From: Bacteroidota bacterium
GTDB lineage: Bacteria; Bacteroidota; Bacteroidia; Bacteroidales; JAAUTT01
Direction: 5' to 3'
Length of the DNA stretch: 64,000 nucleotides
Assembly: GCA_030706405.1 (NCBI GenBank)
Contig: JAUZOO010000001.1
Coordinates: 391,762 to 455,761, forward strand
This document shows positions 1-64,000 of this stretch, piece after piece. The notes beneath the pieces are model-generated. The model did not search any database. It was not told the DNA's origin and saw only the letters and a program-made list of their open reading frames with translations. The number at the start of each line of letters is the position of its first letter. Position 1 is the stretch's first letter. The translations under genes were made by a program, and so were the position numbers.

Positions 1-27
1 AACTTGAAGTTTTTTACAGATAAAATA

Positions 28-74
28 AAAGCTGACACCGCCAATCTTTTTCCGAAGATTACCGGGCCAGCTTT
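28..74 (-). terminator. Putative terminator after hemD
   Basis: Read on the minus strand, AAAGCTG (74-68) pairs with CAGCTTT (34-28) and an inner AATCTT/AAGATT pair (60-55 with 48-43) closes a small loop. A T-rich stretch (TTATTTTATC) follows. It lies 22 bases past the hemD stop. The middle of the stem is poorly paired, so this is a probable rather than certain intrinsic terminator. Confidence 0.45.
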
Positions 75-95
75 GTAGTGTATAGTTTTGATTGG

Positions 96-911
96 TTATT
101 TTACCTTACTCTCTTCAGCTTTAGTTTCTGAATTTTTAATGGTTTTATTTTCACCCTTGGCTTCATTTTTATTATGCTCTTTAATGAAGTGTTCCAATGC
201 CATCGTCATTGACGGAAATTGAGGCATAGGAGCTTGTACGTCGAGTTTTAACCCTGCATCTTTTACTGCCTTTGCAGTAGAGGTTCCAAAACTGGCAATT
301 TTAATGTCGTCTTGTTTAAAATCGGGAAAATTCTGTAATAAAGATTTAACGCATGAAGGACTGTAAAATACCATTAAGTCGTATTTTATGCCAGCTAAAT
401 CCGATAAATCAGAATAGACGTTTCGATAAAGAACTGCCTTGGTGAATTTTAGCTTATTTTTTTCCAGTAATTTAGGAATTTCGGGTTTATGTTGATCCGA
501 AAGGGGTACAAGAAATTTTTCTTCCTTATGCTTCAGCAGGATGTCAATTAATTCAGGGAAAGTACCTTTTCCGAAAAATATTTTACGTTTGCGGTAAACG
601 ATGTATTTTTGGAGATAAAACGCTGTTGATTCAGACTGGCAGAAGTACTTCATGGTATCGGGAACTGAAACCCGCATTTCTTCACAAATCCTGAAAAAAT
701 GGTCAATTGCGGTTTTACTTGTAAAGATTACTCCTGAATGGGACAAAATGTCGATACGGTTTTGTCTGAACTCTTTTACCGATACCCCTTCCACATAACT
801 GAATGGACGAAAGTCAACTTTCAAATTGTTTTTCTCCGCCAACTCAAAGTAGGGTGATTTTTCCTGGTCCAATGGCTGTGGCTGCGAAACTAAAATTTTT
901 TTGATCTTCAA
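96..911 (-). CDS. hemD: Uroporphyrinogen-III synthase
   Basis: A 271-residue HemD-fold protein that would cyclise hydroxymethylbilane to uroporphyrinogen III in tetrapyrrole synthesis. Visible family features are the N-terminal ILVSQP strand, the GVIFTSKTAIDHFF segment (about residues 60-73), and the second-domain stretches LMVFYSPSCVKSLL and IASFGTSTAKAVKDAGL typical of the two-lobed fold. The last 25 or so residues are a lysine/glutamate-rich tail beyond the usual domain end. HemD is poorly conserved in sequence, so the call relies on these segments plus the DUF4271 gene 41 bases upstream, a pairing I recall from other Bacteroidota. The two genes are probably co-transcribed. No other heme genes are in the window. 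Confidence 0.85.
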   Translation of the reverse strand: MKIKKILVSQPQPLDQEKSPYFELAEKNNLKVDFRPFSYVEGVSVKEFRQNRIDILSHSGVIFTSKTAIDHFFRICEEMRVSVPDTMKYFCQSESTAFYLQKYIVYRKRKIFFGKGTFPELIDILLKHKEEKFLVPLSDQHKPEIPKLLEKNKLKFTKAVLYRNVYSDLSDLAGIKYDLMVFYSPSCVKSLLQNFPDFKQDDIKIASFGTSTAKAVKDAGLKLDVQAPMPQFPSMTMALEHFIKEHNKNEAKGENKTIKNSETKAEESKVK

Positions 912-952
912 AGCCGTAAATTTTTAATGTTTTTTCAACTGATTTAAATACG

Positions 953-1972
953 TTAAATCAATGTCGCTGTTAATTTTATCAGGATTAATACCGGTAAAAT
1001 TTCAACGGTACAAAGATATAAAATCAAATAAAAAGGCGAAACCTCTTTTCGAATAATAATTTGAAACCCTCTGATTGTCCGAAATAATATCATAATTCCC
1101 CAAATCAATAGTCCTGCCCAAATGACTGCGGGTTTAATCTGGTCGGCGATATACGGGAATAGAATTACTACCGGAAACAGGAATAAACCAATGTTTTTGT
1201 TGTAGAGATTGATATTGTGGACGTATTCGTGAAATTCATCTTGTTTTTGAAAGAGATAACCGATGATTCTGATTATTACAGTTTTTATATTGATGATAAG
1301 AATTATGCCGAAGTTGTAAATTGCAATGCAAATAGTGTCATTTGAATAAACTTGAGGTAGTTTGAAGTATTGAATAAAAAAAAAGATTAATAATCCAACG
1401 TTTAGTGAAAATATAAGGTTTAGGCCAATCGACATATTCTGGAAAAGCACGTTGCGTTCGCGATAGAGCCTTACTGATGCCTGATAATTTATAATGCCCG
1501 ATATAACTTGAAAAATGTATTTCTGGTAAAGAATTTTCATCCAGGAAAAGATGAAAAGAGTAAGAAGTAGAATTAGAGGAATCCAATCTAAAGAGCTTTC
1601 CGATCTTTCTCTGCCTTCGAATCCAGATTTCTCAACTTTAACAATTGCTTTGGGTTTTTCCGAAACAGATAAAACCTTATGCGGAATTTTGTATTTGGTC
1701 AGAAGTGAAGTGTCAAATTCCTGTGATATAGTTTTGTGCGGGATGACTAGCAGGAAGTTATTGGTATATAATTCGTCAATGGAATTTCGTTGTTCCTGAT
1801 ATGCCGGTATTTTGAAATAAATGCGTGTCGAAGACGTGTCTTCGGGGGTTATAGCGGGTATCGTTTGCTGTGCCGAATCGGGTTGGGTATAGTTTTGGCC
1901 GGTAACGTTCAATGACGTCCGGCCTGATTGTGTTTCAGTATTATTAATATTTTGAGGGATTCCCGTTAACAT
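953..1972 (-). CDS. DUF4271 family integral membrane protein
   Basis: A 339-residue protein of unknown function. The first 125 or so residues are polar and probably non-membrane (Ser/Thr/Gln-rich, ending in KVEKSGFEGRERSESS). After that come about six or seven hydrophobic helices starting near WIPLILLLTLFIFSWM (about residue 130), with charged loops carrying the VRLYRERN segment typical of DUF4271. It is followed by hemD 41 bases downstream, which is the usual neighbourhood of this family in Bacteroidota and suggests a shared transcript. A TATTTTTG -7 element inside a 16-bp palindrome lies about 20 bases upstream of the ATG. The function is not known; the hemD linkage is positional evidence only. 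Confidence 0.75.
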   Translation of the reverse strand: MLTGIPQNINNTETQSGRTSLNVTGQNYTQPDSAQQTIPAITPEDTSSTRIYFKIPAYQEQRNSIDELYTNNFLLVIPHKTISQEFDTSLLTKYKIPHKVLSVSEKPKAIVKVEKSGFEGRERSESSLDWIPLILLLTLFIFSWMKILYQKYIFQVISGIINYQASVRLYRERNVLFQNMSIGLNLIFSLNVGLLIFFFIQYFKLPQVYSNDTICIAIYNFGIILIINIKTVIIRIIGYLFQKQDEFHEYVHNINLYNKNIGLFLFPVVILFPYIADQIKPAVIWAGLLIWGIMILFRTIRGFQIIIRKEVSPFYLILYLCTVEILPVLILIKLTATLI

Positions 1973-1982
1973 ACTGAGAAAA

Positions 1983-1999
1983 ATTTTTGCGCAAAAATA
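1983..1999 (-). promoter_or_regulatory. Candidate -7 element within a 16-bp palindrome
   Basis: ATTTTTGCGCAAAAAT (1983-1998) is a perfect palindrome. Read on the minus strand, positions 1999-1992 give TATTTTTG, matching the Bacteroidota -7 consensus TAnnTTTG, 20 bases before the DUF4271 start codon. No TTG was found at the usual -33 spacing. The overlap of palindrome and -7 could mean operator control, but this is inference. Confidence 0.35.
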
Positions 2000-2020
2000 G
2001 TCATTTTTTCAGTATACCTG

Positions 2021-2038
2021 ATAAGTTGCCCAACTTAT
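2021..2038 (-). terminator. Hairpin at the end of the dtd-mazG operon
   Basis: ATAAGTTG and CAACTTAT form an 8-bp stem with a two-base loop overlapping the stop codon of the pyrophosphohydrolase gene. There is no strong T-tract after it on the minus strand, so termination is only possible, not shown. Confidence 0.3.
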
Positions 2039-2361
2039 TTTAACTTATGATTTTGTTTGTGCCTTGTTATATCTCTTTTTGTCTTTTTTTCGAGATTTTT
2101 TTCGAGAGCGGAAGTTAGGTCAACGCCTGTTTGATTAGCCAAACATATTAGAACAAAAAGAACATCGGCCATTTCATCTGCCAGGTTGTGATTTTTATCG
2201 GTTTCTTTAAAGGATTGCTCTCCATATTTTCGGGCGATGATGCGGGCAAGTTCTCCTACTTCTTCTGTTAATAAAACCATGTTTGTTAGTTCGTTGAAAT
2301 ATCTTACGCCAATGGTTTTTATCCACGAATCGACGGTTTTCTGGGCTTCTTCAAGAGTCAT
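2035..2361 (-). CDS. MazG-like nucleotide pyrophosphohydrolase
   Basis: A 108-residue single-domain all-alpha NTP pyrophosphohydrolase of the MazG/dUTPase superfamily. The metal-binding motif EExxE is at residues 33-37 (EEVGE) and the second acidic helix DExxD at 62-66 (DEMAD), followed by VLFVLICLAN. Such proteins hydrolyse (d)NTPs to monophosphates, often for house-cleaning; the substrate cannot be told from sequence. The start codon shares one base with the dtd stop codon (TAATG arrangement), so the two are translationally coupled. The basic C-terminus (KKTKRDITRHKQ) is common in the family. Confidence 0.85.
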   Translation of the reverse strand: MTLEEAQKTVDSWIKTIGVRYFNELTNMVLLTEEVGELARIIARKYGEQSFKETDKNHNLADEMADVLFVLICLANQTGVDLTSALEKNLEKKTKRDITRHKQNHKLK

Positions 2362-2813
2362 TATTCTTTGTTTTTTGTGTCCATAACAATGGTTACAGGC
2401 CCATCGTTTAGCAGGTTAACTTTCATATCAGCACCAAATTGCCCGGTTTTTACTGGTAAGCTGGCGATTGAGGTTAAGGTTTTTATAAATGATTCATAAA
2501 GCGGAATAGCTATTTCTGGTTTTGACGCCCGGCTGTATGAGGGACGGTTTCCTTTTTTGGTGGAAGCATGAAGTGTGAATTGGCTAACTACCAAGATTTC
2601 ACCTGAAATATCCTTAACGGATAAGTTCATTACCCCATTTTTATCGTTAAAAATGCGCAGGTTAACAATTTTATTGCAAATCCATTCGACGTCTTCGAAC
2701 TGGTCTAAATCTTCGATACCTAAAAGAATGAGAAGTCCGTTTTGAATAGCTGAGAAAGTTTGATTATTGATGGTTACCGATGCCTGCGATACCCGTTGTA
2801 TTACTACTCGCAT
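2361..2813 (-). CDS. dtd: D-aminoacyl-tRNA deacylase
   Basis: A 150-residue DTD that removes D-amino acids (and glycine from tRNA-Ala) from mischarged tRNAs. The protein starts MRVVIQRVSQASV, the canonical first strand. It carries SQFTL at 77-81 and the NDGPVT motif at 136-141, whose Gly-cisPro pair is the chiral selector. Length is standard for the bacterial enzyme. The gene ends in a one-base overlap with the MazG-like gene, and its start lies only 6 bases after the stop of the upstream hybrid kinase on the same strand, so all three could be on one transcript. Nothing unusual is seen in the coding region. Confidence 0.95.
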   Translation of the reverse strand: MRVVIQRVSQASVTINNQTFSAIQNGLLILLGIEDLDQFEDVEWICNKIVNLRIFNDKNGVMNLSVKDISGEILVVSQFTLHASTKKGNRPSYSRASKPEIAIPLYESFIKTLTSIASLPVKTGQFGADMKVNLLNDGPVTIVMDTKNKE

Positions 2814-2819
2814 TGTTTG

Positions 2820-5792
2820 TTAAAAGCTGGTTTGTTGTATATATTTTTGTAAGGTTTTGAATAGAATCTCGGTGTTAATCGGTTTCGATATATAATCAAT
2901 ACAGCCGGCTTCCATTATTTTACTTTTTTCATTGTCAAAAGCATAAGCAGTTTGAGCAACTACCGGAATTCCCGGATAAATATCTAAAATTTCCTTTGAA
3001 ATTTCGTATCCGTTTTTTCCAGGCAGTTGAATGTCCATTAAAATAATATCAGGACGCTGTTTGCTGCAATAATCCATAGCTTCGCAATCATTTTGAGCCC
3101 AATGGATTATTGCTTTTGTCTTCTTTAATGCTGTTTTGAGGAATAGATAATTGGATTCAACGTCCTCAACAATTAATATTGATTTATTTTCCCAGCTAAA
3201 TTTGTTACTGTTTGATATTGATTTATTACTCTCCGGAGATTCTTTTTCATTATAAAGCATCGAAAAAAGGAAGGTTGAGCCAGAGCCGTATTGAGATTCT
3301 ACAGTAAGTTCCCCGCCCATTTGTTCGGCTAGTTTTTTAGATATGGTGAGTCCTAGTCCTGTACCTCGGTAGAGTTTTTTGTCATCGTTTAGTTTTTGAA
3401 ATCGTTTAAAAATAAGGGGGATTTTTTCTTTAGGAATGCCAATGCCCGTATCTTTTATATAGACTGTGAGCATTTCCTGGTTCTGGTCTATACATCCAAT
3501 TTCGATAGATCCTGATTCAGTAAATTTAAGGGCATTGCCAATGAGGTTGGTAATTACCTGGCGAAATCTTATGGGATCAGTTTGAACGTAAATATTTGAA
3601 CGAAATGAGTTTTCATTTAGAATTAGTTCTACGTTGTTTTTATTCAGCCTTTTTAATTCTCCCTGAAAGAATAGGTAAATTTCTTTTAGCAGTTTTGAAA
3701 GGTTTTGAGCTGACGTATTTACCCGAAGTTGCCCCGCTTCGATTAATGAAATGTCAATAATATCGTCGATAAGCTTGAGTAAGGTATCTCCACTACTGCG
3801 AATGATACTGGCAAATTCGGTTTTTTCGTCGCTTGTAAATTCTTCGTTAAGCAACATATCGGAAAAACCGATTATTGCATTCATAGGAGTCCTGATTTCG
3901 TGCGACATATTGGCCAAAAATGCGGATTTTAGCTTATCGGCCTCTTCAGCTTTTTCTTTGGCCTTTTTTAGGTTTTCTTCTTTTTGTTTGCGGTCGGAAA
4001 TGTCGTGGACAAAGGCAAATGCATACTCCTTGTCGTCGTGGCATATATAGTTGAGATTTAATTCGACAGGATAATTTGTATTTGTTTTTTTGCGAAAAGT
4101 TGTTTCTACCACCAGAGAGCCTTCTTTTCGTGTTATTTCCCAAAAATCAACCCAATCGGTGTATGTGAATTTGGGGATTATATCGTTTATTTTTCGGCTA
4201 AGTAATTCGTCTTTGGAATAATCGAGAGCCATGCATGCTGAATTGTTGGCGTAAATAAAGCGGCCTATAGGATCAATCCAGAAAATTGGGTCTGCGGCCT
4301 GCTCAATTGAAAATTGAGCTAAACGTAATTCTAAAGTGCGTTTTTTTACCCGTTGGTCTAATTCCGAATTAATACGCTCTATTGTTCTTCCTTTAATTTT
4401 TACCAGCCTGTATTGCCAGTAAAGGATTAAAGACAGCATGAGTATGATAATAATTCCTCCTCCAAAAAGGTAAATATGAAATTGTTGTCTTTTGATTTGA
4501 TTATAATTATTTGAAATGAGCTTATTTTTTTCCTGAATTAATTCTTCTTTTTGCGATGCTTCGTATTTTGCGTGGAGTTCGGCTATTCGGGTATTTTTTT
4601 CACGATTTATGACGGAGTCGCTTAGTTGTTGGTATGTTTTGTAATAAAGCAATGATTGTTTAAAATTGTTTTGTGCGGCGTAATAATCGGAAAGAGTTAG
4701 ATAGTTGGTTTTGAGCAATTCAATCGAATTTATATTTTTTGAAGTAGCGATGGCGGCCCAAATGTAAGTCTGTGCTTTATTAAAATCTTTTGTATTTAAA
4801 TAATAGGTAGCCAAATCGTTATATACTTCAGCTTTGGCCCAGTTATAATCAAGGAGGTTAAATATTACTAAAGCATTTTGAGCCAGGGTAATGGCTTGTA
4901 AAGCATTGCCGTTGTGAAACGCTATTTTAGCTTTGCACCGATCAATATAGGCTGATTTCCGTTGAATATGCAATGAATCGAAAATGGATTTCGCTTTATT
5001 GAAGTAATTTAATGCACTTTCGTAGTTCTTTAATCGGACCATTGTTTCTCCAATTCGGAAGTATACGTCCGAAAGATTTTCAATATCATTACTTTCAGCA
5101 TAGATTAGGCGTGATTTTTCTAAAAAACTTAGCGATAGTTTGTTGTCACCTAATATGGTGTATAAACTTCCAATATTATTGTAAATTTTTGCAATTCCAT
5201 TTTGGTCTTTTATTTTTTCAAAAATTGAAAGTGCTTTAAGGTAATAATCGATGGCGATATCGTAATTCGACGAGTAGAAGTAGGTATTTCCAAGTTTGGC
5301 TAAACTGTTTCCGGTACCAGCCAGATTGTTTGCTTTGTTGTAAGTAAACAGGCCTTTGGTATAATAGAACCGGGCTTTGTCGTTCTTATTAAGCTTATAG
5401 TATATATCTCCCATTTGGTTATATATACCCGCAATTAGGGCAGGGGCATTTCCTTTTATTATCAACGTTAAAGCTTGATTATAGTAGTTTAACGATACTA
5501 GGTCTTGGTCCATTCGTCGATAAATGTCGCCGATGATTTGCAACGATTTTGCCTCCTGTAAAGTATCTTTGTTGGTACGGGCGATTTTGAGAGCCGTTTC
5601 TGCATATTGAATGCTTCTTTCAGGAGATTGAAACCTGACCTTACTTGCCAGTTCGAATAATATGTCAATATTGCTGATATAGCTTGCTTTTTCCTTTGGT
5701 TGAATCGAAGGTGCTTTATTTAAAGCTGAGCCACCATACAATACAGAGTAGAACGAAATAAGAAAAATTATTAGACTAACGTGTAATTTCAT
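2820..5792 (-). CDS. TPR-PAS hybrid sensor histidine kinase/response regulator
   Basis: A 990-residue one-component-style hybrid kinase. In order: a signal peptide (about 1-22), a periplasmic region of roughly ten TPR-like repeats (about 40-400, e.g. IYNNIGSLYTILGDNKLSL), a transmembrane helix near residues 440-460 (FGGGIIIILMLSLILYW), a PAS domain (about 495-610), HisKA with the phosphoacceptor H631 in the SHEIRTPMN motif, an HATPase with TGIGIPKEK and GTGLGLTISKKL motifs, and a C-terminal receiver with the phosphorylated Asp at D920 (LMDIQLPG) and conserved Lys in YISKPI. The final REC has no output domain, so signal probably passes to another protein, for example through a phosphotransfer step. 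The ligand is unknown. It precedes dtd by 6 bases. Confidence 0.92.
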   Translation of the reverse strand: MKLHVSLIIFLISFYSVLYGGSALNKAPSIQPKEKASYISNIDILFELASKVRFQSPERSIQYAETALKIARTNKDTLQEAKSLQIIGDIYRRMDQDLVSLNYYNQALTLIIKGNAPALIAGIYNQMGDIYYKLNKNDKARFYYTKGLFTYNKANNLAGTGNSLAKLGNTYFYSSNYDIAIDYYLKALSIFEKIKDQNGIAKIYNNIGSLYTILGDNKLSLSFLEKSRLIYAESNDIENLSDVYFRIGETMVRLKNYESALNYFNKAKSIFDSLHIQRKSAYIDRCKAKIAFHNGNALQAITLAQNALVIFNLLDYNWAKAEVYNDLATYYLNTKDFNKAQTYIWAAIATSKNINSIELLKTNYLTLSDYYAAQNNFKQSLLYYKTYQQLSDSVINREKNTRIAELHAKYEASQKEELIQEKNKLISNNYNQIKRQQFHIYLFGGGIIIILMLSLILYWQYRLVKIKGRTIERINSELDQRVKKRTLELRLAQFSIEQAADPIFWIDPIGRFIYANNSACMALDYSKDELLSRKINDIIPKFTYTDWVDFWEITRKEGSLVVETTFRKKTNTNYPVELNLNYICHDDKEYAFAFVHDISDRKQKEENLKKAKEKAEEADKLKSAFLANMSHEIRTPMNAIIGFSDMLLNEEFTSDEKTEFASIIRSSGDTLLKLIDDIIDISLIEAGQLRVNTSAQNLSKLLKEIYLFFQGELKRLNKNNVELILNENSFRSNIYVQTDPIRFRQVITNLIGNALKFTESGSIEIGCIDQNQEMLTVYIKDTGIGIPKEKIPLIFKRFQKLNDDKKLYRGTGLGLTISKKLAEQMGGELTVESQYGSGSTFLFSMLYNEKESPESNKSISNSNKFSWENKSILIVEDVESNYLFLKTALKKTKAIIHWAQNDCEAMDYCSKQRPDIILMDIQLPGKNGYEISKEILDIYPGIPVVAQTAYAFDNEKSKIMEAGCIDYISKPINTEILFKTLQKYIQQTSF

Positions 5793-5842
5793 ATAAGCGT
5801 GCGGATTGAAGTAGGTTATTCCCTAAGGGTTAATGAGAAATA

Positions 5843-5850
5843 CAAAAATA
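5843..5850 (-). promoter_or_regulatory. Candidate -7 element for the hybrid kinase
   Basis: On the minus strand the bases read TATTTTTG, matching TAnnTTTG, ending about 50 bases before the ATG at 5792. No TTG at -33 spacing was found, so support is partial. Confidence 0.3.
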
Positions 5851-6087
5851 GGAGAGATTTCCGATTGCTGGTATAATGTCTGATAATTTCTTTGTATTAA
5901 TTATGAAAGAAATCGGGCTTGATTTTAGACTTGAAAAATAATTTAAATTTGGAAGCCTTGTAATATCTAAGATTTTAAAAATGAGGTTAATTTTAAATGA
6001 AAAAAATGTTAAAAATAGAACGGGTTTTTATGAATTTTTTCTACATTTAGGAGGCTGTTTTAATTATTAACCTTAAATTTTGCAGTT

Positions 6088-6348
6088 ATGAATATTACAT
6101 TCAACGAGCTTAGAAGGATTAAAGATAACTTGCCTGCTGGCAGTATTAAAACAATTGCAGAAAGGCTCCACCTTTCGGAAGATACGGTAAGGAATTATTT
6201 TGGTGGGAGCCATTACCCAACCGGAGAAAGTGTTGGTGTGCATGTTGAGCAGGGGCCTGACGGAGGGCTTGTAGCTTTAGATGATACTACAATTTTGGAT
6301 ATGGCAAGGTCCATATTGGAACAACACGAAAAAAATGCAGTGAACTGA
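6088..6348 (+). CDS. Small helix-turn-helix DNA-binding protein
   Basis: An 86-residue cytoplasmic protein. Residues 18-38 look like a helix-turn-helix: SIKTIAERLHLSEDTVRNYF has the spacing of an HTH with the recognition helix starting at SEDTVRNYF. The remainder contains a Gly-rich linker (GVHVEQGPDGGLVALDD) and a helical C-terminus (MARSILEQHEK). I recognise this as a small conserved Bacteroidota DNA-binding protein but no target is known. It stands alone between divergent and convergent neighbours, and ends at a strong bidirectional terminator. The upstream 295 bases are AT-rich and hold no other gene. Confidence 0.75.
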   Translation: MNITFNELRRIKDNLPAGSIKTIAERLHLSEDTVRNYFGGSHYPTGESVGVHVEQGPDGGLVALDDTTILDMARSILEQHEKNAVN

Positions 6349-6367
6349 GTAATGATGTTTTTTTAAA

Positions 6368-6404
6368 ACAAAAAAGCAGAAGACTATATCTTCTGCTTTT
6401 TTGT
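6368..6404. terminator. Bidirectional intrinsic terminator
   Basis: A perfect 16-bp inverted repeat (ACAAAAAAGCAGAAGA at 6368-6383 with its complement at 6389-6404), loop of five bases, with A-runs on one side and T-runs on the other. It sits 20 bases after the HTH gene and abuts the stop codon of the convergent anti-sigma gene, so it can serve both. Confidence 0.9.
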
Positions 6405-7463
6405 TTAATTTGATTTACTGTGATAATATTCGAATATGCCCGATTTAAAAGAAAAGGATATATGATTGGTGTCCTTTTTTTTCTTTTTTGTTAATTTGAT
6501 ATTTGAACCTGTTAACTTGTTAAATTGCTTTAATGTTATATTGGCTAATTGGTATATTGGAGATTTGTTTTTTGAACTGTCTTCTGCAGATGTGCTTTTT
6601 TGATTGTTGGATGTATTAGCTAAAGGTCTAATGTTTTCAGACAGCTTTTTTTCGTTATAACTATCAGTTTTTTGTGCAATTATTGTTGTTGCAGAGTCAT
6701 TTTTTGGCTCCGTAATTATTTCATTTTTAGCATAAATGGTATTTGAGTCATTGTGCGTAACTTCTTCTTCTTTTATTCTTTGCTCTTTAAAAGAAGGAGT
6801 TATGGTTTTAATTTTTCGGGTTCGTTCTGTTTTCGGATGCTTGGATTCAGTCTGGTGCTTTATTGTTTTTACAGGTATTATCGCTGGTAATGTATTATTT
6901 TTTTTATTATAAGTTATTATTTTTTCTGAATTAGTATCTGTATTTATAAAGTTTTTATTTAAATATATCTGATAACCTGCAAACAATAAGCCTAAACAGG
7001 CGGCAACGGATGCCCAGCGAATGTATGGAACGAAAATAATTGTTCTGCGATTTTTATGATATAGCTGATTTTTAAATTCAAATTTAATTTCTGCCTGAGG
7101 GTTAAGATATGTCTTCTGATATAAATTAAATATTTTATGATGGTTGGGATATCGGCTGATATATTCTAAAAGCTTTTTTGTTTGGATGTCGTTTAGCAGT
7201 CTTTCGTTATATGCAATACAAAAGTCATTGATACTGGTTTCGGTAATCTCAGTTTCTTCGAAATTTAATTTTTTTAATGATTGTTTATCAGTATATACTG
7301 TGAGATCTGGAGTTATATAAAGCAATTCAATGGTTTCTAAATTTTCTTTTAAGTCTGGGTTAATCTCAAGGAATGCTTTCAATTCTTCGAGTTTGGATAA
7401 ATCCAGGCGGCCTTCGATAAAATCGAGGAAATAAGCTTCGTAATTATCATAGTTTATTGTCAT
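6405..7463 (-). CDS. Probable anti-sigma factor, single-pass membrane protein
   Basis: A 352-residue protein translated directly after the ECF sigma gene (6-base gap). The N-terminal 140 or so residues are predicted cytoplasmic and helical (for example YFLDFIEGRLDLSKLEELKAFL, a pattern seen in Bacteroidota anti-sigma domains). One transmembrane helix is near residues 148-168 (WASVAACLGLLFAGYQIYL). The rest is a Ser/Thr/Asn/Lys-rich periplasmic stalk of low complexity with no recognised domain. It lacks an obvious FecR domain. The role as an anti-sigma is inferred from position, topology and the N-terminal segment; the inducing signal is unknown. Confidence 0.65.
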   Translation of the reverse strand: MTINYDNYEAYFLDFIEGRLDLSKLEELKAFLEINPDLKENLETIELLYITPDLTVYTDKQSLKKLNFEETEITETSINDFCIAYNERLLNDIQTKKLLEYISRYPNHHKIFNLYQKTYLNPQAEIKFEFKNQLYHKNRRTIIFVPYIRWASVAACLGLLFAGYQIYLNKNFINTDTNSEKIITYNKKNNTLPAIIPVKTIKHQTESKHPKTERTRKIKTITPSFKEQRIKEEEVTHNDSNTIYAKNEIITEPKNDSATTIIAQKTDSYNEKKLSENIRPLANTSNNQKSTSAEDSSKNKSPIYQLANITLKQFNKLTGSNIKLTKKKKKDTNHISFSFKSGIFEYYHSKSN

Positions 7464-7469
7464 AACAGT

Positions 7470-7955
7470 TTAAATTACAGATTCAATGCTACCAATATAA
7501 TTTTTCAGGAAGGTGCGGGCTCGGAAGATATATACTTTTACCTGTGATTCCGTTAAACCGGTAATCTCGCCGATTTCTTCGTACGAGTATCCTTCGTAAT
7601 CGCGGAGCAGCACTACCGACTGTTGCACCTCCGGCAACTGCTTAATAGCCTTATGAAGAATTTCGTTGAGATCGGTAAATTCTTCATAATGAAAATGATT
7701 GTCAGGAGTTATGATATCATAATTTAAAAATTTTTTATCCCTTCGAATAACATCGATCAAGGTATGATAGGCCGTCGTAAAGAGGTATGATTTGACTTTT
7801 TCGTAAGTGACCGTTTCAATTTTTAACCATAGTTTTTCGTAACTATCCTGAACAATATCCTTGGCTTTGTCCGGATCGTGCGTATTTTTGACGACAAACC
7901 GGTAAAGATTGTCAGCATAATTATCAACACTCTGATTATATTGGTCTACGGTCAT
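7470..7955 (-). CDS. ECF-type RNA polymerase sigma factor
   Basis: A 161-residue sigma-70 family extracytoplasmic-function sigma factor. Region 2 is visible in LYRFVVKNTHDPDKAKDIVQ and SYEKLWLKI (about residues 17-48). Region 4 is at the C-terminus with LPEVQQSVVLLRDYEGYSYE then EEIGEITGLTESQVKVYIFR (about 107-150), including the HTH that reads the -35 element. It is the first gene of a two-gene operon with the membrane anti-sigma candidate. Upstream of it lies the terminator of the M16 operon, so it must have its own promoter, but no TAnnTTTG was found there; autoregulation by the sigma itself would fit. Confidence 0.92.
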   Translation of the reverse strand: MTVDQYNQSVDNYADNLYRFVVKNTHDPDKAKDIVQDSYEKLWLKIETVTYEKVKSYLFTTAYHTLIDVIRRDKKFLNYDIITPDNHFHYEEFTDLNEILHKAIKQLPEVQQSVVLLRDYEGYSYEEIGEITGLTESQVKVYIFRARTFLKNYIGSIESVI

Positions 7956-8031
7956 TATTTTTTTATTCCTGTGTAAGATGAATTAAGCTGTTAAATGTTA
8001 CAGAAAAGGTATAAAGATTTTTAAAAATAAA

Positions 8032-8055
8032 AAAGGCGGGATTTGCCCCGCCTTT
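8032..8055 (-). terminator. Intrinsic terminator of the M16 operon
   Basis: AAAGGCGGG (8032-8040) pairs with CCCGCCTTT (8047-8055) around a six-base loop. Read on the minus strand the stem is followed by TTTTATTTTTAAAAA. It lies 20 bases past the stop of the second M16 gene. Confidence 0.85.
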
Positions 8056-8075
8056 CCTTAGTGACTTTAAATATT

Positions 8076-10154
8076 TTATTGAAAGATTTCGTCTTTTACA
8101 TTTGAATTGGCTACAATCGAATCGATCGTAATATCGATTGATTGTGGGCCTGCCGATTGTTTCATCTTTTTGGGGTATTTAACGCCGTTTATTTCTGTGT
8201 AATCAACGATATCGGTTGTTTGTGATATTTTTCCCATCGGAGAGTCAGAAGTTGAAATGCTTCTGATTTTTAATCCTGTTTTAGCTGAATAATAATCAGT
8301 CGTTACGTCATTTGAAGGAGATGTTATATCAACAATATAAGTATCTTCTCCATTTATTTTGGTAGAGCCTTTTAGTTCGGTTTTGTAACCCAATTTATCG
8401 TATTTGAGTTCTGGGGCAATTTCGGCCTGGGCTTTGAGTTTTTCGAGTTCTGCACCCTTTAATTCTTTGGATCCTTGCATTCCTGAGGATTTGCCAGATT
8501 CGCCATTCAATACTATTTTTTGTACGGATTGTCCATTCATATTAATATCGGTGAGAAATTTTCCAGGCACTTTATAAATCATACTTACCGATAAGGCCAT
8601 TCCCTGAACAGACATAGTACCTTTCATGGTGAGATCGTTTATTTGAGATAATTTTGTTTTTCCACCAATGGCGTCGATATATGCTGTAAGAACGCTCTGG
8701 GCTGTAACATTTTGTGGAATAATAGGCGTTTCTTTTTTATTGGGGTCGTATGGATTAGCCTCGATATCGTAATAAGTGATTTTTCCATCGGGACTAAACT
8801 TTTTTAATTTTTCTCCAATTTCCGAAGCTTTTCCTACCACGAGTATTGTCGATTTCTCGGGAAGGATATATTTTTTTGCCATTTCCTGAACATCGGCTGC
8901 TGTAACTGCTTCTATTTTTTTAAGATAATTGGTATAGAAATCCTTAGGGAGCTTATAACGTTCAATATTTGTGGCAAACGAAGCTATGGTTTGCGGATTT
9001 TCGAGTGACAGCGAAAAATTACCTGTGAGATAGTTTTTTACCATGGTCAACTCTTCTGCTGGTACAGGTTCTTCTCGTAAGCGTTTCATCTCCACAATAA
9101 TTTGGCTAATGGCGCTGTCGGTTACTGCATTGCGAACATTGGCATAAGCAGTAAAGTTACTTGCCAATGGGTTAATCTTAAAATTGGAATATGCTCCATA
9201 CGTAAAAGCATGTTTTTCACGAAGATTGTTGAACAGACGGAACGTTCCTCCTCCTAAAATGGTATTGGTAACGCGGGCTTTAATATAGTCCGGATTGTTA
9301 AGGTTCAAGTCTACAGCATATCCGATATTGATATTGGATTGAACGGATTGAGGCCGGTCAACAATTGCAACCTGGTTTGCTTGAGGAGCTTCAGGTTTAG
9401 GATACGACTGCATTTTTATATCGCCCTTTTTCCAGTCGCCAAAATATTTTTCTGCAAGTTTTTTGGCTTCATCAGGTGTTATGTCTCCAACAATCGATAA
9501 ATAAGCAATGTTCGGACGGAAATAGTTTTGGTAATACTGCGTACACATGTCTAACGTAATATTTTTTACCGAAGCTTCGGTTTCAAACTCACCGTAAGGA
9601 TGATTTTTGCCAAAAAATAAGGCCGACGAAACATTTTCGGAGATAGCACCTGGGTCGTCTTTGTTTGCGGCAAGCCCGGATAACGTTTGATTTTTTTTCT
9701 TGTCCAGTTCTTCCTGGTTAAATGCAGAGTTTATGGTAACGTCGGAGAGAATTTCGAGCAGTTTAGGTGTATGCTTTTTTAATGATGAAGCATAGATACC
9801 TGATGAACTTGCATTTAAACTACCGCTTATAAAGTCGATTTCATCGTTTATCTGGTCTTTTGTCCGTGTTTTTGTTCCGGTTCCGATTAATTCCGAGGCG
9901 AGATTGCCTATGCCGGTATTTTCTTTTTCGAGTGCGGGTTCGAATACAAACGATATAGCAAATGATACTCTTGGAAGCCTATGGTTTTCAACAACAAATA
10001 CTTTTAACCCGTTTAAAAGTTCAAACTTGGTATAGTTGCCGATTTCGATTTTGGGGGCAGGCCCAGGATGCGGAGCTTTTGACCTGTCTAACTGAGCATA
10101 AAGGCTTCCTACTGAAATTAAAAGTATAAGAATAATATTGATAAAGTTTTTCAT
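8076..10154 (-). CDS. M16-family protein lacking the zinc motif, with C-terminal LolA-like domain
   Basis: A 692-residue secreted protein (signal peptide about 1-20, ending YAQ). Residues about 35-460 form two M16 (insulinase/processing peptidase) lobes. Where active members carry HxxEH this protein has GNLASELIGTG, so the catalytic His and Glu ligands are missing; the substrate-binding R..Y-type segment is still present (NNLREKHAFTYGAYSNFKI). Residues about 490-690 form an added beta-rich domain resembling LolA/LolB or outer-membrane lipoprotein-sorting folds (STKINGEDTYIVDI, TDYYSAKTGLKI). The active M16 partner is 12 bases upstream in the same operon. Such active/inactive pairs are known to form heterodimers; that role here is inferred. 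Confidence 0.88.
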   Translation of the reverse strand: MKNFINIILILLISVGSLYAQLDRSKAPHPGPAPKIEIGNYTKFELLNGLKVFVVENHRLPRVSFAISFVFEPALEKENTGIGNLASELIGTGTKTRTKDQINDEIDFISGSLNASSSGIYASSLKKHTPKLLEILSDVTINSAFNQEELDKKKNQTLSGLAANKDDPGAISENVSSALFFGKNHPYGEFETEASVKNITLDMCTQYYQNYFRPNIAYLSIVGDITPDEAKKLAEKYFGDWKKGDIKMQSYPKPEAPQANQVAIVDRPQSVQSNINIGYAVDLNLNNPDYIKARVTNTILGGGTFRLFNNLREKHAFTYGAYSNFKINPLASNFTAYANVRNAVTDSAISQIIVEMKRLREEPVPAEELTMVKNYLTGNFSLSLENPQTIASFATNIERYKLPKDFYTNYLKKIEAVTAADVQEMAKKYILPEKSTILVVGKASEIGEKLKKFSPDGKITYYDIEANPYDPNKKETPIIPQNVTAQSVLTAYIDAIGGKTKLSQINDLTMKGTMSVQGMALSVSMIYKVPGKFLTDINMNGQSVQKIVLNGESGKSSGMQGSKELKGAELEKLKAQAEIAPELKYDKLGYKTELKGSTKINGEDTYIVDITSPSNDVTTDYYSAKTGLKIRSISTSDSPMGKISQTTDIVDYTEINGVKYPKKMKQSAGPQSIDITIDSIVANSNVKDEIFQ

Positions 10155-10166
10155 GATTTCGCCTCC

Positions 10167-11501
10167 TTATTTTTTTGATGATTGAGGTAAATAATATAAT
10201 ACCAGTCTGTTTTCGGGTTTTAGATATTGATTCGCAACCCTTTTCAAATCATCTTTGGTGATTTTCTGATATTTTTCAATTTCGGTATTGATGAGGTTTG
10301 TATTTTTAAAATAGGTGTAATAAGTAGCCAGGTTGTAGGCTATTCCCCTCATGGTAGAATTTTGACTATAGAAATCATTTTCAATCTGGTTTTTTATTTT
10401 TTGAAAATCCCTGTCGGATATTTCTCCAGCTTTCACCGTTTCAATTTCCAAATTGAGGGCTTTGTCTAAATCTTCTGCTGTTTTTCCAAGGTTTGCAATT
10501 CCAAGCGTAATGAAAAGTCCGGCATCTTCAAGCGTAAAGGACATAGCTGAAATTTCGAGTGCCAGTTGCTGTTTGTCAACAATTGATTTGTAAAGAACAG
10601 AGCTTTCTCCTCCGGATAAATATTTTTGGAGCATATCCATGGCGTAAGCGTCGGGGGTACCAGATGCGGGAACATGATAAGCATAGAAAACGGCGGGCAG
10701 TTGAACTTTGTCATAAGTAGTTACCCGTTTTTCGGCAGTTTGCTCCGGTTCTTTAACCGAGGGGCGAAAAATGGTTTCATTTCCGATTGGAATATCTTCA
10801 AAATATTTCTTTACCATATTTTTAGCCGCATCTATTTGAATGTCTCCTGCAATTACCAGAACTGCATTTTTAGGTACATAGAATTGCTTATAAAAATCCA
10901 TGAACTCGCTGTATTTGGCTTTGTCGATATATTGTGCTTCGCCAATTGGAGTCCATTGGTACGGGTGTTTTTGGAATGAATTTGCAAAGACTTCGAGCAT
11001 CCATCGACCATACGGACGATTTTCGTACGATTGCTTGCGTTCTTCCTTTACCACTTTTCGTTGGGTTTCGATTCCGATGCTGTCAATTTTAAGATGGAGC
11101 ATCCGTTCGGATTCTAGCCATAACCCGAGTTCGAGCTGGTTGGATGGCAAAACCTCGTAATACTGTGTTATATCGAAGGAGGTAGAAGCGTTATTGTTGC
11201 CTCCGGCATTTTGGACATACTTGAAAAATTGTCCGCGGTTAATGTTGTCCGACCCTTCAAACATCAGGTGTTCAAAAAAGTGGGCAAAACCGGTGCGGTC
11301 CGCATTTTCGTTTTTCGAGCCAACATGATAAACAACGTTTACGGCTACAGTAGGGATTGAATTGTTTTGATGCAAAATTACATGCAACCCGTTTTTGAGG
11401 TCAAATTCGTTAAAGTCGATTTTGCCGGATTGGGCAAAACTCCTGTTTCCCGGGAATAGAAACAGGAAAAGAATCACTACTAAAGGTTTAAATCTTTTCA
11501 T
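10167..11501 (-). CDS. M16-family zinc metallopeptidase, catalytic subunit
   Basis: A 444-residue periplasmic peptidase with a signal peptide (about 1-23, ending SFAQ). The inverted zinc motif HxxEH is intact in HFFEHLMFEGS (about residues 78-88), and the third ligand Glu is probably in KEERKQSYENRPYG about 75 residues on. The C-terminal lobe has the M16 non-catalytic pattern (SSVLYKSIVDKQQLA, RDFQKIKNQIENDF). It is encoded first in a two-gene operon with a longer M16 protein without the zinc motif. Likely function is degradation of peptides in the periplasm; the substrate is unknown. Confidence 0.93.
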   Translation of the reverse strand: MKRFKPLVVILFLFLFPGNRSFAQSGKIDFNEFDLKNGLHVILHQNNSIPTVAVNVVYHVGSKNENADRTGFAHFFEHLMFEGSDNINRGQFFKYVQNAGGNNNASTSFDITQYYEVLPSNQLELGLWLESERMLHLKIDSIGIETQRKVVKEERKQSYENRPYGRWMLEVFANSFQKHPYQWTPIGEAQYIDKAKYSEFMDFYKQFYVPKNAVLVIAGDIQIDAAKNMVKKYFEDIPIGNETIFRPSVKEPEQTAEKRVTTYDKVQLPAVFYAYHVPASGTPDAYAMDMLQKYLSGGESSVLYKSIVDKQQLALEISAMSFTLEDAGLFITLGIANLGKTAEDLDKALNLEIETVKAGEISDRDFQKIKNQIENDFYSQNSTMRGIAYNLATYYTYFKNTNLINTEIEKYQKITKDDLKRVANQYLKPENRLVLYYLPQSSKK

Positions 11502-11617
11502 AAAATAATGGTTTTTAGGTACAACATAACATTTTTAAAAGAGAATGGTAAAATAAATTTAAATGTATGATTTCATAGAGTTTTAACTGATGTTGAGTAT
11601 TAAAATGATTTAAAAAT

Positions 11618-12007
11618 TTAGACATTAAGGAAAGAATCGAGGAGGGCTAGTAATTCTGTTTTACTTATTGGTTTTGTAATGAAACAATTACATCCGGCTT
11701 CAATGGATTTCTTGGTTTCACTTTCGAGAGCGAAAGCTGTTTGGGCAATGATTGGTACGAATGGATTTATTTTTCGAATTTCTCGTGCGGCATCGCATCC
11801 ATCCATTATCGGCATCTTTATGTCCATCAGAACGATGTCTATTTTATCCGTATTTTTAAATATTTCCAACGCTTCTAGTCCATTTTTTCCGTGTAAGACT
11901 TTTGCGTTGGTTTTGGAAAGCATTATTTCAAGTAGGCGAAAATTTACGTATTCATCTTCACCTATAAGTATGGTTTTATTACTCCAGTCGTAATTGCCCG
12001 CGGTCAT
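11618..12007 (-). CDS. Stand-alone response regulator receiver protein
   Basis: A 129-residue CheY-like receiver without output domain. The acidic pocket is GEDEY (about residues 16-20), phosphorylation site D62 in LMDIKMPIMDG, the switch Thr/Ser in AQTAFA, and the conserved Lys in ITKPIS. It resembles the receiver domain at the end of the 990-residue hybrid kinase at 2820-5792 (both have a PIIAQTAFA/PVVAQTAYA-type strand and an EAGC...I.KPI segment), suggesting common descent. It is flanked by non-kinase genes, so its kinase partner is not obvious. Confidence 0.92.
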   Translation of the reverse strand: MTAGNYDWSNKTILIGEDEYVNFRLLEIMLSKTNAKVLHGKNGLEALEIFKNTDKIDIVLMDIKMPIMDGCDAAREIRKINPFVPIIAQTAFALESETKKSIEAGCNCFITKPISKTELLALLDSFLNV

Positions 12008-12160
12008 TGTAAACGTGTTTAGAAGTCAAAATAAATATTATTATTTAGTTCTCTAAGTTATAAAATATCTATAATGTTTAACCGTGTTGTAACTTTTAAG
12101 ATTAGATGCCCGTCATAGAATTAAAAAGACAAGCATTTAATAACCTAAAATCATATTATT

Positions 12161-13033
12161 ATGAAAGTACTATTGAGTTTATTTTTGTTTATGGCTTTTA
12201 TCACAGTTGGATACGCACAGTCGGACTCTATAAAAGGTACAAATTTAAAAGCGGATACTACAAAGATTATATTGGGGAAAAAGGAAATCCGTATCGTTGA
12301 GTCAGAAAGGGGAACGGATATTAAGGTTCGTTCAAAGGATGACTTTGCAAATGATGAGTTGGATAATGTGGCTACCACGGCAAAACGTCCCGCTCGGTTT
12401 AAAGGTCATTGGCGTGCCATAGAAGTGGGACTGAACAATTATTTAAATAAGAATCATTCCATGAGCCTGTCGGGCAGTGATGAGTTTATGAGCTTAAATA
12501 CAGCCCGGTCTATTAACGTAAATTTGAACCTGTTTCAAAAATCGATTGGGATTATTGGCAATCAGTTTGGGTTTGTTACAGGTTTAGGCTTTGAATTTTA
12601 TAATTATTTTTTCGACAATAATAATAGCATTACTAAGGATGCAAATGGTGTTATTATTCCAGTACCGTACGATCCTATACGTTTGGAAAAAAGTAAATTA
12701 TCGATGACTTATTTGGTGGTTCCTTTAATGTTTGAATTTCAATTTCCGGGTAATGTTAAAGATTCGGAGCGGTTACGTATGTCTGCAGGAATTGTGGGAG
12801 GATTAAAGTTAAGATCGCATACAAAAGTAGTTTATTATAAAGATGGTAACCGGGAAAAGGACAAGATTTGGAACGATTTCAATTTGAATTCTATGCGTTA
12901 CGGTTTTACGGCGCGTGTTGGTTACAAACATTTTAATGTTTATTCCAATTATTATCCGGTAAGCCTGTTTGAAAAGAATAAAGGGCCGGAGCTTTATCCC
13001 ATATCTGTGGGTATTGCTATTACCTTTAACTGA
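12161..13033 (+). CDS. Outer-membrane beta-barrel protein
   Basis: A 290-residue protein with a signal peptide (about 1-19, ending GYAQ). After a charged linker the sequence shows alternating amphipathic strands (HWRAIEVGLNNYL, QFGFVTGLGFEFYNYFF, MTYLVVPLMFEFQF, YGFTARVGYKHFNVYSNYYP) ending in a beta-strand with terminal VGIAITFN, as expected for an eight- or ten-stranded barrel of the Bacteroidota OMP_b-brl type. The function is unknown. It is monocistronic, divergent from the receiver gene and followed by a terminator. Confidence 0.8.
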   Translation: MKVLLSLFLFMAFITVGYAQSDSIKGTNLKADTTKIILGKKEIRIVESERGTDIKVRSKDDFANDELDNVATTAKRPARFKGHWRAIEVGLNNYLNKNHSMSLSGSDEFMSLNTARSINVNLNLFQKSIGIIGNQFGFVTGLGFEFYNYFFDNNNSITKDANGVIIPVPYDPIRLEKSKLSMTYLVVPLMFEFQFPGNVKDSERLRMSAGIVGGLKLRSHTKVVYYKDGNREKDKIWNDFNLNSMRYGFTARVGYKHFNVYSNYYPVSLFEKNKGPELYPISVGIAITFN

Positions 13034-13057
13034 TTTTTGAGATCAATTTTTTGAAAT

Positions 13058-13095
13058 AGCCGGGTTTGCGTAATAGCTGCCCGGCTTTTGTTTTA
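13058..13095 (+). terminator. Intrinsic terminator after the barrel gene
   Basis: AGCCGGG (13058-13064) pairs with CCCGGCT (13080-13086), loop of 15 bases, followed by TTTGTTTT. It lies 24 bases past the stop. Confidence 0.8.
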
Positions 13096-13142
13096 TATAA
13101 ATTCTGTCAATTTACTAATGAATGTAACCTTAACAAATTTCT

Positions 13143-13150
13143 TATTTTTG
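13143..13150 (+). promoter_or_regulatory. Candidate -7 element for pepE
   Basis: TATTTTTG matches TAnnTTTG and ends 23 bases before the ATG at 13174, giving a short leader. The -33 region has no clear TTG. Confidence 0.4.
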
Positions 13151-13173
13151 TTGGATAATCAATAATATGATCA

Positions 13174-13878
13174 ATGCGACTTCTTCTGTTAAGTAATTCA
13201 ACGAATGCGGGCGAGCCTTATCTGGATTACCCTAAGCATTATATAAAATCTTTTTTGGGTGATAAGTGTATAAAAGTTTTGTTTATTCCTTATGCGGCAG
13301 TGACGTTTTCGTTTGATGAATATGAAAATCGTGTCAAGGCCCGGTTTAATGAAATTGGTCATGACGCTATTTCCGTACATCATTTTGATTCTCCGGTTGA
13401 GGCCGTTCGTTCTGCCGAAGTTATTGTAGTAGGAGGGGGAAATACTTTTAGTTTGTTAAAACTATTGCAGCAAAATAATTTAATGGATATAATTAAAGAG
13501 AAAGTTGATGAAGGAATACCCTATATTGGTTGGAGTGCCGGTTCCAATATGGCTTGTCCCACTATTTGTACTACCAATGATATGCCAATTGTACAACCTG
13601 TCGATTTTAAAGCATTTAATTTTGTACCATTTCAGATAAATCCTCATTATACTGATTATGTAGCGCCGGGACATGCCGGAGAGACGAGAGATGATCGGAT
13701 TAATGAATTTTTGACAGCCAATCCTTCCGTAACCGTTGTCGGGCTGCGTGAAGGCTCAATTTTGAAGTTTGAGAATTCAAAATTAGAACTTCTGGGAAAG
13801 AATGATATTAAGATTTTTCATTATAATGAACCGACTACTGAATACTCTCCTGAAAGTAATTTTAGTTTCTTAATTTAG
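13174..13878 (+). CDS. pepE: Peptidase E (dipeptidase, family S51)
   Basis: A 234-residue cytoplasmic serine dipeptidase specific in the family for N-terminal aspartyl dipeptides. The nucleophile elbow GWSAGSN places Ser at residue 121. Other family landmarks are RLLLLSNST at the start, VVGGGNTFSLLKLL (85-98), and the INPHYTDY segment with a conserved His. Length equals the usual 229-235 residues. A sensor kinase gene on the same strand starts 70 bases later and a U32 gene follows that; no terminator separates them, so co-transcription is possible. Confidence 0.93.
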   Translation: MRLLLLSNSTNAGEPYLDYPKHYIKSFLGDKCIKVLFIPYAAVTFSFDEYENRVKARFNEIGHDAISVHHFDSPVEAVRSAEVIVVGGGNTFSLLKLLQQNNLMDIIKEKVDEGIPYIGWSAGSNMACPTICTTNDMPIVQPVDFKAFNFVPFQINPHYTDYVAPGHAGETRDDRINEFLTANPSVTVVGLREGSILKFENSKLELLGKNDIKIFHYNEPTTEYSPESNFSFLI

Positions 13879-13947
13879 AACGATTTAATTTTATGTTTTT
13901 TAATAAAAAATTTAGTATAAGTACTCAGGGTTTTTAATTTGGTGTTT

Positions 13948-15114
13948 ATGTCAACAATTTCTTTACATACCATTAAGAAACAATGGAAATTAGGATTGTT
14001 TATTTCCGCAATAATAATTGGTTATGTATCGTTGTGGTACACGAATAATTTAGTTAAAAGGCTTTCTTATGAGGAATCAAAAAAAGTAGAGCTTTGGGCT
14101 GAGGCCACCCGGATGCTTTCAGAGACGGCTGCTCCAAATGTTGATTTGAACTTTTTACTTAAAGTTATTGAAAACAACAATACTGTACCTGTAATACTTA
14201 CGGATGAGAATGAAAAAATAATTTATACCAGAAATTTAGATTCTCTTCGGGTTGACATGCCTGGTTATCAGGAAAAAGAACTTCTGGAAATGAAGGCTGC
14301 ACACTCTCCCTTAGTTGTTGATCTGGAAAATGCTCATCGGAATTATATTTTTTATAAGGACTCATTATTGTTACAAAAGTTAAGATATTATCCTTATATC
14401 CAGTTGTTTGTTGTTGTAGTTTTTATTGTTGTTTCGTTTATTGCATTTAGTTCATCGCGTAAAGCTGAGCAAAATAAGGTATGGTTGGGGCTATCGCGCG
14501 AAACTGCTCATCAACTTGGAACACCAACTTCATCTTTAATGGCATGGCTTGAAATACTTAAAGCTAAAGTTAATGATGATAAACTGATCGTTGAACTTGA
14601 AAAGGATGTACATCGGCTAAACCTGATTACAGAGCGGTTTTCAAAGATTGGTTCTCAACCGGTTCTTGAAATTTGTGATTTGAATAAGGTTATAAGTGAG
14701 GTTGTTGTTTATATGCGCCGGCGAAAATCCGAATTGGTAAATATTGATATCGAAAGTGAATCTTTTGAAAATTATATTCCATTGAATAATAATTTGTTTA
14801 GTTGGGTTATTGAAAATTTGATTAAGAATGCTTTGGATGCCGTGCCTGCTCAGGGTAATATTAAAATAACTATTTTAAATAAGGATTCTCAAGTTATTGT
14901 TGATATTGTAGATAATGGTAAAGGCATTCCAAAACGGAATTTTAAAAAAATATTTAAACCGGGCTTTACTACAAAATCGCGCGGCTGGGGCTTGGGACTA
15001 TCGTTAACCAAAAGGATTATTGAAGAATATCACAAAGGAAAAATTTTTGTTTTACGTTCGGAAATTGACAAGGGAACTGCGTTTCGGATTATTCTTCCGG
15101 TAAAGAAAGTTTAG
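13948..15114 (+). CDS. Membrane sensor histidine kinase
   Basis: A 388-residue kinase when started at the ATG 13948; in-frame TTG (13939) and GTG (13942) also exist. Topology: transmembrane helix about 11-32 (LGLFISAIIIGYVSLWYT), an extracytoplasmic sensor region of about 100 residues, a second helix near 150-172 (LFVVVVFIVVSFIAF), then the kinase core. The phosphoacceptor is H188 in a divergent H-box (RETAHQLGTPTSS). The HATPase follows with N-box VIENLIKNALDA, G1 DNGKGIPK, F-box FKPGFTTK and G2 GWGLGLSLTKRI. No receiver domain and no adjacent regulator gene, so its partner is unknown. Sits between pepE and a U32 gene on the same strand. Confidence 0.92.
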   Translation: MSTISLHTIKKQWKLGLFISAIIIGYVSLWYTNNLVKRLSYEESKKVELWAEATRMLSETAAPNVDLNFLLKVIENNNTVPVILTDENEKIIYTRNLDSLRVDMPGYQEKELLEMKAAHSPLVVDLENAHRNYIFYKDSLLLQKLRYYPYIQLFVVVVFIVVSFIAFSSSRKAEQNKVWLGLSRETAHQLGTPTSSLMAWLEILKAKVNDDKLIVELEKDVHRLNLITERFSKIGSQPVLEICDLNKVISEVVVYMRRRKSELVNIDIESESFENYIPLNNNLFSWVIENLIKNALDAVPAQGNIKITILNKDSQVIVDIVDNGKGIPKRNFKKIFKPGFTTKSRGWGLGLSLTKRIIEEYHKGKIFVLRSEIDKGTAFRIILPVKKV

Positions 15115-15143
15115 GTTGATCCTTATCTCATTGATAAAACTTG

Positions 15144-15151
15144 TAATTTTG
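15144..15151 (+). promoter_or_regulatory. Candidate -7 element for the U32 gene
   Basis: TAATTTTG matches TAnnTTTG and ends 25 bases before the ATG at 15177. A TTG exists upstream but at 25-base spacing rather than the usual 19-20. Confidence 0.4.
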
Positions 15152-15176
15152 TCGGGAATTAACAGGAGATAAAATT

Positions 15177-16415
15177 ATGGAACGTAAGAATTTTGAGCTG
15201 ATGGCTCCCGTAGGTTCATGGGAGTCGTTACAGGCAGCTATTCAGGCAGGAGTTGACTCGGTTTATTTTGGTGTGGACCGGCTGAATATGAGGTCGCAAT
15301 CGACGGTAAATTTTACATTCGAGGATTTTGCTCAGATTGTGACGTTGTGTAATTCTCATCATGTGAAGACCTATCTTACGTTAAATACCGTAATGTATGA
15401 TCAGGATTTGGAGCTGATGCGCGAACTTATTAATGCGGCCAAAGAGCATCAGATAAGTGCAGTAATTGCTTCGGATATGGCCGCTATCAGCTATGCATTT
15501 AGTCAGGGCGTTGAAGTTCATATTTCAACGCAGGTAAATGTCTCCAATATTGAAGCGGTTAAGTTCTATGCTAATTTTGCCGATGTGATGGTTTTGGCCC
15601 GGGAGTTAAATCTCGAACAGATTGCCGGTATCTCGAAAATAATAAAGGAACAGCATATATGTGGACCTTCGGGCAATTTGATTCGATTGGAATTGTTTAT
15701 TCACGGCGCTTTATGCATGGCTGTTTCCGGAAAGTGTTATTTAAGCCTTCACGAGTATAATAAATCGGCTAATCGTGGATCATGCCTCCAGTTGTGCCGG
15801 CGTTCTTATATCGTTACCGATAAGGAGACTCAGATGGAACTGGAAGTTGACAATCAGTATATCATGTCTCCTAAAGATTTATGCACCATCGAATTTTTGA
15901 ACCAGGTTCTTGATGCGGGAGTAACTGTTCTTAAAATTGAAGGAAGGGCTCGCTCTGCCGATTACGTAAAAACTGTGGCCGAGTGTTATAATGCGGCTAT
16001 TTACAGTTATATTGATGGAACTTTTACGAAAGAAAAAACCGATGTTTGGAAGGAACGACTTTCCACCGTATTTAATCGGGGTTTTTGGGGAGGCTACTAT
16101 CTGGGTCAACGGTTGGGCGAGTGGAGCAATGCTTACGGCTCAAAAGCAACCAAGAAGAAAATTTATATTGGAAAAGGGATGAATTATTTCGCTAACCTTA
16201 AGGTTGCCGAATTTTTGGTTGAAACCGGTTCCTTAAAAGTCGGCGATGAAATTTTAATTACAGGCCCAACAACAGGTGTTATTGAGACGACCGTTAAAGA
16301 ACTACGGGTTGATATGAAAAGTGCGGAAGAGGCTTTTAAAGGCGACCGTTTTTCAATGCCAGTTGATGCGCAGGTTCGTCGATCTGATAAATTATTTAAA
16401 GTAGTTCCTGCTTAA
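15177..16415 (+). CDS. Peptidase U32 family protein (tRNA hydroxylation/TrhP type)
   Basis: A 412-residue protein. It opens with the TIM-barrel-like FELMAPVGSWESLQAAIQAG and contains the U32 signature ELFIHGALCMAVSGKCYLS (about residues 170-188). Further cysteines in GSCLQLCRR complete the likely 4Fe-4S ligand set. Characterised E. coli relatives act in prephenate-dependent 5-hydroxyuridine formation in tRNA (TrhP) or ubiquinone hydroxylation; peptidase activity is doubtful for the family. The KIEGRARSADYV stretch and the C-terminal beta-domain (about 340-410) fit the TrhP-like subgroup. An SD-like AGGAG sits about 10 bases before the ATG. The last codons form part of a terminator hairpin. 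Confidence 0.85.
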   Translation: MERKNFELMAPVGSWESLQAAIQAGVDSVYFGVDRLNMRSQSTVNFTFEDFAQIVTLCNSHHVKTYLTLNTVMYDQDLELMRELINAAKEHQISAVIASDMAAISYAFSQGVEVHISTQVNVSNIEAVKFYANFADVMVLARELNLEQIAGISKIIKEQHICGPSGNLIRLELFIHGALCMAVSGKCYLSLHEYNKSANRGSCLQLCRRSYIVTDKETQMELEVDNQYIMSPKDLCTIEFLNQVLDAGVTVLKIEGRARSADYVKTVAECYNAAIYSYIDGTFTKEKTDVWKERLSTVFNRGFWGGYYLGQRLGEWSNAYGSKATKKKIYIGKGMNYFANLKVAEFLVETGSLKVGDEILITGPTTGVIETTVKELRVDMKSAEEAFKGDRFSMPVDAQVRRSDKLFKVVPA

Positions 16416-16430
16416 GCGAACTACTTTAAA
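16395..16430. terminator. Terminator-like hairpin overlapping the U32 stop codon
   Basis: TTTAAAGTAGTTC (16395-16407) pairs perfectly with GAACTACTTTAAA (16418-16430), ten-base loop containing the stop codon. It lies between convergent genes (U32 and the hybrid kinase at 16445), so it may act in both directions. Confidence 0.7.
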
Positions 16431-16444
16431 TTGGGGATTTAGTT

Positions 16445-19273
16445 TCAGACTCTTTCGGAAAAGTATTTAGTCAGGATTTTTTTGATGTCGTCGAGTTTTA
16501 CGGGTTTGGTAATGTAGCCGTCCATTCCGTACGAAATTGCATTGGCTTTCCCTTCCTTACTGGCATTGGCCGTCATGGCGATGATTGGGCATTTATAGCC
16601 CAGTTTGCGTAGTTCCCGGGTTGCTTCAATTCCGTCCATTTCGGGCATCATCATATCCATAAAGATGATGTCGAAATTATCTTTAACCATACACTCCACG
16701 GTTTTTAGCCCGTTTTCTGCAATCTGGATTTCGTATCCAAGATTTTTAAACATCGTTCTGGATACTTTTTGATTGATGAGATTGTCTTCTGCAACGAGAA
16801 TATTGATGTTTCTACGAAGGATGTCGAGTTTTTCAGCTGGTTTTTTCTCTTTTTTCAGATGATCAAATTTCTCTTGTATGATGTTTAGCATCTCAGCCGA
16901 TTCGTAGGGTTTTATTAAATAATAATCGATGCCTAGCCTTCGGGCTCTTATATAATTGCCGTGAACATCGTTGCTGCTGATCAGGATGAACAGGAAGTCG
17001 TAAATCGACTTTTCTTCTTTAAGCGTAGCTGCTAATTTAAATCCATCAAAATCTCTGGAATCGTTTAGTATGATTATTTGAAATTTATCTTTTTCGATTG
17101 AAAGTTTTTGGACGAGTGAATCTGATGTTTGGAATATATATTTTTCATACTTAATTCCTACCCGTTCTAAGTAGTTATAAACAGGTTCGGTGGGATCTTC
17201 AACCGGATTAACGAAAAGGATGTTGATTTGATTGTATTCTTCAATTTTGGAGAAATCGTAATTCTTGCAAAGATCCTCGTTCGAAAATACTTCGATGGTG
17301 AAACTGAATTTTGAACCCGGTAATGCCTGATTTGATGAAATATCGGAAGGGCTTTCGACCCAGATTTCTCCACCCATTAATTCCACCAACTGTTTGCTGA
17401 TGGTAGTTCCGAGCCCGGTTCCACCGTATTTTCGCGATATTGACCCTTGGGCTTGGGTATACGAGGCGAATATGGTTTCCAGCTTGTCCTTATCAATGCC
17501 AATTCCGGTATCTTCAACAATGAACAGCAGGGTAAGGTGCCCTGAATATTCTTCCATCAGCTCTACGCTAATGGCGATTTCTCCCTGCGGGGTAAATTTT
17601 ACGGCGTTGCTCATCAGGTTGGAGATTACCTGACGTAGCCTGAACGGGTCGCCAATGATTTTTTGGGGAACGTTGGCTGCAATTTTTGTGTTTATGGTTA
17701 TGTTTTTCTCGTCGGTGAGGGGTTTAAAGAGTTCTTTGATGAACCGTATTTCGTCCGAAACACGGAAGGGAATTTCTTCAATCAGCATTTTTCCGGCTTC
17801 TACCTTCGAAACGTCAAGTATGTCGTTGATGATGGTTAGCAACAGGTCTGATGATTTTTTTACAATTTCGGCATATTCGCGTTGTTCGGGCGTGAGGTTT
17901 TGCTGTAACAGGGCATCGGCCATGCCAATGATACCATTCATTGGAGTACGGATTTCGTGGCTCATCTTGGCCAGAAAATCGCTCTTGGCAAGGTTGGCGG
18001 CAGCCTCAATCTTACGCGATTTCTCGATTGGGGTTATGTCAATAAAGGCTTCAATAATAAGTTCCTCGGTTTCGGTATTGAATGGAATTTCTTTTTTGTA
18101 AATGGTGATTTCGTTACCTTCTTTTTCGAACACGAAAAAATGCCCCGAGTCGAAAGCCGAATCAATCTTGTTGCGGTCGTTGTAATATTTGGGGGTAATC
18201 AGGGCACCAATGTTTCGGCCCACAACGTTTTCTTTGTCCTTTCCATACAGCATTTCGGAAGCTACCTGGTTGAGGTGGCGGATAGTTTTATCGGGGGTAA
18301 GGATCATGACCCCGATAGGAACTGAATCGAATATTTTAAGGAATGTGTTTTCTGAGCTTACTGACTTTGCGTATTTGAGTTCTTTTTTCGAAAGTGTTTT
18401 TCGCAGAAAGAAAAATCCTAAAGCAGCTATAACGAGGAAAAAAGCTGAGAATAGCGAACTACGAATGATGATTGGCTTTCGGATTTGGGCCAAATCGGCT
18501 GATATGGCTATAATGAAATCTTTATTTACAATCCGAACGGGAAAAACTCCCGATAATACATTTAGTTTCCCGTTGTCGGTTTTAATGCTGTGCCGGTAAA
18601 ATGCCTGAATCGAATCCTTTATTACCAGGTTTACAGAGGCAAAACTGTTAATTTCAAAGGTGTTGCTTTTAAGGTTGCTGAATAGGATTTTGCCCGAATC
18701 GGAAGTACTCCAAACCCACGAGAAACCTTCCACTTTAAGCGGTTGCAGGTACAACTCAATAAAGTCGGCATAATTGATCCCTAAAATGATATTTCCTATT
18801 GTTTGATTATGCTTAAAAATGGGGATTGTATACTCGTATTGGTCGTTTTCGAATTTGATGGTTTCTTTGTTTAAAAGCACCCGTTGAAACTGGGTGGAGA
18901 AGAAGTCTTTGACGTAATTCTGATTTTTGTCCCAATAAAGCGTAAAGGCTTTGTTGTCGTTACTGTAGATGGAGATATTTGAAATCAGTTTTGGGAAGGT
19001 GGCGATTATCTGTTCAAGCCTTCGGATCTGAGAAGCATTTTTATCGGAGTTTTTAAAGATGTCTAAAACGCTGTCGTTATAAAGAAAGCCGTTTATCTGG
19101 TTTTCAAAATCGGAAGCAGTATTTTCGAGTCTGGCCACACTTCGGTTGCCTTGTTCCGAAATAATTTTTTTTTCAAATTCCACTTCTTTTCGGATAACGC
19201 TCAACGAAAACAGTATGTTGATGCAAAGCGCTGCTCCAACTAACAGGAAAAAGATCAGATAAATTCTTTTCAT
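16445..19273 (-). CDS. PAS hybrid sensor histidine kinase with two receiver-like domains
   Basis: A 942-residue membrane kinase when started at MKRIYLIFFLL (ATG at 19273). The frame stays open into rsgA but that extension (rich in Arg/Pro/Gln) is an artefact of overlap. Order: transmembrane helix 1 (about 3-25), a dCache-like extracytoplasmic sensor (about 30-300), transmembrane helix 2 (SSLFSAFFLVIAALGFFFL), a PAS domain, HisKA with H439 in SHEIRTPMN, HATPase (DTGIGIDKD, GTGLGTTISKQL), a degenerate receiver-like domain without the acidic pair, and a canonical REC with D873 (FMDMMMPEMDG) and ITKPVK. The rsgA gene ends 44 bases upstream, so co-transcription is likely. Confidence 0.9.
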   Translation of the reverse strand: MKRIYLIFFLLVGAALCINILFSLSVIRKEVEFEKKIISEQGNRSVARLENTASDFENQINGFLYNDSVLDIFKNSDKNASQIRRLEQIIATFPKLISNISIYSNDNKAFTLYWDKNQNYVKDFFSTQFQRVLLNKETIKFENDQYEYTIPIFKHNQTIGNIILGINYADFIELYLQPLKVEGFSWVWSTSDSGKILFSNLKSNTFEINSFASVNLVIKDSIQAFYRHSIKTDNGKLNVLSGVFPVRIVNKDFIIAISADLAQIRKPIIIRSSLFSAFFLVIAALGFFFLRKTLSKKELKYAKSVSSENTFLKIFDSVPIGVMILTPDKTIRHLNQVASEMLYGKDKENVVGRNIGALITPKYYNDRNKIDSAFDSGHFFVFEKEGNEITIYKKEIPFNTETEELIIEAFIDITPIEKSRKIEAAANLAKSDFLAKMSHEIRTPMNGIIGMADALLQQNLTPEQREYAEIVKKSSDLLLTIINDILDVSKVEAGKMLIEEIPFRVSDEIRFIKELFKPLTDEKNITINTKIAANVPQKIIGDPFRLRQVISNLMSNAVKFTPQGEIAISVELMEEYSGHLTLLFIVEDTGIGIDKDKLETIFASYTQAQGSISRKYGGTGLGTTISKQLVELMGGEIWVESPSDISSNQALPGSKFSFTIEVFSNEDLCKNYDFSKIEEYNQINILFVNPVEDPTEPVYNYLERVGIKYEKYIFQTSDSLVQKLSIEKDKFQIIILNDSRDFDGFKLAATLKEEKSIYDFLFILISSNDVHGNYIRARRLGIDYYLIKPYESAEMLNIIQEKFDHLKKEKKPAEKLDILRRNINILVAEDNLINQKVSRTMFKNLGYEIQIAENGLKTVECMVKDNFDIIFMDMMMPEMDGIEATRELRKLGYKCPIIAMTANASKEGKANAISYGMDGYITKPVKLDDIKKILTKYFSERV

Positions 19274-19317
19274 GTACGGCGGTTTGGTTGGTTTAGGTGA
19301 AGTGAAAGATAGTCCGT

Positions 19318-20241
19318 TTATCGGTATTTCGATTGTTCGTCGTTTAAAATGCTTAAATAACTGTAATAGCGGCCGGCGTTGATTTCGCCTTTTTCGACCG
19401 CGGCTTTTACGGCACAATTGGGTTCTTCGATGTGGAGGCAGTTGTTGTACTGGCACGAAGCAGCGTAGCGGAATATCTCGGGAAAAAAGTGATAGATCTC
19501 TTCCTTGTCCATATTGGTCATGCCAAAACCTTTGATGCCCGGGGTGTCGATGAGGTAGCCGCCTGCGGGCAGTTCAATCATTTCGGCAAAGGTGGTGGTG
19601 TGTTTTCCTTTAAGGTGATAATTCGAAATTTTACCGACTTTGAGTTCTATTTCGGGGTAAACGGCATTGATGAGCGACGATTTTCCAACGCCCGAATTTC
19701 CCGAAAGCACGCTGACCTTTCCATCGATTAGTGATTTAAAAGTGTCGAGGTTTTTGCCATTTTTTGCCGAGGTTTCGATTACCTGATAACCGATCGGTTC
19801 ATAAATTTCGTGAACCTCGCCGATAAGCTCAGCCAGGGTATCCTCGTAAAGATCTGTTTTGTTAATTACAATAACAACCGGGATGCGGTAAGCTTCGGCG
19901 CCTGCCAAAAACCGGTCGATGAACTCGAAAGGAGTTTCGGGGAAAGCCAGCGTAACAACCAGCAATGCCTGGTCCACATTGGCGGCAATGATGTGTGTTT
20001 GTTTCGACAGGTTCGAAGCTTTGCGGATGAGGTAGTTTTTGCGTTCCGAAATATCGGTGATAACACCCGTTTGTTCGTCGGCCATTTCTATCTCTACACG
20101 ATCGCCAACGGCAACCGGATTGGTACTTTTAAAATCAAACGTCCGTAACTTGCCTTTGATTTTGCAGTTAAGTACTTCGCCATCGTCGGTTTTTACCGTG
20201 TACCAGCTCCCGGTCGATTTTAATACAAGTCCTTTTTTCAA
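19318..20241 (-). CDS. rsgA: Ribosome small-subunit biogenesis GTPase RsgA
   Basis: A 307-residue circularly permuted GTPase that helps late 30S maturation. The order is an N-terminal OB-fold (about 1-68), G4 NKTD at 127-130, G5-like ETSAKNG, then G1 GNSGVGKS (181-188), switch region KGKHTTTF, G3 DTPG (232-235), and a C-terminal zinc domain with C263, C268, H270 and C276. Start MKKGLVLKSTGSWY is the normal family N-terminus. All motifs look intact. The hybrid kinase gene follows at 44 bases. Upstream, the 20-bp repeat array separates it from the divergent xth gene. Confidence 0.96.
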   Translation of the reverse strand: MKKGLVLKSTGSWYTVKTDDGEVLNCKIKGKLRTFDFKSTNPVAVGDRVEIEMADEQTGVITDISERKNYLIRKASNLSKQTHIIAANVDQALLVVTLAFPETPFEFIDRFLAGAEAYRIPVVIVINKTDLYEDTLAELIGEVHEIYEPIGYQVIETSAKNGKNLDTFKSLIDGKVSVLSGNSGVGKSSLINAVYPEIELKVGKISNYHLKGKHTTTFAEMIELPAGGYLIDTPGIKGFGMTNMDKEEIYHFFPEIFRYAASCQYNNCLHIEEPNCAVKAAVEKGEINAGRYYSYLSILNDEQSKYR

Positions 20242-20363
20242 GCGTTAAGTTTTAAAACCTCAATATTACTAATATTTTGGATTCGAAAAGAGATGTTTTC
20301 GAATCCAATGTTTTGGAGAATAGCCTGGTTTTGCAGTACGGCGGGCTGTGTATTTAAAATATA

Positions 20364-20580
20364 TGCCTCAATATTGAAAATGTAGGCGTCAATATCCCGC
20401 AGGACGCCTAAAAATGTTGCAGGACGCTCAAAACCTTGCGCAGGACGGTAAAAAATCCTGCAGGACGCCTAAAACTTTAAAAGGAGAGCCAAAAACTCTA
20501 AAAGGACGGCCAAATTTCCAAAAGGAAGGGTAAAAAACCCGCAGGAAGGGTAAAAATCTTGCAGGACGAGGTATATCGGG
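20364..20580. repeat. Intergenic tandem array, about 20-bp period
   Basis: The 409-base rsgA-xth intergenic region is mostly a degenerate array. The core AGGACG/AGGAAG/AGGAGA begins at 20401, 20421, 20442, 20462, 20482, 20503, 20523, 20543 and 20563, i.e. steps of 20-21 bases, usually preceded by TTGC or AAA and followed by an A-run. Two weaker units with TCAATAT 21 bases apart (20368 and 20389) extend it upstream. The unit shares TTGCAGGACG with the 41-bp array at 58.9-59.2 kb. No coding potential was seen; function unknown. Confidence 0.8.
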
Positions 20581-20612
20581 GTTTTACCCGAACTAATGTT
20601 GGCTGCGCTTGT

Positions 20613-20620
20613 TATCTTTG
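20613..20620 (+). promoter_or_regulatory. Candidate -7 element for xth
   Basis: TATCTTTG matches TAnnTTTG and ends 30 bases before the ATG at 20651. No TTG at the standard -33 spacing. It lies inside the longer open frame that begins at 20609, supporting the 20651 start. Confidence 0.4.
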
Positions 20621-20650
20621 TCTTGGTGTTTTAATCTTGATTCAATTTTT

Positions 20651-21412
20651 ATGAAGTTTTATTCGTACAATGTCAATGGGCTCAGGGCTGCTATCGGTAA
20701 AGGTTTTGCAGCCTGGCTCGCCGAGGAACAGCCCGATGTTATCGGGTTACAGGAAATTAAAGCAACCCCCGATCAGGTCGATACCTCCTTTCTGGATAAC
20801 CTGGGTTACCATCATTACTGGTTTCCGGCCGAAAAGAAGGGCTATTCAGGGGTTGCTATTTTTACAAAAAAGAAACCCGATTTTGTCGGGTTGGGGATGG
20901 AACTGCCGGATTACGATGTTGAAGGTCGTTTAATACGTGCCGACTTTGGGGATATAACTTTTCTTACTATATATTTTCCTTCGGGAACCAGTGGCGACGT
21001 GCGGCAGGAGTTTAAGATGAAGTTTTTGTTCGATTTTGATGATTACGTGGAACGTTTGCGCAAGGAACGCCCAAACATTATTCTTGCAGGCGATTTTAAT
21101 ATTGCCCATAAGCCCGTTGATATTAACCATCCCGAGAGGCACCTTACGAGTTCGGGCTTTCTGCCCGAGGAGCGGGCATGGGTGGATCAGTTTCTGGCCA
21201 AAGGTTTTTTGGATACCTTCCGTGTTTTTAACAACGAGCCTAAGCAATACAGCTGGTGGACGTACCGTGCACAGGCCCGTGCCAAAAATCTGGGTTGGCG
21301 GATCGATTACCATTGGGTTACCGAAAGTCTTCGTACGCGATTAAAGAGTGCACAGATCCATGCTGGTGTGGTGCATTCCGATCATTGCCCGGTATCAGTT
21401 GAGGTAGGATGA
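20651..21412 (+). CDS. xth: Exodeoxyribonuclease III
   Basis: A 253-residue AP endonuclease/3'-5' exonuclease of the EEP fold, acting in base excision repair. The start MKFYSYNVNGLRAAI is canonical; an in-frame extension to 20609 would include the promoter-like element. Motifs: NVNGLR with the metal-binding Asn, GLQEIK with the catalytic Glu (about residue 33), AGDFNIAH (about 141-148), WWTYR and RIDYHWVT, and the terminal SDHCPVSVEV with the catalytic Asp-His pair. All active-site residues of the Xth family appear present. It is monocistronic and convergent with porP. Confidence 0.95.
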   Translation: MKFYSYNVNGLRAAIGKGFAAWLAEEQPDVIGLQEIKATPDQVDTSFLDNLGYHHYWFPAEKKGYSGVAIFTKKKPDFVGLGMELPDYDVEGRLIRADFGDITFLTIYFPSGTSGDVRQEFKMKFLFDFDDYVERLRKERPNIILAGDFNIAHKPVDINHPERHLTSSGFLPEERAWVDQFLAKGFLDTFRVFNNEPKQYSWWTYRAQARAKNLGWRIDYHWVTESLRTRLKSAQIHAGVVHSDHCPVSVEVG

Positions 21413-21433
21413 TGACTGTTCAAACTTTGTTTC

Positions 21434-22426
21434 TTAGAACCTGGGACATGGCACAGCTCCTAATTTTCGTCTGGTAAAACTGCGCCCGGCAGGTCTGGTA
21501 CTAAATGTGTACGACATTGCAATTTCGTGGGCTCCTCCTGTGGCAGCTATCAGTGGCGACACGGTAAAATCGTGGCTGTACGAAAATGTCAGACTGGAGA
21601 AATTAACCCCTGCCAATAAGGTTATGGCATCGCTGGAGTTTGAGCTTCCTATGGGAATTCCCCGGTACCAAATCCCTGCCATCACAGGCAGTTTAATATA
21701 ATACAATCCCAGGTCGAGCTGGCTCAGTGTGGCCTGATGGCGGAAATTGAAAGCTACCGTGAGCGATTGTTCATCGCGGATGAGCAGGGTTTGCGCCATG
21801 GGAATTTTAATACCTCCATACAACGATGTTTTTAAAGGCATGTACCGTGGATCGTCCTTTAAGGCCGGGTTCATTTTTAAAAGATGGTCGAAGGTAAAGC
21901 CAAACCATAGATAGCGGGAGTAGGCCATTACCGAAGTTGCAAAGTCGATATGCCCGCTTTGGTCATCGGGAGTTTCAATGGTTCCAAAGAGGCTTCCGTC
22001 TCCGTTTATCTGGTCGGAAAAAGTTAACTTGTTATAATCGATCTTTTTCTGATAATATTGAAATTGAAGTCCCGGCTGAATGGAAAAGTTACGGTTTACT
22101 TTAATACGATACGAATAGTTAAGCGAAGCTATGGTTGTGGTTAATTTTCCGCCCCCGGCATTGTCGCGAAGAAGAAGGATTCCGGCTCCACTGTTATATT
22201 GGGGGATAAATTGGTCGTACGACAGGGCATACGTAACAAACCTGCCGGAGAGCTTAGGCCATTGGTCGCGGTAATTAAGGTTTACCCGTCCGTTACCGCT
22301 TGCACCGGCCATGGATGGGCCCAGGTAGAGCGGCGCAGCATAGAACTGCGAGAACTGGGGGTCCTGGGCATAGCTTTCTCCTAAAGATAAAATAAGTAAC
22401 AGAAATATGTGTAGAAATCGCTTCAT
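21434..22426 (-). CDS. PorP/SprF family type IX secretion system membrane protein
   Basis: A 330-residue outer-membrane beta-barrel with a signal peptide (about 1-20, ending ESYAQ). The mature start DPQFSQFYAAPLYLGPSMAG is the PorP/SprF hallmark; further family segments are NLNYRDQWPKL, YALSYDQFI and LLLRDNAGGG. In T9SS these proteins bind the type B C-terminal domain of a partner substrate and help anchor or export it. The giant adhesin gene ends only 21 bases upstream on the same strand, so this is a substrate-PorP operon and they are very likely cognate partners. A C-terminal basic tail (RPAGRSFTRRKLGAVPC) extends beyond the last strand. Confidence 0.95.
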   Translation of the reverse strand: MKRFLHIFLLLILSLGESYAQDPQFSQFYAAPLYLGPSMAGASGNGRVNLNYRDQWPKLSGRFVTYALSYDQFIPQYNSGAGILLLRDNAGGGKLTTTIASLNYSYRIKVNRNFSIQPGLQFQYYQKKIDYNKLTFSDQINGDGSLFGTIETPDDQSGHIDFATSVMAYSRYLWFGFTFDHLLKMNPALKDDPRYMPLKTSLYGGIKIPMAQTLLIRDEQSLTVAFNFRHQATLSQLDLGLYYIKLPVMAGIWYRGIPIGSSNSSDAITLLAGVNFSSLTFSYSHDFTVSPLIAATGGAHEIAMSYTFSTRPAGRSFTRRKLGAVPCPRF

Positions 22427-22447
22427 CCAATAAATTTTTAAGGCCTT

Positions 22448-25400
22448 TTATTTTCTGATTAGTAATACATCGCCGGTAACGGAGAACCGTTTGCCATTGT
22501 TGTAAATTCCTGTTGCCTGGTAAATATAAACTCCTTCAGTCATTAATTTTCCTTTGAAATATCCATCCCATCCAATGGAGATATCGTCACTTCGGAAAAG
22601 TTTTAATCCCCACCGGTTGAAAATTTCAAGGTGATATTCTTTGATTCCTCCGTTTATGATGGTAGGATAGAATACGTCGTTACTGTAATCACGTGGGTTA
22701 TAGCGGCCGTCGGACGAACCACTGATGTTCGGTGTAAATGCCGATGGGAACTTAAATTTACTTTTTTCGATGACATGTACGGCATTGTTTATTGTTAACG
22801 TATCGGAGCATTGATGCTCTGTCCATGCAATGAGTGATACCGTGTAGAATCCCGAGTCAGCATAGGCATGAGTGGGTGTGAATTCTTTTGACGTGTTGCC
22901 ATCACCAAAATTCCATAACCAGCTGGTGCTATACTCAGAGAAGTTGTGCGTTTGCATTTTTTGGTCTGGCGCAAACACTTCAATAGGAGCAAGGTCGAAA
23001 GCAGCCTTGGGCAGAGCGTGTACCGTAATGATCGTATCTTTCTCAACGGTTCCTCCGGTGGCTGAAGTGGCCGTCATTTTTACCTTATAGGTTCCGGCTT
23101 TGGTATAGGTATGAATAATGTTTGTTTCATCCGAGTAATGGCTGTCGCCTAAGTCCCAATGGTAAGGTGCTCCTCCGATCGATTTATTTACGAAACTTAC
23201 TGTCAGCGGCGGACATCCTTGGGTTATGCTTGGGATGAAGTCGGGGATTGGCATTACGTAGTACATAATATTGACAAGATCGGAAGCCACACAGCCATTG
23301 TTTTCAATAGTCCATTTGAAGGTGTTTTTACCTGCTCCCAAACCGTTTGCAACAGTTGAGAAGTTGCCAGGGTTTTGGATGGTTCCGTTACCTGCAGCAA
23401 GATACCATTTCCCGGTTCCCTTCGATGGGTTATTCCCAATAAGGTTTGCTGTTGATGTAAATACGATTTGGTCAACACCTGCATTGATTTCGGCAAGGTT
23501 ATCGATTACTACCACATCGCTGTATAGCTTACAGTTTTGGTTGGATGTTGTCCACCGGAATGCATTGGTGCCAAAAACAAGCCTGTTTATCTTGGTCTGG
23601 TTGCTGTCGGGGTTGGCAATGGCACCATTTCCAGCGATTACAGACCATGAGCCTTTTCCTACTTCCGGGATATTGGCATACAGAACTGTGGAATCTGCAC
23701 AAACTGACTGATTGGTGCCGGCGTATGGTTTTGAAGGCAAATTATTGGTGATGATTACATCGTCGGATAGCGCACAGTTTTCTTTGGTAACCTGCCATCT
23801 GAATCGGTTTATTCCGAAACCAAGGTTGGTAACTTTGGTTGCAAAGTTGTTTTTATCTTTTATACTGGCACTGCCCCCGATGAGGATCCATTCGCCAGTT
23901 CCATCTGTCGGATTGTTCCCTGAAAGCTGAACACTATCCTGGCAAAGCGTCTGGTCTGGTCCGGCCATAGCAATCCCGGGCGTATTATTTACAATTTTTA
24001 CGGTGTCCGAAACGCTGCACTGGCCGCTGGTAACGGTCCATTTGAAAATATTGGTGCCCCTGCCCAGTGTGCTTACGTAAGTGTCAAATTGTTTGCTGTT
24101 GGCGAAATGTGCCGCACCTGTGAGTATTGACCATTGGCCGGTTCCTATGCTGGGTTTGTTTGCATACAGGTACGTACTGTCTTTGCATATAATTTGATCT
24201 TTCCCTGCACTTACATTGATAGGCTGGTTGTTGGTTATCTTTACTTCATCCGAAGAAATACAACCTTTGTTTGTAACACTCCACCGCAGAATATTGACAC
24301 CTAAAGCAAGACTGTCAATTTTAGAATTGTACAGGCTTGTATCTTTAACAATACCCGAACCGCTGAGGATTTCCCATTTTCCGGTCCCCACTACAGGCTG
24401 ATTGGCTTCGAGTATGGTGTTATTCTTGCAAAGTTCCACGTCGGCACCAGCATAAGCGGTACTTGGCAGGTTATTGGTGATAATCACATCAGCGCTGGAT
24501 GTACAACTTCCGTTAATGATCGTCCAACGCAAGGTGTTGTTGCCTTTCTCCAGGTTTATAACCTGACTGTTGGGACTGTTTTGGTTTACAAATGTTGCGC
24601 TGCTTTTATTGCCGACAACAGACCAGGTTCCTTTTCCCGGCCATGCCGAGTTGGCGTTGAGCTCGATTTTATCGTCGCAGATAGTTCGGTCTTTTCCCGC
24701 ATCTGCCTTAATAAAGCCACTATTAATTATAACTTCATCATAATTGGAACATTCATGGTAAGTAATTGTCCAACGGAAGATGTTACTGCCCAGGGCAAGA
24801 TTTCTGACTGCCGGCTGAGAATAAGTTGTGTCCGATATAATAGCTGAGCCACTTTGTAAGGTCCATTTTCCGGTTCCTACTAAAGGCCTATTGGCTCCTA
24901 AAAATATACTGTCGGCGCAGATAGATTTGTCAACACCCGCATCAGCTTTGCTGGGTTTATGATTGATGATGGTAACATCATCCGTGGAAGTACAGTTGCC
25001 TTTGGTGATTGTCCAGCGAAGTACATTGTTGTCAGTCGCCAGTTTGGTCATTGTATTTCCTTTGATGATTGCACTCCCAGAGATTACGCTCCACGAACCG
25101 GTGCCGATGGTCGGGGTATTCGGGATAAGTACTACGGAATCGGCACAAGATTTAATATCCGGACCAGCATTTGCTGTAGTTGGTGTGTTATTGGTTATGG
25201 TTACCAAACTTTCCGAATAGCAGTTTTCTTTTGTTATGGCCCATTTTAAGGTGTTGACTCCACTGGCTAGGTTGCGTATTAGAGTGGTATTTTTTAGTTC
25301 ATTGTCAAATGTCCCCGAACCGCTTACTACTGTCCATTTACCGGAACCAAAGAGTGCCGGGCCTGCAGATATTGTAGTGGTGTCGGTACATATTGTTTGC

Positions 25401-28400
25401 GCTAATCCGGCATTGGCAATAGTTACCGAATTATTGATGATGACAACCGTGTCTGAAACTACGGATGAGCCACCTTTTCTTATAGACCATTTTAGAACGT
25501 TACGTCCGTAGTTAAGTCCGGAAACTTTAGTATTATAAAGGCTTGCATCGGTAAATGTTGCAGCACCTTTAACAATACTCCATTGCCCGATACCAGTCAC
25601 AGGCTCGTTACCTGCCAGTGTGGTATTGTCTTTACAGATTGCCTGATCGGGGCCTGCTTCTGCAATTTCGGGATACTGATATTCAACGCTCACAGTATCG
25701 GATAGACTGCATCCGTTGCGAGTTACAGTCCATATCAATAGGTTTACGCCAGGATTTAAATTGCTTACTTTTGATGTTGCCAGATGTTTATCTTCAAAGT
25801 TTCCGGCTCCGGAAAGAACAGTCCATGTGCCAATGGTTCCAGTTTCGGGAATAGCTGCAGCTAATTGGGCTACATCCGTGAGTGAGGTTATTAGAGCTCC
25901 CGCGTCTGGCGTGGTTGGTTTATTGCAAACCAATACTACGGTGTCATTACTGATACATCCGTTGGATACCGTCCATACCAATTTGTTTTCGCCTTGGGAC
26001 AAGCCCGATACCTTTGCTTGAGGATTGTCATAATCGCCATTATAGAATACGGCGCTTCCTTTTACCAGGTTCCATACACCTCCGGTTAGCGGACTGCGTG
26101 CTGCCAGTTGTGCGGTTTTGCTACATAATGTCTGATCATCGCCGGCATCAACTAGTACGGTGTTATTTTTAAGGATAACAGTGTCGGCAGCGGAACATCC
26201 GTTTTTAGTTACTGTCCAAATGAGTTTGTTTTCGCCCATCATCAACCCCATTACTTTACTGGCAGGGTCATTGATGTTGGTTACAGCGGCCGGACCAATA
26301 ATTGTTGTCCACATTCCGGTAGCTCCCGCTTCCGGAGCGGTTGCGGCAAGTTTACCTGTGGATGAACAGGTTATTTGGTCATAGCCGGCATAGGCATATG
26401 GTTTATTTTTTAGGATTACATTAAAAGAGGCTGATATCGATCCTTTTCCACAGCTGTTTACTCCTCGTACGGTAAAGGAACCGCCAACGTCATTGAGCGT
26501 AAAATCGACAGCAATTTGGTTGGTACCGTTACCACTTACAATCTTTGCCCCCGCGGGTATGGTCCATTCGTAGGATGTTGCATTGGTAATGCTAGGAAAT
26601 TGATACAATGCATATTTCTCGCCTTGACAAATCTGTGTTGGTCCGCTTATCGAACCAATGGCATCGCCAGGCAGCGGGTTAACAACTATGGATTTTGCCG
26701 ATGAAAGGCCGCCATAGCCGCAATCGTTTTTCCCTTTTACGCTTAATGTGCCCGAAGTGGCATTAGTACCGAAAAAGATTGATATTTTTCGGGTATTGCC
26801 ACCGGTTACAATGTTAGCTCCGGTTGGTAAGCTCCATTCGTAGTATGTAGCATAAGGTATCGAATCGGCAACAAAACTTACGGTAGAACCTTGACAAACA
26901 ATTCCGTCACCAAGGATACTTCCGGCGGTATGAGGTAATGGGTTTATCAAAACAGATACTCCTCCATTCATGTTTTTGCTACAGGTATTTGCTGCAGTAG
27001 CTAATACGGAGTAAACTCCTTCGTTAAGTTGCTTACCAAAGTCAAGGGCTGTACCTGTTCCTGCTTTGGTAATTGCAGTGCTAAAATTACCATTTAGCAA
27101 AAGCTGATAAGTTACGCCCGTTGACGAACCGCTTAATCCTACGCTTACCCCGCCTGTTCCTTCGCAGGCGCTTCCGCCTCCGGTTACATCAAATAGCAGT
27201 GGAGTAGGATTAATGTGTATATCGGCTTTTGCCGTGGCACTTTCGCATCCGTAAACTGAGGTTTGGGTTGCGTAATAAGAATAGGTTCCGTTTAATGAAA
27301 TGTTTGGGGTGTACGAATTGCCTGTACTGATTGGTGCCAGTAATAAATTATCGGCATACCATTTAATGGACGAGCCTGATGCTGTAAGGCTTGGAATGGC
27401 TTCGGCACTGCAGATTGAAACATCTGTTTTTTCCAGAACCGGAGCAGATGGTATGGAGTGTATGGTAAGCTGAACGGCTACCGGGTTGCTTTCGCATCCG
27501 CTGCCATCGGTTTGTGTTGCATAAAACAAATAAGTACCAACTGCAGTTTTTCCGGTGCTTAAGCTATTTCCAGTGCCCAACAGGTTTCCGTTCGGAGCAT
27601 CGTACCATTTTACGTTGGTACCCTGTACCGAAAGTGTCGGAGTGGTTTGCCCGAAACAGATTTCTACCGGGGCAGGAACGGTTGGTGACGGAGATTTTGG
27701 TTTAATGATAAAGTTGACACTCGTGGCGTTGCTTTCGCATCCATTGTGCGAATCGGTTTGTGTTACATAATAAGCATAAGTGCCGGGAGTTGTTTGCGAA
27801 GGCATAAAGCTGTTACCTTCCCCTACTTTTGATGAAGTGGTAAGTGCTGGGTCGTTATACCATTTCAGCAAAGTACCGGTGGCTGTAAGTGGCGAAGTTA
27901 TGGATTGAATACAATTATCTGTGCTGTTCGCCAATGGAACTGCCGGATGGATTCTGTTTTCAATTACAACTACATCCGATGTTGCTGTACATCCGTTAAC
28001 AGGATCGGTTACCGTTAAGGTATAGGTTCCTTTTAAGTCAACGTATGGGTCGCGGACATTAGTTTGTGAGATGTTGCCCGGACCTGTCCAGTTGTAGGCC
28101 ACGTTGGCTGTGGTTGATGAACCGCTGAGTTGTATATTGTTCCGGGTACAGGTCAACGAATCGGGTGTTGAATTAGTCCAGACCTGTGGTGCAATTTTAT
28201 TGTCCGAAACGGTAACGCTGCTGGTATTGGTACAACTGTTATGATTATCGGTTACTTGCAAAATATAATCGCCTGTAGCATACACTGTGGGGTGAATGGT
28301 ATTGGCATTGTCTATTTTGGCTCCGACAGTTTTGGGAGTCCACAAATAACTTACGTTTGATGTGGTAGAACTGCCCGAAAGAATTACCTGGTTTATCGTA

Positions 28401-31400
28401 CAGGTTAGTTTATCCGGATTTTGATCGACAACAACATTGGGCTGAATTTTGTTTTTTGCAACAACAATGTCTTGACTTGTTGTTGTACAATAGTTGTCAT
28501 TGTTTTGTACAGTTAATCGATAAGTTCCGTCAGTCTGTACAATAGTATTGGCGGTATTGTTATATCCCGGTTTGATAAGGCCGCCGCTTGTAGTTGTCCA
28601 TGCAAACGAAGTATTGGAAACATTGGTCCTGGCCTGAATTTGTACTTCGCTTGTGTTACAGAAGAATGTATCCGGAGTATTGATGGTAATGGTTGGAGGC
28701 GTAATATCCTGTTCTACCGTTACCGAAGCAATTCTTGTGCACCCTGTGATATGACTTTTTACCGTTAAAATATAATTACCCGGTTGATCAACTTTGGGGT
28801 TATAAGAAATTTGGTCTGCTGCAAAATGTCCGGGGTCTGCTGTCCATGCATAAGTGTCGTTTGAATCGGTTGGTTGTCCTGACAATGTGACTGTTGTTAC
28901 TTTACAGTTCAGTTTATCGGCGTAAGGTGTAATGGTCAATCCCGGCAATGTGTTATCGGCATCAACATTGATGCTTTGGGTTGTGGTACACATGGTTGTG
29001 GGATTGGTCATTGTGAGGGTGTAAGTACCCGCTCCGTCAACAACGGGAGTAAGGGTGTTCCCTCCTGCACTGACATGTCCTCCGTTGCTCACGCTCCATT
29101 GTGGATTATTCCCAACGTTAGCGGTAGCAGAAAGTGTAAGTGATGTATTCGTGCAGCTAAGTTTTTGGGTCACCGAATTGATATTGAAATCAGGTAGCGT
29201 TACATCTTTCGAAACAGTAACTATCGACGATGCAGAACATCCGTTAGCCTTATCGGTGGCGGTTACGGTGTAAACTCCCGGGTCGCTTACGGTTGCTGTG
29301 GCCGAATTGGCATTATTGATAAAAATGCCTCCGGTGGTTGTCCATTTGTAACTTAGGTTGGACGAAGGATTGGATACGCTCAGGTTAACTTCTTTTACCT
29401 GGCAGTTTAATGTTGCCGGGGCAATGATTACAGGCGCGGTTGGCACGGTTTGATCCACAGACGTAGTTACTGTACTGGTTGAGGTGCAGCCATTCTTGCC
29501 GGTAACTGTAAGGGTATAGGAGTTTGCTGCATTTACCACCGGGCTGCTGGTATTGTCGCCACTAACAATGCCTGTTCCTGTCCATTTTAACTGGGCATTG
29601 TTGGTCGATGAGTTGCCAAACAAGGTAGTTGTCAGGTTTGTACAGGTTATTTTAGCCGGATTTGGATCAACGTAAATATCTGGAGGAGTCAAATTGTCAT
29701 TTACGAAGATATTTTTCGATGCCGAACAACCGTTGTCATTGTTGATTAATTTTAAGGTATAGGTACCTTTTTTCAGAGCATTGGCATAGAGCTGATTGGT
29801 TGTACTTGTCAAACTACCGTCGGAGGTTGACCATAGTGCGGTGTAACTGGTTATCGAAGTACTACCATTTAAAGTTATTCCGCTAATCAATGTTTTGCAT
29901 GTAAGTGTATCCGGAGTGCTGATATTTACATCCGGAGGAGTTGTATTCAGCGGTACGGTAAGTACACGATTGGAAGAACATCCCGTTATTGGGTCTGTTG
30001 CCTTTAGCGTATAGTTCCCTGAGGCATTTACTATTGGGTTGTTAATGGCCGTGTTAGAGATAGTGCCAGGACCACTCCATAATAAGGTTGCAGTTGAACC
30101 AGTTGTAGTGGTAACCGTACTGTTTAACTGCGACGTAGTTGCTGAACAGGTAATAGCCGTTGGGACAGTCGGGAAGCTAATGGTTGGGGCATTGGTTAAT
30201 TTGATGACAGGTATCGTTGCATTATTAGTGCAATAGCTGGTGGGGTCGGTAACGGTGAGTTGGTATTTTCCTTGTCCGTCAACAGTAATATCTGAGGTAT
30301 TGGAAGTAGAGATAATGTTACCTCCGCTAATTGCTGTCCAAGAATAGAGAGCTCCGGTATTCGTGGAGTGTCCCTTAATTGTAACAGTGGCATTTTTACA
30401 ATTTATGGTATCGGGAGCGTCAATGCTGACATTAACAATTGTTGAGGCAATACTTTTTACTTCAACCGTAGCGGTTGACTGGCATCCGTTTGTCAGATCC
30501 GTAGCTGTTAGGATATAATTTCCGGCAGTATATACGGTTGGGGTTGATGAGGTCGGATTGTCAATCGTTGCACCTGCTGGTCCGGACCACTGGAGGCTGG
30601 AATTGGCTGCATTTCCGTAGAGCTTAACCGATGTTGTTTTACAATTTAAAACGTCGGGAGTAGCGTTGACCGAAATTACAGGAGTATTGATACGGTCGTC
30701 AATAACCTTGACTGTAGCTGATGATTTACACCCTGTAGTTGAGTTCGTCACTGTCATTGTATAGGTCCCGGCCTGACTTACAGTTGGCGTGAAAGAATTT
30801 TCTGAACCGGTAGGTATAGCTCCACCATCGGTTACAGTCCACAGTGCAGTTACAGGTGTACTTGCAGATGAACCCGTTAATGTGACTAAAGGAGCTTTGC
30901 ATGTAATTTTGGCAGGGGTAGCAATGGTTGCGTCCGGTGCGGTGTTTTGAGCCTGTATGTTTATTGTTTTGGAGGCAGAGCAGCCATTGGCTTTGTCGGT
31001 AATCTTCAGGGTATAATTGCCCGAAGATGAAACTATCACAGACGAAGCGGTAACATCCGATTGGAACGTTCCGTCGTTTGAACTCCATTGCCATGCCGGA
31101 TTAACGGCCGAAGTACCGCTTTGGATTGTAGCCGTTGGCGAAGTACAGGTGATAATATTGGGTGTTGTCGGGAAATCCACAGTTGGCGGAGTTATATTTT
31201 CAATAACTGTAACACTTGCTGGTGCTACGGCCGGGCATCCTCCCGAACTGATTGCCGTAAGGGTGTATGTTCCCGGCAAGGTAACTACCGGAGAAGTTGT
31301 GGTGGCTCCGCTTTCGATGCCGGGACCTATCCAAAGGAGGGCTGATCCGGTAATGTCTGCCGAACCATTAAGCGTAACGTGCCGATTATTGGCGCAGGTT

Positions 31401-34400
31401 AACGTGTCAGGTATTCCTACGGTTAAATTGAGTAATGGATTTATAATCAATTTAGTTTCGGCTCCGGAGCTTTCGCAGCCATAAGCATCGGTTTGTGTTG
31501 CATAGTAAAAATAAGTTCCCGGAGCGCTCACTGTTGATGGGGGAGCATAAGCTGCTCCTGTTCCCAACAATGTGCCTCCTGTAAGCTGGTTGTACCATTT
31601 TACAGTTGAACCTACTGCTCCTGTTGCGGTTAAAGCGGGATTTGCTGCTCCCTGGCATACAGGCTGGTTATTTGTTGACGGGGCAAGAGGCAATGCTCTT
31701 ACGGTATAAACAGTTTGTGTTGCCGGGCTTTCATTTCCGCTAATTGCATCGGTTTGCGTTGCAAAGAAGTAATATATTCCGACAGCTGTATAACTTGATG
31801 GTGTTAGTGTATTGCCATCGTGAAGTTTAATGCTTAGGGAAGCGTCTCCGTACCATTTAACATTTGTTCCGGTAGCCGTTAATGTTCCTGCAGGTGAACC
31901 AAAACATGCTGTTGCTCCCGTTGTTACAGGTGCAGATGGGGTTGTAAGGTTTTGAGTAACGGTAACCGATTCACTGTTGGTACAGCCATTGAGAGCGGTA
32001 ACCATGAGGGTATATGTTCCGGGGGCATCTACATACGGTAATTTTGAGGTTGGATCCGTTATATTTCCGGGTCCTGCCCAGTTAAAGGTAACGTCTGCAG
32101 TAGTGGAACTCCCGCTCAGTTGAACGGTGGTGACAGCTTTGGTTAAAACAGCCGGGCTTTGGTTAACTGATACGTTAGGTGTTATTGTGTCGTTGGTGAC
32201 GGTAACATTATCCGATGCTGTACATTTATTATTCGGATCGGTTATGGTAAGCGTGTACGTTCCGGCGGCATCAACTTTGGCCGAAGGTGAAGTTGCGTTG
32301 AATATATTCCCGGATCCTGTTGTTGTCCAAAGGTAGCTTACTCCGCTGGTGAGCGAGCTGCCAGTAAGGTTAACCTGCGTAGTGGAACAGGTTAGTTTGG
32401 CCGGATTTTTATCAAGGGTTATCTGTGGCGGATTTTTATTTTCATCAACGGTTACTGTTTTCGTTGAAGTACATTGATTATCCTGGTCTTTTAAAACAAC
32501 AGTGTATGTTCCCGGTGACAGGGCATAAGCATATTGGGTATTTTCAGTGCCTGTTTTTATTGAACCTCCGGTACCGGCTGTCCAGGAATATGAAGGATTC
32601 GTGCAGGTGGAATTGGCCGATAATTTAATTTCGGTAGTGGTGCAAATAAATTTATCAGGGGTAGAAACCGATAAATCGGGAGGAGTTGTGGCTGCTTCAA
32701 CCACAATAGTTGCCCTGTTTTTACATCCATTGCTGGTGTTGGTTACTTCAATGGTATAATTACCGGCTTGGTCAACTACTGGATGGTAGGTGTTGGCGTC
32801 AGCCGTAATGTGACCTGGCGAAGTAAGCCATGTATAAGTTATCGTTCCTGTTTGGGTTGGCTGTCCACTAAGCGTAACAGTGCTATTGGTGCAGGTTATT
32901 TTTGGCGGAAAAGCGTCAATCGATATCGTTGGTAAATCGTTTGCCGGTGTTACAATTACACTTGCCATATCGGTACATCCGGTGGTGGCATTGGTCATGG
33001 TAAGTGTATAGGTTCCAGCAGCATCAACCCATGGTTTGGTGGTATTGCCATCGGATAGGATATGTCCTCCGTTACTTGCTGTCCAGACAGGATTGCTGCC
33101 TGTTGAGCTGCTACCGTCGAGCTGAATACTTGGCGATGTACAGTTTATCTGGTAGGCTGTGCCGGTAATAACAGCTGTTGGTTTGGTATTATCTTTAGAA
33201 ACAGTGACGGTACTCTGATTGGTACATCCGTTGGTACGGTCGGTTACCGTAACGGTGTAGTCTCCTACGGCGTCAACAGTTGCAACAGGGTTGGTGGGAT
33301 TGGTAATTTTACCGGCTCCTGTTGTTGTCCATGAATAATCGACGTTGGTTAAAAGCGGCGATACTTCGAGGTTTGTAGTGGTTTTGGTACAGGTTAAATT
33401 AGCCGGGGTAAGGATAACCGGAGTTGAAGGTGCTGTTTTATCGTCCGATACGGTTACTGTTCCGGTTGATTTACATCCGTTGGCTCCGGTAATGGTGAGT
33501 GTGTAAGTCCCAACCATGTTTACCGACGGGGCAGGGGAGGTGGCATTGGTAATGACTGCTCCGGCCGGTCCTGTCCATGAATAGGTTGAACCTGCTGTTG
33601 ATATGCCGTTTAGGGTTACACTGGTCCGACTGCACGTAAGTTTAAGCGGAGTTGGATTAATGGTAATGCTTGGCGGAATAAGGTCTGAACTTACCAATAC
33701 TCCCATCGATTGAGAACAACCGTTGTCATTGTCCTTGATGCTTAGTGTGTAGGTTCCCGCAAGGGTTGCCGAAACGTTAATATTCGATGTGGTTCCGGTT
33801 ATTCCTCCGGCCGGTCCTGTCCAGCTTGCGGTGTAGTTTGTGATGGAAGTAGAACCTTTTAGTGTTATCGGGTTGTTATTGCAGTTAATAACCACGGGTG
33901 GGGCGATAGTTACTGTGGGTGCTATCCTTCCATCCGGAACAGTAACGGTATTGGTACGTTTACAGCCATTGGTTGTGTTGGTGGCAGTGAGGCTGTATGT
34001 TCCCGGTTTGTCAACGATTGAGCTGATTGCTGCCGGGGTAGATATATTGCTGCCGTTGGGGCCAATCCATGAATAGTTGAACGATGAGGTGGCTGGTGTT
34101 ACTAAGCCGGTTACTGTACTTGTAGCCGTAGAGCATGTTATGGCTGTTGGAGCTGTGGGGAAAGTAATAACCGGGGTAATGGTATCGTTAGTAACGGTAA
34201 CCGCAGCTGTTGCGGTACAATATGAAGTTGGGTGGGTAACGGTAAATGTATAGTCACCAGCGGCATCAATATTAACTGTTTGATTGGTTGCTGCGGAACT
34301 GATATGTCCACCTTTGGAAGCTGTCCATGAGTAAGTTGGTGCTGTGGTTGAGGTGTTTCCTTTTAATTGTGTTGAGGTTACTGAACATGTCAGTGTTGCC

Positions 34401-37400
34401 GGTGCATCTATCGAAACGGATTGAGGTAATGATTTATCCTCAGTTACCGTGAGGTTGTCAGTTGCCGTACAGCCATTGGTGTTGCTGGTTGCTGTGAAAG
34501 TATAGCCGCCTGCCCTGTCAACCCATGGATTGGCAATGTTATCGCCGCCGGTGAAGGTTGCTCCTATGGCCGTTCCGGAGGGTACCCATTTGTAAGTTGA
34601 GTTTGGGGCAGAAGCGTTTAACTGAACTGTTGTGACTTTACAGTTTAGTTGTGCCGGAGATTTATTGATTGAAATTACCGGTGCATTTTTATCTTCCGTA
34701 ATGGTTATAGCCTTGGAAGTGGTACAACCTGTAGCTGTACAGGTTATTGTTACGGTATAGGTTCCTGCTTTATTAGCCTGAATGATAGGAATGTTGTCGG
34801 CCGAAACAATATTTCCACCGGCACTGGCAACCCATTTGTATGTTACGGCAAATGTGCTGGTTGTTGCTGCTGTAAGGTCAATTGTCGGATTGGTACACGT
34901 GATGGCATTGCTTGCAATTGACGATGTGATGGTTACGTTTTGAGGAGCCGTCTTGTCTTCCGTAACTATAACGAGGGCAATGCCTCTACACGAATTTACA
35001 GGCTCTGTAACCGTGAGGGTAAAAGTTCCGGCAGCATCCACTGAAGGTGTGGCGGTTGTTGCGTCTTTCAGAATATGTCCGCCGTTGCTGGCCACCCATG
35101 CGTAAGTTGAGGTAGCTGGATTGGCCAGACTTGATAGCACTACCGGGGTTCCGGTGCAGTTGATGGAGGCTGTGGGGATATCGATTGTGGCTGTTGGCGT
35201 TGGTACAACGTTAATGGTAGTGGCTGAAGATGTTCCGATGCCACAAGCATTTTTCCCCGAAACGGTAAGTTGTCCGGATAATGCAGATGAGGAGAATTGC
35301 AAAACAACAGTATTTGACGTGCTGCCGCTTACAATTGACACTCCCGATGGAGGCAAGGTCCAGGTGTACGATGTAGCATTGGCTATCGTCGGAACTGTGT
35401 AACTTATGGTGTTATCGCCCTGACAGACATTTGCCTGACCAGTAATTGTTCCGGCAGGGTCGGGCAGCGGTAATAATGAAACAGCTAACGAAGCATCAAG
35501 TCCGTCTCCGCAGTTATTATGTCCTTTTACGGTAATGTTCCCATTTACGCTTCCTGTCCCGAAAAGTACGGTTATGGAATTTGTTCCCGCTCCGGAAGTA
35601 ATCGAAGCTCCTGCCGGTAATGACCATGTATAGGATGTTGCATAAGTTATTGCGGTTGTGGAGTAGGTGTAAGTTCCGCCCGGACAAACTTTATTAGGAC
35701 CGGTAATTACACTGGCAGCCAGAGGTAACGGGTTTACAATTACGGTAGCCGAGCCGTCCATTGGCAGGCTGCAAGAATTAGGGGCCGGGTTGGTGGCGAT
35801 GATGGTATAAAGCCCGGCATCAGTAATATTACCAAAGTCTAATGCGCTTCCGGTTCCTGTTAGTGGTGCATTTTGGGGAGCAGCGTTGAGATATAACTGA
35901 TATTGGACATTATTTACCGATCCTCCCAAACCTATATGGTTGGTGTTGCTATTTTCGCAAAATGTTCCTCCTCCGGTAACGGAAAAGAGTACCGGTTTTT
36001 GTTTGATGGTGACATTATACGTTTTAACGTCTTTACAGCCTGTAAGTAAATTAGTATAAGTGTATGTAACGGGTTGGGCCATTGACGTTAAACCTGTAGG
36101 ATTAAAAGATGCTGTTCCGTTTCCATTATCGGTAATACCATTGCCTGAGAATACTCCGGTTGATTTACCGGCAACTGGTTTAGGGCTTCCGGTTAATGTT
36201 ATTGGGCTTGCATTTTCGCAGATGTCTGTTGGTAGGCCTGTAAAATCAACGGTTGGGAGAAAATCTACCTCAATTTTCTTTTGAGCAGATGAGATACATC
36301 CGGTCTGTTGTAATACAATATATTTGATAGTGAACGTATCAATACCTAAAGGGACTTTTGTTGGGTCGAAAGTTGCTGTTCCATCTCCGTTATCTTTTAA
36401 AATGGTAGAGGTCCATCCTGATGGCAGAGGCCACGTTCCATACGTCGGGGATGTTTGTCCGTTGCTTTTTGGGGCCCCCATAAATGTTACAGGACCTTCG
36501 TCATGGCAAAAGATGGAATCAGCCATAGTAATTGATGCCGATGGTACCGGAAGAACCTTAACTGGTAACGAGCTACTGTTGGTACAGCCGTTAGCATCGG
36601 TATAAGTGTATTTGATAGTGTGTGGTCCTACGCCTGCTTTGGCCGGGTCGTACATATACCCGGAAATTCCTGGGTCGGGACTGGTAAATGTGCCCGGAGA
36701 ATTGACAGCTTTAAGTATTTCCGGGCTGCCGTTGGCGCAAAGTTCAATATTGGGATTGGGGTCTGCACTTGAAACACCTTTAAGCGAAAAGGTAGCATTG
36801 GGTAATGCATTAACGGTTACTGTTTTGGTTGCCGTTGTAAAGCAACTTATTAAGGTGCTTCCGGTAGAATACTCGATGGTATAGGTTCCGGTGCCAAGTG
36901 CGAAGGGATCAAATGTGGCTGTCCCTTCAGCACCTGAATAAGAGTTACCGTTAGCCGTATTGGTAATTTTAAAGGTTCCAACGGCTGTGCCTGCCGGTTT
37001 GGTTACATTGAGAACAAAAGAGCCGGTACTGACACAATAACTTGGGTTTACATTAATTGTGATGGGTATTCCGACAATAAACGGTTTGGTAATGCTTCCC
37101 GTACAAACTCCATTTACAGGGGTTGTGTAAATGTCAGTATAAGTGTATGTTGCAGAGTAATTCCCTATGCCAAGATTTTTTGGGATTAACGATGCTTTCC
37201 CTTCCGTATCGGTTGAAGTAGTTATGTCTGAAACATCACCCGTAAAATGGCCATTCGCAGGAACGAATGTTCCATTGTTTAATTGAGCCGTTATCGTTTT
37301 TGTTGCTGCATCATTGTCACAATATTGAGGATCTGGCCCAGTCATAGATAGCTGAGGGCTGACTTCGTTCCGGATATATACATTTCGGGTAGCTGTTGCT

Positions 37401-39895
37401 ATACAGTTATTTCCGTCAATATAACTATAATTGATTGAGTAAGTTGTACCCGGTACTTGTGAGTTTGGAGTAAAGGTCGATGTTCCGTTAAAATGGTCGG
37501 TTATGGATCCCGTCGTACTTATGCTGAAACTTCCTGTTGGTCCTGTTGGCAGACCTGTGATTGTTACAGCGCCATGGTCTTTACAATAGCTGTTGTCTAG
37601 ATTACTCATTGACACTGTAGGTAAAGGATTTACCGTAAGTACCATGGCATCGGTAGCTGTACATCCATTTTTGTCAGTTACCGTTACAGTATAAGTATTA
37701 GTTATAGGAGTTGTGCTTGGAGGGGGATTACTTGGGTTTTCTGTTATCGATTGTGATATTTTTCCGTTAGGCTGCCAGCTATATGAGTATGGAGTGGTTC
37801 CTCCTAATGCGTTGGCAGTGATGGTGGAACTATTGCCATGGCACATAAAAATATCGGGGCCTGCATCAACGGTGGGGCGGTCATTTACGGTAATTGTCGA
37901 CGTGGCTTTACTGGAGCATCCATTAGCAGTTACTGTTACTTCGTAAGTTACGGTGTTTAATGGCGATACATTTACGGATGCCGTTGTAGATGCCGGTGTT
38001 GTGTTCCAGTTGTAAGTTCCGCCGCCGGTTGCGGTAAGGGTTACTGTTGCTCCCCGGCAAATGGTGACTGCTACAGGTTGTACATTGGCCGAGGGAAGGG
38101 CTTTTACATTGATGGTGATCTGGTCTTTAGCAGAACATCCATTGGTGGTTCCGGTAACTTCATAGGTGGTCGTTGTTGTGGGGGAAACCGTAACACCGTT
38201 GGTTGCTCCTATTCCGTTGTCCCAAATGTACGAGGTTGCCCCGGTAGCTTGCAGTATGTAGCTGTCTCCTTTACAAATTGTTTGGTCTGCTCCGGCATTG
38301 ACAGTGGGAACTGCTATTACTGTAACCGTTGCTGTTGCTGTATTTTTACATCCATTCGCATCAGTGCCGGTAACGGTGTAGTTTGTAGTTGCTGCCGGAC
38401 TTGCCGTTGGGTTTGAACTTGCAGCATTGCTCAGTCCTGCTGCCGGGCTCCAGCTATAACTTGCGCCTCCGGATGCGGTCAGCATGGTTGAACTTCCTGC
38501 ACATATTGTTGTACTACTTGGGTTTATGCTTATAGTGGGTAAAGTGTTCTCAGTTATTATGAAGGTATTACCCATATTCGACTGGCACCCTGTTGTGGCA
38601 TTTTTGGCTACAACGGTATAAGTTCCGGCTGTGTTAATCGCCCAGTTGATAGCCGATCCGGTGGTGCCACTGCTGGTTCCTATAGGCAATCCATCTTTTT
38701 GGAGGATGTAATTCACACCCGTTTGTGAATTGGGTAGGGTGAGAGTTGTTGATAAACCAGTACAGAATGATGTTGATGATGCACTAAGTGAATAAACCGT
38801 TGGTAATGGGTTTTCAGTTAAAATAACTGTTCCGCTCATTGTTTTTGTACAGCCGGTACTGGTTTTTGTAGCTATAACAGTATATGTGCCATAGAGCTGA
38901 TTGGCCCAGGTTATTGGCCCTCCGCTTTGAGCGGCACCTGTTGGTGACCCGTTTTTATATAGTTGGTAGGAGACTCCAGCCTCCGCCCCGGATAAGGATA
39001 AGGTGAGCCCTCCTGATCCTGCACAATAATTTGTTGTGGCTGATGATAATGTGAAGTTTTGTAAATCGGTATTTTCTGTAACCGAAGTAGTGTTTGTAGT
39101 TGTTGAGCAACTTCCATTACTAGCTGTAACATAATATGATCCGGCAAGATTATTTGTCCATGTTAAAGATGAACCCGTTCCGGGTTTTGAGCTTGCAAAG
39201 ACTCCGTTTTTATACAAGGAATACGTTGTTGCGCCTTCCGATCCGGTTAATGTAATGGATGTTCCTGTACCTCCGTAACAATAGGAACCACCATTTAGTG
39301 TATAAATTGTAGGTACACTTTTTACAGTAAATGTAGCTGTTGCACTGTTGCTTGCACCGTTAAGTGTATAATTGGCTGTGATGGTATAGGTGCCAATGCC
39401 TGCTGCGGATGCAGAAAAATTGCCTCCACTTACTCCAGTGCCACTGGTTGTAATAGAGCCTCCGGTGGGAGTTACGGTAATGCCGTCAATAGCAAAATCG
39501 GCATCATTTGTGCAATAGGATGTTTTTGAAGGAGCAAAGGTTATGCCTGGTTTTATGCTAATTGTTATTTGATCTTCTAATGCACCGGCTTTCCTGCATT
39601 CAACTCTGTATAAGCCTATACTTGGAGGAGTAAAAGTTACAGTTAAAGATGATGTCGTTGAGCTAATAAGATTATTATTAAAATCATAAACGAAAAAATC
39701 TCCACTCGCATTTGAGGCTGTTACTGTAACCGGACTTCCTGCAACTGCAGGGTTAGGACTATAACTGACAATAGTGATTGCAGCATTAACCGCTAAAGGA
39801 AATAAAAAAAATGCGACGAAGGCCACAATTTTATAAAACGATGCTTTAACCCGTTTCACGATAAATTGTTGTTGGTTTGTATAGTCTTTAATCAT
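22448..39895 (-). CDS. Giant multidomain adhesin secreted by T9SS (SprB-like repeats, type B CTD)
   Basis: A 5815-residue surface protein with one uninterrupted frame. Residues 1-40 are a signal peptide (hydrophobic core IVAFVAFFLFPLAVNA). Then come about four SprB-like modules of 90 residues, Ig-like modules (about 450-780), bact-Ig/PKD modules, a 15-module Ig block (about 1564-2818), one spacer module, a second 15-module block (about 2901-4152), PKD-type modules, and 13 modules of about 74 residues with a DAG.DQ..C...L.AN.P..GTG.W pattern (about 4499-5547). Two PKD domains (DLGDSHYS, FGDGNTSKEFTP) precede the C-terminal sorting domain (about 5714-5815: FNRWG, GWDGYFKG, GVYIYQAT). Most Ig modules carry one conserved Cys near the start and one near the end (NGC), likely disulphides. 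It is exported by T9SS and probably works in adhesion or gliding; the ligand is unknown. The cognate PorP-like gene follows. Confidence 0.95.
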   Translation of the reverse strand: MIKDYTNQQQFIVKRVKASFYKIVAFVAFFLFPLAVNAAITIVSYSPNPAVAGSPVTVTASNASGDFFVYDFNNNLISSTTSSLTVTFTPPSIGLYRVECRKAGALEDQITISIKPGITFAPSKTSYCTNDADFAIDGITVTPTGGSITTSGTGVSGGNFSASAAGIGTYTITANYTLNGASNSATATFTVKSVPTIYTLNGGSYCYGGTGTSITLTGSEGATTYSLYKNGVFASSKPGTGSSLTWTNNLAGSYYVTASNGSCSTTTNTTSVTENTDLQNFTLSSATTNYCAGSGGLTLSLSGAEAGVSYQLYKNGSPTGAAQSGGPITWANQLYGTYTVIATKTSTGCTKTMSGTVILTENPLPTVYSLSASSTSFCTGLSTTLTLPNSQTGVNYILQKDGLPIGTSSGTTGSAINWAINTAGTYTVVAKNATTGCQSNMGNTFIITENTLPTISINPSSTTICAGSSTMLTASGGASYSWSPAAGLSNAASSNPTASPAATTNYTVTGTDANGCKNTATATVTVIAVPTVNAGADQTICKGDSYILQATGATSYIWDNGIGATNGVTVSPTTTTTYEVTGTTNGCSAKDQITINVKALPSANVQPVAVTICRGATVTLTATGGGTYNWNTTPASTTASVNVSPLNTVTYEVTVTANGCSSKATSTITVNDRPTVDAGPDIFMCHGNSSTITANALGGTTPYSYSWQPNGKISQSITENPSNPPPSTTPITNTYTVTVTDKNGCTATDAMVLTVNPLPTVSMSNLDNSYCKDHGAVTITGLPTGPTGSFSISTTGSITDHFNGTSTFTPNSQVPGTTYSINYSYIDGNNCIATATRNVYIRNEVSPQLSMTGPDPQYCDNDAATKTITAQLNNGTFVPANGHFTGDVSDITTSTDTEGKASLIPKNLGIGNYSATYTYTDIYTTPVNGVCTGSITKPFIVGIPITINVNPSYCVSTGSFVLNVTKPAGTAVGTFKITNTANGNSYSGAEGTATFDPFALGTGTYTIEYSTGSTLISCFTTATKTVTVNALPNATFSLKGVSSADPNPNIELCANGSPEILKAVNSPGTFTSPDPGISGYMYDPAKAGVGPHTIKYTYTDANGCTNSSSLPVKVLPVPSASITMADSIFCHDEGPVTFMGAPKSNGQTSPTYGTWPLPSGWTSTILKDNGDGTATFDPTKVPLGIDTFTIKYIVLQQTGCISSAQKKIEVDFLPTVDFTGLPTDICENASPITLTGSPKPVAGKSTGVFSGNGITDNGNGTASFNPTGLTSMAQPVTYTYTNLLTGCKDVKTYNVTIKQKPVLFSVTGGGTFCENSNTNHIGLGGSVNNVQYQLYLNAAPQNAPLTGTGSALDFGNITDAGLYTIIATNPAPNSCSLPMDGSATVIVNPLPLAASVITGPNKVCPGGTYTYSTTAITYATSYTWSLPAGASITSGAGTNSITVLFGTGSVNGNITVKGHNNCGDGLDASLAVSLLPLPDPAGTITGQANVCQGDNTISYTVPTIANATSYTWTLPPSGVSIVSGSTSNTVVLQFSSSALSGQLTVSGKNACGIGTSSATTINVVPTPTATIDIPTASINCTGTPVVLSSLANPATSTYAWVASNGGHILKDATTATPSVDAAGTFTLTVTEPVNSCRGIALVIVTEDKTAPQNVTITSSIASNAITCTNPTIDLTAATTSTFAVTYKWVASAGGNIVSADNIPIIQANKAGTYTVTITCTATGCTTSKAITITEDKNAPVISINKSPAQLNCKVTTVQLNASAPNSTYKWVPSGTAIGATFTGGDNIANPWVDRAGGYTFTATSNTNGCTATDNLTVTEDKSLPQSVSIDAPATLTCSVTSTQLKGNTSTTAPTYSWTASKGGHISSAATNQTVNIDAAGDYTFTVTHPTSYCTATAAVTVTNDTITPVITFPTAPTAITCSTATSTVTGLVTPATSSFNYSWIGPNGSNISTPAAISSIVDKPGTYSLTATNTTNGCKRTNTVTVPDGRIAPTVTIAPPVVINCNNNPITLKGSTSITNYTASWTGPAGGITGTTSNINVSATLAGTYTLSIKDNDNGCSQSMGVLVSSDLIPPSITINPTPLKLTCSRTSVTLNGISTAGSTYSWTGPAGAVITNATSPAPSVNMVGTYTLTITGANGCKSTGTVTVSDDKTAPSTPVILTPANLTCTKTTTNLEVSPLLTNVDYSWTTTGAGKITNPTNPVATVDAVGDYTVTVTDRTNGCTNQSTVTVSKDNTKPTAVITGTAYQINCTSPSIQLDGSSSTGSNPVWTASNGGHILSDGNTTKPWVDAAGTYTLTMTNATTGCTDMASVIVTPANDLPTISIDAFPPKITCTNSTVTLSGQPTQTGTITYTWLTSPGHITADANTYHPVVDQAGNYTIEVTNTSNGCKNRATIVVEAATTPPDLSVSTPDKFICTTTEIKLSANSTCTNPSYSWTAGTGGSIKTGTENTQYAYALSPGTYTVVLKDQDNQCTSTKTVTVDENKNPPQITLDKNPAKLTCSTTQVNLTGSSLTSGVSYLWTTTGSGNIFNATSPSAKVDAAGTYTLTITDPNNKCTASDNVTVTNDTITPNVSVNQSPAVLTKAVTTVQLSGSSTTADVTFNWAGPGNITDPTSKLPYVDAPGTYTLMVTALNGCTNSESVTVTQNLTTPSAPVTTGATACFGSPAGTLTATGTNVKWYGDASLSIKLHDGNTLTPSSYTAVGIYYFFATQTDAISGNESPATQTVYTVRALPLAPSTNNQPVCQGAANPALTATGAVGSTVKWYNQLTGGTLLGTGAAYAPPSTVSAPGTYFYYATQTDAYGCESSGAETKLIINPLLNLTVGIPDTLTCANNRHVTLNGSADITGSALLWIGPGIESGATTTSPVVTLPGTYTLTAISSGGCPAVAPASVTVIENITPPTVDFPTTPNIITCTSPTATIQSGTSAVNPAWQWSSNDGTFQSDVTASSVIVSSSGNYTLKITDKANGCSASKTINIQAQNTAPDATIATPAKITCKAPLVTLTGSSASTPVTALWTVTDGGAIPTGSENSFTPTVSQAGTYTMTVTNSTTGCKSSATVKVIDDRINTPVISVNATPDVLNCKTTSVKLYGNAANSSLQWSGPAGATIDNPTSSTPTVYTAGNYILTATDLTNGCQSTATVEVKSIASTIVNVSIDAPDTINCKNATVTIKGHSTNTGALYSWTAISGGNIISTSNTSDITVDGQGKYQLTVTDPTSYCTNNATIPVIKLTNAPTISFPTVPTAITCSATTSQLNSTVTTTTGSTATLLWSGPGTISNTAINNPIVNASGNYTLKATDPITGCSSNRVLTVPLNTTPPDVNISTPDTLTCKTLISGITLNGSTSITSYTALWSTSDGSLTSTTNQLYANALKKGTYTLKLINNDNGCSASKNIFVNDNLTPPDIYVDPNPAKITCTNLTTTLFGNSSTNNAQLKWTGTGIVSGDNTSSPVVNAANSYTLTVTGKNGCTSTSTVTTSVDQTVPTAPVIIAPATLNCQVKEVNLSVSNPSSNLSYKWTTTGGIFINNANSATATVSDPGVYTVTATDKANGCSASSIVTVSKDVTLPDFNINSVTQKLSCTNTSLTLSATANVGNNPQWSVSNGGHVSAGGNTLTPVVDGAGTYTLTMTNPTTMCTTTQSINVDADNTLPGLTITPYADKLNCKVTTVTLSGQPTDSNDTYAWTADPGHFAADQISYNPKVDQPGNYILTVKSHITGCTRIASVTVEQDITPPTITINTPDTFFCNTSEVQIQARTNVSNTSFAWTTTSGGLIKPGYNNTANTIVQTDGTYRLTVQNNDNYCTTTSQDIVVAKNKIQPNVVVDQNPDKLTCTINQVILSGSSTTSNVSYLWTPKTVGAKIDNANTIHPTVYATGDYILQVTDNHNSCTNTSSVTVSDNKIAPQVWTNSTPDSLTCTRNNIQLSGSSTTANVAYNWTGPGNISQTNVRDPYVDLKGTYTLTVTDPVNGCTATSDVVVIENRIHPAVPLANSTDNCIQSITSPLTATGTLLKWYNDPALTTSSKVGEGNSFMPSQTTPGTYAYYVTQTDSHNGCESNATSVNFIIKPKSPSPTVPAPVEICFGQTTPTLSVQGTNVKWYDAPNGNLLGTGNSLSTGKTAVGTYLFYATQTDGSGCESNPVAVQLTIHSIPSAPVLEKTDVSICSAEAIPSLTASGSSIKWYADNLLLAPISTGNSYTPNISLNGTYSYYATQTSVYGCESATAKADIHINPTPLLFDVTGGGSACEGTGGVSVGLSGSSTGVTYQLLLNGNFSTAITKAGTGTALDFGKQLNEGVYSVLATAANTCSKNMNGGVSVLINPLPHTAGSILGDGIVCQGSTVSFVADSIPYATYYEWSLPTGANIVTGGNTRKISIFFGTNATSGTLSVKGKNDCGYGGLSSAKSIVVNPLPGDAIGSISGPTQICQGEKYALYQFPSITNATSYEWTIPAGAKIVSGNGTNQIAVDFTLNDVGGSFTVRGVNSCGKGSISASFNVILKNKPYAYAGYDQITCSSTGKLAATAPEAGATGMWTTIIGPAAVTNINDPASKVMGLMMGENKLIWTVTKNGCSAADTVILKNNTVLVDAGDDQTLCSKTAQLAARSPLTGGVWNLVKGSAVFYNGDYDNPQAKVSGLSQGENKLVWTVSNGCISNDTVVLVCNKPTTPDAGALITSLTDVAQLAAAIPETGTIGTWTVLSGAGNFEDKHLATSKVSNLNPGVNLLIWTVTRNGCSLSDTVSVEYQYPEIAEAGPDQAICKDNTTLAGNEPVTGIGQWSIVKGAATFTDASLYNTKVSGLNYGRNVLKWSIRKGGSSVVSDTVVIINNSVTIANAGLAQTICTDTTTISAGPALFGSGKWTVVSGSGTFDNELKNTTLIRNLASGVNTLKWAITKENCYSESLVTITNNTPTTANAGPDIKSCADSVVLIPNTPTIGTGSWSVISGSAIIKGNTMTKLATDNNVLRWTITKGNCTSTDDVTIINHKPSKADAGVDKSICADSIFLGANRPLVGTGKWTLQSGSAIISDTTYSQPAVRNLALGSNIFRWTITYHECSNYDEVIINSGFIKADAGKDRTICDDKIELNANSAWPGKGTWSVVGNKSSATFVNQNSPNSQVINLEKGNNTLRWTIINGSCTSSADVIITNNLPSTAYAGADVELCKNNTILEANQPVVGTGKWEILSGSGIVKDTSLYNSKIDSLALGVNILRWSVTNKGCISSDEVKITNNQPINVSAGKDQIICKDSTYLYANKPSIGTGQWSILTGAAHFANSKQFDTYVSTLGRGTNIFKWTVTSGQCSVSDTVKIVNNTPGIAMAGPDQTLCQDSVQLSGNNPTDGTGEWILIGGSASIKDKNNFATKVTNLGFGINRFRWQVTKENCALSDDVIITNNLPSKPYAGTNQSVCADSTVLYANIPEVGKGSWSVIAGNGAIANPDSNQTKINRLVFGTNAFRWTTSNQNCKLYSDVVVIDNLAEINAGVDQIVFTSTANLIGNNPSKGTGKWYLAAGNGTIQNPGNFSTVANGLGAGKNTFKWTIENNGCVASDLVNIMYYVMPIPDFIPSITQGCPPLTVSFVNKSIGGAPYHWDLGDSHYSDETNIIHTYTKAGTYKVKMTATSATGGTVEKDTIITVHALPKAAFDLAPIEVFAPDQKMQTHNFSEYSTSWLWNFGDGNTSKEFTPTHAYADSGFYTVSLIAWTEHQCSDTLTINNAVHVIEKSKFKFPSAFTPNISGSSDGRYNPRDYSNDVFYPTIINGGIKEYHLEIFNRWGLKLFRSDDISIGWDGYFKGKLMTEGVYIYQATGIYNNGKRFSVTGDVLLIRK
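23255..26400 (-). repeat. Thirteen tandem modules of about 74 residues in the adhesin
   Basis: Thirteen consecutive modules with the pattern AGxDQxxCxxxxxLxAxxPxxGxGxW, then a hydrophobic turn, G.N...WT.T, a Cys and D.V.I.NN. They lie just before the two PKD domains. Module 13 and module 3 have lost the first Cys (IVFTST; ITSLTD). This is a coding repeat family seen in many Bacteroidota surface proteins. Confidence 0.85.
27440..31195 (-). repeat. Ig-module block B of the adhesin
   Basis: Fifteen modules of about 80 residues. The first 13 have the pattern TC..T.V.L.G......Y.W......G.I........V...GTYTLTVT....GC, and the last two are KWY-type modules (KWYNDPAL, KWYDAPNG). Each module matches, in order, a module of block A about 4.0 kb away (see findings). 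Boundaries are approximate. Confidence 0.75.
31440..35205 (-). repeat. Ig-module block A of the adhesin
   Basis: Fifteen modules in the same order as block B, ending with KWYGDASL and KWYNQLTG modules. Examples of matched pairs are SITNYTASW (A6) with SITSYTALW (B6), FPTAPTAITC (A5) with FPTVPTAITC (B5), and KPWVDAAGTYTLTMTNATTG (A9) with VDGAGTYTLTMTNPTT (B9). Boundaries are approximate. Confidence 0.75.
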
Positions 39896-40535
39896 TTGCT
39901 CAGGGTTTAAAAATGGGCTATAGTGCCTGAACGCTCAGACAAGAAAGCGGATTAGGGCAAAAGAAATTATATATTTTGTTTGCGAGCCATAGTTTAAATT
40001 TATTGAAATAACTGCCTCTTTTAAAAAAAAGGTAAGTGCAGTTGGGGTACCGTAATTGCTTAGTCATATATGAAGGCCTGATAAATCATTGTAAAACGAT
40101 AAATTTTATCGTCTGTTGTTACATGCTATGTCGTTGTACGTAGCAAAACGTGTTTAAGGTTCAAAAAAAACGGTGATATTCATCATTGGAGACAAATATT
40201 ATTGGATTTTTAAACAAGGCTATGTTATCATTTTGTAAATATGATAGATACATTTGTTACATTTATATAAATGAGCTAACTGTCCATTTTATCAGGGGTT
40301 AAATATATTTAAATAACATCTTGTCTAACGGTTGTTAGTTAAGTATAGTTTATCTAATTTTTTTAACTTCTGATTTATAGCCTTTTGTTGATTTATAAAT
40401 TTAACAAGGATTGTAGATGTAATATATTGATATTTTATTTGTTAAGTGTAAATTTGAAGAGTGAAGGCTTTTATAAAGGGCATAATTTTATGTTTAACGT
40501 GTTTGTGCCCGATTATTTTGTATATTTCCGCTACC
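39896..40535. other. AT-rich divergent intergenic region (640 bases)
   Basis: Lies between the divergent giant adhesin and AraC-type genes. It holds no credible coding sequence. A full Bacteroidota promoter for the AraC gene is at 40427-40456. I found no TAnnTTTG for the adhesin on the minus strand, although near-matches occur. The size leaves room for regulatory sites of both genes. Confidence 0.6.
40427..40456 (+). promoter_or_regulatory. Bacteroidota promoter for the AraC-type gene
   Basis: TTG (40427-40429) and TAAATTTG (40449-40456) are separated by 19 bases, matching the TTG-N19-TAnnTTTG consensus. The predicted transcript would start near 40463, giving a leader of about 73 bases before the ATG at 40536. 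The TTG is part of TAATATATTG, a word repeated upstream of the bactofilin gene. Confidence 0.6.
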
Positions 40536-41411
40536 ATGAAAGATAAAATTTTTAACATCGACCTTAAATATGATAATACGGCCGTTCCATTTGCCATTAA
40601 AACGATGGAAGAAATAGACGTGACTCTTGGCGGAATTGCCGATGTGCCTCACCGCCATAACTATTATACCGTCATTTGGTCGTATGGGGCTACGGGAAAG
40701 CATATTATTGATTTTAAGGAGTATGCGATTGAACCCGACCATCTGTTTTTTGTCAGTCCGCGGCAGGTTCACCAGGTGATTACCAATCCTTCGCCAACCG
40801 GTATCGTTGTTCTCTTTACGCCCGAGTTTCTCCAGAAAAACAGCATCCGCGAAGATTTCATATCCAATCTGCGCATTTTTCGTGATAGCGACGAAACCCC
40901 GCCGTTGCCGGTAAACGAAACAATGAAAGCCAACCTTTTAGTTTTTGCCAATGCCATGATGTCGGCATTTCATTCTGATAGCGATATGCGTTTTGAAACT
41001 ATTGGCGCGTATCTTAAACTTTTTCTTATCGAATGTAGCGGACATTGCTCATTGTATCCGGGTAGCAATACCCAGAATCTGGAAGTTGGGCGTGCACTGG
41101 TCCGTAATTTTAAAGATTTGGTTGAAGTGCACTTTCGTGAATGGCACCAGGTGAAGGAATATGCCGATGCTCTTAACGTTTCGCCTAACTATTTGAATGA
41201 AGTCATAAAATCAGCCATCGGGAAGTCAGCCAAAGATTACATTCAAAACCGTTTAATCCTCGAAACTAAGCGTATGACTATTTTTACCGATAAAAGCATC
41301 AAGGAAATCGGCTTCGACCTTGGTTTCGACGATCCTTCCCATTTCAGCAAGTTTTTTAAAACCTATACAGGCCAGTCTATGGTAGAGTTTAAAGAATCGG
41401 TAATCCGTTGA
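40536..41411 (+). CDS. AraC family transcriptional regulator
   Basis: A 291-residue regulator. I prefer the ATG at 40536 (MKDKIFNIDLKYDN) over the in-frame GTG at 40461, whose extension is a hydrophobic stretch falling in the leader next to the promoter. Residues about 1-165 are a cupin-like sensor domain (HRHNYYTVIWSYGATGKHIIDF, then DHLFFVSPRQVHQV). The C-terminal 95 residues hold the double HTH: VKEYADALNVSPNYLNEVIK and IKEIGFDLGFDDPSHFSKFFK with the AraC signature. YceI and pirin genes follow on the same strand, a combination seen with AraC regulators in other bacteria, so they are likely targets; the effector is unknown. Confidence 0.93.
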   Translation: MKDKIFNIDLKYDNTAVPFAIKTMEEIDVTLGGIADVPHRHNYYTVIWSYGATGKHIIDFKEYAIEPDHLFFVSPRQVHQVITNPSPTGIVVLFTPEFLQKNSIREDFISNLRIFRDSDETPPLPVNETMKANLLVFANAMMSAFHSDSDMRFETIGAYLKLFLIECSGHCSLYPGSNTQNLEVGRALVRNFKDLVEVHFREWHQVKEYADALNVSPNYLNEVIKSAIGKSAKDYIQNRLILETKRMTIFTDKSIKEIGFDLGFDDPSHFSKFFKTYTGQSMVEFKESVIR

Positions 41412-41446
41412 AGCAGGTGTTGGTGAAAATTTATTTTATAGGCTAG

Positions 41447-41475
41447 CTTCGCTCTTCCTTCGCTGTAGCTTCGCT
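41447..41475 (+). repeat. Three CTTCGCT copies at exact 11-bp steps
   Basis: CTTCGCT occurs at 41447, 41458 and 41469 in the 234-base AraC-yceI spacer. It could be a binding site read on one helical face, or chance in a low-complexity stretch. No experimental meaning is known to me. Confidence 0.4.
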
Positions 41476-41609
41476 CAAGGCCTTATATGAATGAACCGTT
41501 TTGAGGACTTGGTTTAGTTTATCAAACAATACAATTTGTGCATTATTCTTCCCCCGATTTATACCATCAATACCGTAATTTTTCCATTTCCCGGCAGGTG
41601 TCCGTAGGC

Positions 41610-41617
41610 TAACTTTG
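41610..41617 (+). promoter_or_regulatory. Candidate -7 element for the YceI gene
   Basis: TAACTTTG matches TAnnTTTG and ends 28 bases before the ATG at 41646. The -33 region lacks TTG, consistent with a promoter that needs an activator such as the AraC protein encoded upstream (inference). Confidence 0.45.
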
Positions 41618-41645
41618 TTCTCAGAAAAACAAATAAAAATAGACT

Positions 41646-42185
41646 ATGGAAACTTTAACAAAATCAAAATGGGCAATTGACCCTGCACACAGTGAAATCC
41701 AATTCAAAGTAAAACATTTGGTTATATCGAACGTAAGCGGTAAGTTCGATAAGTTCGAAGGAACAGTACTTTCTTCAGCTGACGATTTTTCCGATGCCGA
41801 AATTCAGTTTTCAGCCGACGTCGATAGCATTAACACCGGCCAACCCGATCGCGATAACCATCTGAAATCGCCCGATTTTTTCGATCTTACCAACTATCCG
41901 AAACTTACTTTTGTTTCTACGGGTGTGTCAAAAAAGGGCGACGATGAATATACCTTAAGCGGCAACCTTACCATGCACGGTGTTACCAAGGAGGTTAAAC
42001 TTTCTGTTGAGTATGGCGGTACAACTAAGGATCCTTGGGGAAATACCAAAGCAGGTTTTGAAATCTCCGGGAAAATCAACCGCAAGGATTATAACCTTAC
42101 CTGGAGCGCAGTCACCGAAACCGGCGGATTGGTTGTAAGTGACGAGATTAAGCTTCAACTTGCCGTTGAACTTGCTAAACAATAA
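41646..42185 (+). CDS. YceI family protein
   Basis: A 179-residue lipocalin-like beta-barrel of the YceI family. The opening WAIDPAHSEIQFKVKHLVIS is typical, as are SGKFDKFEGT, FFDLTNYPKLTFVSTGV and the LTMHGVTKEVKL motif. No signal peptide is present, so unlike E. coli YceI it is probably cytoplasmic. Relatives bind isoprenoids or other amphiphilic molecules; the ligand here is unknown. It lies between an AraC regulator and a pirin gene, a recurring stress-response grouping. Confidence 0.93.
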   Translation: METLTKSKWAIDPAHSEIQFKVKHLVISNVSGKFDKFEGTVLSSADDFSDAEIQFSADVDSINTGQPDRDNHLKSPDFFDLTNYPKLTFVSTGVSKKGDDEYTLSGNLTMHGVTKEVKLSVEYGGTTKDPWGNTKAGFEISGKINRKDYNLTWSAVTETGGLVVSDEIKLQLAVELAKQ

Positions 42186-42255
42186 AATCTTAAAGTTTAT
42201 TGTAAGAAGTCTAAATTTCCTTACTTTTTCTATTCCCATTGGAGGAGCGTATTCA

Positions 42256-42290
42256 CCTTCTCCAAAAGGAGAAGGGGTTAGGGGATGAGG
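42256..42290. repeat. REP-like palindromic element
   Basis: CCTTCTCC and GGAGAAGG form a perfect 8-bp stem with an AAAA loop, followed by GGTTAGGGGATGAGG. It lies between yceI and pirin. Short hairpins of this kind with a G-rich flank recur between genes in many Bacteroidota genomes, as far as I recall; only one copy is in this window. Confidence 0.5.
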
Positions 42291-42307
42291 CTTTAATACC
42301 CACACTC

Positions 42308-43018
42308 ATGAAAACCATTATACATAAATCAGAAACCAGGGGTCATGCCAATTATGGTTGGCTCGACACACATTACACGTTTAGTTTCGCTGGTTATTAT
42401 AATCCCGAAAGGGTTCATTTTGGCGCACTGCGGGTGCTTAACGACGATTGGATTGACGGCGGGCAAGGATTCGACCGTCATCCGCACGATAATATGGAGA
42501 TTATCACCATTCCTCTCGAAGGGGAGTTGGAGCACAAGGATAGCATGGGGCATACCTTCCATATTCGTAAAAACGATGTGCAGGTGATGTCGGCCGGTAC
42601 CGGGATTTTTCATTCCGAATACAATAAACTTCCGCATACACCGCTGGAATTGTTGCAGATATGGGTATTCCCCGATAAGAAAAATGTTGTTCCGCGGTAT
42701 GATCAGAAAACATTTGACCCGCAGGCTCGCAAAAATCAATGGCAGCGGATTGTTTCGCCGAATGAAGAAGGCGTCATGCATGTTAACCAGAATACTTGGT
42801 TTTCGCGTATCTCGCTCGATGCCGGACAGCGTGCCGAATATTCGTTGAACGATAAAAGCAATGGCATTTATTTGTTTGTAATTGACGGAAAGGTAAACGT
42901 GGATGGAACGGTACTGGATAAACGCGATGGTATTGGTATTTGGGATATTGCTTCTACCTTCGTTTCTGCTGAAATTTCTGCAGATCTTTTAGTGATGGAA
43001 GTTCCCATGGGATATTAA
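42308..43018 (+). CDS. Pirin family protein
   Basis: A 236-residue bicupin. I start at the ATG 42308 (MKTIIHKSETRGHANYGWLD), since the longer frame runs through the REP-like hairpin. Family motifs: FDRHPHDNMEIITIPLEGEL and GTGIFHSEYN supply the metal-binding His/Glu residues (HPH, then His and Glu) of the N-terminal cupin. The C-terminal cupin is degenerate, as usual. Pirins range from quercetin dioxygenases to redox-sensitive regulators; the activity here is not known. It is followed by a terminator, closing the AraC-YceI-pirin group. Confidence 0.93.
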   Translation: MKTIIHKSETRGHANYGWLDTHYTFSFAGYYNPERVHFGALRVLNDDWIDGGQGFDRHPHDNMEIITIPLEGELEHKDSMGHTFHIRKNDVQVMSAGTGIFHSEYNKLPHTPLELLQIWVFPDKKNVVPRYDQKTFDPQARKNQWQRIVSPNEEGVMHVNQNTWFSRISLDAGQRAEYSLNDKSNGIYLFVIDGKVNVDGTVLDKRDGIGIWDIASTFVSAEISADLLVMEVPMGY

Positions 43019-43082
43019 AATTCAGAATTTAGGCGTCAGCGTGCGCTGTTTTAGATATGATAGGGTAGTTTAATATTGCCGT

Positions 43083-43121
43083 AAAAGGCGGGATGGAAAT
43101 TTATTTTCTATCCCGCTTTTT
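43083..43121 (+). terminator. Intrinsic terminator after pirin
   Basis: GCGGGAT (43088-43094) pairs with ATCCCGC, flanked by AAAAG and CTTTTTG, with a loop of about 15 bases, 65 bases past the pirin stop. Confidence 0.75.
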
Positions 43122-43425
43122 GTTTATTGGCACATGCCCTTCAAAAGTTATATTTGCAAAATATTTTTTTGTTTCTTATTTTTTAATATACAATATATTG
43201 ATTATTAATATATTGTTTTGAGTATCGTTTTTTTGATTGTCCAATGCATAGGATTTAGGTATGCTTTTTACTTATCGTCTTTGTTATCATTCAAATAATA
43301 TATTGTAAACCGAAGAAGATTCTTATTTTTTTTGTAGGTTTGGAAAATGTAATTTGAATATTGGAAATTAGAAGTTTAGAAAGTATTATTACCCCTATTG
43401 CGGTTGTATAATTTTTACTTAATAA
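43122..43425. promoter_or_regulatory. AT-rich upstream region of the bactofilin operon with TAATATATTG words
   Basis: This 304-base stretch has no gene. CAATATATTG (43191-43200) is a perfect palindrome; TAATATATTG recurs at 43206-43215 and 43296-43305. A TAGGTTTG -7-like element is at 43335-43342 without a well-spaced TTG; an alternative pairs the TTG at 43303-43305 with TATTTTTT 18 bases on. Either would drive the bactofilin and actin-like genes with a leader of about 80 bases. Assignment is tentative. Confidence 0.4.
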
Positions 43426-44019
43426 ATGGAATTTATTGATTCTATGAAATTTAAATTTATAGGAAAAACTAATCAGGATAATTATCCAAAAGAAATTTTG
43501 GAGGATGCCGGAGTTCCTTTTAGCGCTGAGAAGGTTTCTCGGATACACGCCGAAACTACAATTACCGGAACTTTTACCAGTTCCGACAATTTTTATTTTA
43601 ACGGCAGGCTTGTTGGCGATATAAAGCTTGAAAATAAGCTTGTGTTAGGCGAAAAGACCCAAATTATTGGAAATATTTTTGCCGTAAATTTAATTTGTCT
43701 GGGAAAAATAGAAGGTCAGGTCTATGTTAGGGAAAAGGCCATGTTCGGGCGTTCGTCTCAGTTTAAAGGTAAAATATCGGCTCCGGTATTGGAAGTAGAG
43801 AACGGAGCAATTTTTAATGCCGAATGTTTTATGGAGTCGTCAGAAGTACCGGTTCCGGAGCCTGTTGTTTCGGTACGGGAAATTCCTGTTGATAAACCCC
43901 GGGAAAAAATTCCCGAAGAGGTTTCGGTTTCAGCCGAGGAGGTTGAGTCCATTGTGGAAGAAAATTCGGAAATTTCATTTTTGAATGGAATTTTTAGGAG
44001 TAACACTAAAGAAGAATAA
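43426..44019 (+). CDS. Bactofilin (polymer-forming cytoskeletal protein)
   Basis: A 197-residue bactofilin. Residues about 38-140 form the right-handed beta-helix core with recurring short strands: AETTITGTFTSSDNFYFNGR, LVGDIKLENKLVLGEK, TQIIGNIFAVNLICLGKIEG, QVYVREKAMFGRSS. The N-terminal 35 residues are a flexible lead, and the C-terminal 45 are an acidic Pro/Glu/Val-rich tail. Bactofilins self-assemble into nucleotide-free filaments used for shape, polarity or scaffold roles. A second in-frame ATG at 43444 is possible. The actin-like gene starts 38 bases downstream, so the two probably form an operon, joining two cytoskeletal families. Confidence 0.92.
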   Translation: MEFIDSMKFKFIGKTNQDNYPKEILEDAGVPFSAEKVSRIHAETTITGTFTSSDNFYFNGRLVGDIKLENKLVLGEKTQIIGNIFAVNLICLGKIEGQVYVREKAMFGRSSQFKGKISAPVLEVENGAIFNAECFMESSEVPVPEPVVSVREIPVDKPREKIPEEVSVSAEEVESIVEENSEISFLNGIFRSNTKEE

Positions 44020-44057
44020 TAAGCAACCCTAATTAAATATTAAAATCACTAAAAAGT

Positions 44058-45098
44058 ATGGAAAAATCGGTCATTATTCCCAGTGTCTTTGAAGAAAACA
44101 CGATGGAGTTCTCTAAAATTGCCGAGAATTTTGTCGACGGGATACGCATCGTAAATTTTAACGATAAGGAGTATGTAGTTGGTAATTTAGCCCTTAGAGA
44201 GGGCGTCGCTCCCCACAAACTTATTAATAGTTCGGCGGAAGATATCGATTATCAATTGTTAGCTCTTACTGGACTCGTTACTTCAACGATGGGAACTTTT
44301 ACTAAATTGGTAGTTACTGCCGGTTTTCCCTACACTACTTTCCAGTCGTACCGTAAAAATGCCGAACGTTTCTATCTTGGCCGTCATGAAGTATGTTTTG
44401 ATGCGCGTACGTTTGGCCGTAACGAAGTGGAAAAGATGGATTTCACGGTCGATCAGGTTGATATTATCACCGAAATTGACGGTTGCATCAAAGCTATCCG
44501 TAACAGTGGCGAGAACGACAACTTTTTTATTGCCAGTATTGGCTTTGGAACTTTTGAAACTGCCCTTTCCACACCATCGGGTATTGTTCACCGTACTACT
44601 TACAGCACCAAAGGTATTTCGTATGCTGTAGACCTCACCGAAAGTGAATTGCAAAAGGAACATTATTTGAATCTGTTGACCGACCAGCAAATGGAACGTG
44701 CCTTTCAGCGAGGTTCGATTGTTGCAAACCGTCAGCGGCTTGATCTTACCGATTTAAGGACTAAATCTTTACGTACATATTATTCTGAAGTTATTTCGCC
44801 CGCCCTGCGCAAGAAATTTACCGACGAAGATTTTGTAAATACCGAAAAAATATACCTCGTGGGCGGAGGTGCATTATATTCCGAATTGGTGGAAATGTTT
44901 AAAATTGAATTTGGTTCTATTTTGGATGTAAAGGTATTTCCTAATCCTCACCTTTGTGCAGCAAAGGGTTTTTGCCTGAATTCGATGCAAAAAGCTAAAA
45001 GTATTGCCGATGTTGAAAAGCGTGAGCGCATTGCTTATGTTGGTATCGACCTTGGTAACTCAAACACCGCCATTGTTGTAAATACGCTCGAACAATAA
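44058..45098 (+). CDS. ParM/Alp-type actin-like protein with circularly permuted motif order
   Basis: A 346-residue member of the actin/ParM ATPase superfamily. In ordinary members the phosphate-1 motif (GIDLGN.NT) opens the protein. Here it is at the C-terminus, residues 329-337 (G329, D331, G333, N334, T337), followed only by nine residues. The N-terminus starts at VIIPSVFEE, the segment that normally follows phosphate-1, then YVVGNLAL, LVVTAGFP, phosphate-2-like SIGFGTFETA (160-169, Ser replacing the usual Asp), and the adenosine motif YLVGGGA (266-272). The 38-base gap after the bactofilin leaves no room for a hidden N-terminal copy. Possible roles are filament formation or segregation with the bactofilin; this is inference. 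Confidence 0.85.
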   Translation: MEKSVIIPSVFEENTMEFSKIAENFVDGIRIVNFNDKEYVVGNLALREGVAPHKLINSSAEDIDYQLLALTGLVTSTMGTFTKLVVTAGFPYTTFQSYRKNAERFYLGRHEVCFDARTFGRNEVEKMDFTVDQVDIITEIDGCIKAIRNSGENDNFFIASIGFGTFETALSTPSGIVHRTTYSTKGISYAVDLTESELQKEHYLNLLTDQQMERAFQRGSIVANRQRLDLTDLRTKSLRTYYSEVISPALRKKFTDEDFVNTEKIYLVGGGALYSELVEMFKIEFGSILDVKVFPNPHLCAAKGFCLNSMQKAKSIADVEKRERIAYVGIDLGNSNTAIVVNTLEQ

Positions 45099-45133
45099 CA
45101 GGATTGCTCTTTGGAGCGTCATTTTATAAAATT

Positions 45134-45170
45134 AAACTTTGTCAGGTAGAAGCCCGGCAAAGTTTTTTTT
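45134..45170 (+). terminator. Intrinsic terminator after the actin-like gene
   Basis: AAACTTTGTC (45134-45143) pairs with GGCAAAGTTT (45156-45165) with one G-T pair, loop of 12 bases, followed by TTTTT. It closes the bactofilin/actin-like operon. Confidence 0.85.
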
Positions 45171-45183
45171 GTTTTGGGGCATA

Positions 45184-46644
45184 TTAAAGCAAAGGACTGA
45201 AAATTCGGGAGATGGCTTCGCGGATTTCGTCCAGTCGTGAGCGTTTATCCCAGTCTTCGAGGGTTATTTCGTTGCTGTTCTCGAGATCGCAAAGGAACCA
45301 TTGCTGTAACTCCAAGGTTATGTCCTCATCGTAAATCAGTGCCGACACTTCAAAATTTTGGTCGAAACTGCGGATGTCCATGTTGGCCGTTCCTATCGAA
45401 CATAAAACGCCATCAACCAACAAAAGCTTGGAATGCGAGAATCCTTTCTGGTAAAAATAAATTTTAATGCCTGCCTCAAGCAATTCAGCCACATACGAAC
45501 GGGTTGCCCAATATACTATTCTGGAATCGGAACGTTCGGGGAGCATAATCCGGACGTCGAGACCACTGAGGGAGGCCGATTTTAGTGCGGTAAGGATGCT
45601 CTCGTTCGGCATAAAATAGGGCGTTGAAATGTAAATAGCCGATTTGGCGCTCGAAATTGCGGCAAAGTATGCTTGCATGATGCTCGACCAGTCCGAATCG
45701 GGACCGCTTGCTGTAATCTGAACCAGATGTTTTTCGGTTATATCCGTATCCGGGAAATAAATATCCTGGTTAACAACTTCTTCGCTAACAAAATACCAAT
45801 CAATAAGAAATACTGTCTGGAGCGATTTCACAGCTTCTCCTTCGAGGCGTAAATGCGTATCGCGCCAAATACCAAGTTCTTCGCTTCCCTGAAGGTAACG
45901 GTCTGCCACGTTAAGTCCACCCACGAAACCTGTATGGCCATCTACCACCACTATTTTGCGGTGATTGCGGTAATTTATTTTGTTGGTCAGCGATGGGAAA
46001 CGCACCGGAAGAAATGAATAAACTTCTACCCCTGCATCGTCGAGCGAATCGATAAAGTGTTTGGGTAATCCCCAACAACCCACATCGTCATAAATTAAAC
46101 GCACCTTAACTCCTTCTTGAGCTTTTTTTATTAATAATTTACGGATAAGGTTTCCAAGGTGGTCATCTTCAATAATATAATATTCGAGGTGAATGTGGTG
46201 TTGAGCCTTTTCAATGGCGTCGATGATTGAGTCGAATGTTGCCCGGCCATTTTGAAGAATGAAAACTTTGTTTTTTTCAGTAAGTAACGATTTGCTGTTA
46301 TTAAGCAACAGTCGCATAATATTGGTCTTACTTTTAACTTTTTCGCTTAAAAAATCGTCTTTTTGAGGAAGGTCGATGAACTGGTCGTGACTCAGACGTT
46401 TAATATGTTTGAGGTCGGCGAGTTCTTTGCGGGAAAAGATTTTTTCTTTGCGGTAGTTTTTCCCAAAGAAGAAATACAGGATAATGCCCACAATGGGAAG
46501 CAGGAAAACGACCAATATCCAGGAGATGGTTTTAAGTGGGTCGCCTTTCTGCTGGATAATGAGAATTATAGTAAAGGCAACGGTGATAAAGTAAAAACCG
46601 TCTGCAATTGTATTTATCGATTCTCGAAAAATGTCCTGGAACAT
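45184..46644 (-). CDS. cls: Cardiolipin synthase (phospholipase D superfamily)
   Basis: A 486-residue membrane enzyme when started at MFQDIFRES (ATG 46644). The longer frame to 46710 would cover a -7 element. Two N-terminal transmembrane helices (FYFITVAFTIILIIQ and ISWILVVFLLPIVGIILYFFF) precede two PLD domains. The catalytic HKD motifs are NHRKIVVVDG with FVGGLN, and HSKLLLVDG with SIGTANMD. The reaction joins two phosphatidylglycerols to make cardiolipin plus glycerol. Both motifs are intact and length is normal for bacterial ClsA/ClsB-type enzymes. It is monocistronic, convergent with the actin-like gene. Confidence 0.93.
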   Translation of the reverse strand: MFQDIFRESINTIADGFYFITVAFTIILIIQQKGDPLKTISWILVVFLLPIVGIILYFFFGKNYRKEKIFSRKELADLKHIKRLSHDQFIDLPQKDDFLSEKVKSKTNIMRLLLNNSKSLLTEKNKVFILQNGRATFDSIIDAIEKAQHHIHLEYYIIEDDHLGNLIRKLLIKKAQEGVKVRLIYDDVGCWGLPKHFIDSLDDAGVEVYSFLPVRFPSLTNKINYRNHRKIVVVDGHTGFVGGLNVADRYLQGSEELGIWRDTHLRLEGEAVKSLQTVFLIDWYFVSEEVVNQDIYFPDTDITEKHLVQITASGPDSDWSSIMQAYFAAISSAKSAIYISTPYFMPNESILTALKSASLSGLDVRIMLPERSDSRIVYWATRSYVAELLEAGIKIYFYQKGFSHSKLLLVDGVLCSIGTANMDIRSFDQNFEVSALIYDEDITLELQQWFLCDLENSNEITLEDWDKRSRLDEIREAISRIFSPLL

Positions 46645-46664
46645 AGGTTTGGGTTGAAGTTGTT

Positions 46665-46672
46665 CAAAGTTA
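46665..46672 (-). promoter_or_regulatory. Candidate -7 element for cls
   Basis: On the minus strand these bases read TAACTTTG (TAnnTTTG), ending 20 bases before the ATG at 46644. No TTG at normal -33 spacing. Confidence 0.4.
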
Positions 46673-46708
46673 GTAAAATCCTTGCAAACTAAAGTTTGAT
46701 GATAGTGC

Positions 46709-46749
46709 ACAAAAAAGCCTGTCAGGAGCTATGTCTGGCAGGCTTTTGT
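46709..46749 (-). terminator. Intrinsic terminator after gpmI
   Basis: An ACAAAA-rich stem with AAGCCTGTCAG pairing CTGGCAGGCTT (one G-T pair), nine-base loop, T-rich on the minus-strand exit side. It lies 35 bases after the gpmI stop and just upstream of cls. Confidence 0.8.
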
Positions 46750-46783
46750 CTTATTACTGAGTTCTAAGTACTTTTTAGTATTT

Positions 46784-48301
46784 CTAGATTAATACCTTTC
46801 CGGTCATTTCTGCAGGAACGTCAAGTCCTATCATGGTAAGCAGGGTAGGGGCAACGTCGGCAAGAATACCGTTTTGAACGGTTTTGAAGCGGTCGCTGAT
46901 CAAAAGACATGGAACCGGGTTGAGCGAGTGTGCCGTGTTTACGCTACCATCTTCGTTAATGGCATTGTCGGCATTACCATGGTCAGCAATAATCATGGCT
47001 TCGTAACCGTTTTCGATGGCGGTTTTAACAACTTCGCCCACGCAGGCATCAACCGTTTTAATAGCGGTTTGGATAGCACTGTAAACTCCTGTGTGACCAA
47101 CCATGTCGCCATTAGCAAAGTTGAGGGCAATAAAATCAAATTTTTGTTTTTTTAACTCGGCAACTACGGCATCTTTTACTTGCGGAGCGCTCATTTCAGG
47201 CTGCAAATCGTATGTAGCCACTTTAGGCGAGTTGATGAGGATACGTTCTTCTCCGTCGAAGTTCTGTTCGCGTCCACCGCTCATGAAGAAAGTAACGTGT
47301 GCGTATTTCTCGGTTTCGGCAATGCGTAATTGTTTAAGCCCGGCATTGGCAACAACTTCACCAATGGTTTTAGCTACATTATCCTTGTCGTAAATGATGT
47401 GAACATTCTTGAAAGAGTCATCGTAGCGGGTCATGGTAAGGTAATACAGCGGAAGTGCTTTCATTCCTTGTTCGGGGAAATCCTGTTGCGACAAAGCAAT
47501 GGTAATCTGGCGCAAACGGTCGGTACGGTAGTTGAAACAAATTACTACGTCGCCGGGTTTGATTGTACCCAGGGGTTGGTCGTTCCCATCAACAAATACA
47601 ACGGGTTTGATGAATTCGTCGGTAATGCCTTCGGCATATGATTCTTCAATGGCTTTAATGGCATCGGTAGCTTTTTTGCCAACGCCGTTTACCATAAGGT
47701 CGTAGCCCAGTTTAACACGCTCCCAGCGTTTGTCGCGGTCCATGCTGTAATAACGACCAATGAGCGAAGCCAGTTTGGCGTTTGAAGTTTTCAGGCTTTC
47801 AACCACTTCTTTCATGAAACCGAGCCCGCTTTTAGGATCAGTGTCACGTCCATCGGTAAGGGCATGAACAAATACATCGTTCAATCCGTACTCTTTGGTA
47901 AGGTCGCAGAGTTTGAACAGGTGACTGCTCATAGCGTGAACGCCGCCATCGCCGATAAGGCCGATGAGGTGTACGCTTTTGTTGTTTTCCTTGGCATAGG
48001 TAAAAGCCTTTACCAGTTCGGGGTTGGAGGCTATGGTGTTTTCGCGGATTGCTTTGTTGATTTTTACCAAATCCTGGTATAAAACGCGGCCGGCACCAAT
48101 GTTAAGGTGACCAACTTCGGAGTTACCCATCTGGCCGTCGGGAAGACCAACATTTTCGCCGGATGTAAGTAGTTGCGAATGTGGATATTTTTCAAAAATG
48201 GCATCTACGTTCGGAGTGGGAGTGCTAAAAATTACATCACCTTTCGACTTATTTCCAATTCCCCAACCATCGAGGATTAATAAAATAGCTTTCTTGTTCA
48301 T
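46784..48301 (-). CDS. gpmI: 2,3-bisphosphoglycerate-independent phosphoglycerate mutase
   Basis: A 505-residue glycolytic enzyme of the alkaline phosphatase superfamily that interconverts 3- and 2-phosphoglycerate, normally with two manganese ions. Landmarks: [10 protein letters not shown] with metal ligand D11, the phosphoserine nucleophile S61 in [29 protein letters not shown], the [13 protein letters not shown] segment, [12 protein letters not shown], and [10 protein letters not shown] with the last metal-binding Asp-His. Length matches the standard 505-515 residues and all active-site motifs are present. It has its own terminator and candidate -7 element, so it is monocistronic. Confidence 0.97.
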
Positions 48302-48345
48302 TATAAAGAGAATTATTTGTTTTTACAACGTTTTAAAAAATTACG

Positions 48346-48353
48346 CAAAGATA
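48346..48353 (-). promoter_or_regulatory. Candidate -7 element for gpmI
   Basis: Minus strand TATCTTTG (TAnnTTTG), ending 44 bases before the ATG at 48301. The -33 TTG is not at normal spacing. Confidence 0.4.
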
Positions 48354-48507
48354 CGAATTAAAGATACAAGTGCTAAGCCGTTAATGCTATAAAAAGCTAC
48401 AGGCGTTCTGTGCCGGGGCCCAAAATAGGAAGCTATAAATGGCACAAATGCAGCTCTATAACAATTAACCCCTGGGTAATTGTTCATTTTAATTGGGCAA
48501 TAAAAAA

Positions 48508-48537
48508 GGCTTTTTAGAAGTTTATTTCTAAAAAGCC
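48508..48537 (-). terminator. Intrinsic terminator after lgt
   Basis: GGCTTTTTAGAA (48508-48519) pairs perfectly with TTCTAAAAAGCC (48526-48537), six-base loop; on the minus strand it is followed by TTTTTTATT. It lies 28 bases past the lgt stop. Confidence 0.9.
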
Positions 48538-48565
48538 CGATGGTTTTATTTCTGTATAGTATGAT

Positions 48566-49369
48566 CTATTGCTGAGCAGTTTTGTCTGATTTCCGGTAAA
48601 TGTAATAGATGATCGCTGCTCCGGCCAGTACGAAGGGGATTGAAAGCCATTGTCCCATATCGAGGGCCATATTTTTTTCGAATTCAACCTGCGGGTTTTT
48701 AATAAATTCGATCAGAAAACGCATGGTAAAGGTAAGTATCAGGAACAATCCGAATAATAATCCTTCTTTGGGTTTCCCTTTATGATGGTAATATAACCAG
48801 TATAATAATAAAAATATGGATAAGTATGAGAGTGCCTCATAAATCTGTGTTGGGTGTTTGGCAATGGTTTCGCCTTCGCGATCAAAAATGAATCCCCAGG
48901 GGAGCGAAGTCTGCACACCGTAAATTTCCGAATTCATAAGGTTTCCCATACGGATAAAAAATCCGGCTAAAGCCACGGTGATGACAATCCGGTCGAGTGT
49001 CCAGAAATAGGTTCGGTTTTCTTTTTTCTTAAAAAGGTACAATGCAACGAGAATACCAATAGCTGCACCGTGACTGGCCAGCCCGCCGTGCCAGATTTTA
49101 AGGATTTCGAGCGGGTTGCTCAGGTAATAGCCCGGTTCATAAAGGAGGCAATGCCCGAGACGGGCACCGATTACAGTTCCTAAAGCCATGTAAACCGTAA
49201 GGCGGTCGAGTACTTCGAGGCGAACATCTTCGAGCTTAAAGAAGCGGGTAAAAAGTACGTATCCGAAATAGAATGAGGCTGCAAACAGCAAGCCGTACCA
49301 GCGAACCGACAATCCACCCAAATGAAATATCTCAGGGTCAACATTCCAATGTATAAATTCGAGGAGCAT
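48566..49369 (-). CDS. lgt: Prolipoprotein diacylglyceryl transferase
   Basis: A 267-residue inner-membrane enzyme that transfers diacylglycerol from phosphatidylglycerol to the lipobox Cys. The ATG at 49369 (MLLEFIHWNVDPEIF) is the natural start; the frame extends to 49417 through sequence that would overlap the promoter. Seven hydrophobic helices are visible. Conserved motifs: VRWYGLLFA, IWHGGLASHGAAIG with the key His, and FIRMGNLMNSEIYG with the Arg-Gly-N-x-N signature. The C-terminus is hydrophobic then basic. It is divergent from the Ig-like lipoprotein gene, whose product is itself an Lgt substrate. Confidence 0.96.
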   Translation of the reverse strand: MLLEFIHWNVDPEIFHLGGLSVRWYGLLFAASFYFGYVLFTRFFKLEDVRLEVLDRLTVYMALGTVIGARLGHCLLYEPGYYLSNPLEILKIWHGGLASHGAAIGILVALYLFKKKENRTYFWTLDRIVITVALAGFFIRMGNLMNSEIYGVQTSLPWGFIFDREGETIAKHPTQIYEALSYLSIFLLLYWLYYHHKGKPKEGLLFGLFLILTFTMRFLIEFIKNPQVEFEKNMALDMGQWLSIPFVLAGAAIIYYIYRKSDKTAQQ

Positions 49370-49397
49370 GTCCAATATTTTTAAATTTGACAGTGGA

Positions 49398-49405
49398 CAA
49401 AGGTA
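49398..49405 (-). promoter_or_regulatory. Candidate -7 element for lgt
   Basis: Minus strand TACCTTTG (TAnnTTTG), ending 28 bases before the ATG at 49369. It supports the shorter lgt start. Confidence 0.4.
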
Positions 49406-49571
49406 ATAAAACATCAATATTGGCTATTAAAATGAAGTTATAATTACCCTGCGTGTGTATAAACTTAGTAAGTTTGCAGTTTATAACCGTTTGAGCCATT
49501 TTGTTTGGCAAAAATAACGTGATTATAGTCAATTGCTTATAAGCTCAGGACAATAAGAAATTAAGATAACA

Positions 49572-51329
49572 ATGACATTGAAACTGATTCGGAACATTGC
49601 CTTTGCCGGCTTTATTATTGCGATGGTTACAGCTTGTGCCAAAATGGGTTATCCCGTGGGTGGAAAGAAAGATGTTACCCCGCCCAAACTGGTGTCGAGC
49701 AAGCCAGGGGTTAATGCTACTAACTTTAAAGGTAAGAAGATAGAACTTACGTTCGACGAGTTCATCCAGATTAACGATATAACCAAGTATTTTGTGACTT
49801 CGCCGCCGATGAAAAAGAAGCCTTCGGTAATTCAGCGTGGCAAGTCCATTTACATTACCCTCGAAGAAGATCTGAAGCCCAATACCACGTATCGTTTTTT
49901 CTTTGGCGATGCCATTGTTGACCTTAACGAGAAGAATCCGCTCCGTAATTTTGAGTTTGTCTTTTCTACCGGAAGTTATGTTGATTCGCTTACATTCCGC
50001 GGACGGGTAGTAAATGCTTTTGATCATAAAGCCGACAAAGATGGCATGTACGTAATGCTGTACAGCCAGAACCATGATTCTATCCCCCGTAAGCAATTAC
50101 CCGATTATGTATCAAAGGCTAATGCCGGAGGTTGGTTTACCATTACGCATATACGTCCGGCCGACTTCATGATTTTTGCACTTAAAGATTTAAACCAGAA
50201 TTATCTGTTCGATCTTCCGAATGAACCGATTGCTTTTGCCGACAGCCTTATCCGTATTGGCAAAAACTATTTTATCCCGGATAGCGTTTTAAGGGCCGAT
50301 ACCATTTCTCCTGATTCCGTTAAGCGTACTCATTTCAAGTCACAGATACAGCTTTATTCATTTACCGAAGATCACGAAAAGCAATACCTGAAAAAATACG
50401 AGCGAAAAACCCCCGAAAAACTCGACTTTATTTTCAATACTTCCATAGTTAAGGATTTGAAGATTGACCCGCTAAATTTTACTGCTTCGAAATGGTTATT
50501 ACCCGACCAAAAAGTTAATAATGACACCATGAGCTATTGGATAACCGACCCGTCGGTATTTCAAAAAGATACGGTCAGTGTGAAATTATCCTATTGGGTT
50601 GCTGACAGCCTGGAACGGCTGAAGCCTAAATATGATACCGTGGCTATGGTGTTTAAACGGCCTACGGTTCCCAAAAAACGACAACAGGCTACTGCTGTTC
50701 AGTTGCAGCCCTCGCATTTTTCATTAATGTCTTCGATACCGTCGGGCGGTACGCTCGACCTGAATAGTAATATCGTGCTTACTGCATCATCGCCCATAGC
50801 GTCGATTGATACTTCAAAAATTAAATTGACGAAACTGATAAATAAAAAGATTATTCCTGTAAAATTCAGGTTTTTGAGAGATAGCCTTCAGGATAGGCTA
50901 TACCGGATAAAATTTAAGACGGAACCTAAAACCGATTATAAGCTGGTAATAGATTCCACCGCATTTACCGATATTTATCATCAGGTGAGCGATTCTGTCG
51001 GAGCTGCATTTCAAACTCAACGCGAGGATTATTACGGAAGTATTAAACTAACCGTTTCGGGAGTGAAGGAAACGGTGATAGTACAACTGCTGGGGGATAA
51101 AGAGGACGTTCTTCGGCAGAAGACTATTCAACGCGACGAAGCCGTACTGTTTGATTTTCTTCAACCCGGCAAGTATAAGGTAAAGGCATGCTTCGACCGG
51201 AACCATAATGGTAAATGGGATACGGGTAACTTTGCCAAGAAGCTGCAACCCGAAAAGGTTCTCTATTACGACAAGGAATTTACGTTACGTTCTAACTGGG
51301 AAATAACTGAATCGTGGAAATTGGAGTAG
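49572..51329 (+). CDS. Ig-like domain lipoprotein
   Basis: A 585-residue lipoprotein. The signal peptide ends in a lipobox (MVTAC), placing the lipidated Cys at residue 22. Residues about 35-130 form a Big_5-type Ig-like domain (TPPKLVSSKPGVNATNFKGK, then DEFIQI, KPNTTYRFFFGDAIVDLNE). The remainder is beta-rich, with a likely carboxypeptidase-regulatory-like fold near the end (FLQPGKYKVKACFDRNHNGK). This family is widespread in Bacteroidota but its role is unknown to me. A TAAGTTTG -7-like element is at 49469-49476, 95 bases upstream. The gene end forms a hairpin with the start of the convergent stop region. Confidence 0.82.
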   Translation: MTLKLIRNIAFAGFIIAMVTACAKMGYPVGGKKDVTPPKLVSSKPGVNATNFKGKKIELTFDEFIQINDITKYFVTSPPMKKKPSVIQRGKSIYITLEEDLKPNTTYRFFFGDAIVDLNEKNPLRNFEFVFSTGSYVDSLTFRGRVVNAFDHKADKDGMYVMLYSQNHDSIPRKQLPDYVSKANAGGWFTITHIRPADFMIFALKDLNQNYLFDLPNEPIAFADSLIRIGKNYFIPDSVLRADTISPDSVKRTHFKSQIQLYSFTEDHEKQYLKKYERKTPEKLDFIFNTSIVKDLKIDPLNFTASKWLLPDQKVNNDTMSYWITDPSVFQKDTVSVKLSYWVADSLERLKPKYDTVAMVFKRPTVPKKRQQATAVQLQPSHFSLMSSIPSGGTLDLNSNIVLTASSPIASIDTSKIKLTKLINKKIIPVKFRFLRDSLQDRLYRIKFKTEPKTDYKLVIDSTAFTDIYHQVSDSVGAAFQTQREDYYGSIKLTVSGVKETVIVQLLGDKEDVLRQKTIQRDEAVLFDFLQPGKYKVKACFDRNHNGKWDTGNFAKKLQPEKVLYYDKEFTLRSNWEITESWKLE

Positions 51330-51345
51330 CCCCAAGGCTACTCTC
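51323..51345. terminator. Short hairpin between two convergent genes
   Basis: GAGTAGCC (51324-51331) pairs with GGCTACTC (51336-51343) around a CCAA loop in the eight-base gap between the lipoprotein and USP stop codons. No clear T-tract follows in either direction. Confidence 0.45.
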
Positions 51346-52201
51346 CATATGTGTTAAATGAATCTTTAATCTTTATTTCGTTTGGGGTAATGTTTAATAC
51401 GGGGATGCAGGCCGTATTCAAAACCCGTTGTGCAAAATTTCCGACAATCAGGTTGGTTAGCGTGTTGTTTTGCTCGGTAATAATCGAAATCATGTCGGCG
51501 CCTATTTTATTGGCATAATCCACCGTAATATCCGCAACATTATCTCCAAAAACAGTTTGGGTTAGATGAGGAATATTATGTTCTTGCAAATAAGCGCATA
51601 CTTGTTTTGAATATCCTTTAAGCCGCTGGAGCACTCTGGCATTATGCGATGAAGAAACCTCTATTACATGAATTTCGGCCCCGAACAGCCGGGCAATTTC
51701 GGCGGTCATTGGTACTTTTTGCCGGGTTTCGGGCATATTGTCGATAGGCATAACAATTTTTTTGATATCAGAAGGAACGCCGCATTTACGTATGGTAATA
51801 ACCGGACGGGTTGTCGCTGAAATAATCCGCAAGGCATTGCTTCCAATAAAAAGTTCTTCAAACCCCGATGCTCCGTGAGTCGACATGGAAATAAGCCCTC
51901 CCTTATACGATTCAACCTGTTCTACAATTTCTTTATAAACTTTGGGACCTTTTTTGATGATATACCTTAGTTTCGAATCATTCCCGAGTTTTGGGCTATA
52001 TGCTGCAACGAGTTTCTCAAGTTTATCATTGGCACTGTTATACTCTTCCCGCGTTTCGTTAGGGAAGTTTTCGGATACTCTTTTTTGTATATATACCATT
52101 TGGATGTTAACACTCGTCTTGGTTGAAAATAAAGCTGCAATATCCAGTCCTTTAATTGAATCATCAGAGAAATCGATGGGAACTATAAAATTTTTTATCA
52201 T
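51338..52201 (-). CDS. Tandem universal stress protein
   Basis: A 287-residue protein with two UspA folds. Domain 1 (about 1-142) starts IKNFIVPIDFSDDSIKGLDIA and has SMSTHGASGFEELFIGSNA, the ATP-type GxxGS.. loop region ending in TTRPVITIR. Domain 2 (about 147-275) begins IKKIVMPIDNMPETRQKV and ends VGNFAQRVLNTACIPVLNI, with a more degenerate nucleotide loop. Two-domain Usps are common in Bacteroidota and may bind ATP or AMP; the stress signal is unknown. It stands alone between convergent and divergent genes. Confidence 0.93.
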   Translation of the reverse strand: MIKNFIVPIDFSDDSIKGLDIAALFSTKTSVNIQMVYIQKRVSENFPNETREEYNSANDKLEKLVAAYSPKLGNDSKLRYIIKKGPKVYKEIVEQVESYKGGLISMSTHGASGFEELFIGSNALRIISATTRPVITIRKCGVPSDIKKIVMPIDNMPETRQKVPMTAEIARLFGAEIHVIEVSSSHNARVLQRLKGYSKQVCAYLQEHNIPHLTQTVFGDNVADITVDYANKIGADMISIITEQNNTLTNLIVGNFAQRVLNTACIPVLNITPNEIKIKDSFNTYGE

Positions 52202-52319
52202 GCAAAAGGAGGTTTAATTTATTTAGCTAAAATAATGATAAATTGAACAACGCCGGAGCGACGGGCTTCAAAAAAGATATTTTGTTTTTAAATTTACAGT
52301 TAGCGTGAAATATTATTTA

Positions 52320-52327
52320 TATTTTTG
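52320..52327 (+). promoter_or_regulatory. Candidate -7 element for the ROK gene
   Basis: TATTTTTG (TAnnTTTG) ends 34 bases before the ATG at 52362. The -33 position reads CAGT rather than TTG. Confidence 0.4.
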
Positions 52328-52361
52328 AACACTAATAACCTTAATAACATTTATAAAGTAT

Positions 52362-53321
52362 ATGAAATCAGTAGTAATAGGAGTAGATATCGGTGGCACA
52401 TTCTCAAAATTTGGAATTGTTGACCGTGAAGGAAATATCCTGGTGGAAGGGTCAATCCCAACCGACACTTTCGAAAATGTAGTTGATTATCAGAAAAGTC
52501 TTTATGAAGCAATTGAAAAAGCCATTGCTCCTATAAAGTCCGACATTGATATCAAAGGAATTGGATTTGGTGCTCCCAATGCAAATTATTACAAAGGAAC
52601 TATTGAGTCTGCAGCCAACCTGAAATGGAAAGGTGTTGTACATTTTGCCGAGTTGTTCAAGAAATATTACAACTTCCCCATTGTACTTACCAACGATGCT
52701 AACGCGGCTGCTATTGGCGAAGGCCTTTACGGCGGAGCTAAAGGTATGCAGGATTATATCGTAATCACCCTCGGTACCGGGCTTGGAAGTGGTATTGTTG
52801 CCAATGGCAAGATGATTTACGGCTTTGACGGTTTTGCCGGTGAGCTTGGCCACGTAATGGTTGAACCTAACGGACGTAAATGTGGTTGCGGAAAATTAGG
52901 ATGCCTCGAAACTTATGCCAGTGCAACGGGTATTAAACGTACTGTTTTTAAACTTCTTTGCGACATGACCGACGAGAGCGAACTGCGCCAGTATAATTTT
53001 TACGAATTGACTTCGGAAAAAATTTACGAAGCAGCCCTCCGTAACGACCCGGTTGCTCTTAAAGCTTTTGAATTTACCGGAAATATTCTTGGCGCTAAAC
53101 TGGCCGATGCCGTTGCCTTCTCAACACCCGAAGCAATATTCCTTTTCGGAGGTTTGGCCAAAGCCGGCGAAGTCCTTTTCAAACCAATCCGCGAAAGTTT
53201 CGAAGCTAATTTGCTCCCGATTTACCGGAACAAAATTAAAATCCTTCCTTCGGGATTACAGGATAAAAACGTGGCCGTGATGGGAGCCAGCGCCCTCATC
53301 TGGAAAGAGCTCGGAAATTAA
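52362..53321 (+). CDS. ROK family sugar kinase (glucokinase-like)
   Basis: A 319-residue ROK kinase. The phosphate motif VIGVDIGGTFSKFGIVD opens the protein; NDANAAAIGEGLYGG contains the catalytic region (LTND aspartate), ITLGTGLGSGIV is the second phosphate motif, GELGH gives the zinc-binding His, and CGCGKLGCLETYAS (about residues 177-190) the Cys cluster. Adenosine motif is FLFGGLAKAG. No HTH domain, so it is a kinase and not a ROK repressor. Glucose is the likely substrate in Bacteroidota, but specificity is not proved here. Its stop overlaps the stop of the convergent Nif11-like gene by four bases. Confidence 0.92.
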   Translation: MKSVVIGVDIGGTFSKFGIVDREGNILVEGSIPTDTFENVVDYQKSLYEAIEKAIAPIKSDIDIKGIGFGAPNANYYKGTIESAANLKWKGVVHFAELFKKYYNFPIVLTNDANAAAIGEGLYGGAKGMQDYIVITLGTGLGSGIVANGKMIYGFDGFAGELGHVMVEPNGRKCGCGKLGCLETYASATGIKRTVFKLLCDMTDESELRQYNFYELTSEKIYEAALRNDPVALKAFEFTGNILGAKLADAVAFSTPEAIFLFGGLAKAGEVLFKPIRESFEANLLPIYRNKIKILPSGLQDKNVAVMGASALIWKELGN

Positions 53322-53584
53322 TCCCGGCTCGCACCATTGTTTGAAAGTACCACCATTTTAAACCAGGAAGCCTTCTCCAACAGGTCGAAGGCTTCCTGTT
53401 GTGTTTGACACCGCACGTGAAGGCTTCGTTCGGCCTCCTCAAATTCCCCGAGACTAAAGACGTATCCGTTTTTTTTCAGGCATTCTTCCAGTTCTGTACT
53501 GTTGGTGCATCCGTACAATTCCTTACGGAGTGCTTTATTATCCCCTATCGTCTGTAACAGATTTATAGCGTGTTGTATTGGCAT
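53318..53584 (-). CDS. Nif11-domain small protein
   Basis: An 88-residue protein when started at MPIQHAINLLQ (ATG 53584). The longer frame would overlap the NifX-like gene. Residues 5-50 resemble the Nif11 domain: INLLQTIGDNKALRKELYGC, then TELEECLKKNGYVFSLGEFE, with the typical GY.FS turn. The C-terminal 35 residues (RSLHVRCQTQQEAFDLLEKA then SWFKMVVLSNNGASRD) do not look like a natural-product core peptide. Nif11 proteins occur in nif clusters and as leaders of peptide precursors; the neighbours (NifX-like, nitrogenase-associated ArsC-like) favour the former. Stop codon overlaps the convergent ROK stop. Confidence 0.7.
   Translation of the reverse strand: MPIQHAINLLQTIGDNKALRKELYGCTNSTELEECLKKNGYVFSLGEFEEAERSLHVRCQTQQEAFDLLEKASWFKMVVLSNNGASRD
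53364..53398 (+). terminator. Perfect inverted repeat inside the Nif11-like gene, possible ROK terminator
   Basis: CAGGAAGCCTTC (53364-53375) and GAAGGCTTCCTG (53387-53398) form a 12-bp stem with an 11-base loop, 43 bases past the ROK stop, followed by TTGTGTTTG. It lies in the Nif11-like coding sequence, so the same DNA would code on one strand and fold as a terminator on the other. Confidence 0.5.
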
Positions 53585-53600
53585 GTTTTGAAATGTTAAG

Positions 53601-53987
53601 TTAGGAACATTTAGACCCACAAGATCCACAACTACCTGCGCATTCCCCTACCATAAGCGATTCCATGGCATCGAACGGTTGCAGCTTTTTATTTTTAACC
53701 ATCTCGATGTTGTCTTCCATGCTTTTGCCAATGGCCTTTAACGTTTCAATGTTATTTTCTTTAAAAACTCTGAGCGACATATAACTGTAGAACGGACTAA
53801 CCACCATTTTCAGTCCCTGCGATGTCATCACGTCTAGGAAACAATGTAATCCGATGCTTCGTTCTATTTCAGCTAATTTGAATGTTTCGGTTTTTCCGGT
53901 CGAATCGTCATAAATACCGATGATGGGCGAGTGGGCAAAATCGCTTGCCAGTTCGCTTTTACTTCTGAGTGGAAATGCAATCTTCAT
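53601..53987 (-). CDS. NifB/NifX-family cofactor-binding protein
   Basis: A 128-residue protein of the dinitrogenase iron-molybdenum cofactor family (PF02579 type). Landmarks: MKIAFPLRSKSELASDFAHS with a conserved His-Ser segment, the IIGIYDD strand, KMVVSPFYSYMSLRVFKENN, and IETLKAIGKSMEDNIE. The C-terminus has an added Cys-rich tail (GECAGSCGSCGSKCS, five cysteines in 15 residues) that could bind a metal or cluster. Members carry or deliver FeMo-co-type clusters or act near them. It sits second of three nif-accessory genes on the minus strand (16 bases before the Nif11-like ATG). No nifHDK is in the window. Confidence 0.82.
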   Translation of the reverse strand: MKIAFPLRSKSELASDFAHSPIIGIYDDSTGKTETFKLAEIERSIGLHCFLDVMTSQGLKMVVSPFYSYMSLRVFKENNIETLKAIGKSMEDNIEMVKNKKLQPFDAMESLMVGECAGSCGSCGSKCS

Positions 53988-54053
53988 AGCGTTAAGTTTT
54001 AAGTTACATTTTTGTTGACTGAATTAATATTTGGAACATTTTTGTCGGTTTTC

Positions 54054-54455
54054 TCAGCAGGAGTTTTGGGAAGCCTGATGAGGACAGGAAAGGACTCCGC
54101 TAATGTCTGTTCCTTTCAGAAGTTTTTCGACCAACGGATTGTCAAAACCGCTGCAAAATTCACCGTTAGCTTCAATTAAAGGACGTTTTATCAGAAAATT
54201 ATCGGCAATCATTTCGGCAATGGCTTCGTCTCTGCTTAACACGTGTGGGTTTATCTCGCCGTTTTTAATGCGTGGAGCCGTGTAGTTGAACCACTCGCAA
54301 ACAGGTTTGTCGCCTAAAAATTCAAGAAGCATGGAATCCGTCCAGTGCGTGGAAAAAATGTCATAAACTTGCAGCGTATATCCTTTTTCCAAAAACATTT
54401 GCTTTTGTTTGGTGTTGTTAACACATCCGGGTTTTTCGAAAAATCTGATAAGCAT
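54054..54455 (-). CDS. ArsC/Spx-like nitrogenase-associated protein
   Basis: A 133-residue thioredoxin-fold protein of the ArsC family. It begins MLIRFFEKPGCVNNTKQKQM, where the single Cys sits in the first-loop position of ArsC-type proteins, then WTDSMLLEFLGDKPVCEWFN, and LIKRPLIEANGEFCSGFDN (the PL.. cis-Pro-like motif and glutathione-loop equivalent). It resembles the nitrogenase-associated subfamily by its overall plan and by the GDKPVCEWFN stretch. The function is unknown. It is first in the apparent operon with the NifX-like and Nif11-like genes (66-base and 16-base gaps). It has no clear promoter match. Confidence 0.78.
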   Translation of the reverse strand: MLIRFFEKPGCVNNTKQKQMFLEKGYTLQVYDIFSTHWTDSMLLEFLGDKPVCEWFNYTAPRIKNGEINPHVLSRDEAIAEMIADNFLIKRPLIEANGEFCSGFDNPLVEKLLKGTDISGVLSCPHQASQNSC

Positions 54456-54624
54456 AAGCCTGGGTTTTGAAGGTTTATGATTTTTTTACAAGCTTTGTGC
54501 CGTTTGTTTTATGTGGTTGTTTATTAATTGCTTGTAGATTAATTGAAGCGGATTTTATAGTAAAAAAGTTACATTTAGGTTTGGAACGTTGAATTGATGT
54601 CGCCGGTAAATTATTGCAAATTAT
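54456..54624. other. Divergent intergenic region upstream of the nif-accessory operon and metK
   Basis: Part of a 325-base gap between divergent genes. It holds no gene. CAAATTATTTG at 54617-54627 is a perfect palindrome overlapping the metK -33 TTG. The rest is AT-rich without a recognised element for the minus-strand operon. Confidence 0.5.
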
Positions 54625-54654
54625 TTGTCTGTTATTTTGGATTGACTAATTTTG
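54625..54654 (+). promoter_or_regulatory. metK: Bacteroidota promoter for metK
   Basis: TTG (54625-54627), 19-base spacer, then TAATTTTG (54647-54654), the full consensus for the primary sigma factor of the phylum. The transcript would start at about 54661, exactly where the leader's outer stem begins. Confidence 0.7.
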
Positions 54655-54660
54655 CCACCC

Positions 54661-54744
54661 GTAAGAGGTGGAAAGATTTGTATTGATTGCAACCACAGAA
54701 AAAAATGCTAAACCGAGGTTTTCTGGAATTTCAATTCATCTTAC
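54661..54744 (+). promoter_or_regulatory. metK: SAM-II-like riboswitch candidate in the metK leader
   Basis: The 120-base leader carries, in order, GTGG (54668-54671), GATTTG (54675-54680), TTGCA (54687-54691), CCAC (54693-54696), an A-run and TGCTAAA (54706-54712). GTGG pairs with CCAC as the SAM-II P1 stem, GATTTG and TTGCA are conserved loop words, and GCTAAA is the hallmark tail of SAM-II, a SAM-sensing class. An outer helix GTAAGA (54661-54666) with TCTTAC (54739-54744) encloses it. The pseudoknot pairing was not established by eye. A SAM sensor on the SAM synthetase gene would be feedback control. Confidence 0.65.
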
Positions 54745-54780
54745 CATCCCAAAGTGTATTAATTTAATATTTAAATTATC

Positions 54781-56046
54781 ATGGGATATTTATTTACGTC
54801 TGAGTCCGTATCTGAAGGACATCCGGACAAAGTTGCCGACCAAATTTCCGATGCTTTATTGGATGAGTTTTTACGTAGCGACCCCAATTCGAAGGTGGCT
54901 TGCGAAACCTTATGTACCACCGGTTTGGTAGTATTAAGCGGCGAAGTACATACCAATGCTTATGTTGATGTTCAGAAAACTGCCCGCGAGGTTATTAAAA
55001 ACATCGGTTACACCAAGGCCGAATATATGTTTGACTGCGGTTCGTGCGGGGTTATTTCGTCAATCCACGAGCAGTCGCCCGATATTAACCAGGGTGTGGT
55101 TCGTAAAAGTGAAGAAGAGCAAGGCGCCGGCGATCAGGGTATGATGTTTGGCTACGCAAGCCGCGAAACCGATACTTACATGCCGCTTTCGCTCACATTG
55201 TCGCACGAACTTCTGCGCGAACTTTCTTCAATTCGTCGCGAAGGAGTGCTAATGACTTACCTTCGTCCCGATGCAAAATCGCAGGTAACCATCGAGTATG
55301 ACGATAACAACCAGCCGTTACGCGTTCATACTATCGTCGTTTCTACCCAGCACGATGATTTCGATAACGACGATGCTATGCTTGCCAAGATCAAGAAAGA
55401 TGTTCAGGAAATTTTGATCCCACGCGTAGTTGCAAAACTTTCGGATCGTAATCAGAAACTTTTCAAGAACGATTATATTCTCCACGTAAACCCAACCGGT
55501 AAATTTGTAATCGGTGGACCTCACGGTGATACCGGTCTTACCGGACGTAAGATTATCGTGGATACGTATGGCGGAAAAGGAGCCCACGGTGGTGGCGCTT
55601 TCTCCGGAAAAGATTCTTCGAAAGTTGACCGCTCAGCCGCCTATGCAGCCCGTCACATCGCCAAAAATCTTGTGGCTGCCAGTATTGCTGATGAAGTTCT
55701 GGTACAGGTTGCTTATGCCATTGGTGTAGCTAAACCGGTAGGTTTGTATGTAAACACCTATGGAACTTCGAAAGTAAAACTTTCCGACGGCGAGATTGCT
55801 GTTAAGGTTGAAAAGCTTTTTGACATGCGTCCGTTCGCCATCGTAAAACGTTTTGGGTTGAAGAATCCTATCTTCCTCGAAACCGCTGCTTACGGTCATT
55901 TCGGACGTGAGCCATTCACCAAAAATGTTACTTTCTATACAAACGGTAACGGTAACGGAGCCCAAGCTTATGAAAAAGAAGTAGAATTTTTTGCCTGGGA
56001 GAAACTTGATTATGTTGATGCTATAAAGAAAGAGTTCGGATTGTAA
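54781..56046 (+). CDS. metK: S-adenosylmethionine synthetase
   Basis: A 421-residue MAT that makes SAM from methionine and ATP. Landmarks: [17 protein letters not shown] (13-29) with catalytic His and metal-binding Asp, IHEQSPDIN, the [12 protein letters not shown] gate region (GDQG), [17 protein letters not shown] with the phosphate-binding loop, [20 protein letters not shown] and [13 protein letters not shown]. The start [13 protein letters not shown] is the normal N-terminus. At 421 residues it is slightly longer than the E. coli enzyme (384), with an insertion near residues 160-200 ([20 protein letters not shown]) and a C-terminal extension, as in other Bacteroidota. It is preceded by a strong promoter and a SAM-II-like leader. 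Confidence 0.97.
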
Positions 56047-56072
56047 TCCGGATTCCTTTTATCTTTTTATGG

Positions 56073-56108
56073 AAACCCTGCAATGGCTATGCTGTTGTGG
56101 GGTTTTTG
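56073..56108 (+). terminator. Possible intrinsic terminator after metK
   Basis: AAACCC (56073-56078) can pair with GGGTTT about 24 bases on, followed by TTGG; the stem interior (TGCAA with TTGTG) has mismatches. It lies 27 bases past the metK stop. Moderate support. Confidence 0.5.
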
Positions 56109-56179
56109 GTTGTTACGGCTCAAAATTTGTGCGAAAAAGAATTAATTTAGAGTCCTGATTAATCAGGTAATAGCCATAT

Positions 56180-57416
56180 ATGGGAATGAAAGAATATGCC
56201 GCTGAGTTAGAGAAATTTTCGAAGGTAAATGATGTCTATCATTTTGTTGGTTCAACGGTATTAAAGAAGATTAAGAAGTCGGTTGTTATCCTGGTTCAGA
56301 TTGATGAGAAGCAAGACAAAGCGTATGTGGTAGATCTGATGGGCCTTAACATGCCGTGGTTTAACCGGCTCACGACTATTTTGAATCTTAATCCCATAGG
56401 CAAGTTTTTCGAAATCACTGAAGAGGGACGCAAGTATTATTATTCCAACAGTGCTAAGCGAAAATTTAAGAACGACTTATATTCTTTTGCCGACGGTCAG
56501 ATTCCTGCCTGGGCATGCCGATCGATTGAAATTTTGTTCGGAATAAAGGATATTTATACGCTCGGGATTAATTATAATTCCTATCCTATTGGCTCGGTTA
56601 TGGTGTTTCCCCGGGGCGATGGAAAAATTGAAGATTTCCCGGAGATAGAAGAATTTGTGGCTCTTGCCTCAAAATATCTGTATAAAATACTAATTGATAA
56701 TAAAAAACGTCTTCGGATACCCGAGATAAAGGATGATGTGACGCAATCCCTGATACGGAATATCAGTCACGAAATCCGTACCCCGTTAAATGCCATTTTG
56801 GGAATGATGCAAATTGGTACTCAAATGGATATGACTGACGAAATTAAAGCAAGTTTCGCAAAAAATATATGGAACAGCGCTTATCAGTTAACCCATACCG
56901 TCGAGAATCTTATAACGCTTTCCGAGCTGGAAACCAATTCGGTAATGTTTCGGTTTAAAAACGAAAACGAAACAGTTATCTCATCCGTTATTGAGGCTGT
57001 TACCGAAGATGTTCTTAAACTGTATCCAAACCGTCATATTCACATTAACAGGGTTAATGTTGGGTAATTCAAACCAAATAGTGTTTGTTGATAAGTATCG
57101 TTTAAAACATGTCTTTTCAGAGCTGTTGGATAATGCTTTAAAGTTCTCCGAAAAGGATATTGAAGTTTATTATGAGGTTGCCGATAAAATAATCGTGCAG
57201 GTTAAGGATTTTGGAATTGGAATTTCGACAAAGGAGCAGCAATATATTTTTGAGAATTTTACCCGTTTGGAATCGCCCGATCGGATTTACCGCGGAACAG
57301 GACTTGGATTGTCCATTGCCAACCAGATTATCCAAAATCATAACGGCACATTGTCTGTTGATTCCGAACCGGATAAAGGTTCCGTTTTTACCGTCACACT
57401 GCCGTTTTACGATTAA
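56180..57416 (+). pseudogene. Sensor histidine kinase broken by a single-base frameshift
   Basis: Frame one (56180-57067) encodes a GAF-like N-terminal domain (about 1-180, no membrane helix) and HisKA with phosphoacceptor His in NISHEIRTPLNA, and stops at TAA 57065. The HATPase continues in the next frame from about 57063 (N-box FSELLDNALKFS, DFGIGISTKE, GTGLGLSIANQII) to 57416. Removing one G from the GGG at 57062-57064 restores GTT-GGT-AAT and joins the halves as VNV-GNSNQIVFVD. Neither half alone would be an active kinase. A sequencing error, a true mutation or a +1 programmed shift are all possible. The intact product would be about 411 residues, with no receiver. Confidence 0.85.
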
Positions 57417-57429
57417 ACAACAATAAAAT

Positions 57430-58689
57430 TCAACGCTGAAGTTCTCCTTCTTCTTTTTGGTTGTGCAGCATAAGCTTTTCCTGGATCTCCGTCCACATTT
57501 CGTGGTACGTTTTGTCGTCCGAGGCTGCCCAGTTGCCATTCATGCCGTCGAGTTTGTCGGTTGAGGTGGCTGCGGTTTTTTCAAAGAATTCGCGGATTAC
57601 CTGACTTTCGCGTTCGATGGTAAGCTTCTTGTAAAGTTCCAGTTTATTAAGCATGATTTCCTTATCAGTAATTGCTTGCTGAACTTCTTTTTGAATAGCC
57701 ATATCAACTTTGCTGCCGTAGCCGTTCGTGTCGAGCAGGAGCTTGGCGATTAAGGCCGAGAGTTCGACCAGCGTTAGGATAATCATCAGCAGAAAATAAC
57801 GGTTGCGCAGCGTATGGGTGGTATCTTTGTCGATAAGCGATTGAAGGGCTTCGGCCTGAATCAGAAACCCCTGGTTCTTACTGTTTGTGATAAATTCGGT
57901 AAGCTGCGTATTGATGATCTTTTGCAGCGAGTCGATACGACCGTCTAACCGTTTTAGCTCTGGTGCTGTTTCGGATTTTAGCTGGTTGTATTCCTCGTTA
58001 TTTCTCAGATATATCGATTCTTTCTTCTGAGAAACTGTGTTGTAGCCCCAGCGGCCAGTTCCGGCCGAACCGTCCATTTCGGTTTTAAACGATTGTTCGT
58101 TTTGGGCAAGTTCCTGTTGTTTTTGGGTGAGCTGGTTTATGATGTAGCTGCGTTTGTCCTGCAGGTCTTTTAGTTCGGCGCCATAAATGCGGTCGAGTTC
58201 GGCTTTTCGTTCCTGGTTTTTCTTGTCAACGAGTATGGCGGCCTCGCGTTTTACGTCGGGCTCATAAAGTTTTAAGATGATGGGCTGCGAAAGGAAAACG
58301 CCCAGCAGCAAAGCCAATGCAAAACGGAAGATGAGCGCCCCGACATTCCGTTTGCCATACGACATGGAGCAGATAAGCGCCCGGTCGAGCGAGAGGATGA
58401 ACATCCCTGCAAATAGTCCGCACAGAACGTTTATCCAGCCGTTGGTGGTAACGGTTGAGAAGAAAAACGTCCAGGCAAGGGTGGCATAGATGCCGACCAT
58501 GAGCAGCATGGACCCGATGACAGTAGCTCGAAACCTGTCGACATTGGTTTGGGCAATAATGTTCTTCTGATGTCCGGAGATTGCCCACAGAAATTCGTTA
58601 AAACGTTCTTTTTTATTGGAGTTCAGTTGCGATAACTGTAGGTAGGCTTTTCGGGCCAATACCTGTAAAAATTGCCTTAGTCTTTTCAT
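57430..58689 (-). CDS. DUF4407 family membrane protein
   Basis: A 419-residue protein of a family common in Bacteroidota. The first 50 residues are cytoplasmic and basic. Three hydrophobic helices follow (ATVIGSMLLMVGIYATLAWT, INVLCGLFAGMFILSLDRA, LIFRFALALLLGVFLSQPII). Residues about 140-290 are a long charged coiled-coil (DKKNQERKAELDR, DLQDKRSYIINQLTQKQQEL), then a fourth helix (YFLLMIILTLVELSALIAKL) and a charged C-terminal helix. The DRALI segment after helix 2 is a DUF4407 landmark. Function is not known. It is convergent with the broken kinase (13-base gap). Confidence 0.85.
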   Translation of the reverse strand: MKRLRQFLQVLARKAYLQLSQLNSNKKERFNEFLWAISGHQKNIIAQTNVDRFRATVIGSMLLMVGIYATLAWTFFFSTVTTNGWINVLCGLFAGMFILSLDRALICSMSYGKRNVGALIFRFALALLLGVFLSQPIILKLYEPDVKREAAILVDKKNQERKAELDRIYGAELKDLQDKRSYIINQLTQKQQELAQNEQSFKTEMDGSAGTGRWGYNTVSQKKESIYLRNNEEYNQLKSETAPELKRLDGRIDSLQKIINTQLTEFITNSKNQGFLIQAEALQSLIDKDTTHTLRNRYFLLMIILTLVELSALIAKLLLDTNGYGSKVDMAIQKEVQQAITDKEIMLNKLELYKKLTIERESQVIREFFEKTAATSTDKLDGMNGNWAASDDKTYHEMWTEIQEKLMLHNQKEEGELQR

Positions 58690-58917
58690 TCGTTCTTATT
58701 TTTCAAACCTCAAGGCGGCCATACCTGCGTATGGTAAAATGTTGACTTTCAGAAAACGTAAAAACCGTCCGAAATGTTTCTTTTTTATGCAGGCGCAAAA
58801 ATACTTTTTATTTATAACGTGGCAATTTGCTTTTTTCGTCTTGCTGCACGATGGTTTTTTTTGTGCAATGACGATGCCGGAGCTCAATGCCAGCACCGTA
58901 ATTATTGGGGTTAAAAA

Positions 58918-59246
58918 ATGACTGTCAGTTTCTATGCTGACGAAAATTTTGAAGCATTTTAACCGTCAATTTCCATCTCGCAAAATTGCAGGACGATAAT
59001 TGACGGTGAGTTTTCATCTCGCAAAATTGCAGCCTCGCAATTGACGGTCAATTTCTATCCTGCAGAAATGCAGCGTGAAAATTGACGGTGAGTTTTTATC
59101 CTGCAAAATTGCAGAGCGATAATTGACGGTCAGTTTCCATTCCGCAGAAATGCAGCGTGAAAATTGGCGGTCAATTTTCATCCTGCAAAAATCCTGACAC
59201 ATAATTGACGGCCGTTTTCTACGCTGCAAAAATTCGAGGACAAAAA
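58918..59246. repeat. Intergenic array of eight 41-bp units
   Basis: In the 611-base DUF4407-gldA gap the segment GTCAATTT or GTGAGTTT (and variants) starts at 58924, 58965, 59006, 59047, 59088, 59129, 59170 and 59211: eight units, every step exactly 41 bases. Each unit holds two dyads, TTGACGGTCAA-like and CTGCAAAATTGCAG-like. First and last copies are most diverged. There is no spacer structure and no credible coding sequence (41 is not a multiple of three). The word TTGCAGGACG is shared with the 20-bp array at 20.4 kb. The rest of the gap holds nothing I can identify. Confidence 0.92.
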
Positions 59247-59300
59247 ATTTAATGGAATGGGATGATTTTTTTTATCGAAACTGAATAAATAGCCAATTTT

Positions 59301-60209
59301 CTATTTCGTCAGTTCGTGAAATACTTCTTCCAGGCTTTGTTCTTTTTTCTGCATCGAAAGAACGGAAAGTCCCTTGCTGACCGCGTACTGGAAAATGTTT
59401 TCGCGGAAGTCCTGTCCCTGGTCGTTACTCAGCAGCCAGTTTTTATCGTTAATCTTACGGACTTTTGAAACGCCTGGAATTTGAAGTAATACGGCTTCGT
59501 CAACATCGTTGCTGAATTCGATTAGCACGGTTACTTCGTTGTTAGCCGTATTTTGGATGATTTCGGAGGTGCGGTCGTTGGCAACAATCTCCCCTTTGTT
59601 GATGATGATGATGCGGTCGCAGATAGCTTCCACTTCCTGCATGATGTGTGTGGAGAGCATGATGGTTTTGCTTTTCCCCGCTTCGGAGATGAGGTTGCGG
59701 ATTTCGACAATCTGGTTGGGGTCGAGACCTGTGGTGGGCTCGTCGAGGATGAGTACCGCCGGGTCGTGGATAAGTGCCTGCGCTAAACCAACACGTTGGC
59801 GATAACCTTTGGATAAGGCCCCGATCTTTTTGTGCTGTTCGCGTTCCAGCCCCGTCTGGGCGATGATGTCTTTAATCCTCTCCTGAATATTTTTGATTTT
59901 ATAGATTCCACCGGCAAATTCGAGGTATTCCTTCACGTACATCTCCGGATACAGCGGGTTGTGTTCGGGTAGGTAACCGATGTTCTTGCGGACTTCGAGC
60001 GGATTTTCGAGCACGTCAAAACCGTTAACTTTTACCGCTCCCGACGATGGTGGAATAAATCCGCAGATAATCTTCATCATGGTTGATTTACCGGCACCAT
60101 TGGGACCGATGAAACCAACAATTTCACCCGATTTGATTTCGAACGATACGTTATTGAGGGCACGTTGCTCCCCGTAAAGTTTTACTGCATTTTCAACAAT
60201 AACCGACAT
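59301..60209 (-). CDS. gldA: GldA-like ABC transporter ATP-binding protein
   Basis: A 302-residue ABC ATPase. Walker A is GPNGAGKST (35-43), Q-loop in YLPEHNPLYPEMYVKEYLEF, signature LSKGYRQRVGLAQAL, Walker B VLILDEPTTGLDPNQ, and H-loop LSTHIMQEVEAICDR. The C-terminal 85 residues (NNEVTVLIEFSNDVDEAVLL onward) form a regulatory tail typical of GldA and related ABC-2 ATPases. In flavobacterial gliding GldA pairs with GldF and GldG membrane proteins; neither is in the window, so either they lie elsewhere or this is a paralogue. The gene is monocistronic here. Confidence 0.85.
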   Translation of the reverse strand: MSVIVENAVKLYGEQRALNNVSFEIKSGEIVGFIGPNGAGKSTMMKIICGFIPPSSGAVKVNGFDVLENPLEVRKNIGYLPEHNPLYPEMYVKEYLEFAGGIYKIKNIQERIKDIIAQTGLEREQHKKIGALSKGYRQRVGLAQALIHDPAVLILDEPTTGLDPNQIVEIRNLISEAGKSKTIMLSTHIMQEVEAICDRIIIINKGEIVANDRTSEIIQNTANNEVTVLIEFSNDVDEAVLLQIPGVSKVRKINDKNWLLSNDQGQDFRENIFQYAVSKGLSVLSMQKKEQSLEEVFHELTK

Positions 60210-60378
60210 ATCCTTTGTGTTTAAAGCGGGCTAAAGGTAATGGATTTCCGGATTGGATTGAGTGTTTAAAGATTTAAAAGTTGAGGATTCGGGGTTTGTT
60301 ATTTGGTCACGTAATCACTTAATTTCCTAATTGCTTAATCTCTTAAAAAGATATCTTTACGCCCAAAAATTATTGTTT

Positions 60379-60660
60379 ATGGAATCCGGATTTATTGAAT
60401 GCCGCATGAATTGCGGGGCTTGTTGTATTGTTCCGTCAATTTCGTCGCCGATACCGGGAATGCCCAACGGTAAACCTGCCGGGGTAAGGTGCATTCATCT
60501 GGACGATGAGCTTAAATGTGCGATTTTCGAATCGTCCGATCGGCCACGGGTGTGCAGTGGTTTTAAAGCCGAAATGCTCATTTGCGGAACGCACCGCAAC
60601 GATGCTATCCTTACGCTTTCGCAATTGGAAGGCATCGTTATCGACCCTGCCGGCGTATAA
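60379..60660 (+). CDS. YkgJ family cysteine cluster protein
   Basis: A 93-residue protein when started at the ATG 60379 (MESGFIECRMNCGACC). The frame extends back to 60331 without family sequence. It has eight cysteines, C8, C12, C15, C16, C38, C47, C59 and C69, in the pattern CxxxCGACC...C...C...C expected of YkgJ/CxxCxxCC proteins, which are thought to bind zinc or iron-sulphur clusters. GMPNGKPAGVRCIHLDDELK and DRPRVCSGFKAE are conserved segments. Function is unknown. It is convergent with the TPR gene (two-base gap). Confidence 0.85.
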   Translation: MESGFIECRMNCGACCIVPSISSPIPGMPNGKPAGVRCIHLDDELKCAIFESSDRPRVCSGFKAEMLICGTHRNDAILTLSQLEGIVIDPAGV

Positions 60661-60662
60661 CG

Positions 60663-62318
60663 TTAAAATAATTTTTTGAGGATAAAGGAAGCTTCTTCTA
60701 CAAGGATGTTTTGTTTTATCAGGTCGTTAAGGTCTTCTTTAGCTCCTTTGAAATCGTCGCGGCCCATTTCTTTTCCCAGTTTGATATATTGCTTATAGAG
60801 TTTTTTGGATTCTTCGAATTTCCCGAGCCGTAAGGTGGAAACTGCAATATTGAACATGGCATAAAAGGCATTTTTGTCGCGGTCCACCGCTTTTTGTGAA
60901 TAAGCGATACATTGCTCGTAATTGCCCAGGCAATAATAAACCCATCCGAGCGAGCCTAACGCGTCGGGATTTGTAGCATCCTGTTCAAGGACTTTTTGCA
61001 GCGTTTCTTTCGATTCTTCGTATTTTTTTAACCGTTCGTACGAAACACCTTTTTGGATGTTGGCATCAATGTTTTTGGCGTTGATAAAAAGTGCTTTGTC
61101 GTAGTAGGTGATGGCTATTGCGTACTCGTTTTGTGAGAAATAGCAATCGCCAATGCGTTTCATGGCAAAGTCGAACGAAGCATCTATCTCCAATGCTTTT
61201 TGAAAATCGGCAATGGCATCTTCATATTTTTCGTCGGCAAGATAGGTGTTACCTCTGTCGGCATAATAATATTTATTTGTCGGCTCAATCTGTATACATT
61301 TGGTATAGTTTGTAATGGCCTCTGGAAAGTTGTGCATGAGGTAATACATGTCGCCGCGGTTGTTATACGCCTGTGCATATTGAGGGTTTACGTCAACGGC
61401 CCATTGGAAGTAATAGAGCGCACTGTCGGGCATGTGCATTTCGCGAAATATCAGTCCGATGTTGTTGTATGGCCAGTCGAAGTTGGGGTTTATCTCTACG
61501 GCTTTCTTATAATCGGTAATGGCCTGTTTTAACTGGCGGTTGTTATGCCGGGCATTTCCGCGGTTGTTATAAGCCATGTCGTATTGCGGATAAAGTTCAA
61601 TGGCTTTGGTGAAGTCGGAAATAGCTTTGTTGTAATTGCGTTGATTATATTGGCACAATCCCCTGAAATTATAGGCATAGGCATAATCGGGCCATAGATC
61701 GGTTGTTTTGGAAAGATACGTGATGGCTTCGGGGAATTTTTGTTCGTAGAAATATAAAATACCTTTTACTAGGTTGATGGTGAAAAGTTTTGGGTTTAAA
61801 GCCAGAATCTTGTCGGCTGTCGTTTCAATGTCGCTATTGCGGTTGTTTTTACACAGACAATAAAGCTTTATCCGGTTAAAAAGAATGGAATTAGGATTCT
61901 TCTCAAGATATTTATCGATATCTGTATAAACATTCAGGGTGTCGTTGGCGACGGCTTCGCGTATAAATTCAACGGCCATATTTCCTTCTTCTCCGGTTAA
62001 CCTGTTTTTGCTCATTTCTGATAAAAGCTGGGTTAATTCGGCTTGAAAGTATTCGGCAATCCTCGATTTTTTATCGGCCTGGTCGCGACGGTTTATAGCT
62101 TCTGATAATAGCCCGATGCCTTTGATTGCGCTGTCGCCACGAAGATAAAGGAATGCGCGTGTCAGGTCTTTATTCGATGAGTCGGCTACCGCGTTAATGC
62201 TTTCTTCTTCGGATATTCCATCTTCATTAGTCGGATTGGCATTGATCGAACTATTTATATTCAGGCCAAACAGTATTAAAGCACTACTTGCGATTATTTT
62301 TACAGGAATGTATTTCAT
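60663..62318 (-). CDS. Periplasmic TPR repeat protein
   Basis: A 551-residue protein with a signal peptide (MKYIPVKIIASSALILFGLN) when started at the ATG 62318; the longer frame to 62444 is an unlikely extension without signal character. Residues about 150-510 form at least nine consecutive TPR units of 34 residues (FRGLCQYNQRNYNKAISDFT, NRGNARHNNRQLKQAITDYK, NRGDMYYLMHNFPEAITNYT and so on) with the W-LG-Y-A-F-A-P pattern clear in most. Before this is a helical domain (about 40-140). TPR scaffolds mediate protein-protein contacts; no partner is evident. Ends two bases from the YkgJ stop. Confidence 0.9.
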   Translation of the reverse strand: MKYIPVKIIASSALILFGLNINSSINANPTNEDGISEEESINAVADSSNKDLTRAFLYLRGDSAIKGIGLLSEAINRRDQADKKSRIAEYFQAELTQLLSEMSKNRLTGEEGNMAVEFIREAVANDTLNVYTDIDKYLEKNPNSILFNRIKLYCLCKNNRNSDIETTADKILALNPKLFTINLVKGILYFYEQKFPEAITYLSKTTDLWPDYAYAYNFRGLCQYNQRNYNKAISDFTKAIELYPQYDMAYNNRGNARHNNRQLKQAITDYKKAVEINPNFDWPYNNIGLIFREMHMPDSALYYFQWAVDVNPQYAQAYNNRGDMYYLMHNFPEAITNYTKCIQIEPTNKYYYADRGNTYLADEKYEDAIADFQKALEIDASFDFAMKRIGDCYFSQNEYAIAITYYDKALFINAKNIDANIQKGVSYERLKKYEESKETLQKVLEQDATNPDALGSLGWVYYCLGNYEQCIAYSQKAVDRDKNAFYAMFNIAVSTLRLGKFEESKKLYKQYIKLGKEMGRDDFKGAKEDLNDLIKQNILVEEASFILKKLF

Positions 62319-62365
62319 ATGATAAATCTTCAAATTTAAAATCCCCCAACGGTTTACAAGGAAAG

Positions 62366-62373
62366 CAAATGTA
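62366..62373 (-). promoter_or_regulatory. Candidate -7 element for the TPR gene
   Basis: Minus strand TACATTTG (TAnnTTTG), ending 47 bases before the ATG at 62318. It lies within the longer frame, supporting the 62318 start. The -33 TTG is replaced by TTA-like sequence. Confidence 0.4.
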
Positions 62374-62492
62374 GAAAAAATAGTTACTCTTTTAACAGCT
62401 AACTCGGCGAAAGGGTTGATTAAAACGGTCAAAAAGAATGCCATAGTTTTGGGGGTGATTTTTTCATGATAAGATGTCGCTTAACATTATAA

Positions 62493-62518
62493 GTGCCGGG
62501 CGTTAAACTACCCGGCAC
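62493..62518 (-). terminator. Intrinsic terminator after the glutamate synthase gene
   Basis: GTGCCGGG (62493-62500) pairs perfectly with CCCGGCAC (62511-62518), ten-base loop; on the minus strand TTATAATGTT follows. It is 42 bases past the stop. Confidence 0.8.
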
Positions 62519-62560
62519 CTGACACTATATTTTTCGTCACTTATAGACTTAATTACTTAA

Positions 62561-63949
62561 TCACTTCTGCTGAATATATTCGTGAATGGCCTGCGCCGCT
62601 TTTCGTCCGGCTCCCATGGCCAGGATCACGGTTGCAGCTCCGGTAACGGCATCGCCACCGGCAAATACGCCCGGACGCGAAGTTGCCCCGGTTTCGTCGT
62701 TGGCTACAATACAACGCCATTTGTTGATGTCCAGTCCAGGAGTGGTACTTGAAATTAATGGGTTGGGCGATGTTCCCAGCGACATAATTACCGCATCCAC
62801 TTCGATGATAAATTCCGAGCCCGGTACAGCTATTGGCGAGCGGCGGCCCGAAGCGTCGGGTTCTCCCAGTTCCATGCGCAGGCATCTGATACCTTTCACC
62901 CAGCCGTTTTCGTCGCCAAGTATTTCAACCGGGTTGGTTAACATTTGGAAGATGATGCCTTCTTCTTTGGCATGATGGACTTCTTCGGCGCGGGCAGGCA
63001 ATTCGGTTTCCGACCGGCGATATACCAGGTGAACTTCCGATCCCAGGCGAAGCGCTGTACGGGCAGCATCCATAGCTACGTTTCCACCGCCAACCACCGC
63101 ACATTTTAGGGCGCGGTAAATGGGGGTGTTGGATGTCTCATCATAAGCTTTCATCAGGTTGGCACGCGTGAGGTATTCGTTAGCCGAAAATACGCCGTTG
63201 AGATTTTCACCGGGGATGTTCATGAACTTGGGCAGACCGGCGCCCGATCCAATAAATACGGCTTCGAAGCCTTCTTCTTCGAAAAGCTGGTCGATGGTAA
63301 TGGTGCGGCCAACAATAACATCGGTTTCGATTTTTACGCCCATGTGGCGCAGGTTATTGATTTCGGGGCGGACAACGCCTTCCTTGGGTAAACGAAATTC
63401 GGGGATTCCGTATTCGAGTACACCGCCGGGTTTGTGCAGGGCTTCGAACATAGTTACATCGTAGCCCAGTTTACGAAGGTCGGTGGCGCAGCTTAATCCT
63501 GCCGGGCCCGAGCCGATAATGGCTACTTTAATTCCGTTTTCGAATTCCGGCGGACGGGCAACAATGCCGTTTTCGCGAGCCCAGTCACCGACAAAACGTT
63601 CGAGCTTGCCGATAGAAACCGGATCGTTTTTCTTTCCGAGGATACAATCGCCTTCACACTGCGACTCCTGCGGACATACGCGGCCACAAACCGAGGGCAG
63701 CGTGGAATCGCTAAAAATGATACGGGCAGCGCCTTCAATGTCGCCTTCTTTAACTTTGGCGATGAATGCCGGGATGTTGATTGATACCGGGCATTGAGCA
63801 ACGCATCCGGGTTTTTTGCATTGGATGCAGCGTTCGGCTTCCGACTGTGCTTCTTCGAGGTTATAGCCAAAGCTTACTTCTTTGAAGTTGGTTCGGCGGA
63901 TATTGGGGGCCTGTTCGCGAACAGGGACTTTTTCTTTACGTATGGCCAT
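62561..63949 (-). CDS. gltD: NADPH-dependent glutamate synthase, small-subunit type (GltD/GltA)
   Basis: A 462-residue iron-sulphur flavoprotein. Cysteine set one is C41, C44, C49, C53; set two C88, C92, C98, C102, binding 4Fe-4S clusters. FAD motif VAIIGSGPAGLSCATDLRKL follows at about residue 140, the PGG.L.YGIPEFRLPK segment near 170-190, and the NADPH motif CAVVGGGNVAMDAARTALRL with VYRRSE. C-terminal GGDAVTGAATVILAMGAGRK is the second FAD region. In Bacteroidota this form often pairs with an upstream FAD/NAD-binding subunit (NfnA-like); the 51 bases to the window end keep two frames open to the left of the ATG on the minus strand, so the partner gene cannot be confirmed. Called gltD rather than nfnB by default. 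Confidence 0.88.
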   Translation of the reverse strand: MAIRKEKVPVREQAPNIRRTNFKEVSFGYNLEEAQSEAERCIQCKKPGCVAQCPVSINIPAFIAKVKEGDIEGAARIIFSDSTLPSVCGRVCPQESQCEGDCILGKKNDPVSIGKLERFVGDWARENGIVARPPEFENGIKVAIIGSGPAGLSCATDLRKLGYDVTMFEALHKPGGVLEYGIPEFRLPKEGVVRPEINNLRHMGVKIETDVIVGRTITIDQLFEEEGFEAVFIGSGAGLPKFMNIPGENLNGVFSANEYLTRANLMKAYDETSNTPIYRALKCAVVGGGNVAMDAARTALRLGSEVHLVYRRSETELPARAEEVHHAKEEGIIFQMLTNPVEILGDENGWVKGIRCLRMELGEPDASGRRSPIAVPGSEFIIEVDAVIMSLGTSPNPLISSTTPGLDINKWRCIVANDETGATSRPGVFAGGDAVTGAATVILAMGAGRKAAQAIHEYIQQK

Positions 63950-64000
63950 TTTATAATGGGTGTTGGGGATTAGCGTCTGGGTGATGGAAATTTATGTCTA

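Follow-up and report, generated by a model that had tools for sequence, protein, structure and literature searches.

The open reading frame at positions 44058..45098 (+ strand, ATG start) of the window, the whole stretch of 64,000 nucleotides that was analysed, raises the question whether it encodes an actin-like protein whose chain has been circularly permuted, and what such a protein could do next to a bactofilin gene. The product is a ParM/ALP-type actin-like protein of 346 residues whose first residues are MEKSVIIPSVFE and whose last residues are YVGIDLGNSNTAIVVNTLEQ. A first-pass annotation of this DNA had placed the IPSV segment at the N-terminus, the phosphate-1 motif GIDLGNSNT nine residues before the C-terminus and the phosphate-2-like and adenosine motifs in between, and the translation of the reading frame bore out this layout. 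The new N-terminus (residues 2-12; 44061..44093, +) comprises a predicted strand at residues 2-8, followed by another at 11-13, and the IPSVFE segment, which we take to be strand 3 of the canonical actin order; IPSV itself occupies residues 7-10 and not 6-9 as annotated. It is followed by Glu139 (44472..44474, +), presumably the counterpart of the canonical catalytic Gln/Glu, by the phosphate-2-like loop SIGFGTFE at residues 160-167 (44535..44558, +; placed by column counts and pairwise register), in which a Ser replaces the canonical Asp, and by the adenosine motif GGGA at residues 269-272 (44862..44873, +). A linker (residues 315-324; 45000..45029, +) leads from the canonical C-terminal helix to the relocated strand 1; it was delimited with the AlphaFold2 model, in which it is flanked by a helix (297-314) and a strand (325-332), and with the optimum of the profile rotation described below, found at cuts 310-325. 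The chain ends with the relocated strand1-turn-strand2 hairpin (residues 325-343; 45030..45086, +; predicted strands 325-332 and 336-343), which carries GIDLGNSNT at residues 329-337.

Relatives were searched in 84,980 species genomes with two internal peptide patterns derived from permuted proteins, a design that could miss a canonical-order sister devoid of those peptides. From the 107 relatives found, the best 80 were kept and the other 27 are not in the counts. The permuted motif order was present in 80/80 of these loci: in 78 the pattern located phosphate-1 beyond residue 280, and in the two others it was recognized by eye at the same place, as GMDIGNAQT (L054) and GIDIGNAQT (L077). No phosphate-1 pattern was detected in the first 100 residues in any of the 80 loci, in agreement with the annotated lack of an N-terminal copy, and the upstream open frame does not contain GxDxG. 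Internal stops were absent from all of them (0/80). According to NCBI names, 73 loci belong to Bacteroidota, 5 to Balneolota and 2 to Ignavibacteriota; the gene occurs in cultured isolates (Roseivirga, Cyclobacterium, Belliella, Dysgonomonas, Parapedobacter and Odoribacter) as well as in MAGs. The same order was observed in 40 further frames, some of which are one gene fetched twice. An alignment of 69 rows (A2) was built from the window protein and 68 of the 80 loci, 12 near-duplicates being excluded by eye. At the sequence level, every fully readable member has strands 1 and 2, together with the phosphate-1 loop, relocated from the start of the chain to its end.

The Pfam ALP_N profile matched residues 3-138 of the window protein from position 17 of its 148 positions, the front of the profile being absent, compared with a match from position 1 in 9/10 canonical relatives and from position 4 in the tenth. 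ALP_N was matched by 58/69 members at E ≤ 0.001, and the 12 ALP_N matches obtained in a sample of 296 genomes of the phylum all begin at profile position 16-21; no canonical-order ALP_N protein was found in that sample. Pfam ALP_N hides the permutation because its match to these proteins begins at position 16-21. The best PHROG match was a partition protein (E 7.5e-23, residues 4-311). No NCBIfam model passed its cut-off for the window protein, and none was matched at E ≤ 0.001 by more than 11/69 members. A phmmer search of the PDB with the single window protein returned only three weak, unrelated matches (E 0.03-0.9). A paralogue of MreB was rejected, the window protein reaching 15.7 bits against a cut-off of 27 for the MreB profile and the MreB match of the genome lying elsewhere (E 1.8e-120).

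The permutation was further analyzed by cutting and rotating the 69-row family profile, in 10-residue steps plus extra points, and aligning it by hhalign with a canonical reference profile of 11 plasmid and phage ParM-type proteins. These references were taken from plasmid and phage records because viral contigs contained no match to the canonical ParM of Diaphorobacter. The unrotated profile scored 155.1 and covered canonical columns 42-334. The highest scores, 172.8-173.0, were obtained with cuts at 310-325, and the cut at 320 spanned columns 6-334 of 342. Lower values were recorded with cuts at 280 (160), 300 (168), 330 (164), 340 (155) and 140-170 (92-96). Since the rotation scores best with the C-terminal segment placed first, this part of the chain is in register with the N-terminus of the canonical proteins. 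The unrotated profile also matched human BiP in permuted order, residues 314-339 corresponding to 21-46, 125-179 to 186-241 and 251-287 to 340-378; these stretches are individually weak (2.0, 7.9 and 6.1 bits, respectively) and agree with the permutation. Motif order in all fully readable homologues, profile rotation and the fold comparison given below concur with the circular permutation claimed by the annotation, and sequence and model together support the view that the protein is a natural circular permutant of a ParM/ALP-type actin, the three-dimensional place of the hairpin being inferred.

The AlphaFold2 model built with the 69-row alignment had a mean pLDDT of 90.9 and a pTM of 0.90, and was preferred to the single-sequence model (pLDDT 32.8), which was not used. 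The C-terminal blocks had pLDDT values of 72 (residues 311-320), 83 (321-330), 92 (331-340) and 75 (341-346). In the Foldseek search, Ta0583 was the best match by E-value (E 1.5e-14), followed by pCBH ParM and Dh-cParM1, Alp7A being at rank 10. VIA-align superposed model residues 1-323 on residues 23-369 of Dh-cParM1 (8x1i; Z 27.9, rmsd 2.8, 307 residues) and residues 1-312 on residues 21-349 of pCBH ParM (6izr; Z 26.3, 299 residues). Z values of 20.4-27.9 to ParM, MreB, actin and Hsp70 across model residues 1 to 310-323 identify an actin fold. The comparison with ParM and Alp7 proposed in the annotation gave the result announced by a permutation, residues 1 to about 320 of the model fitting ParM, Ta0583 and Alp7A from about residue 20 of those chains and the hairpin staying unplaced: all 50 VIA-align rows listed end at model residue 310-323 and leave it outside, as a comparison in chain order should do with a permutant. 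That the hairpin closes into the sheet at the phosphate-1 position is an inference and not a measurement. Mean-field coupling was computed on 104 rows (effective number 40), which include single genes read at two frame lengths, the window's own among them. It did not recover the expected strand pairs, 1-4 ranking 80/307 and 2-3 235/308, and is not counted in favour of the permutation; the unexpected pair 2-4 ranked 28/307 and the known pair 4-5 16/306.

In the nucleotide site, G329, D331, G333 and N334 of phosphate-1, E139, G162, G164, E167, G269 and G270 are invariant in 69/69 rows, and so are S9 and E12 of the new N-terminus. The position of the phosphate-2 Asp is occupied by Ser (Ser160 in the window protein) in 68/69 rows of A2 and by Cys in 1/69, compared with Asp in the 11/11 canonical proteins, whose rows were read by eye. 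This residue is important for ATP hydrolysis by actin and ParM. Because it is replaced by Ser, ATP hydrolysis is inferred to be slow or absent, and the filaments would probably be stable and not dynamically unstable, in the absence of any ATPase or filament data. The annotation had not raised this point: the ATP site is not simply normal, since the phosphate-2 Asp is missing in 69/69 members, and with such a phosphate-2 loop no membership among active ATPases is therefore claimed. Among the features of actin-like ATPases, the phosphate-1 Asp, the adenosine GG and Glu139 are present; the phosphate-2 Asp and the canonical order (0/80) are absent.

The distribution of the gene was followed in a first survey of 99 genomes, consisting of the window's own genome, 4 more of its genus and 94 of its order. 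The gene was detected in 5/99. Four copies are intact and permuted (window's genome, G059, G066 and G087); the fifth (L005/L006), in genome G034 of the same order, is interrupted by several stops, and this genome gave no bactofilin match at E ≤ 0.001. The 4/4 other searched genomes of the window's genus lack the gene, and in this genus the permuted actin is thus a patchy accessory gene. At the level of the phylum, it was present in 24/395 genomes (12/171 genera), where 25/26 matches were permuted and the 26th (L122) was a contig-edge fragment that could not be judged. This patchy presence (0/4 in the genus, 5/99 and 24/395) implies that the gene is dispensable. In a quick actin tree, Dysgonomonas and Parapedobacter, which belong to different orders, group together. 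Taken with the patchiness, this placement would suggest horizontal transfer or repeated loss, as judged from sequences; vertical descent has not been shown.

The gene directly 5' of the actin (43426..44019, +) encodes a bactofilin of 197 aa (Pfam PF04519, E 1e-20), the domain reaching 74.2 bits against a Pfam cut-off of 27.9. Its reading frame stops 38 bases before the actin ATG, as had been annotated. The other bactofilin of this genome over the Pfam cut-off is an unlinked open frame of 136 aa. Linkage was counted with an HMM made from linked bactofilins, within 300 bases and on the same strand. A bactofilin was found under these limits in 50/80 loci, downstream of the actin in 40, upstream in 5 and on both sides in 5; the window is of the upstream type. 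None was found within 300 bases in 28/80 loci, including L073 with a bactofilin 1205 bases away, and 2/80 were cut off by a contig end. The homologue search advised by the first-pass annotation thus recovered the same motif order in 80/80 loci and an adjacent bactofilin in 50/80, and this adjacency, seen in both gene orders, backs the proposed partnership. The linked or unlinked label changes at least 7 times on the quick actin tree. The quick tree of the bactofilins has little resolution, and the linked ones may still have arisen only once. Among the 40 largest neighbour clusters, those other than bactofilins occurred in narrow clades only or at scattered positions. In Dysgonomonas mossii (G499; L182-L188), the actin gene occurs at three loci, and at each of them it is preceded by the gene of a short bactofilin and followed by that of a Trp-tailed bactofilin.

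The bactofilins encoded directly downstream of the actin share a feature of their C-terminus. F, W or Y is found in the last two residues of 45/45 of them (loci within L017-L085) and W in the last three residues of 43/45; their tails are long, with 41 distinct forms such as ...PRTW, ...GTVAW, ...NSWY, ...DDWW, ...RFW and ...KNIW. The corresponding figures for an aromatic tip and for W were 2/30 and 0/30 in control bactofilins of the phylum, 1/10 and 0/10 in upstream bactofilins, and 0/5 and 0/5 in five other bactofilins near an actin. The controls are the 30 best-scoring of 48 matches, so that divergent bactofilins are under-represented, and one of them (L169) shares a contig with a permuted actin about 1.2 kb off. 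A Fisher test of the tail comparison gave p 6e-19, kinship being ignored. The window's own bactofilin has no aromatic tip and ends with ...SFLNGIFRSNTKEE. The C-terminal peptide of ParR docks on ParM, according to the accessible part of the source (4a62). By analogy, the aromatic tail is read as a putative docking peptide on the actin, not in this form for the window's pair, and no binding data exist. Of 11 genome entries with unlinked actins, two of which (G087 and G495) seem to be the same genome, 9 have only bactofilins without the aromatic tip and 2 have no bactofilin.

The C-termini of some actins were also unusual. In L053:5980-7272 and L057:5980-7275, which have no linked bactofilin, the actin carries a tail of about 90 residues ending with ...DRLGKFLKTGMW, and in L078:5995-7383 an extension rich in H, E and K lies beyond the phosphate-1 hairpin. 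The extensions past the hairpin in these three loci measure about 90-120 residues. An aromatic residue is found in the last three residues of the actin in 21/28 unlinked (e.g. L046, L060, L067 and L076) versus 18/50 linked loci, the clades being not independent.

Several other explanations of these data have to be weighed. An artefact of assembly or gene calling can be practically dismissed: nothing was found in its favour, and the same order occurs in isolates (Roseivirga, Cyclobacterium, Dysgonomonas and Parapedobacter) and in MAGs, without stops (0/80). The refutation foreseen by the annotation, an assembly error truncating the N-terminus, is excluded by the same agreement across 80/80 loci. 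The protein could also be an ordinary segregation actin (ParM) of a plasmid or phage that has landed in the chromosome, in line with the PHROG partition protein match (E 7.5e-23), the weak matches, at 25-28% identity, to ParM/StbA proteins of three plasmid records and the patchy distribution. This is very improbable in our opinion, as no relative was detected in viral contigs (pattern search) or in 50,697 phage records (tblastn), 72,556 plasmid records yielded only those three distant matches, none of which spans 80% of the query, and the frequent neighbour is a bactofilin. Nor is there any sign of the plasmid or phage location of a ParM segregation system, the window lying in a contig of at least 455 kb and no close plasmid or phage homologue having been found in these searches.

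The two remaining alternatives concern the state of the protein. The C-terminal hairpin might enter the neighbouring subunit, polymerization completing each nucleotide site in a donor-strand manner. A terminal hairpin on a linker of about ten residues, predicted with lower confidence (pLDDT 72 and 83), would allow such an exchange, and the loss of the phosphate-2 Asp would fit a polymer that is not driven by hydrolysis. However, the 3 other rows of alignment A1 have a linker some 7 residues shorter, in favour of a hairpin that closes onto its own chain. The monomer is modelled with good overall confidence and there is no positive evidence for swapping, so we hold this exchange to be improbable. 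A less remote hypothesis, still on the unlikely side, is that of a non-polymerizing pseudo-ATPase, which would regulate the bactofilin as an adaptor with an actin fold, whether or not it binds nucleotide. In its favour, the phosphate-2 Asp is lost in 69/69 members, the gene is tied to bactofilin, a polymer that needs no nucleotide, and the nucleotide-binding domains of Hsp70, which are not known to polymerize, come close to the best Z values of the fold comparison (Z 20-22). Against this hypothesis, 69/69 members keep Asp331, Glu139 and both adenosine Gly residues, indicating that the nucleotide site is under selection, and the best folds are those of ParM-type filament proteins.

The reading that we prefer, and that we consider reasonably probable as a whole, is that of an old, patchily distributed circular permutant with a nucleotide site formed within the same chain, which polymerizes and acts on a bactofilin scaffold; assembly and binding are inferred. 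The C-terminal helix of canonical actins ends near strand 1, in subdomain Ia. A short linker would join this helix to the relocated hairpin, which would close back between strands 3 and 4 and rebuild the nucleotide site in the same chain. The permuted actin would then bind nucleotide and polymerize like an actin of the ParM/MreB class, for which no assay data exist, and Ser in place of the phosphate-2 Asp would result in slow or no hydrolysis and in stable filaments. Bactofilins form nucleotide-independent, usually membrane-associated filaments, according to the part of the source available (PMC12448750), and the actin may act on such a scaffold. In the lineages with a downstream bactofilin, the aromatic tip, usually Trp, could dock on the actin much as ParR does on ParM through its C-terminal peptide; the actin and bactofilin of the window's lineage would have to meet by another route. 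The likely role would be the positioning of an envelope or cell-shape process. A bolder version, put forward only as a tentative possibility, is a previously undescribed cytoskeleton of two polymers, in which bactofilin filaments would hold the permuted actin, devoid of its phosphate-2 Asp, through their aromatic, mostly Trp, tail tip. Unlinked actins could carry such a tail themselves (L053 and L057, which end with ...LGKFLKTGMW), and the strand 2-3 edge of subdomain Ia, left free by the permutation, would be open to new contacts.

A circular permutation is a strong test of the chain connections that a fold and a polymer require, and a natural and widespread permuted actin would allow the folding of actin, its closure around the nucleotide and its filament contacts to be studied without any engineering. 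Bactofilins would gain a recurrent partner of the actin class, with a defined peptide to mutate where the tail tip exists. The annotation knew of no described permuted actin-like ATPase; likewise, no account of a permuted actin or of its bactofilin partnership was found in the literature among the matches listed, subscription papers and preprints being outside the scope of the search. As far as searched, the fold and the descent are known, and the connectivity, the lost phosphate-2 Asp and the bactofilin partnership are new.

Among known systems, a bactofilin scaffold combined with an NTPase system is described in Myxococcus, where, in the part of the source available, the bactofilins BacNOP organize ParABS (PMC5703909); the partner there is ParABS and not an actin. 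FcmB of Nostoc, in the accessible part of its source (PMC12645912), represents a family that descends from the actins of plasmid partition and affects cell morphology. Its NCBIfam model matches 7/69 permuted members weakly (best E 8.7e-5); FcmB is cyanobacterial, and no mention of permutation, Bacteroidota or bactofilin was found in that part of the source. CorM of Anabaena (9rmi; Z 25.4) is alike in fold and also cyanobacterial, and it pairs with CorR as far as the available part of the source indicates. Ta0583, the Thermoplasma actin homologue (2fsj/2fsk; Z 25.2), is alike in fold too, its residues 19-325 matching residues 1-312 of the model; its N-terminal hairpin has no counterpart at the front of the model. 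The ParM/ALP actins (Dh-cParM1, 8x1i; pCBH ParM, 6izr; Alp7A, 5ec0) have a similar fold (Z 22.8-27.9 over 299-307 residues) and have the phosphate-1 and adenosine motifs in common with the permuted family. Unlike them, the permuted family, of which no close plasmid or phage copy was found, has strands 1-2 and phosphate-1 at the C-terminus, a replaced phosphate-2 Asp and a bactofilin neighbour in 50/80 loci.
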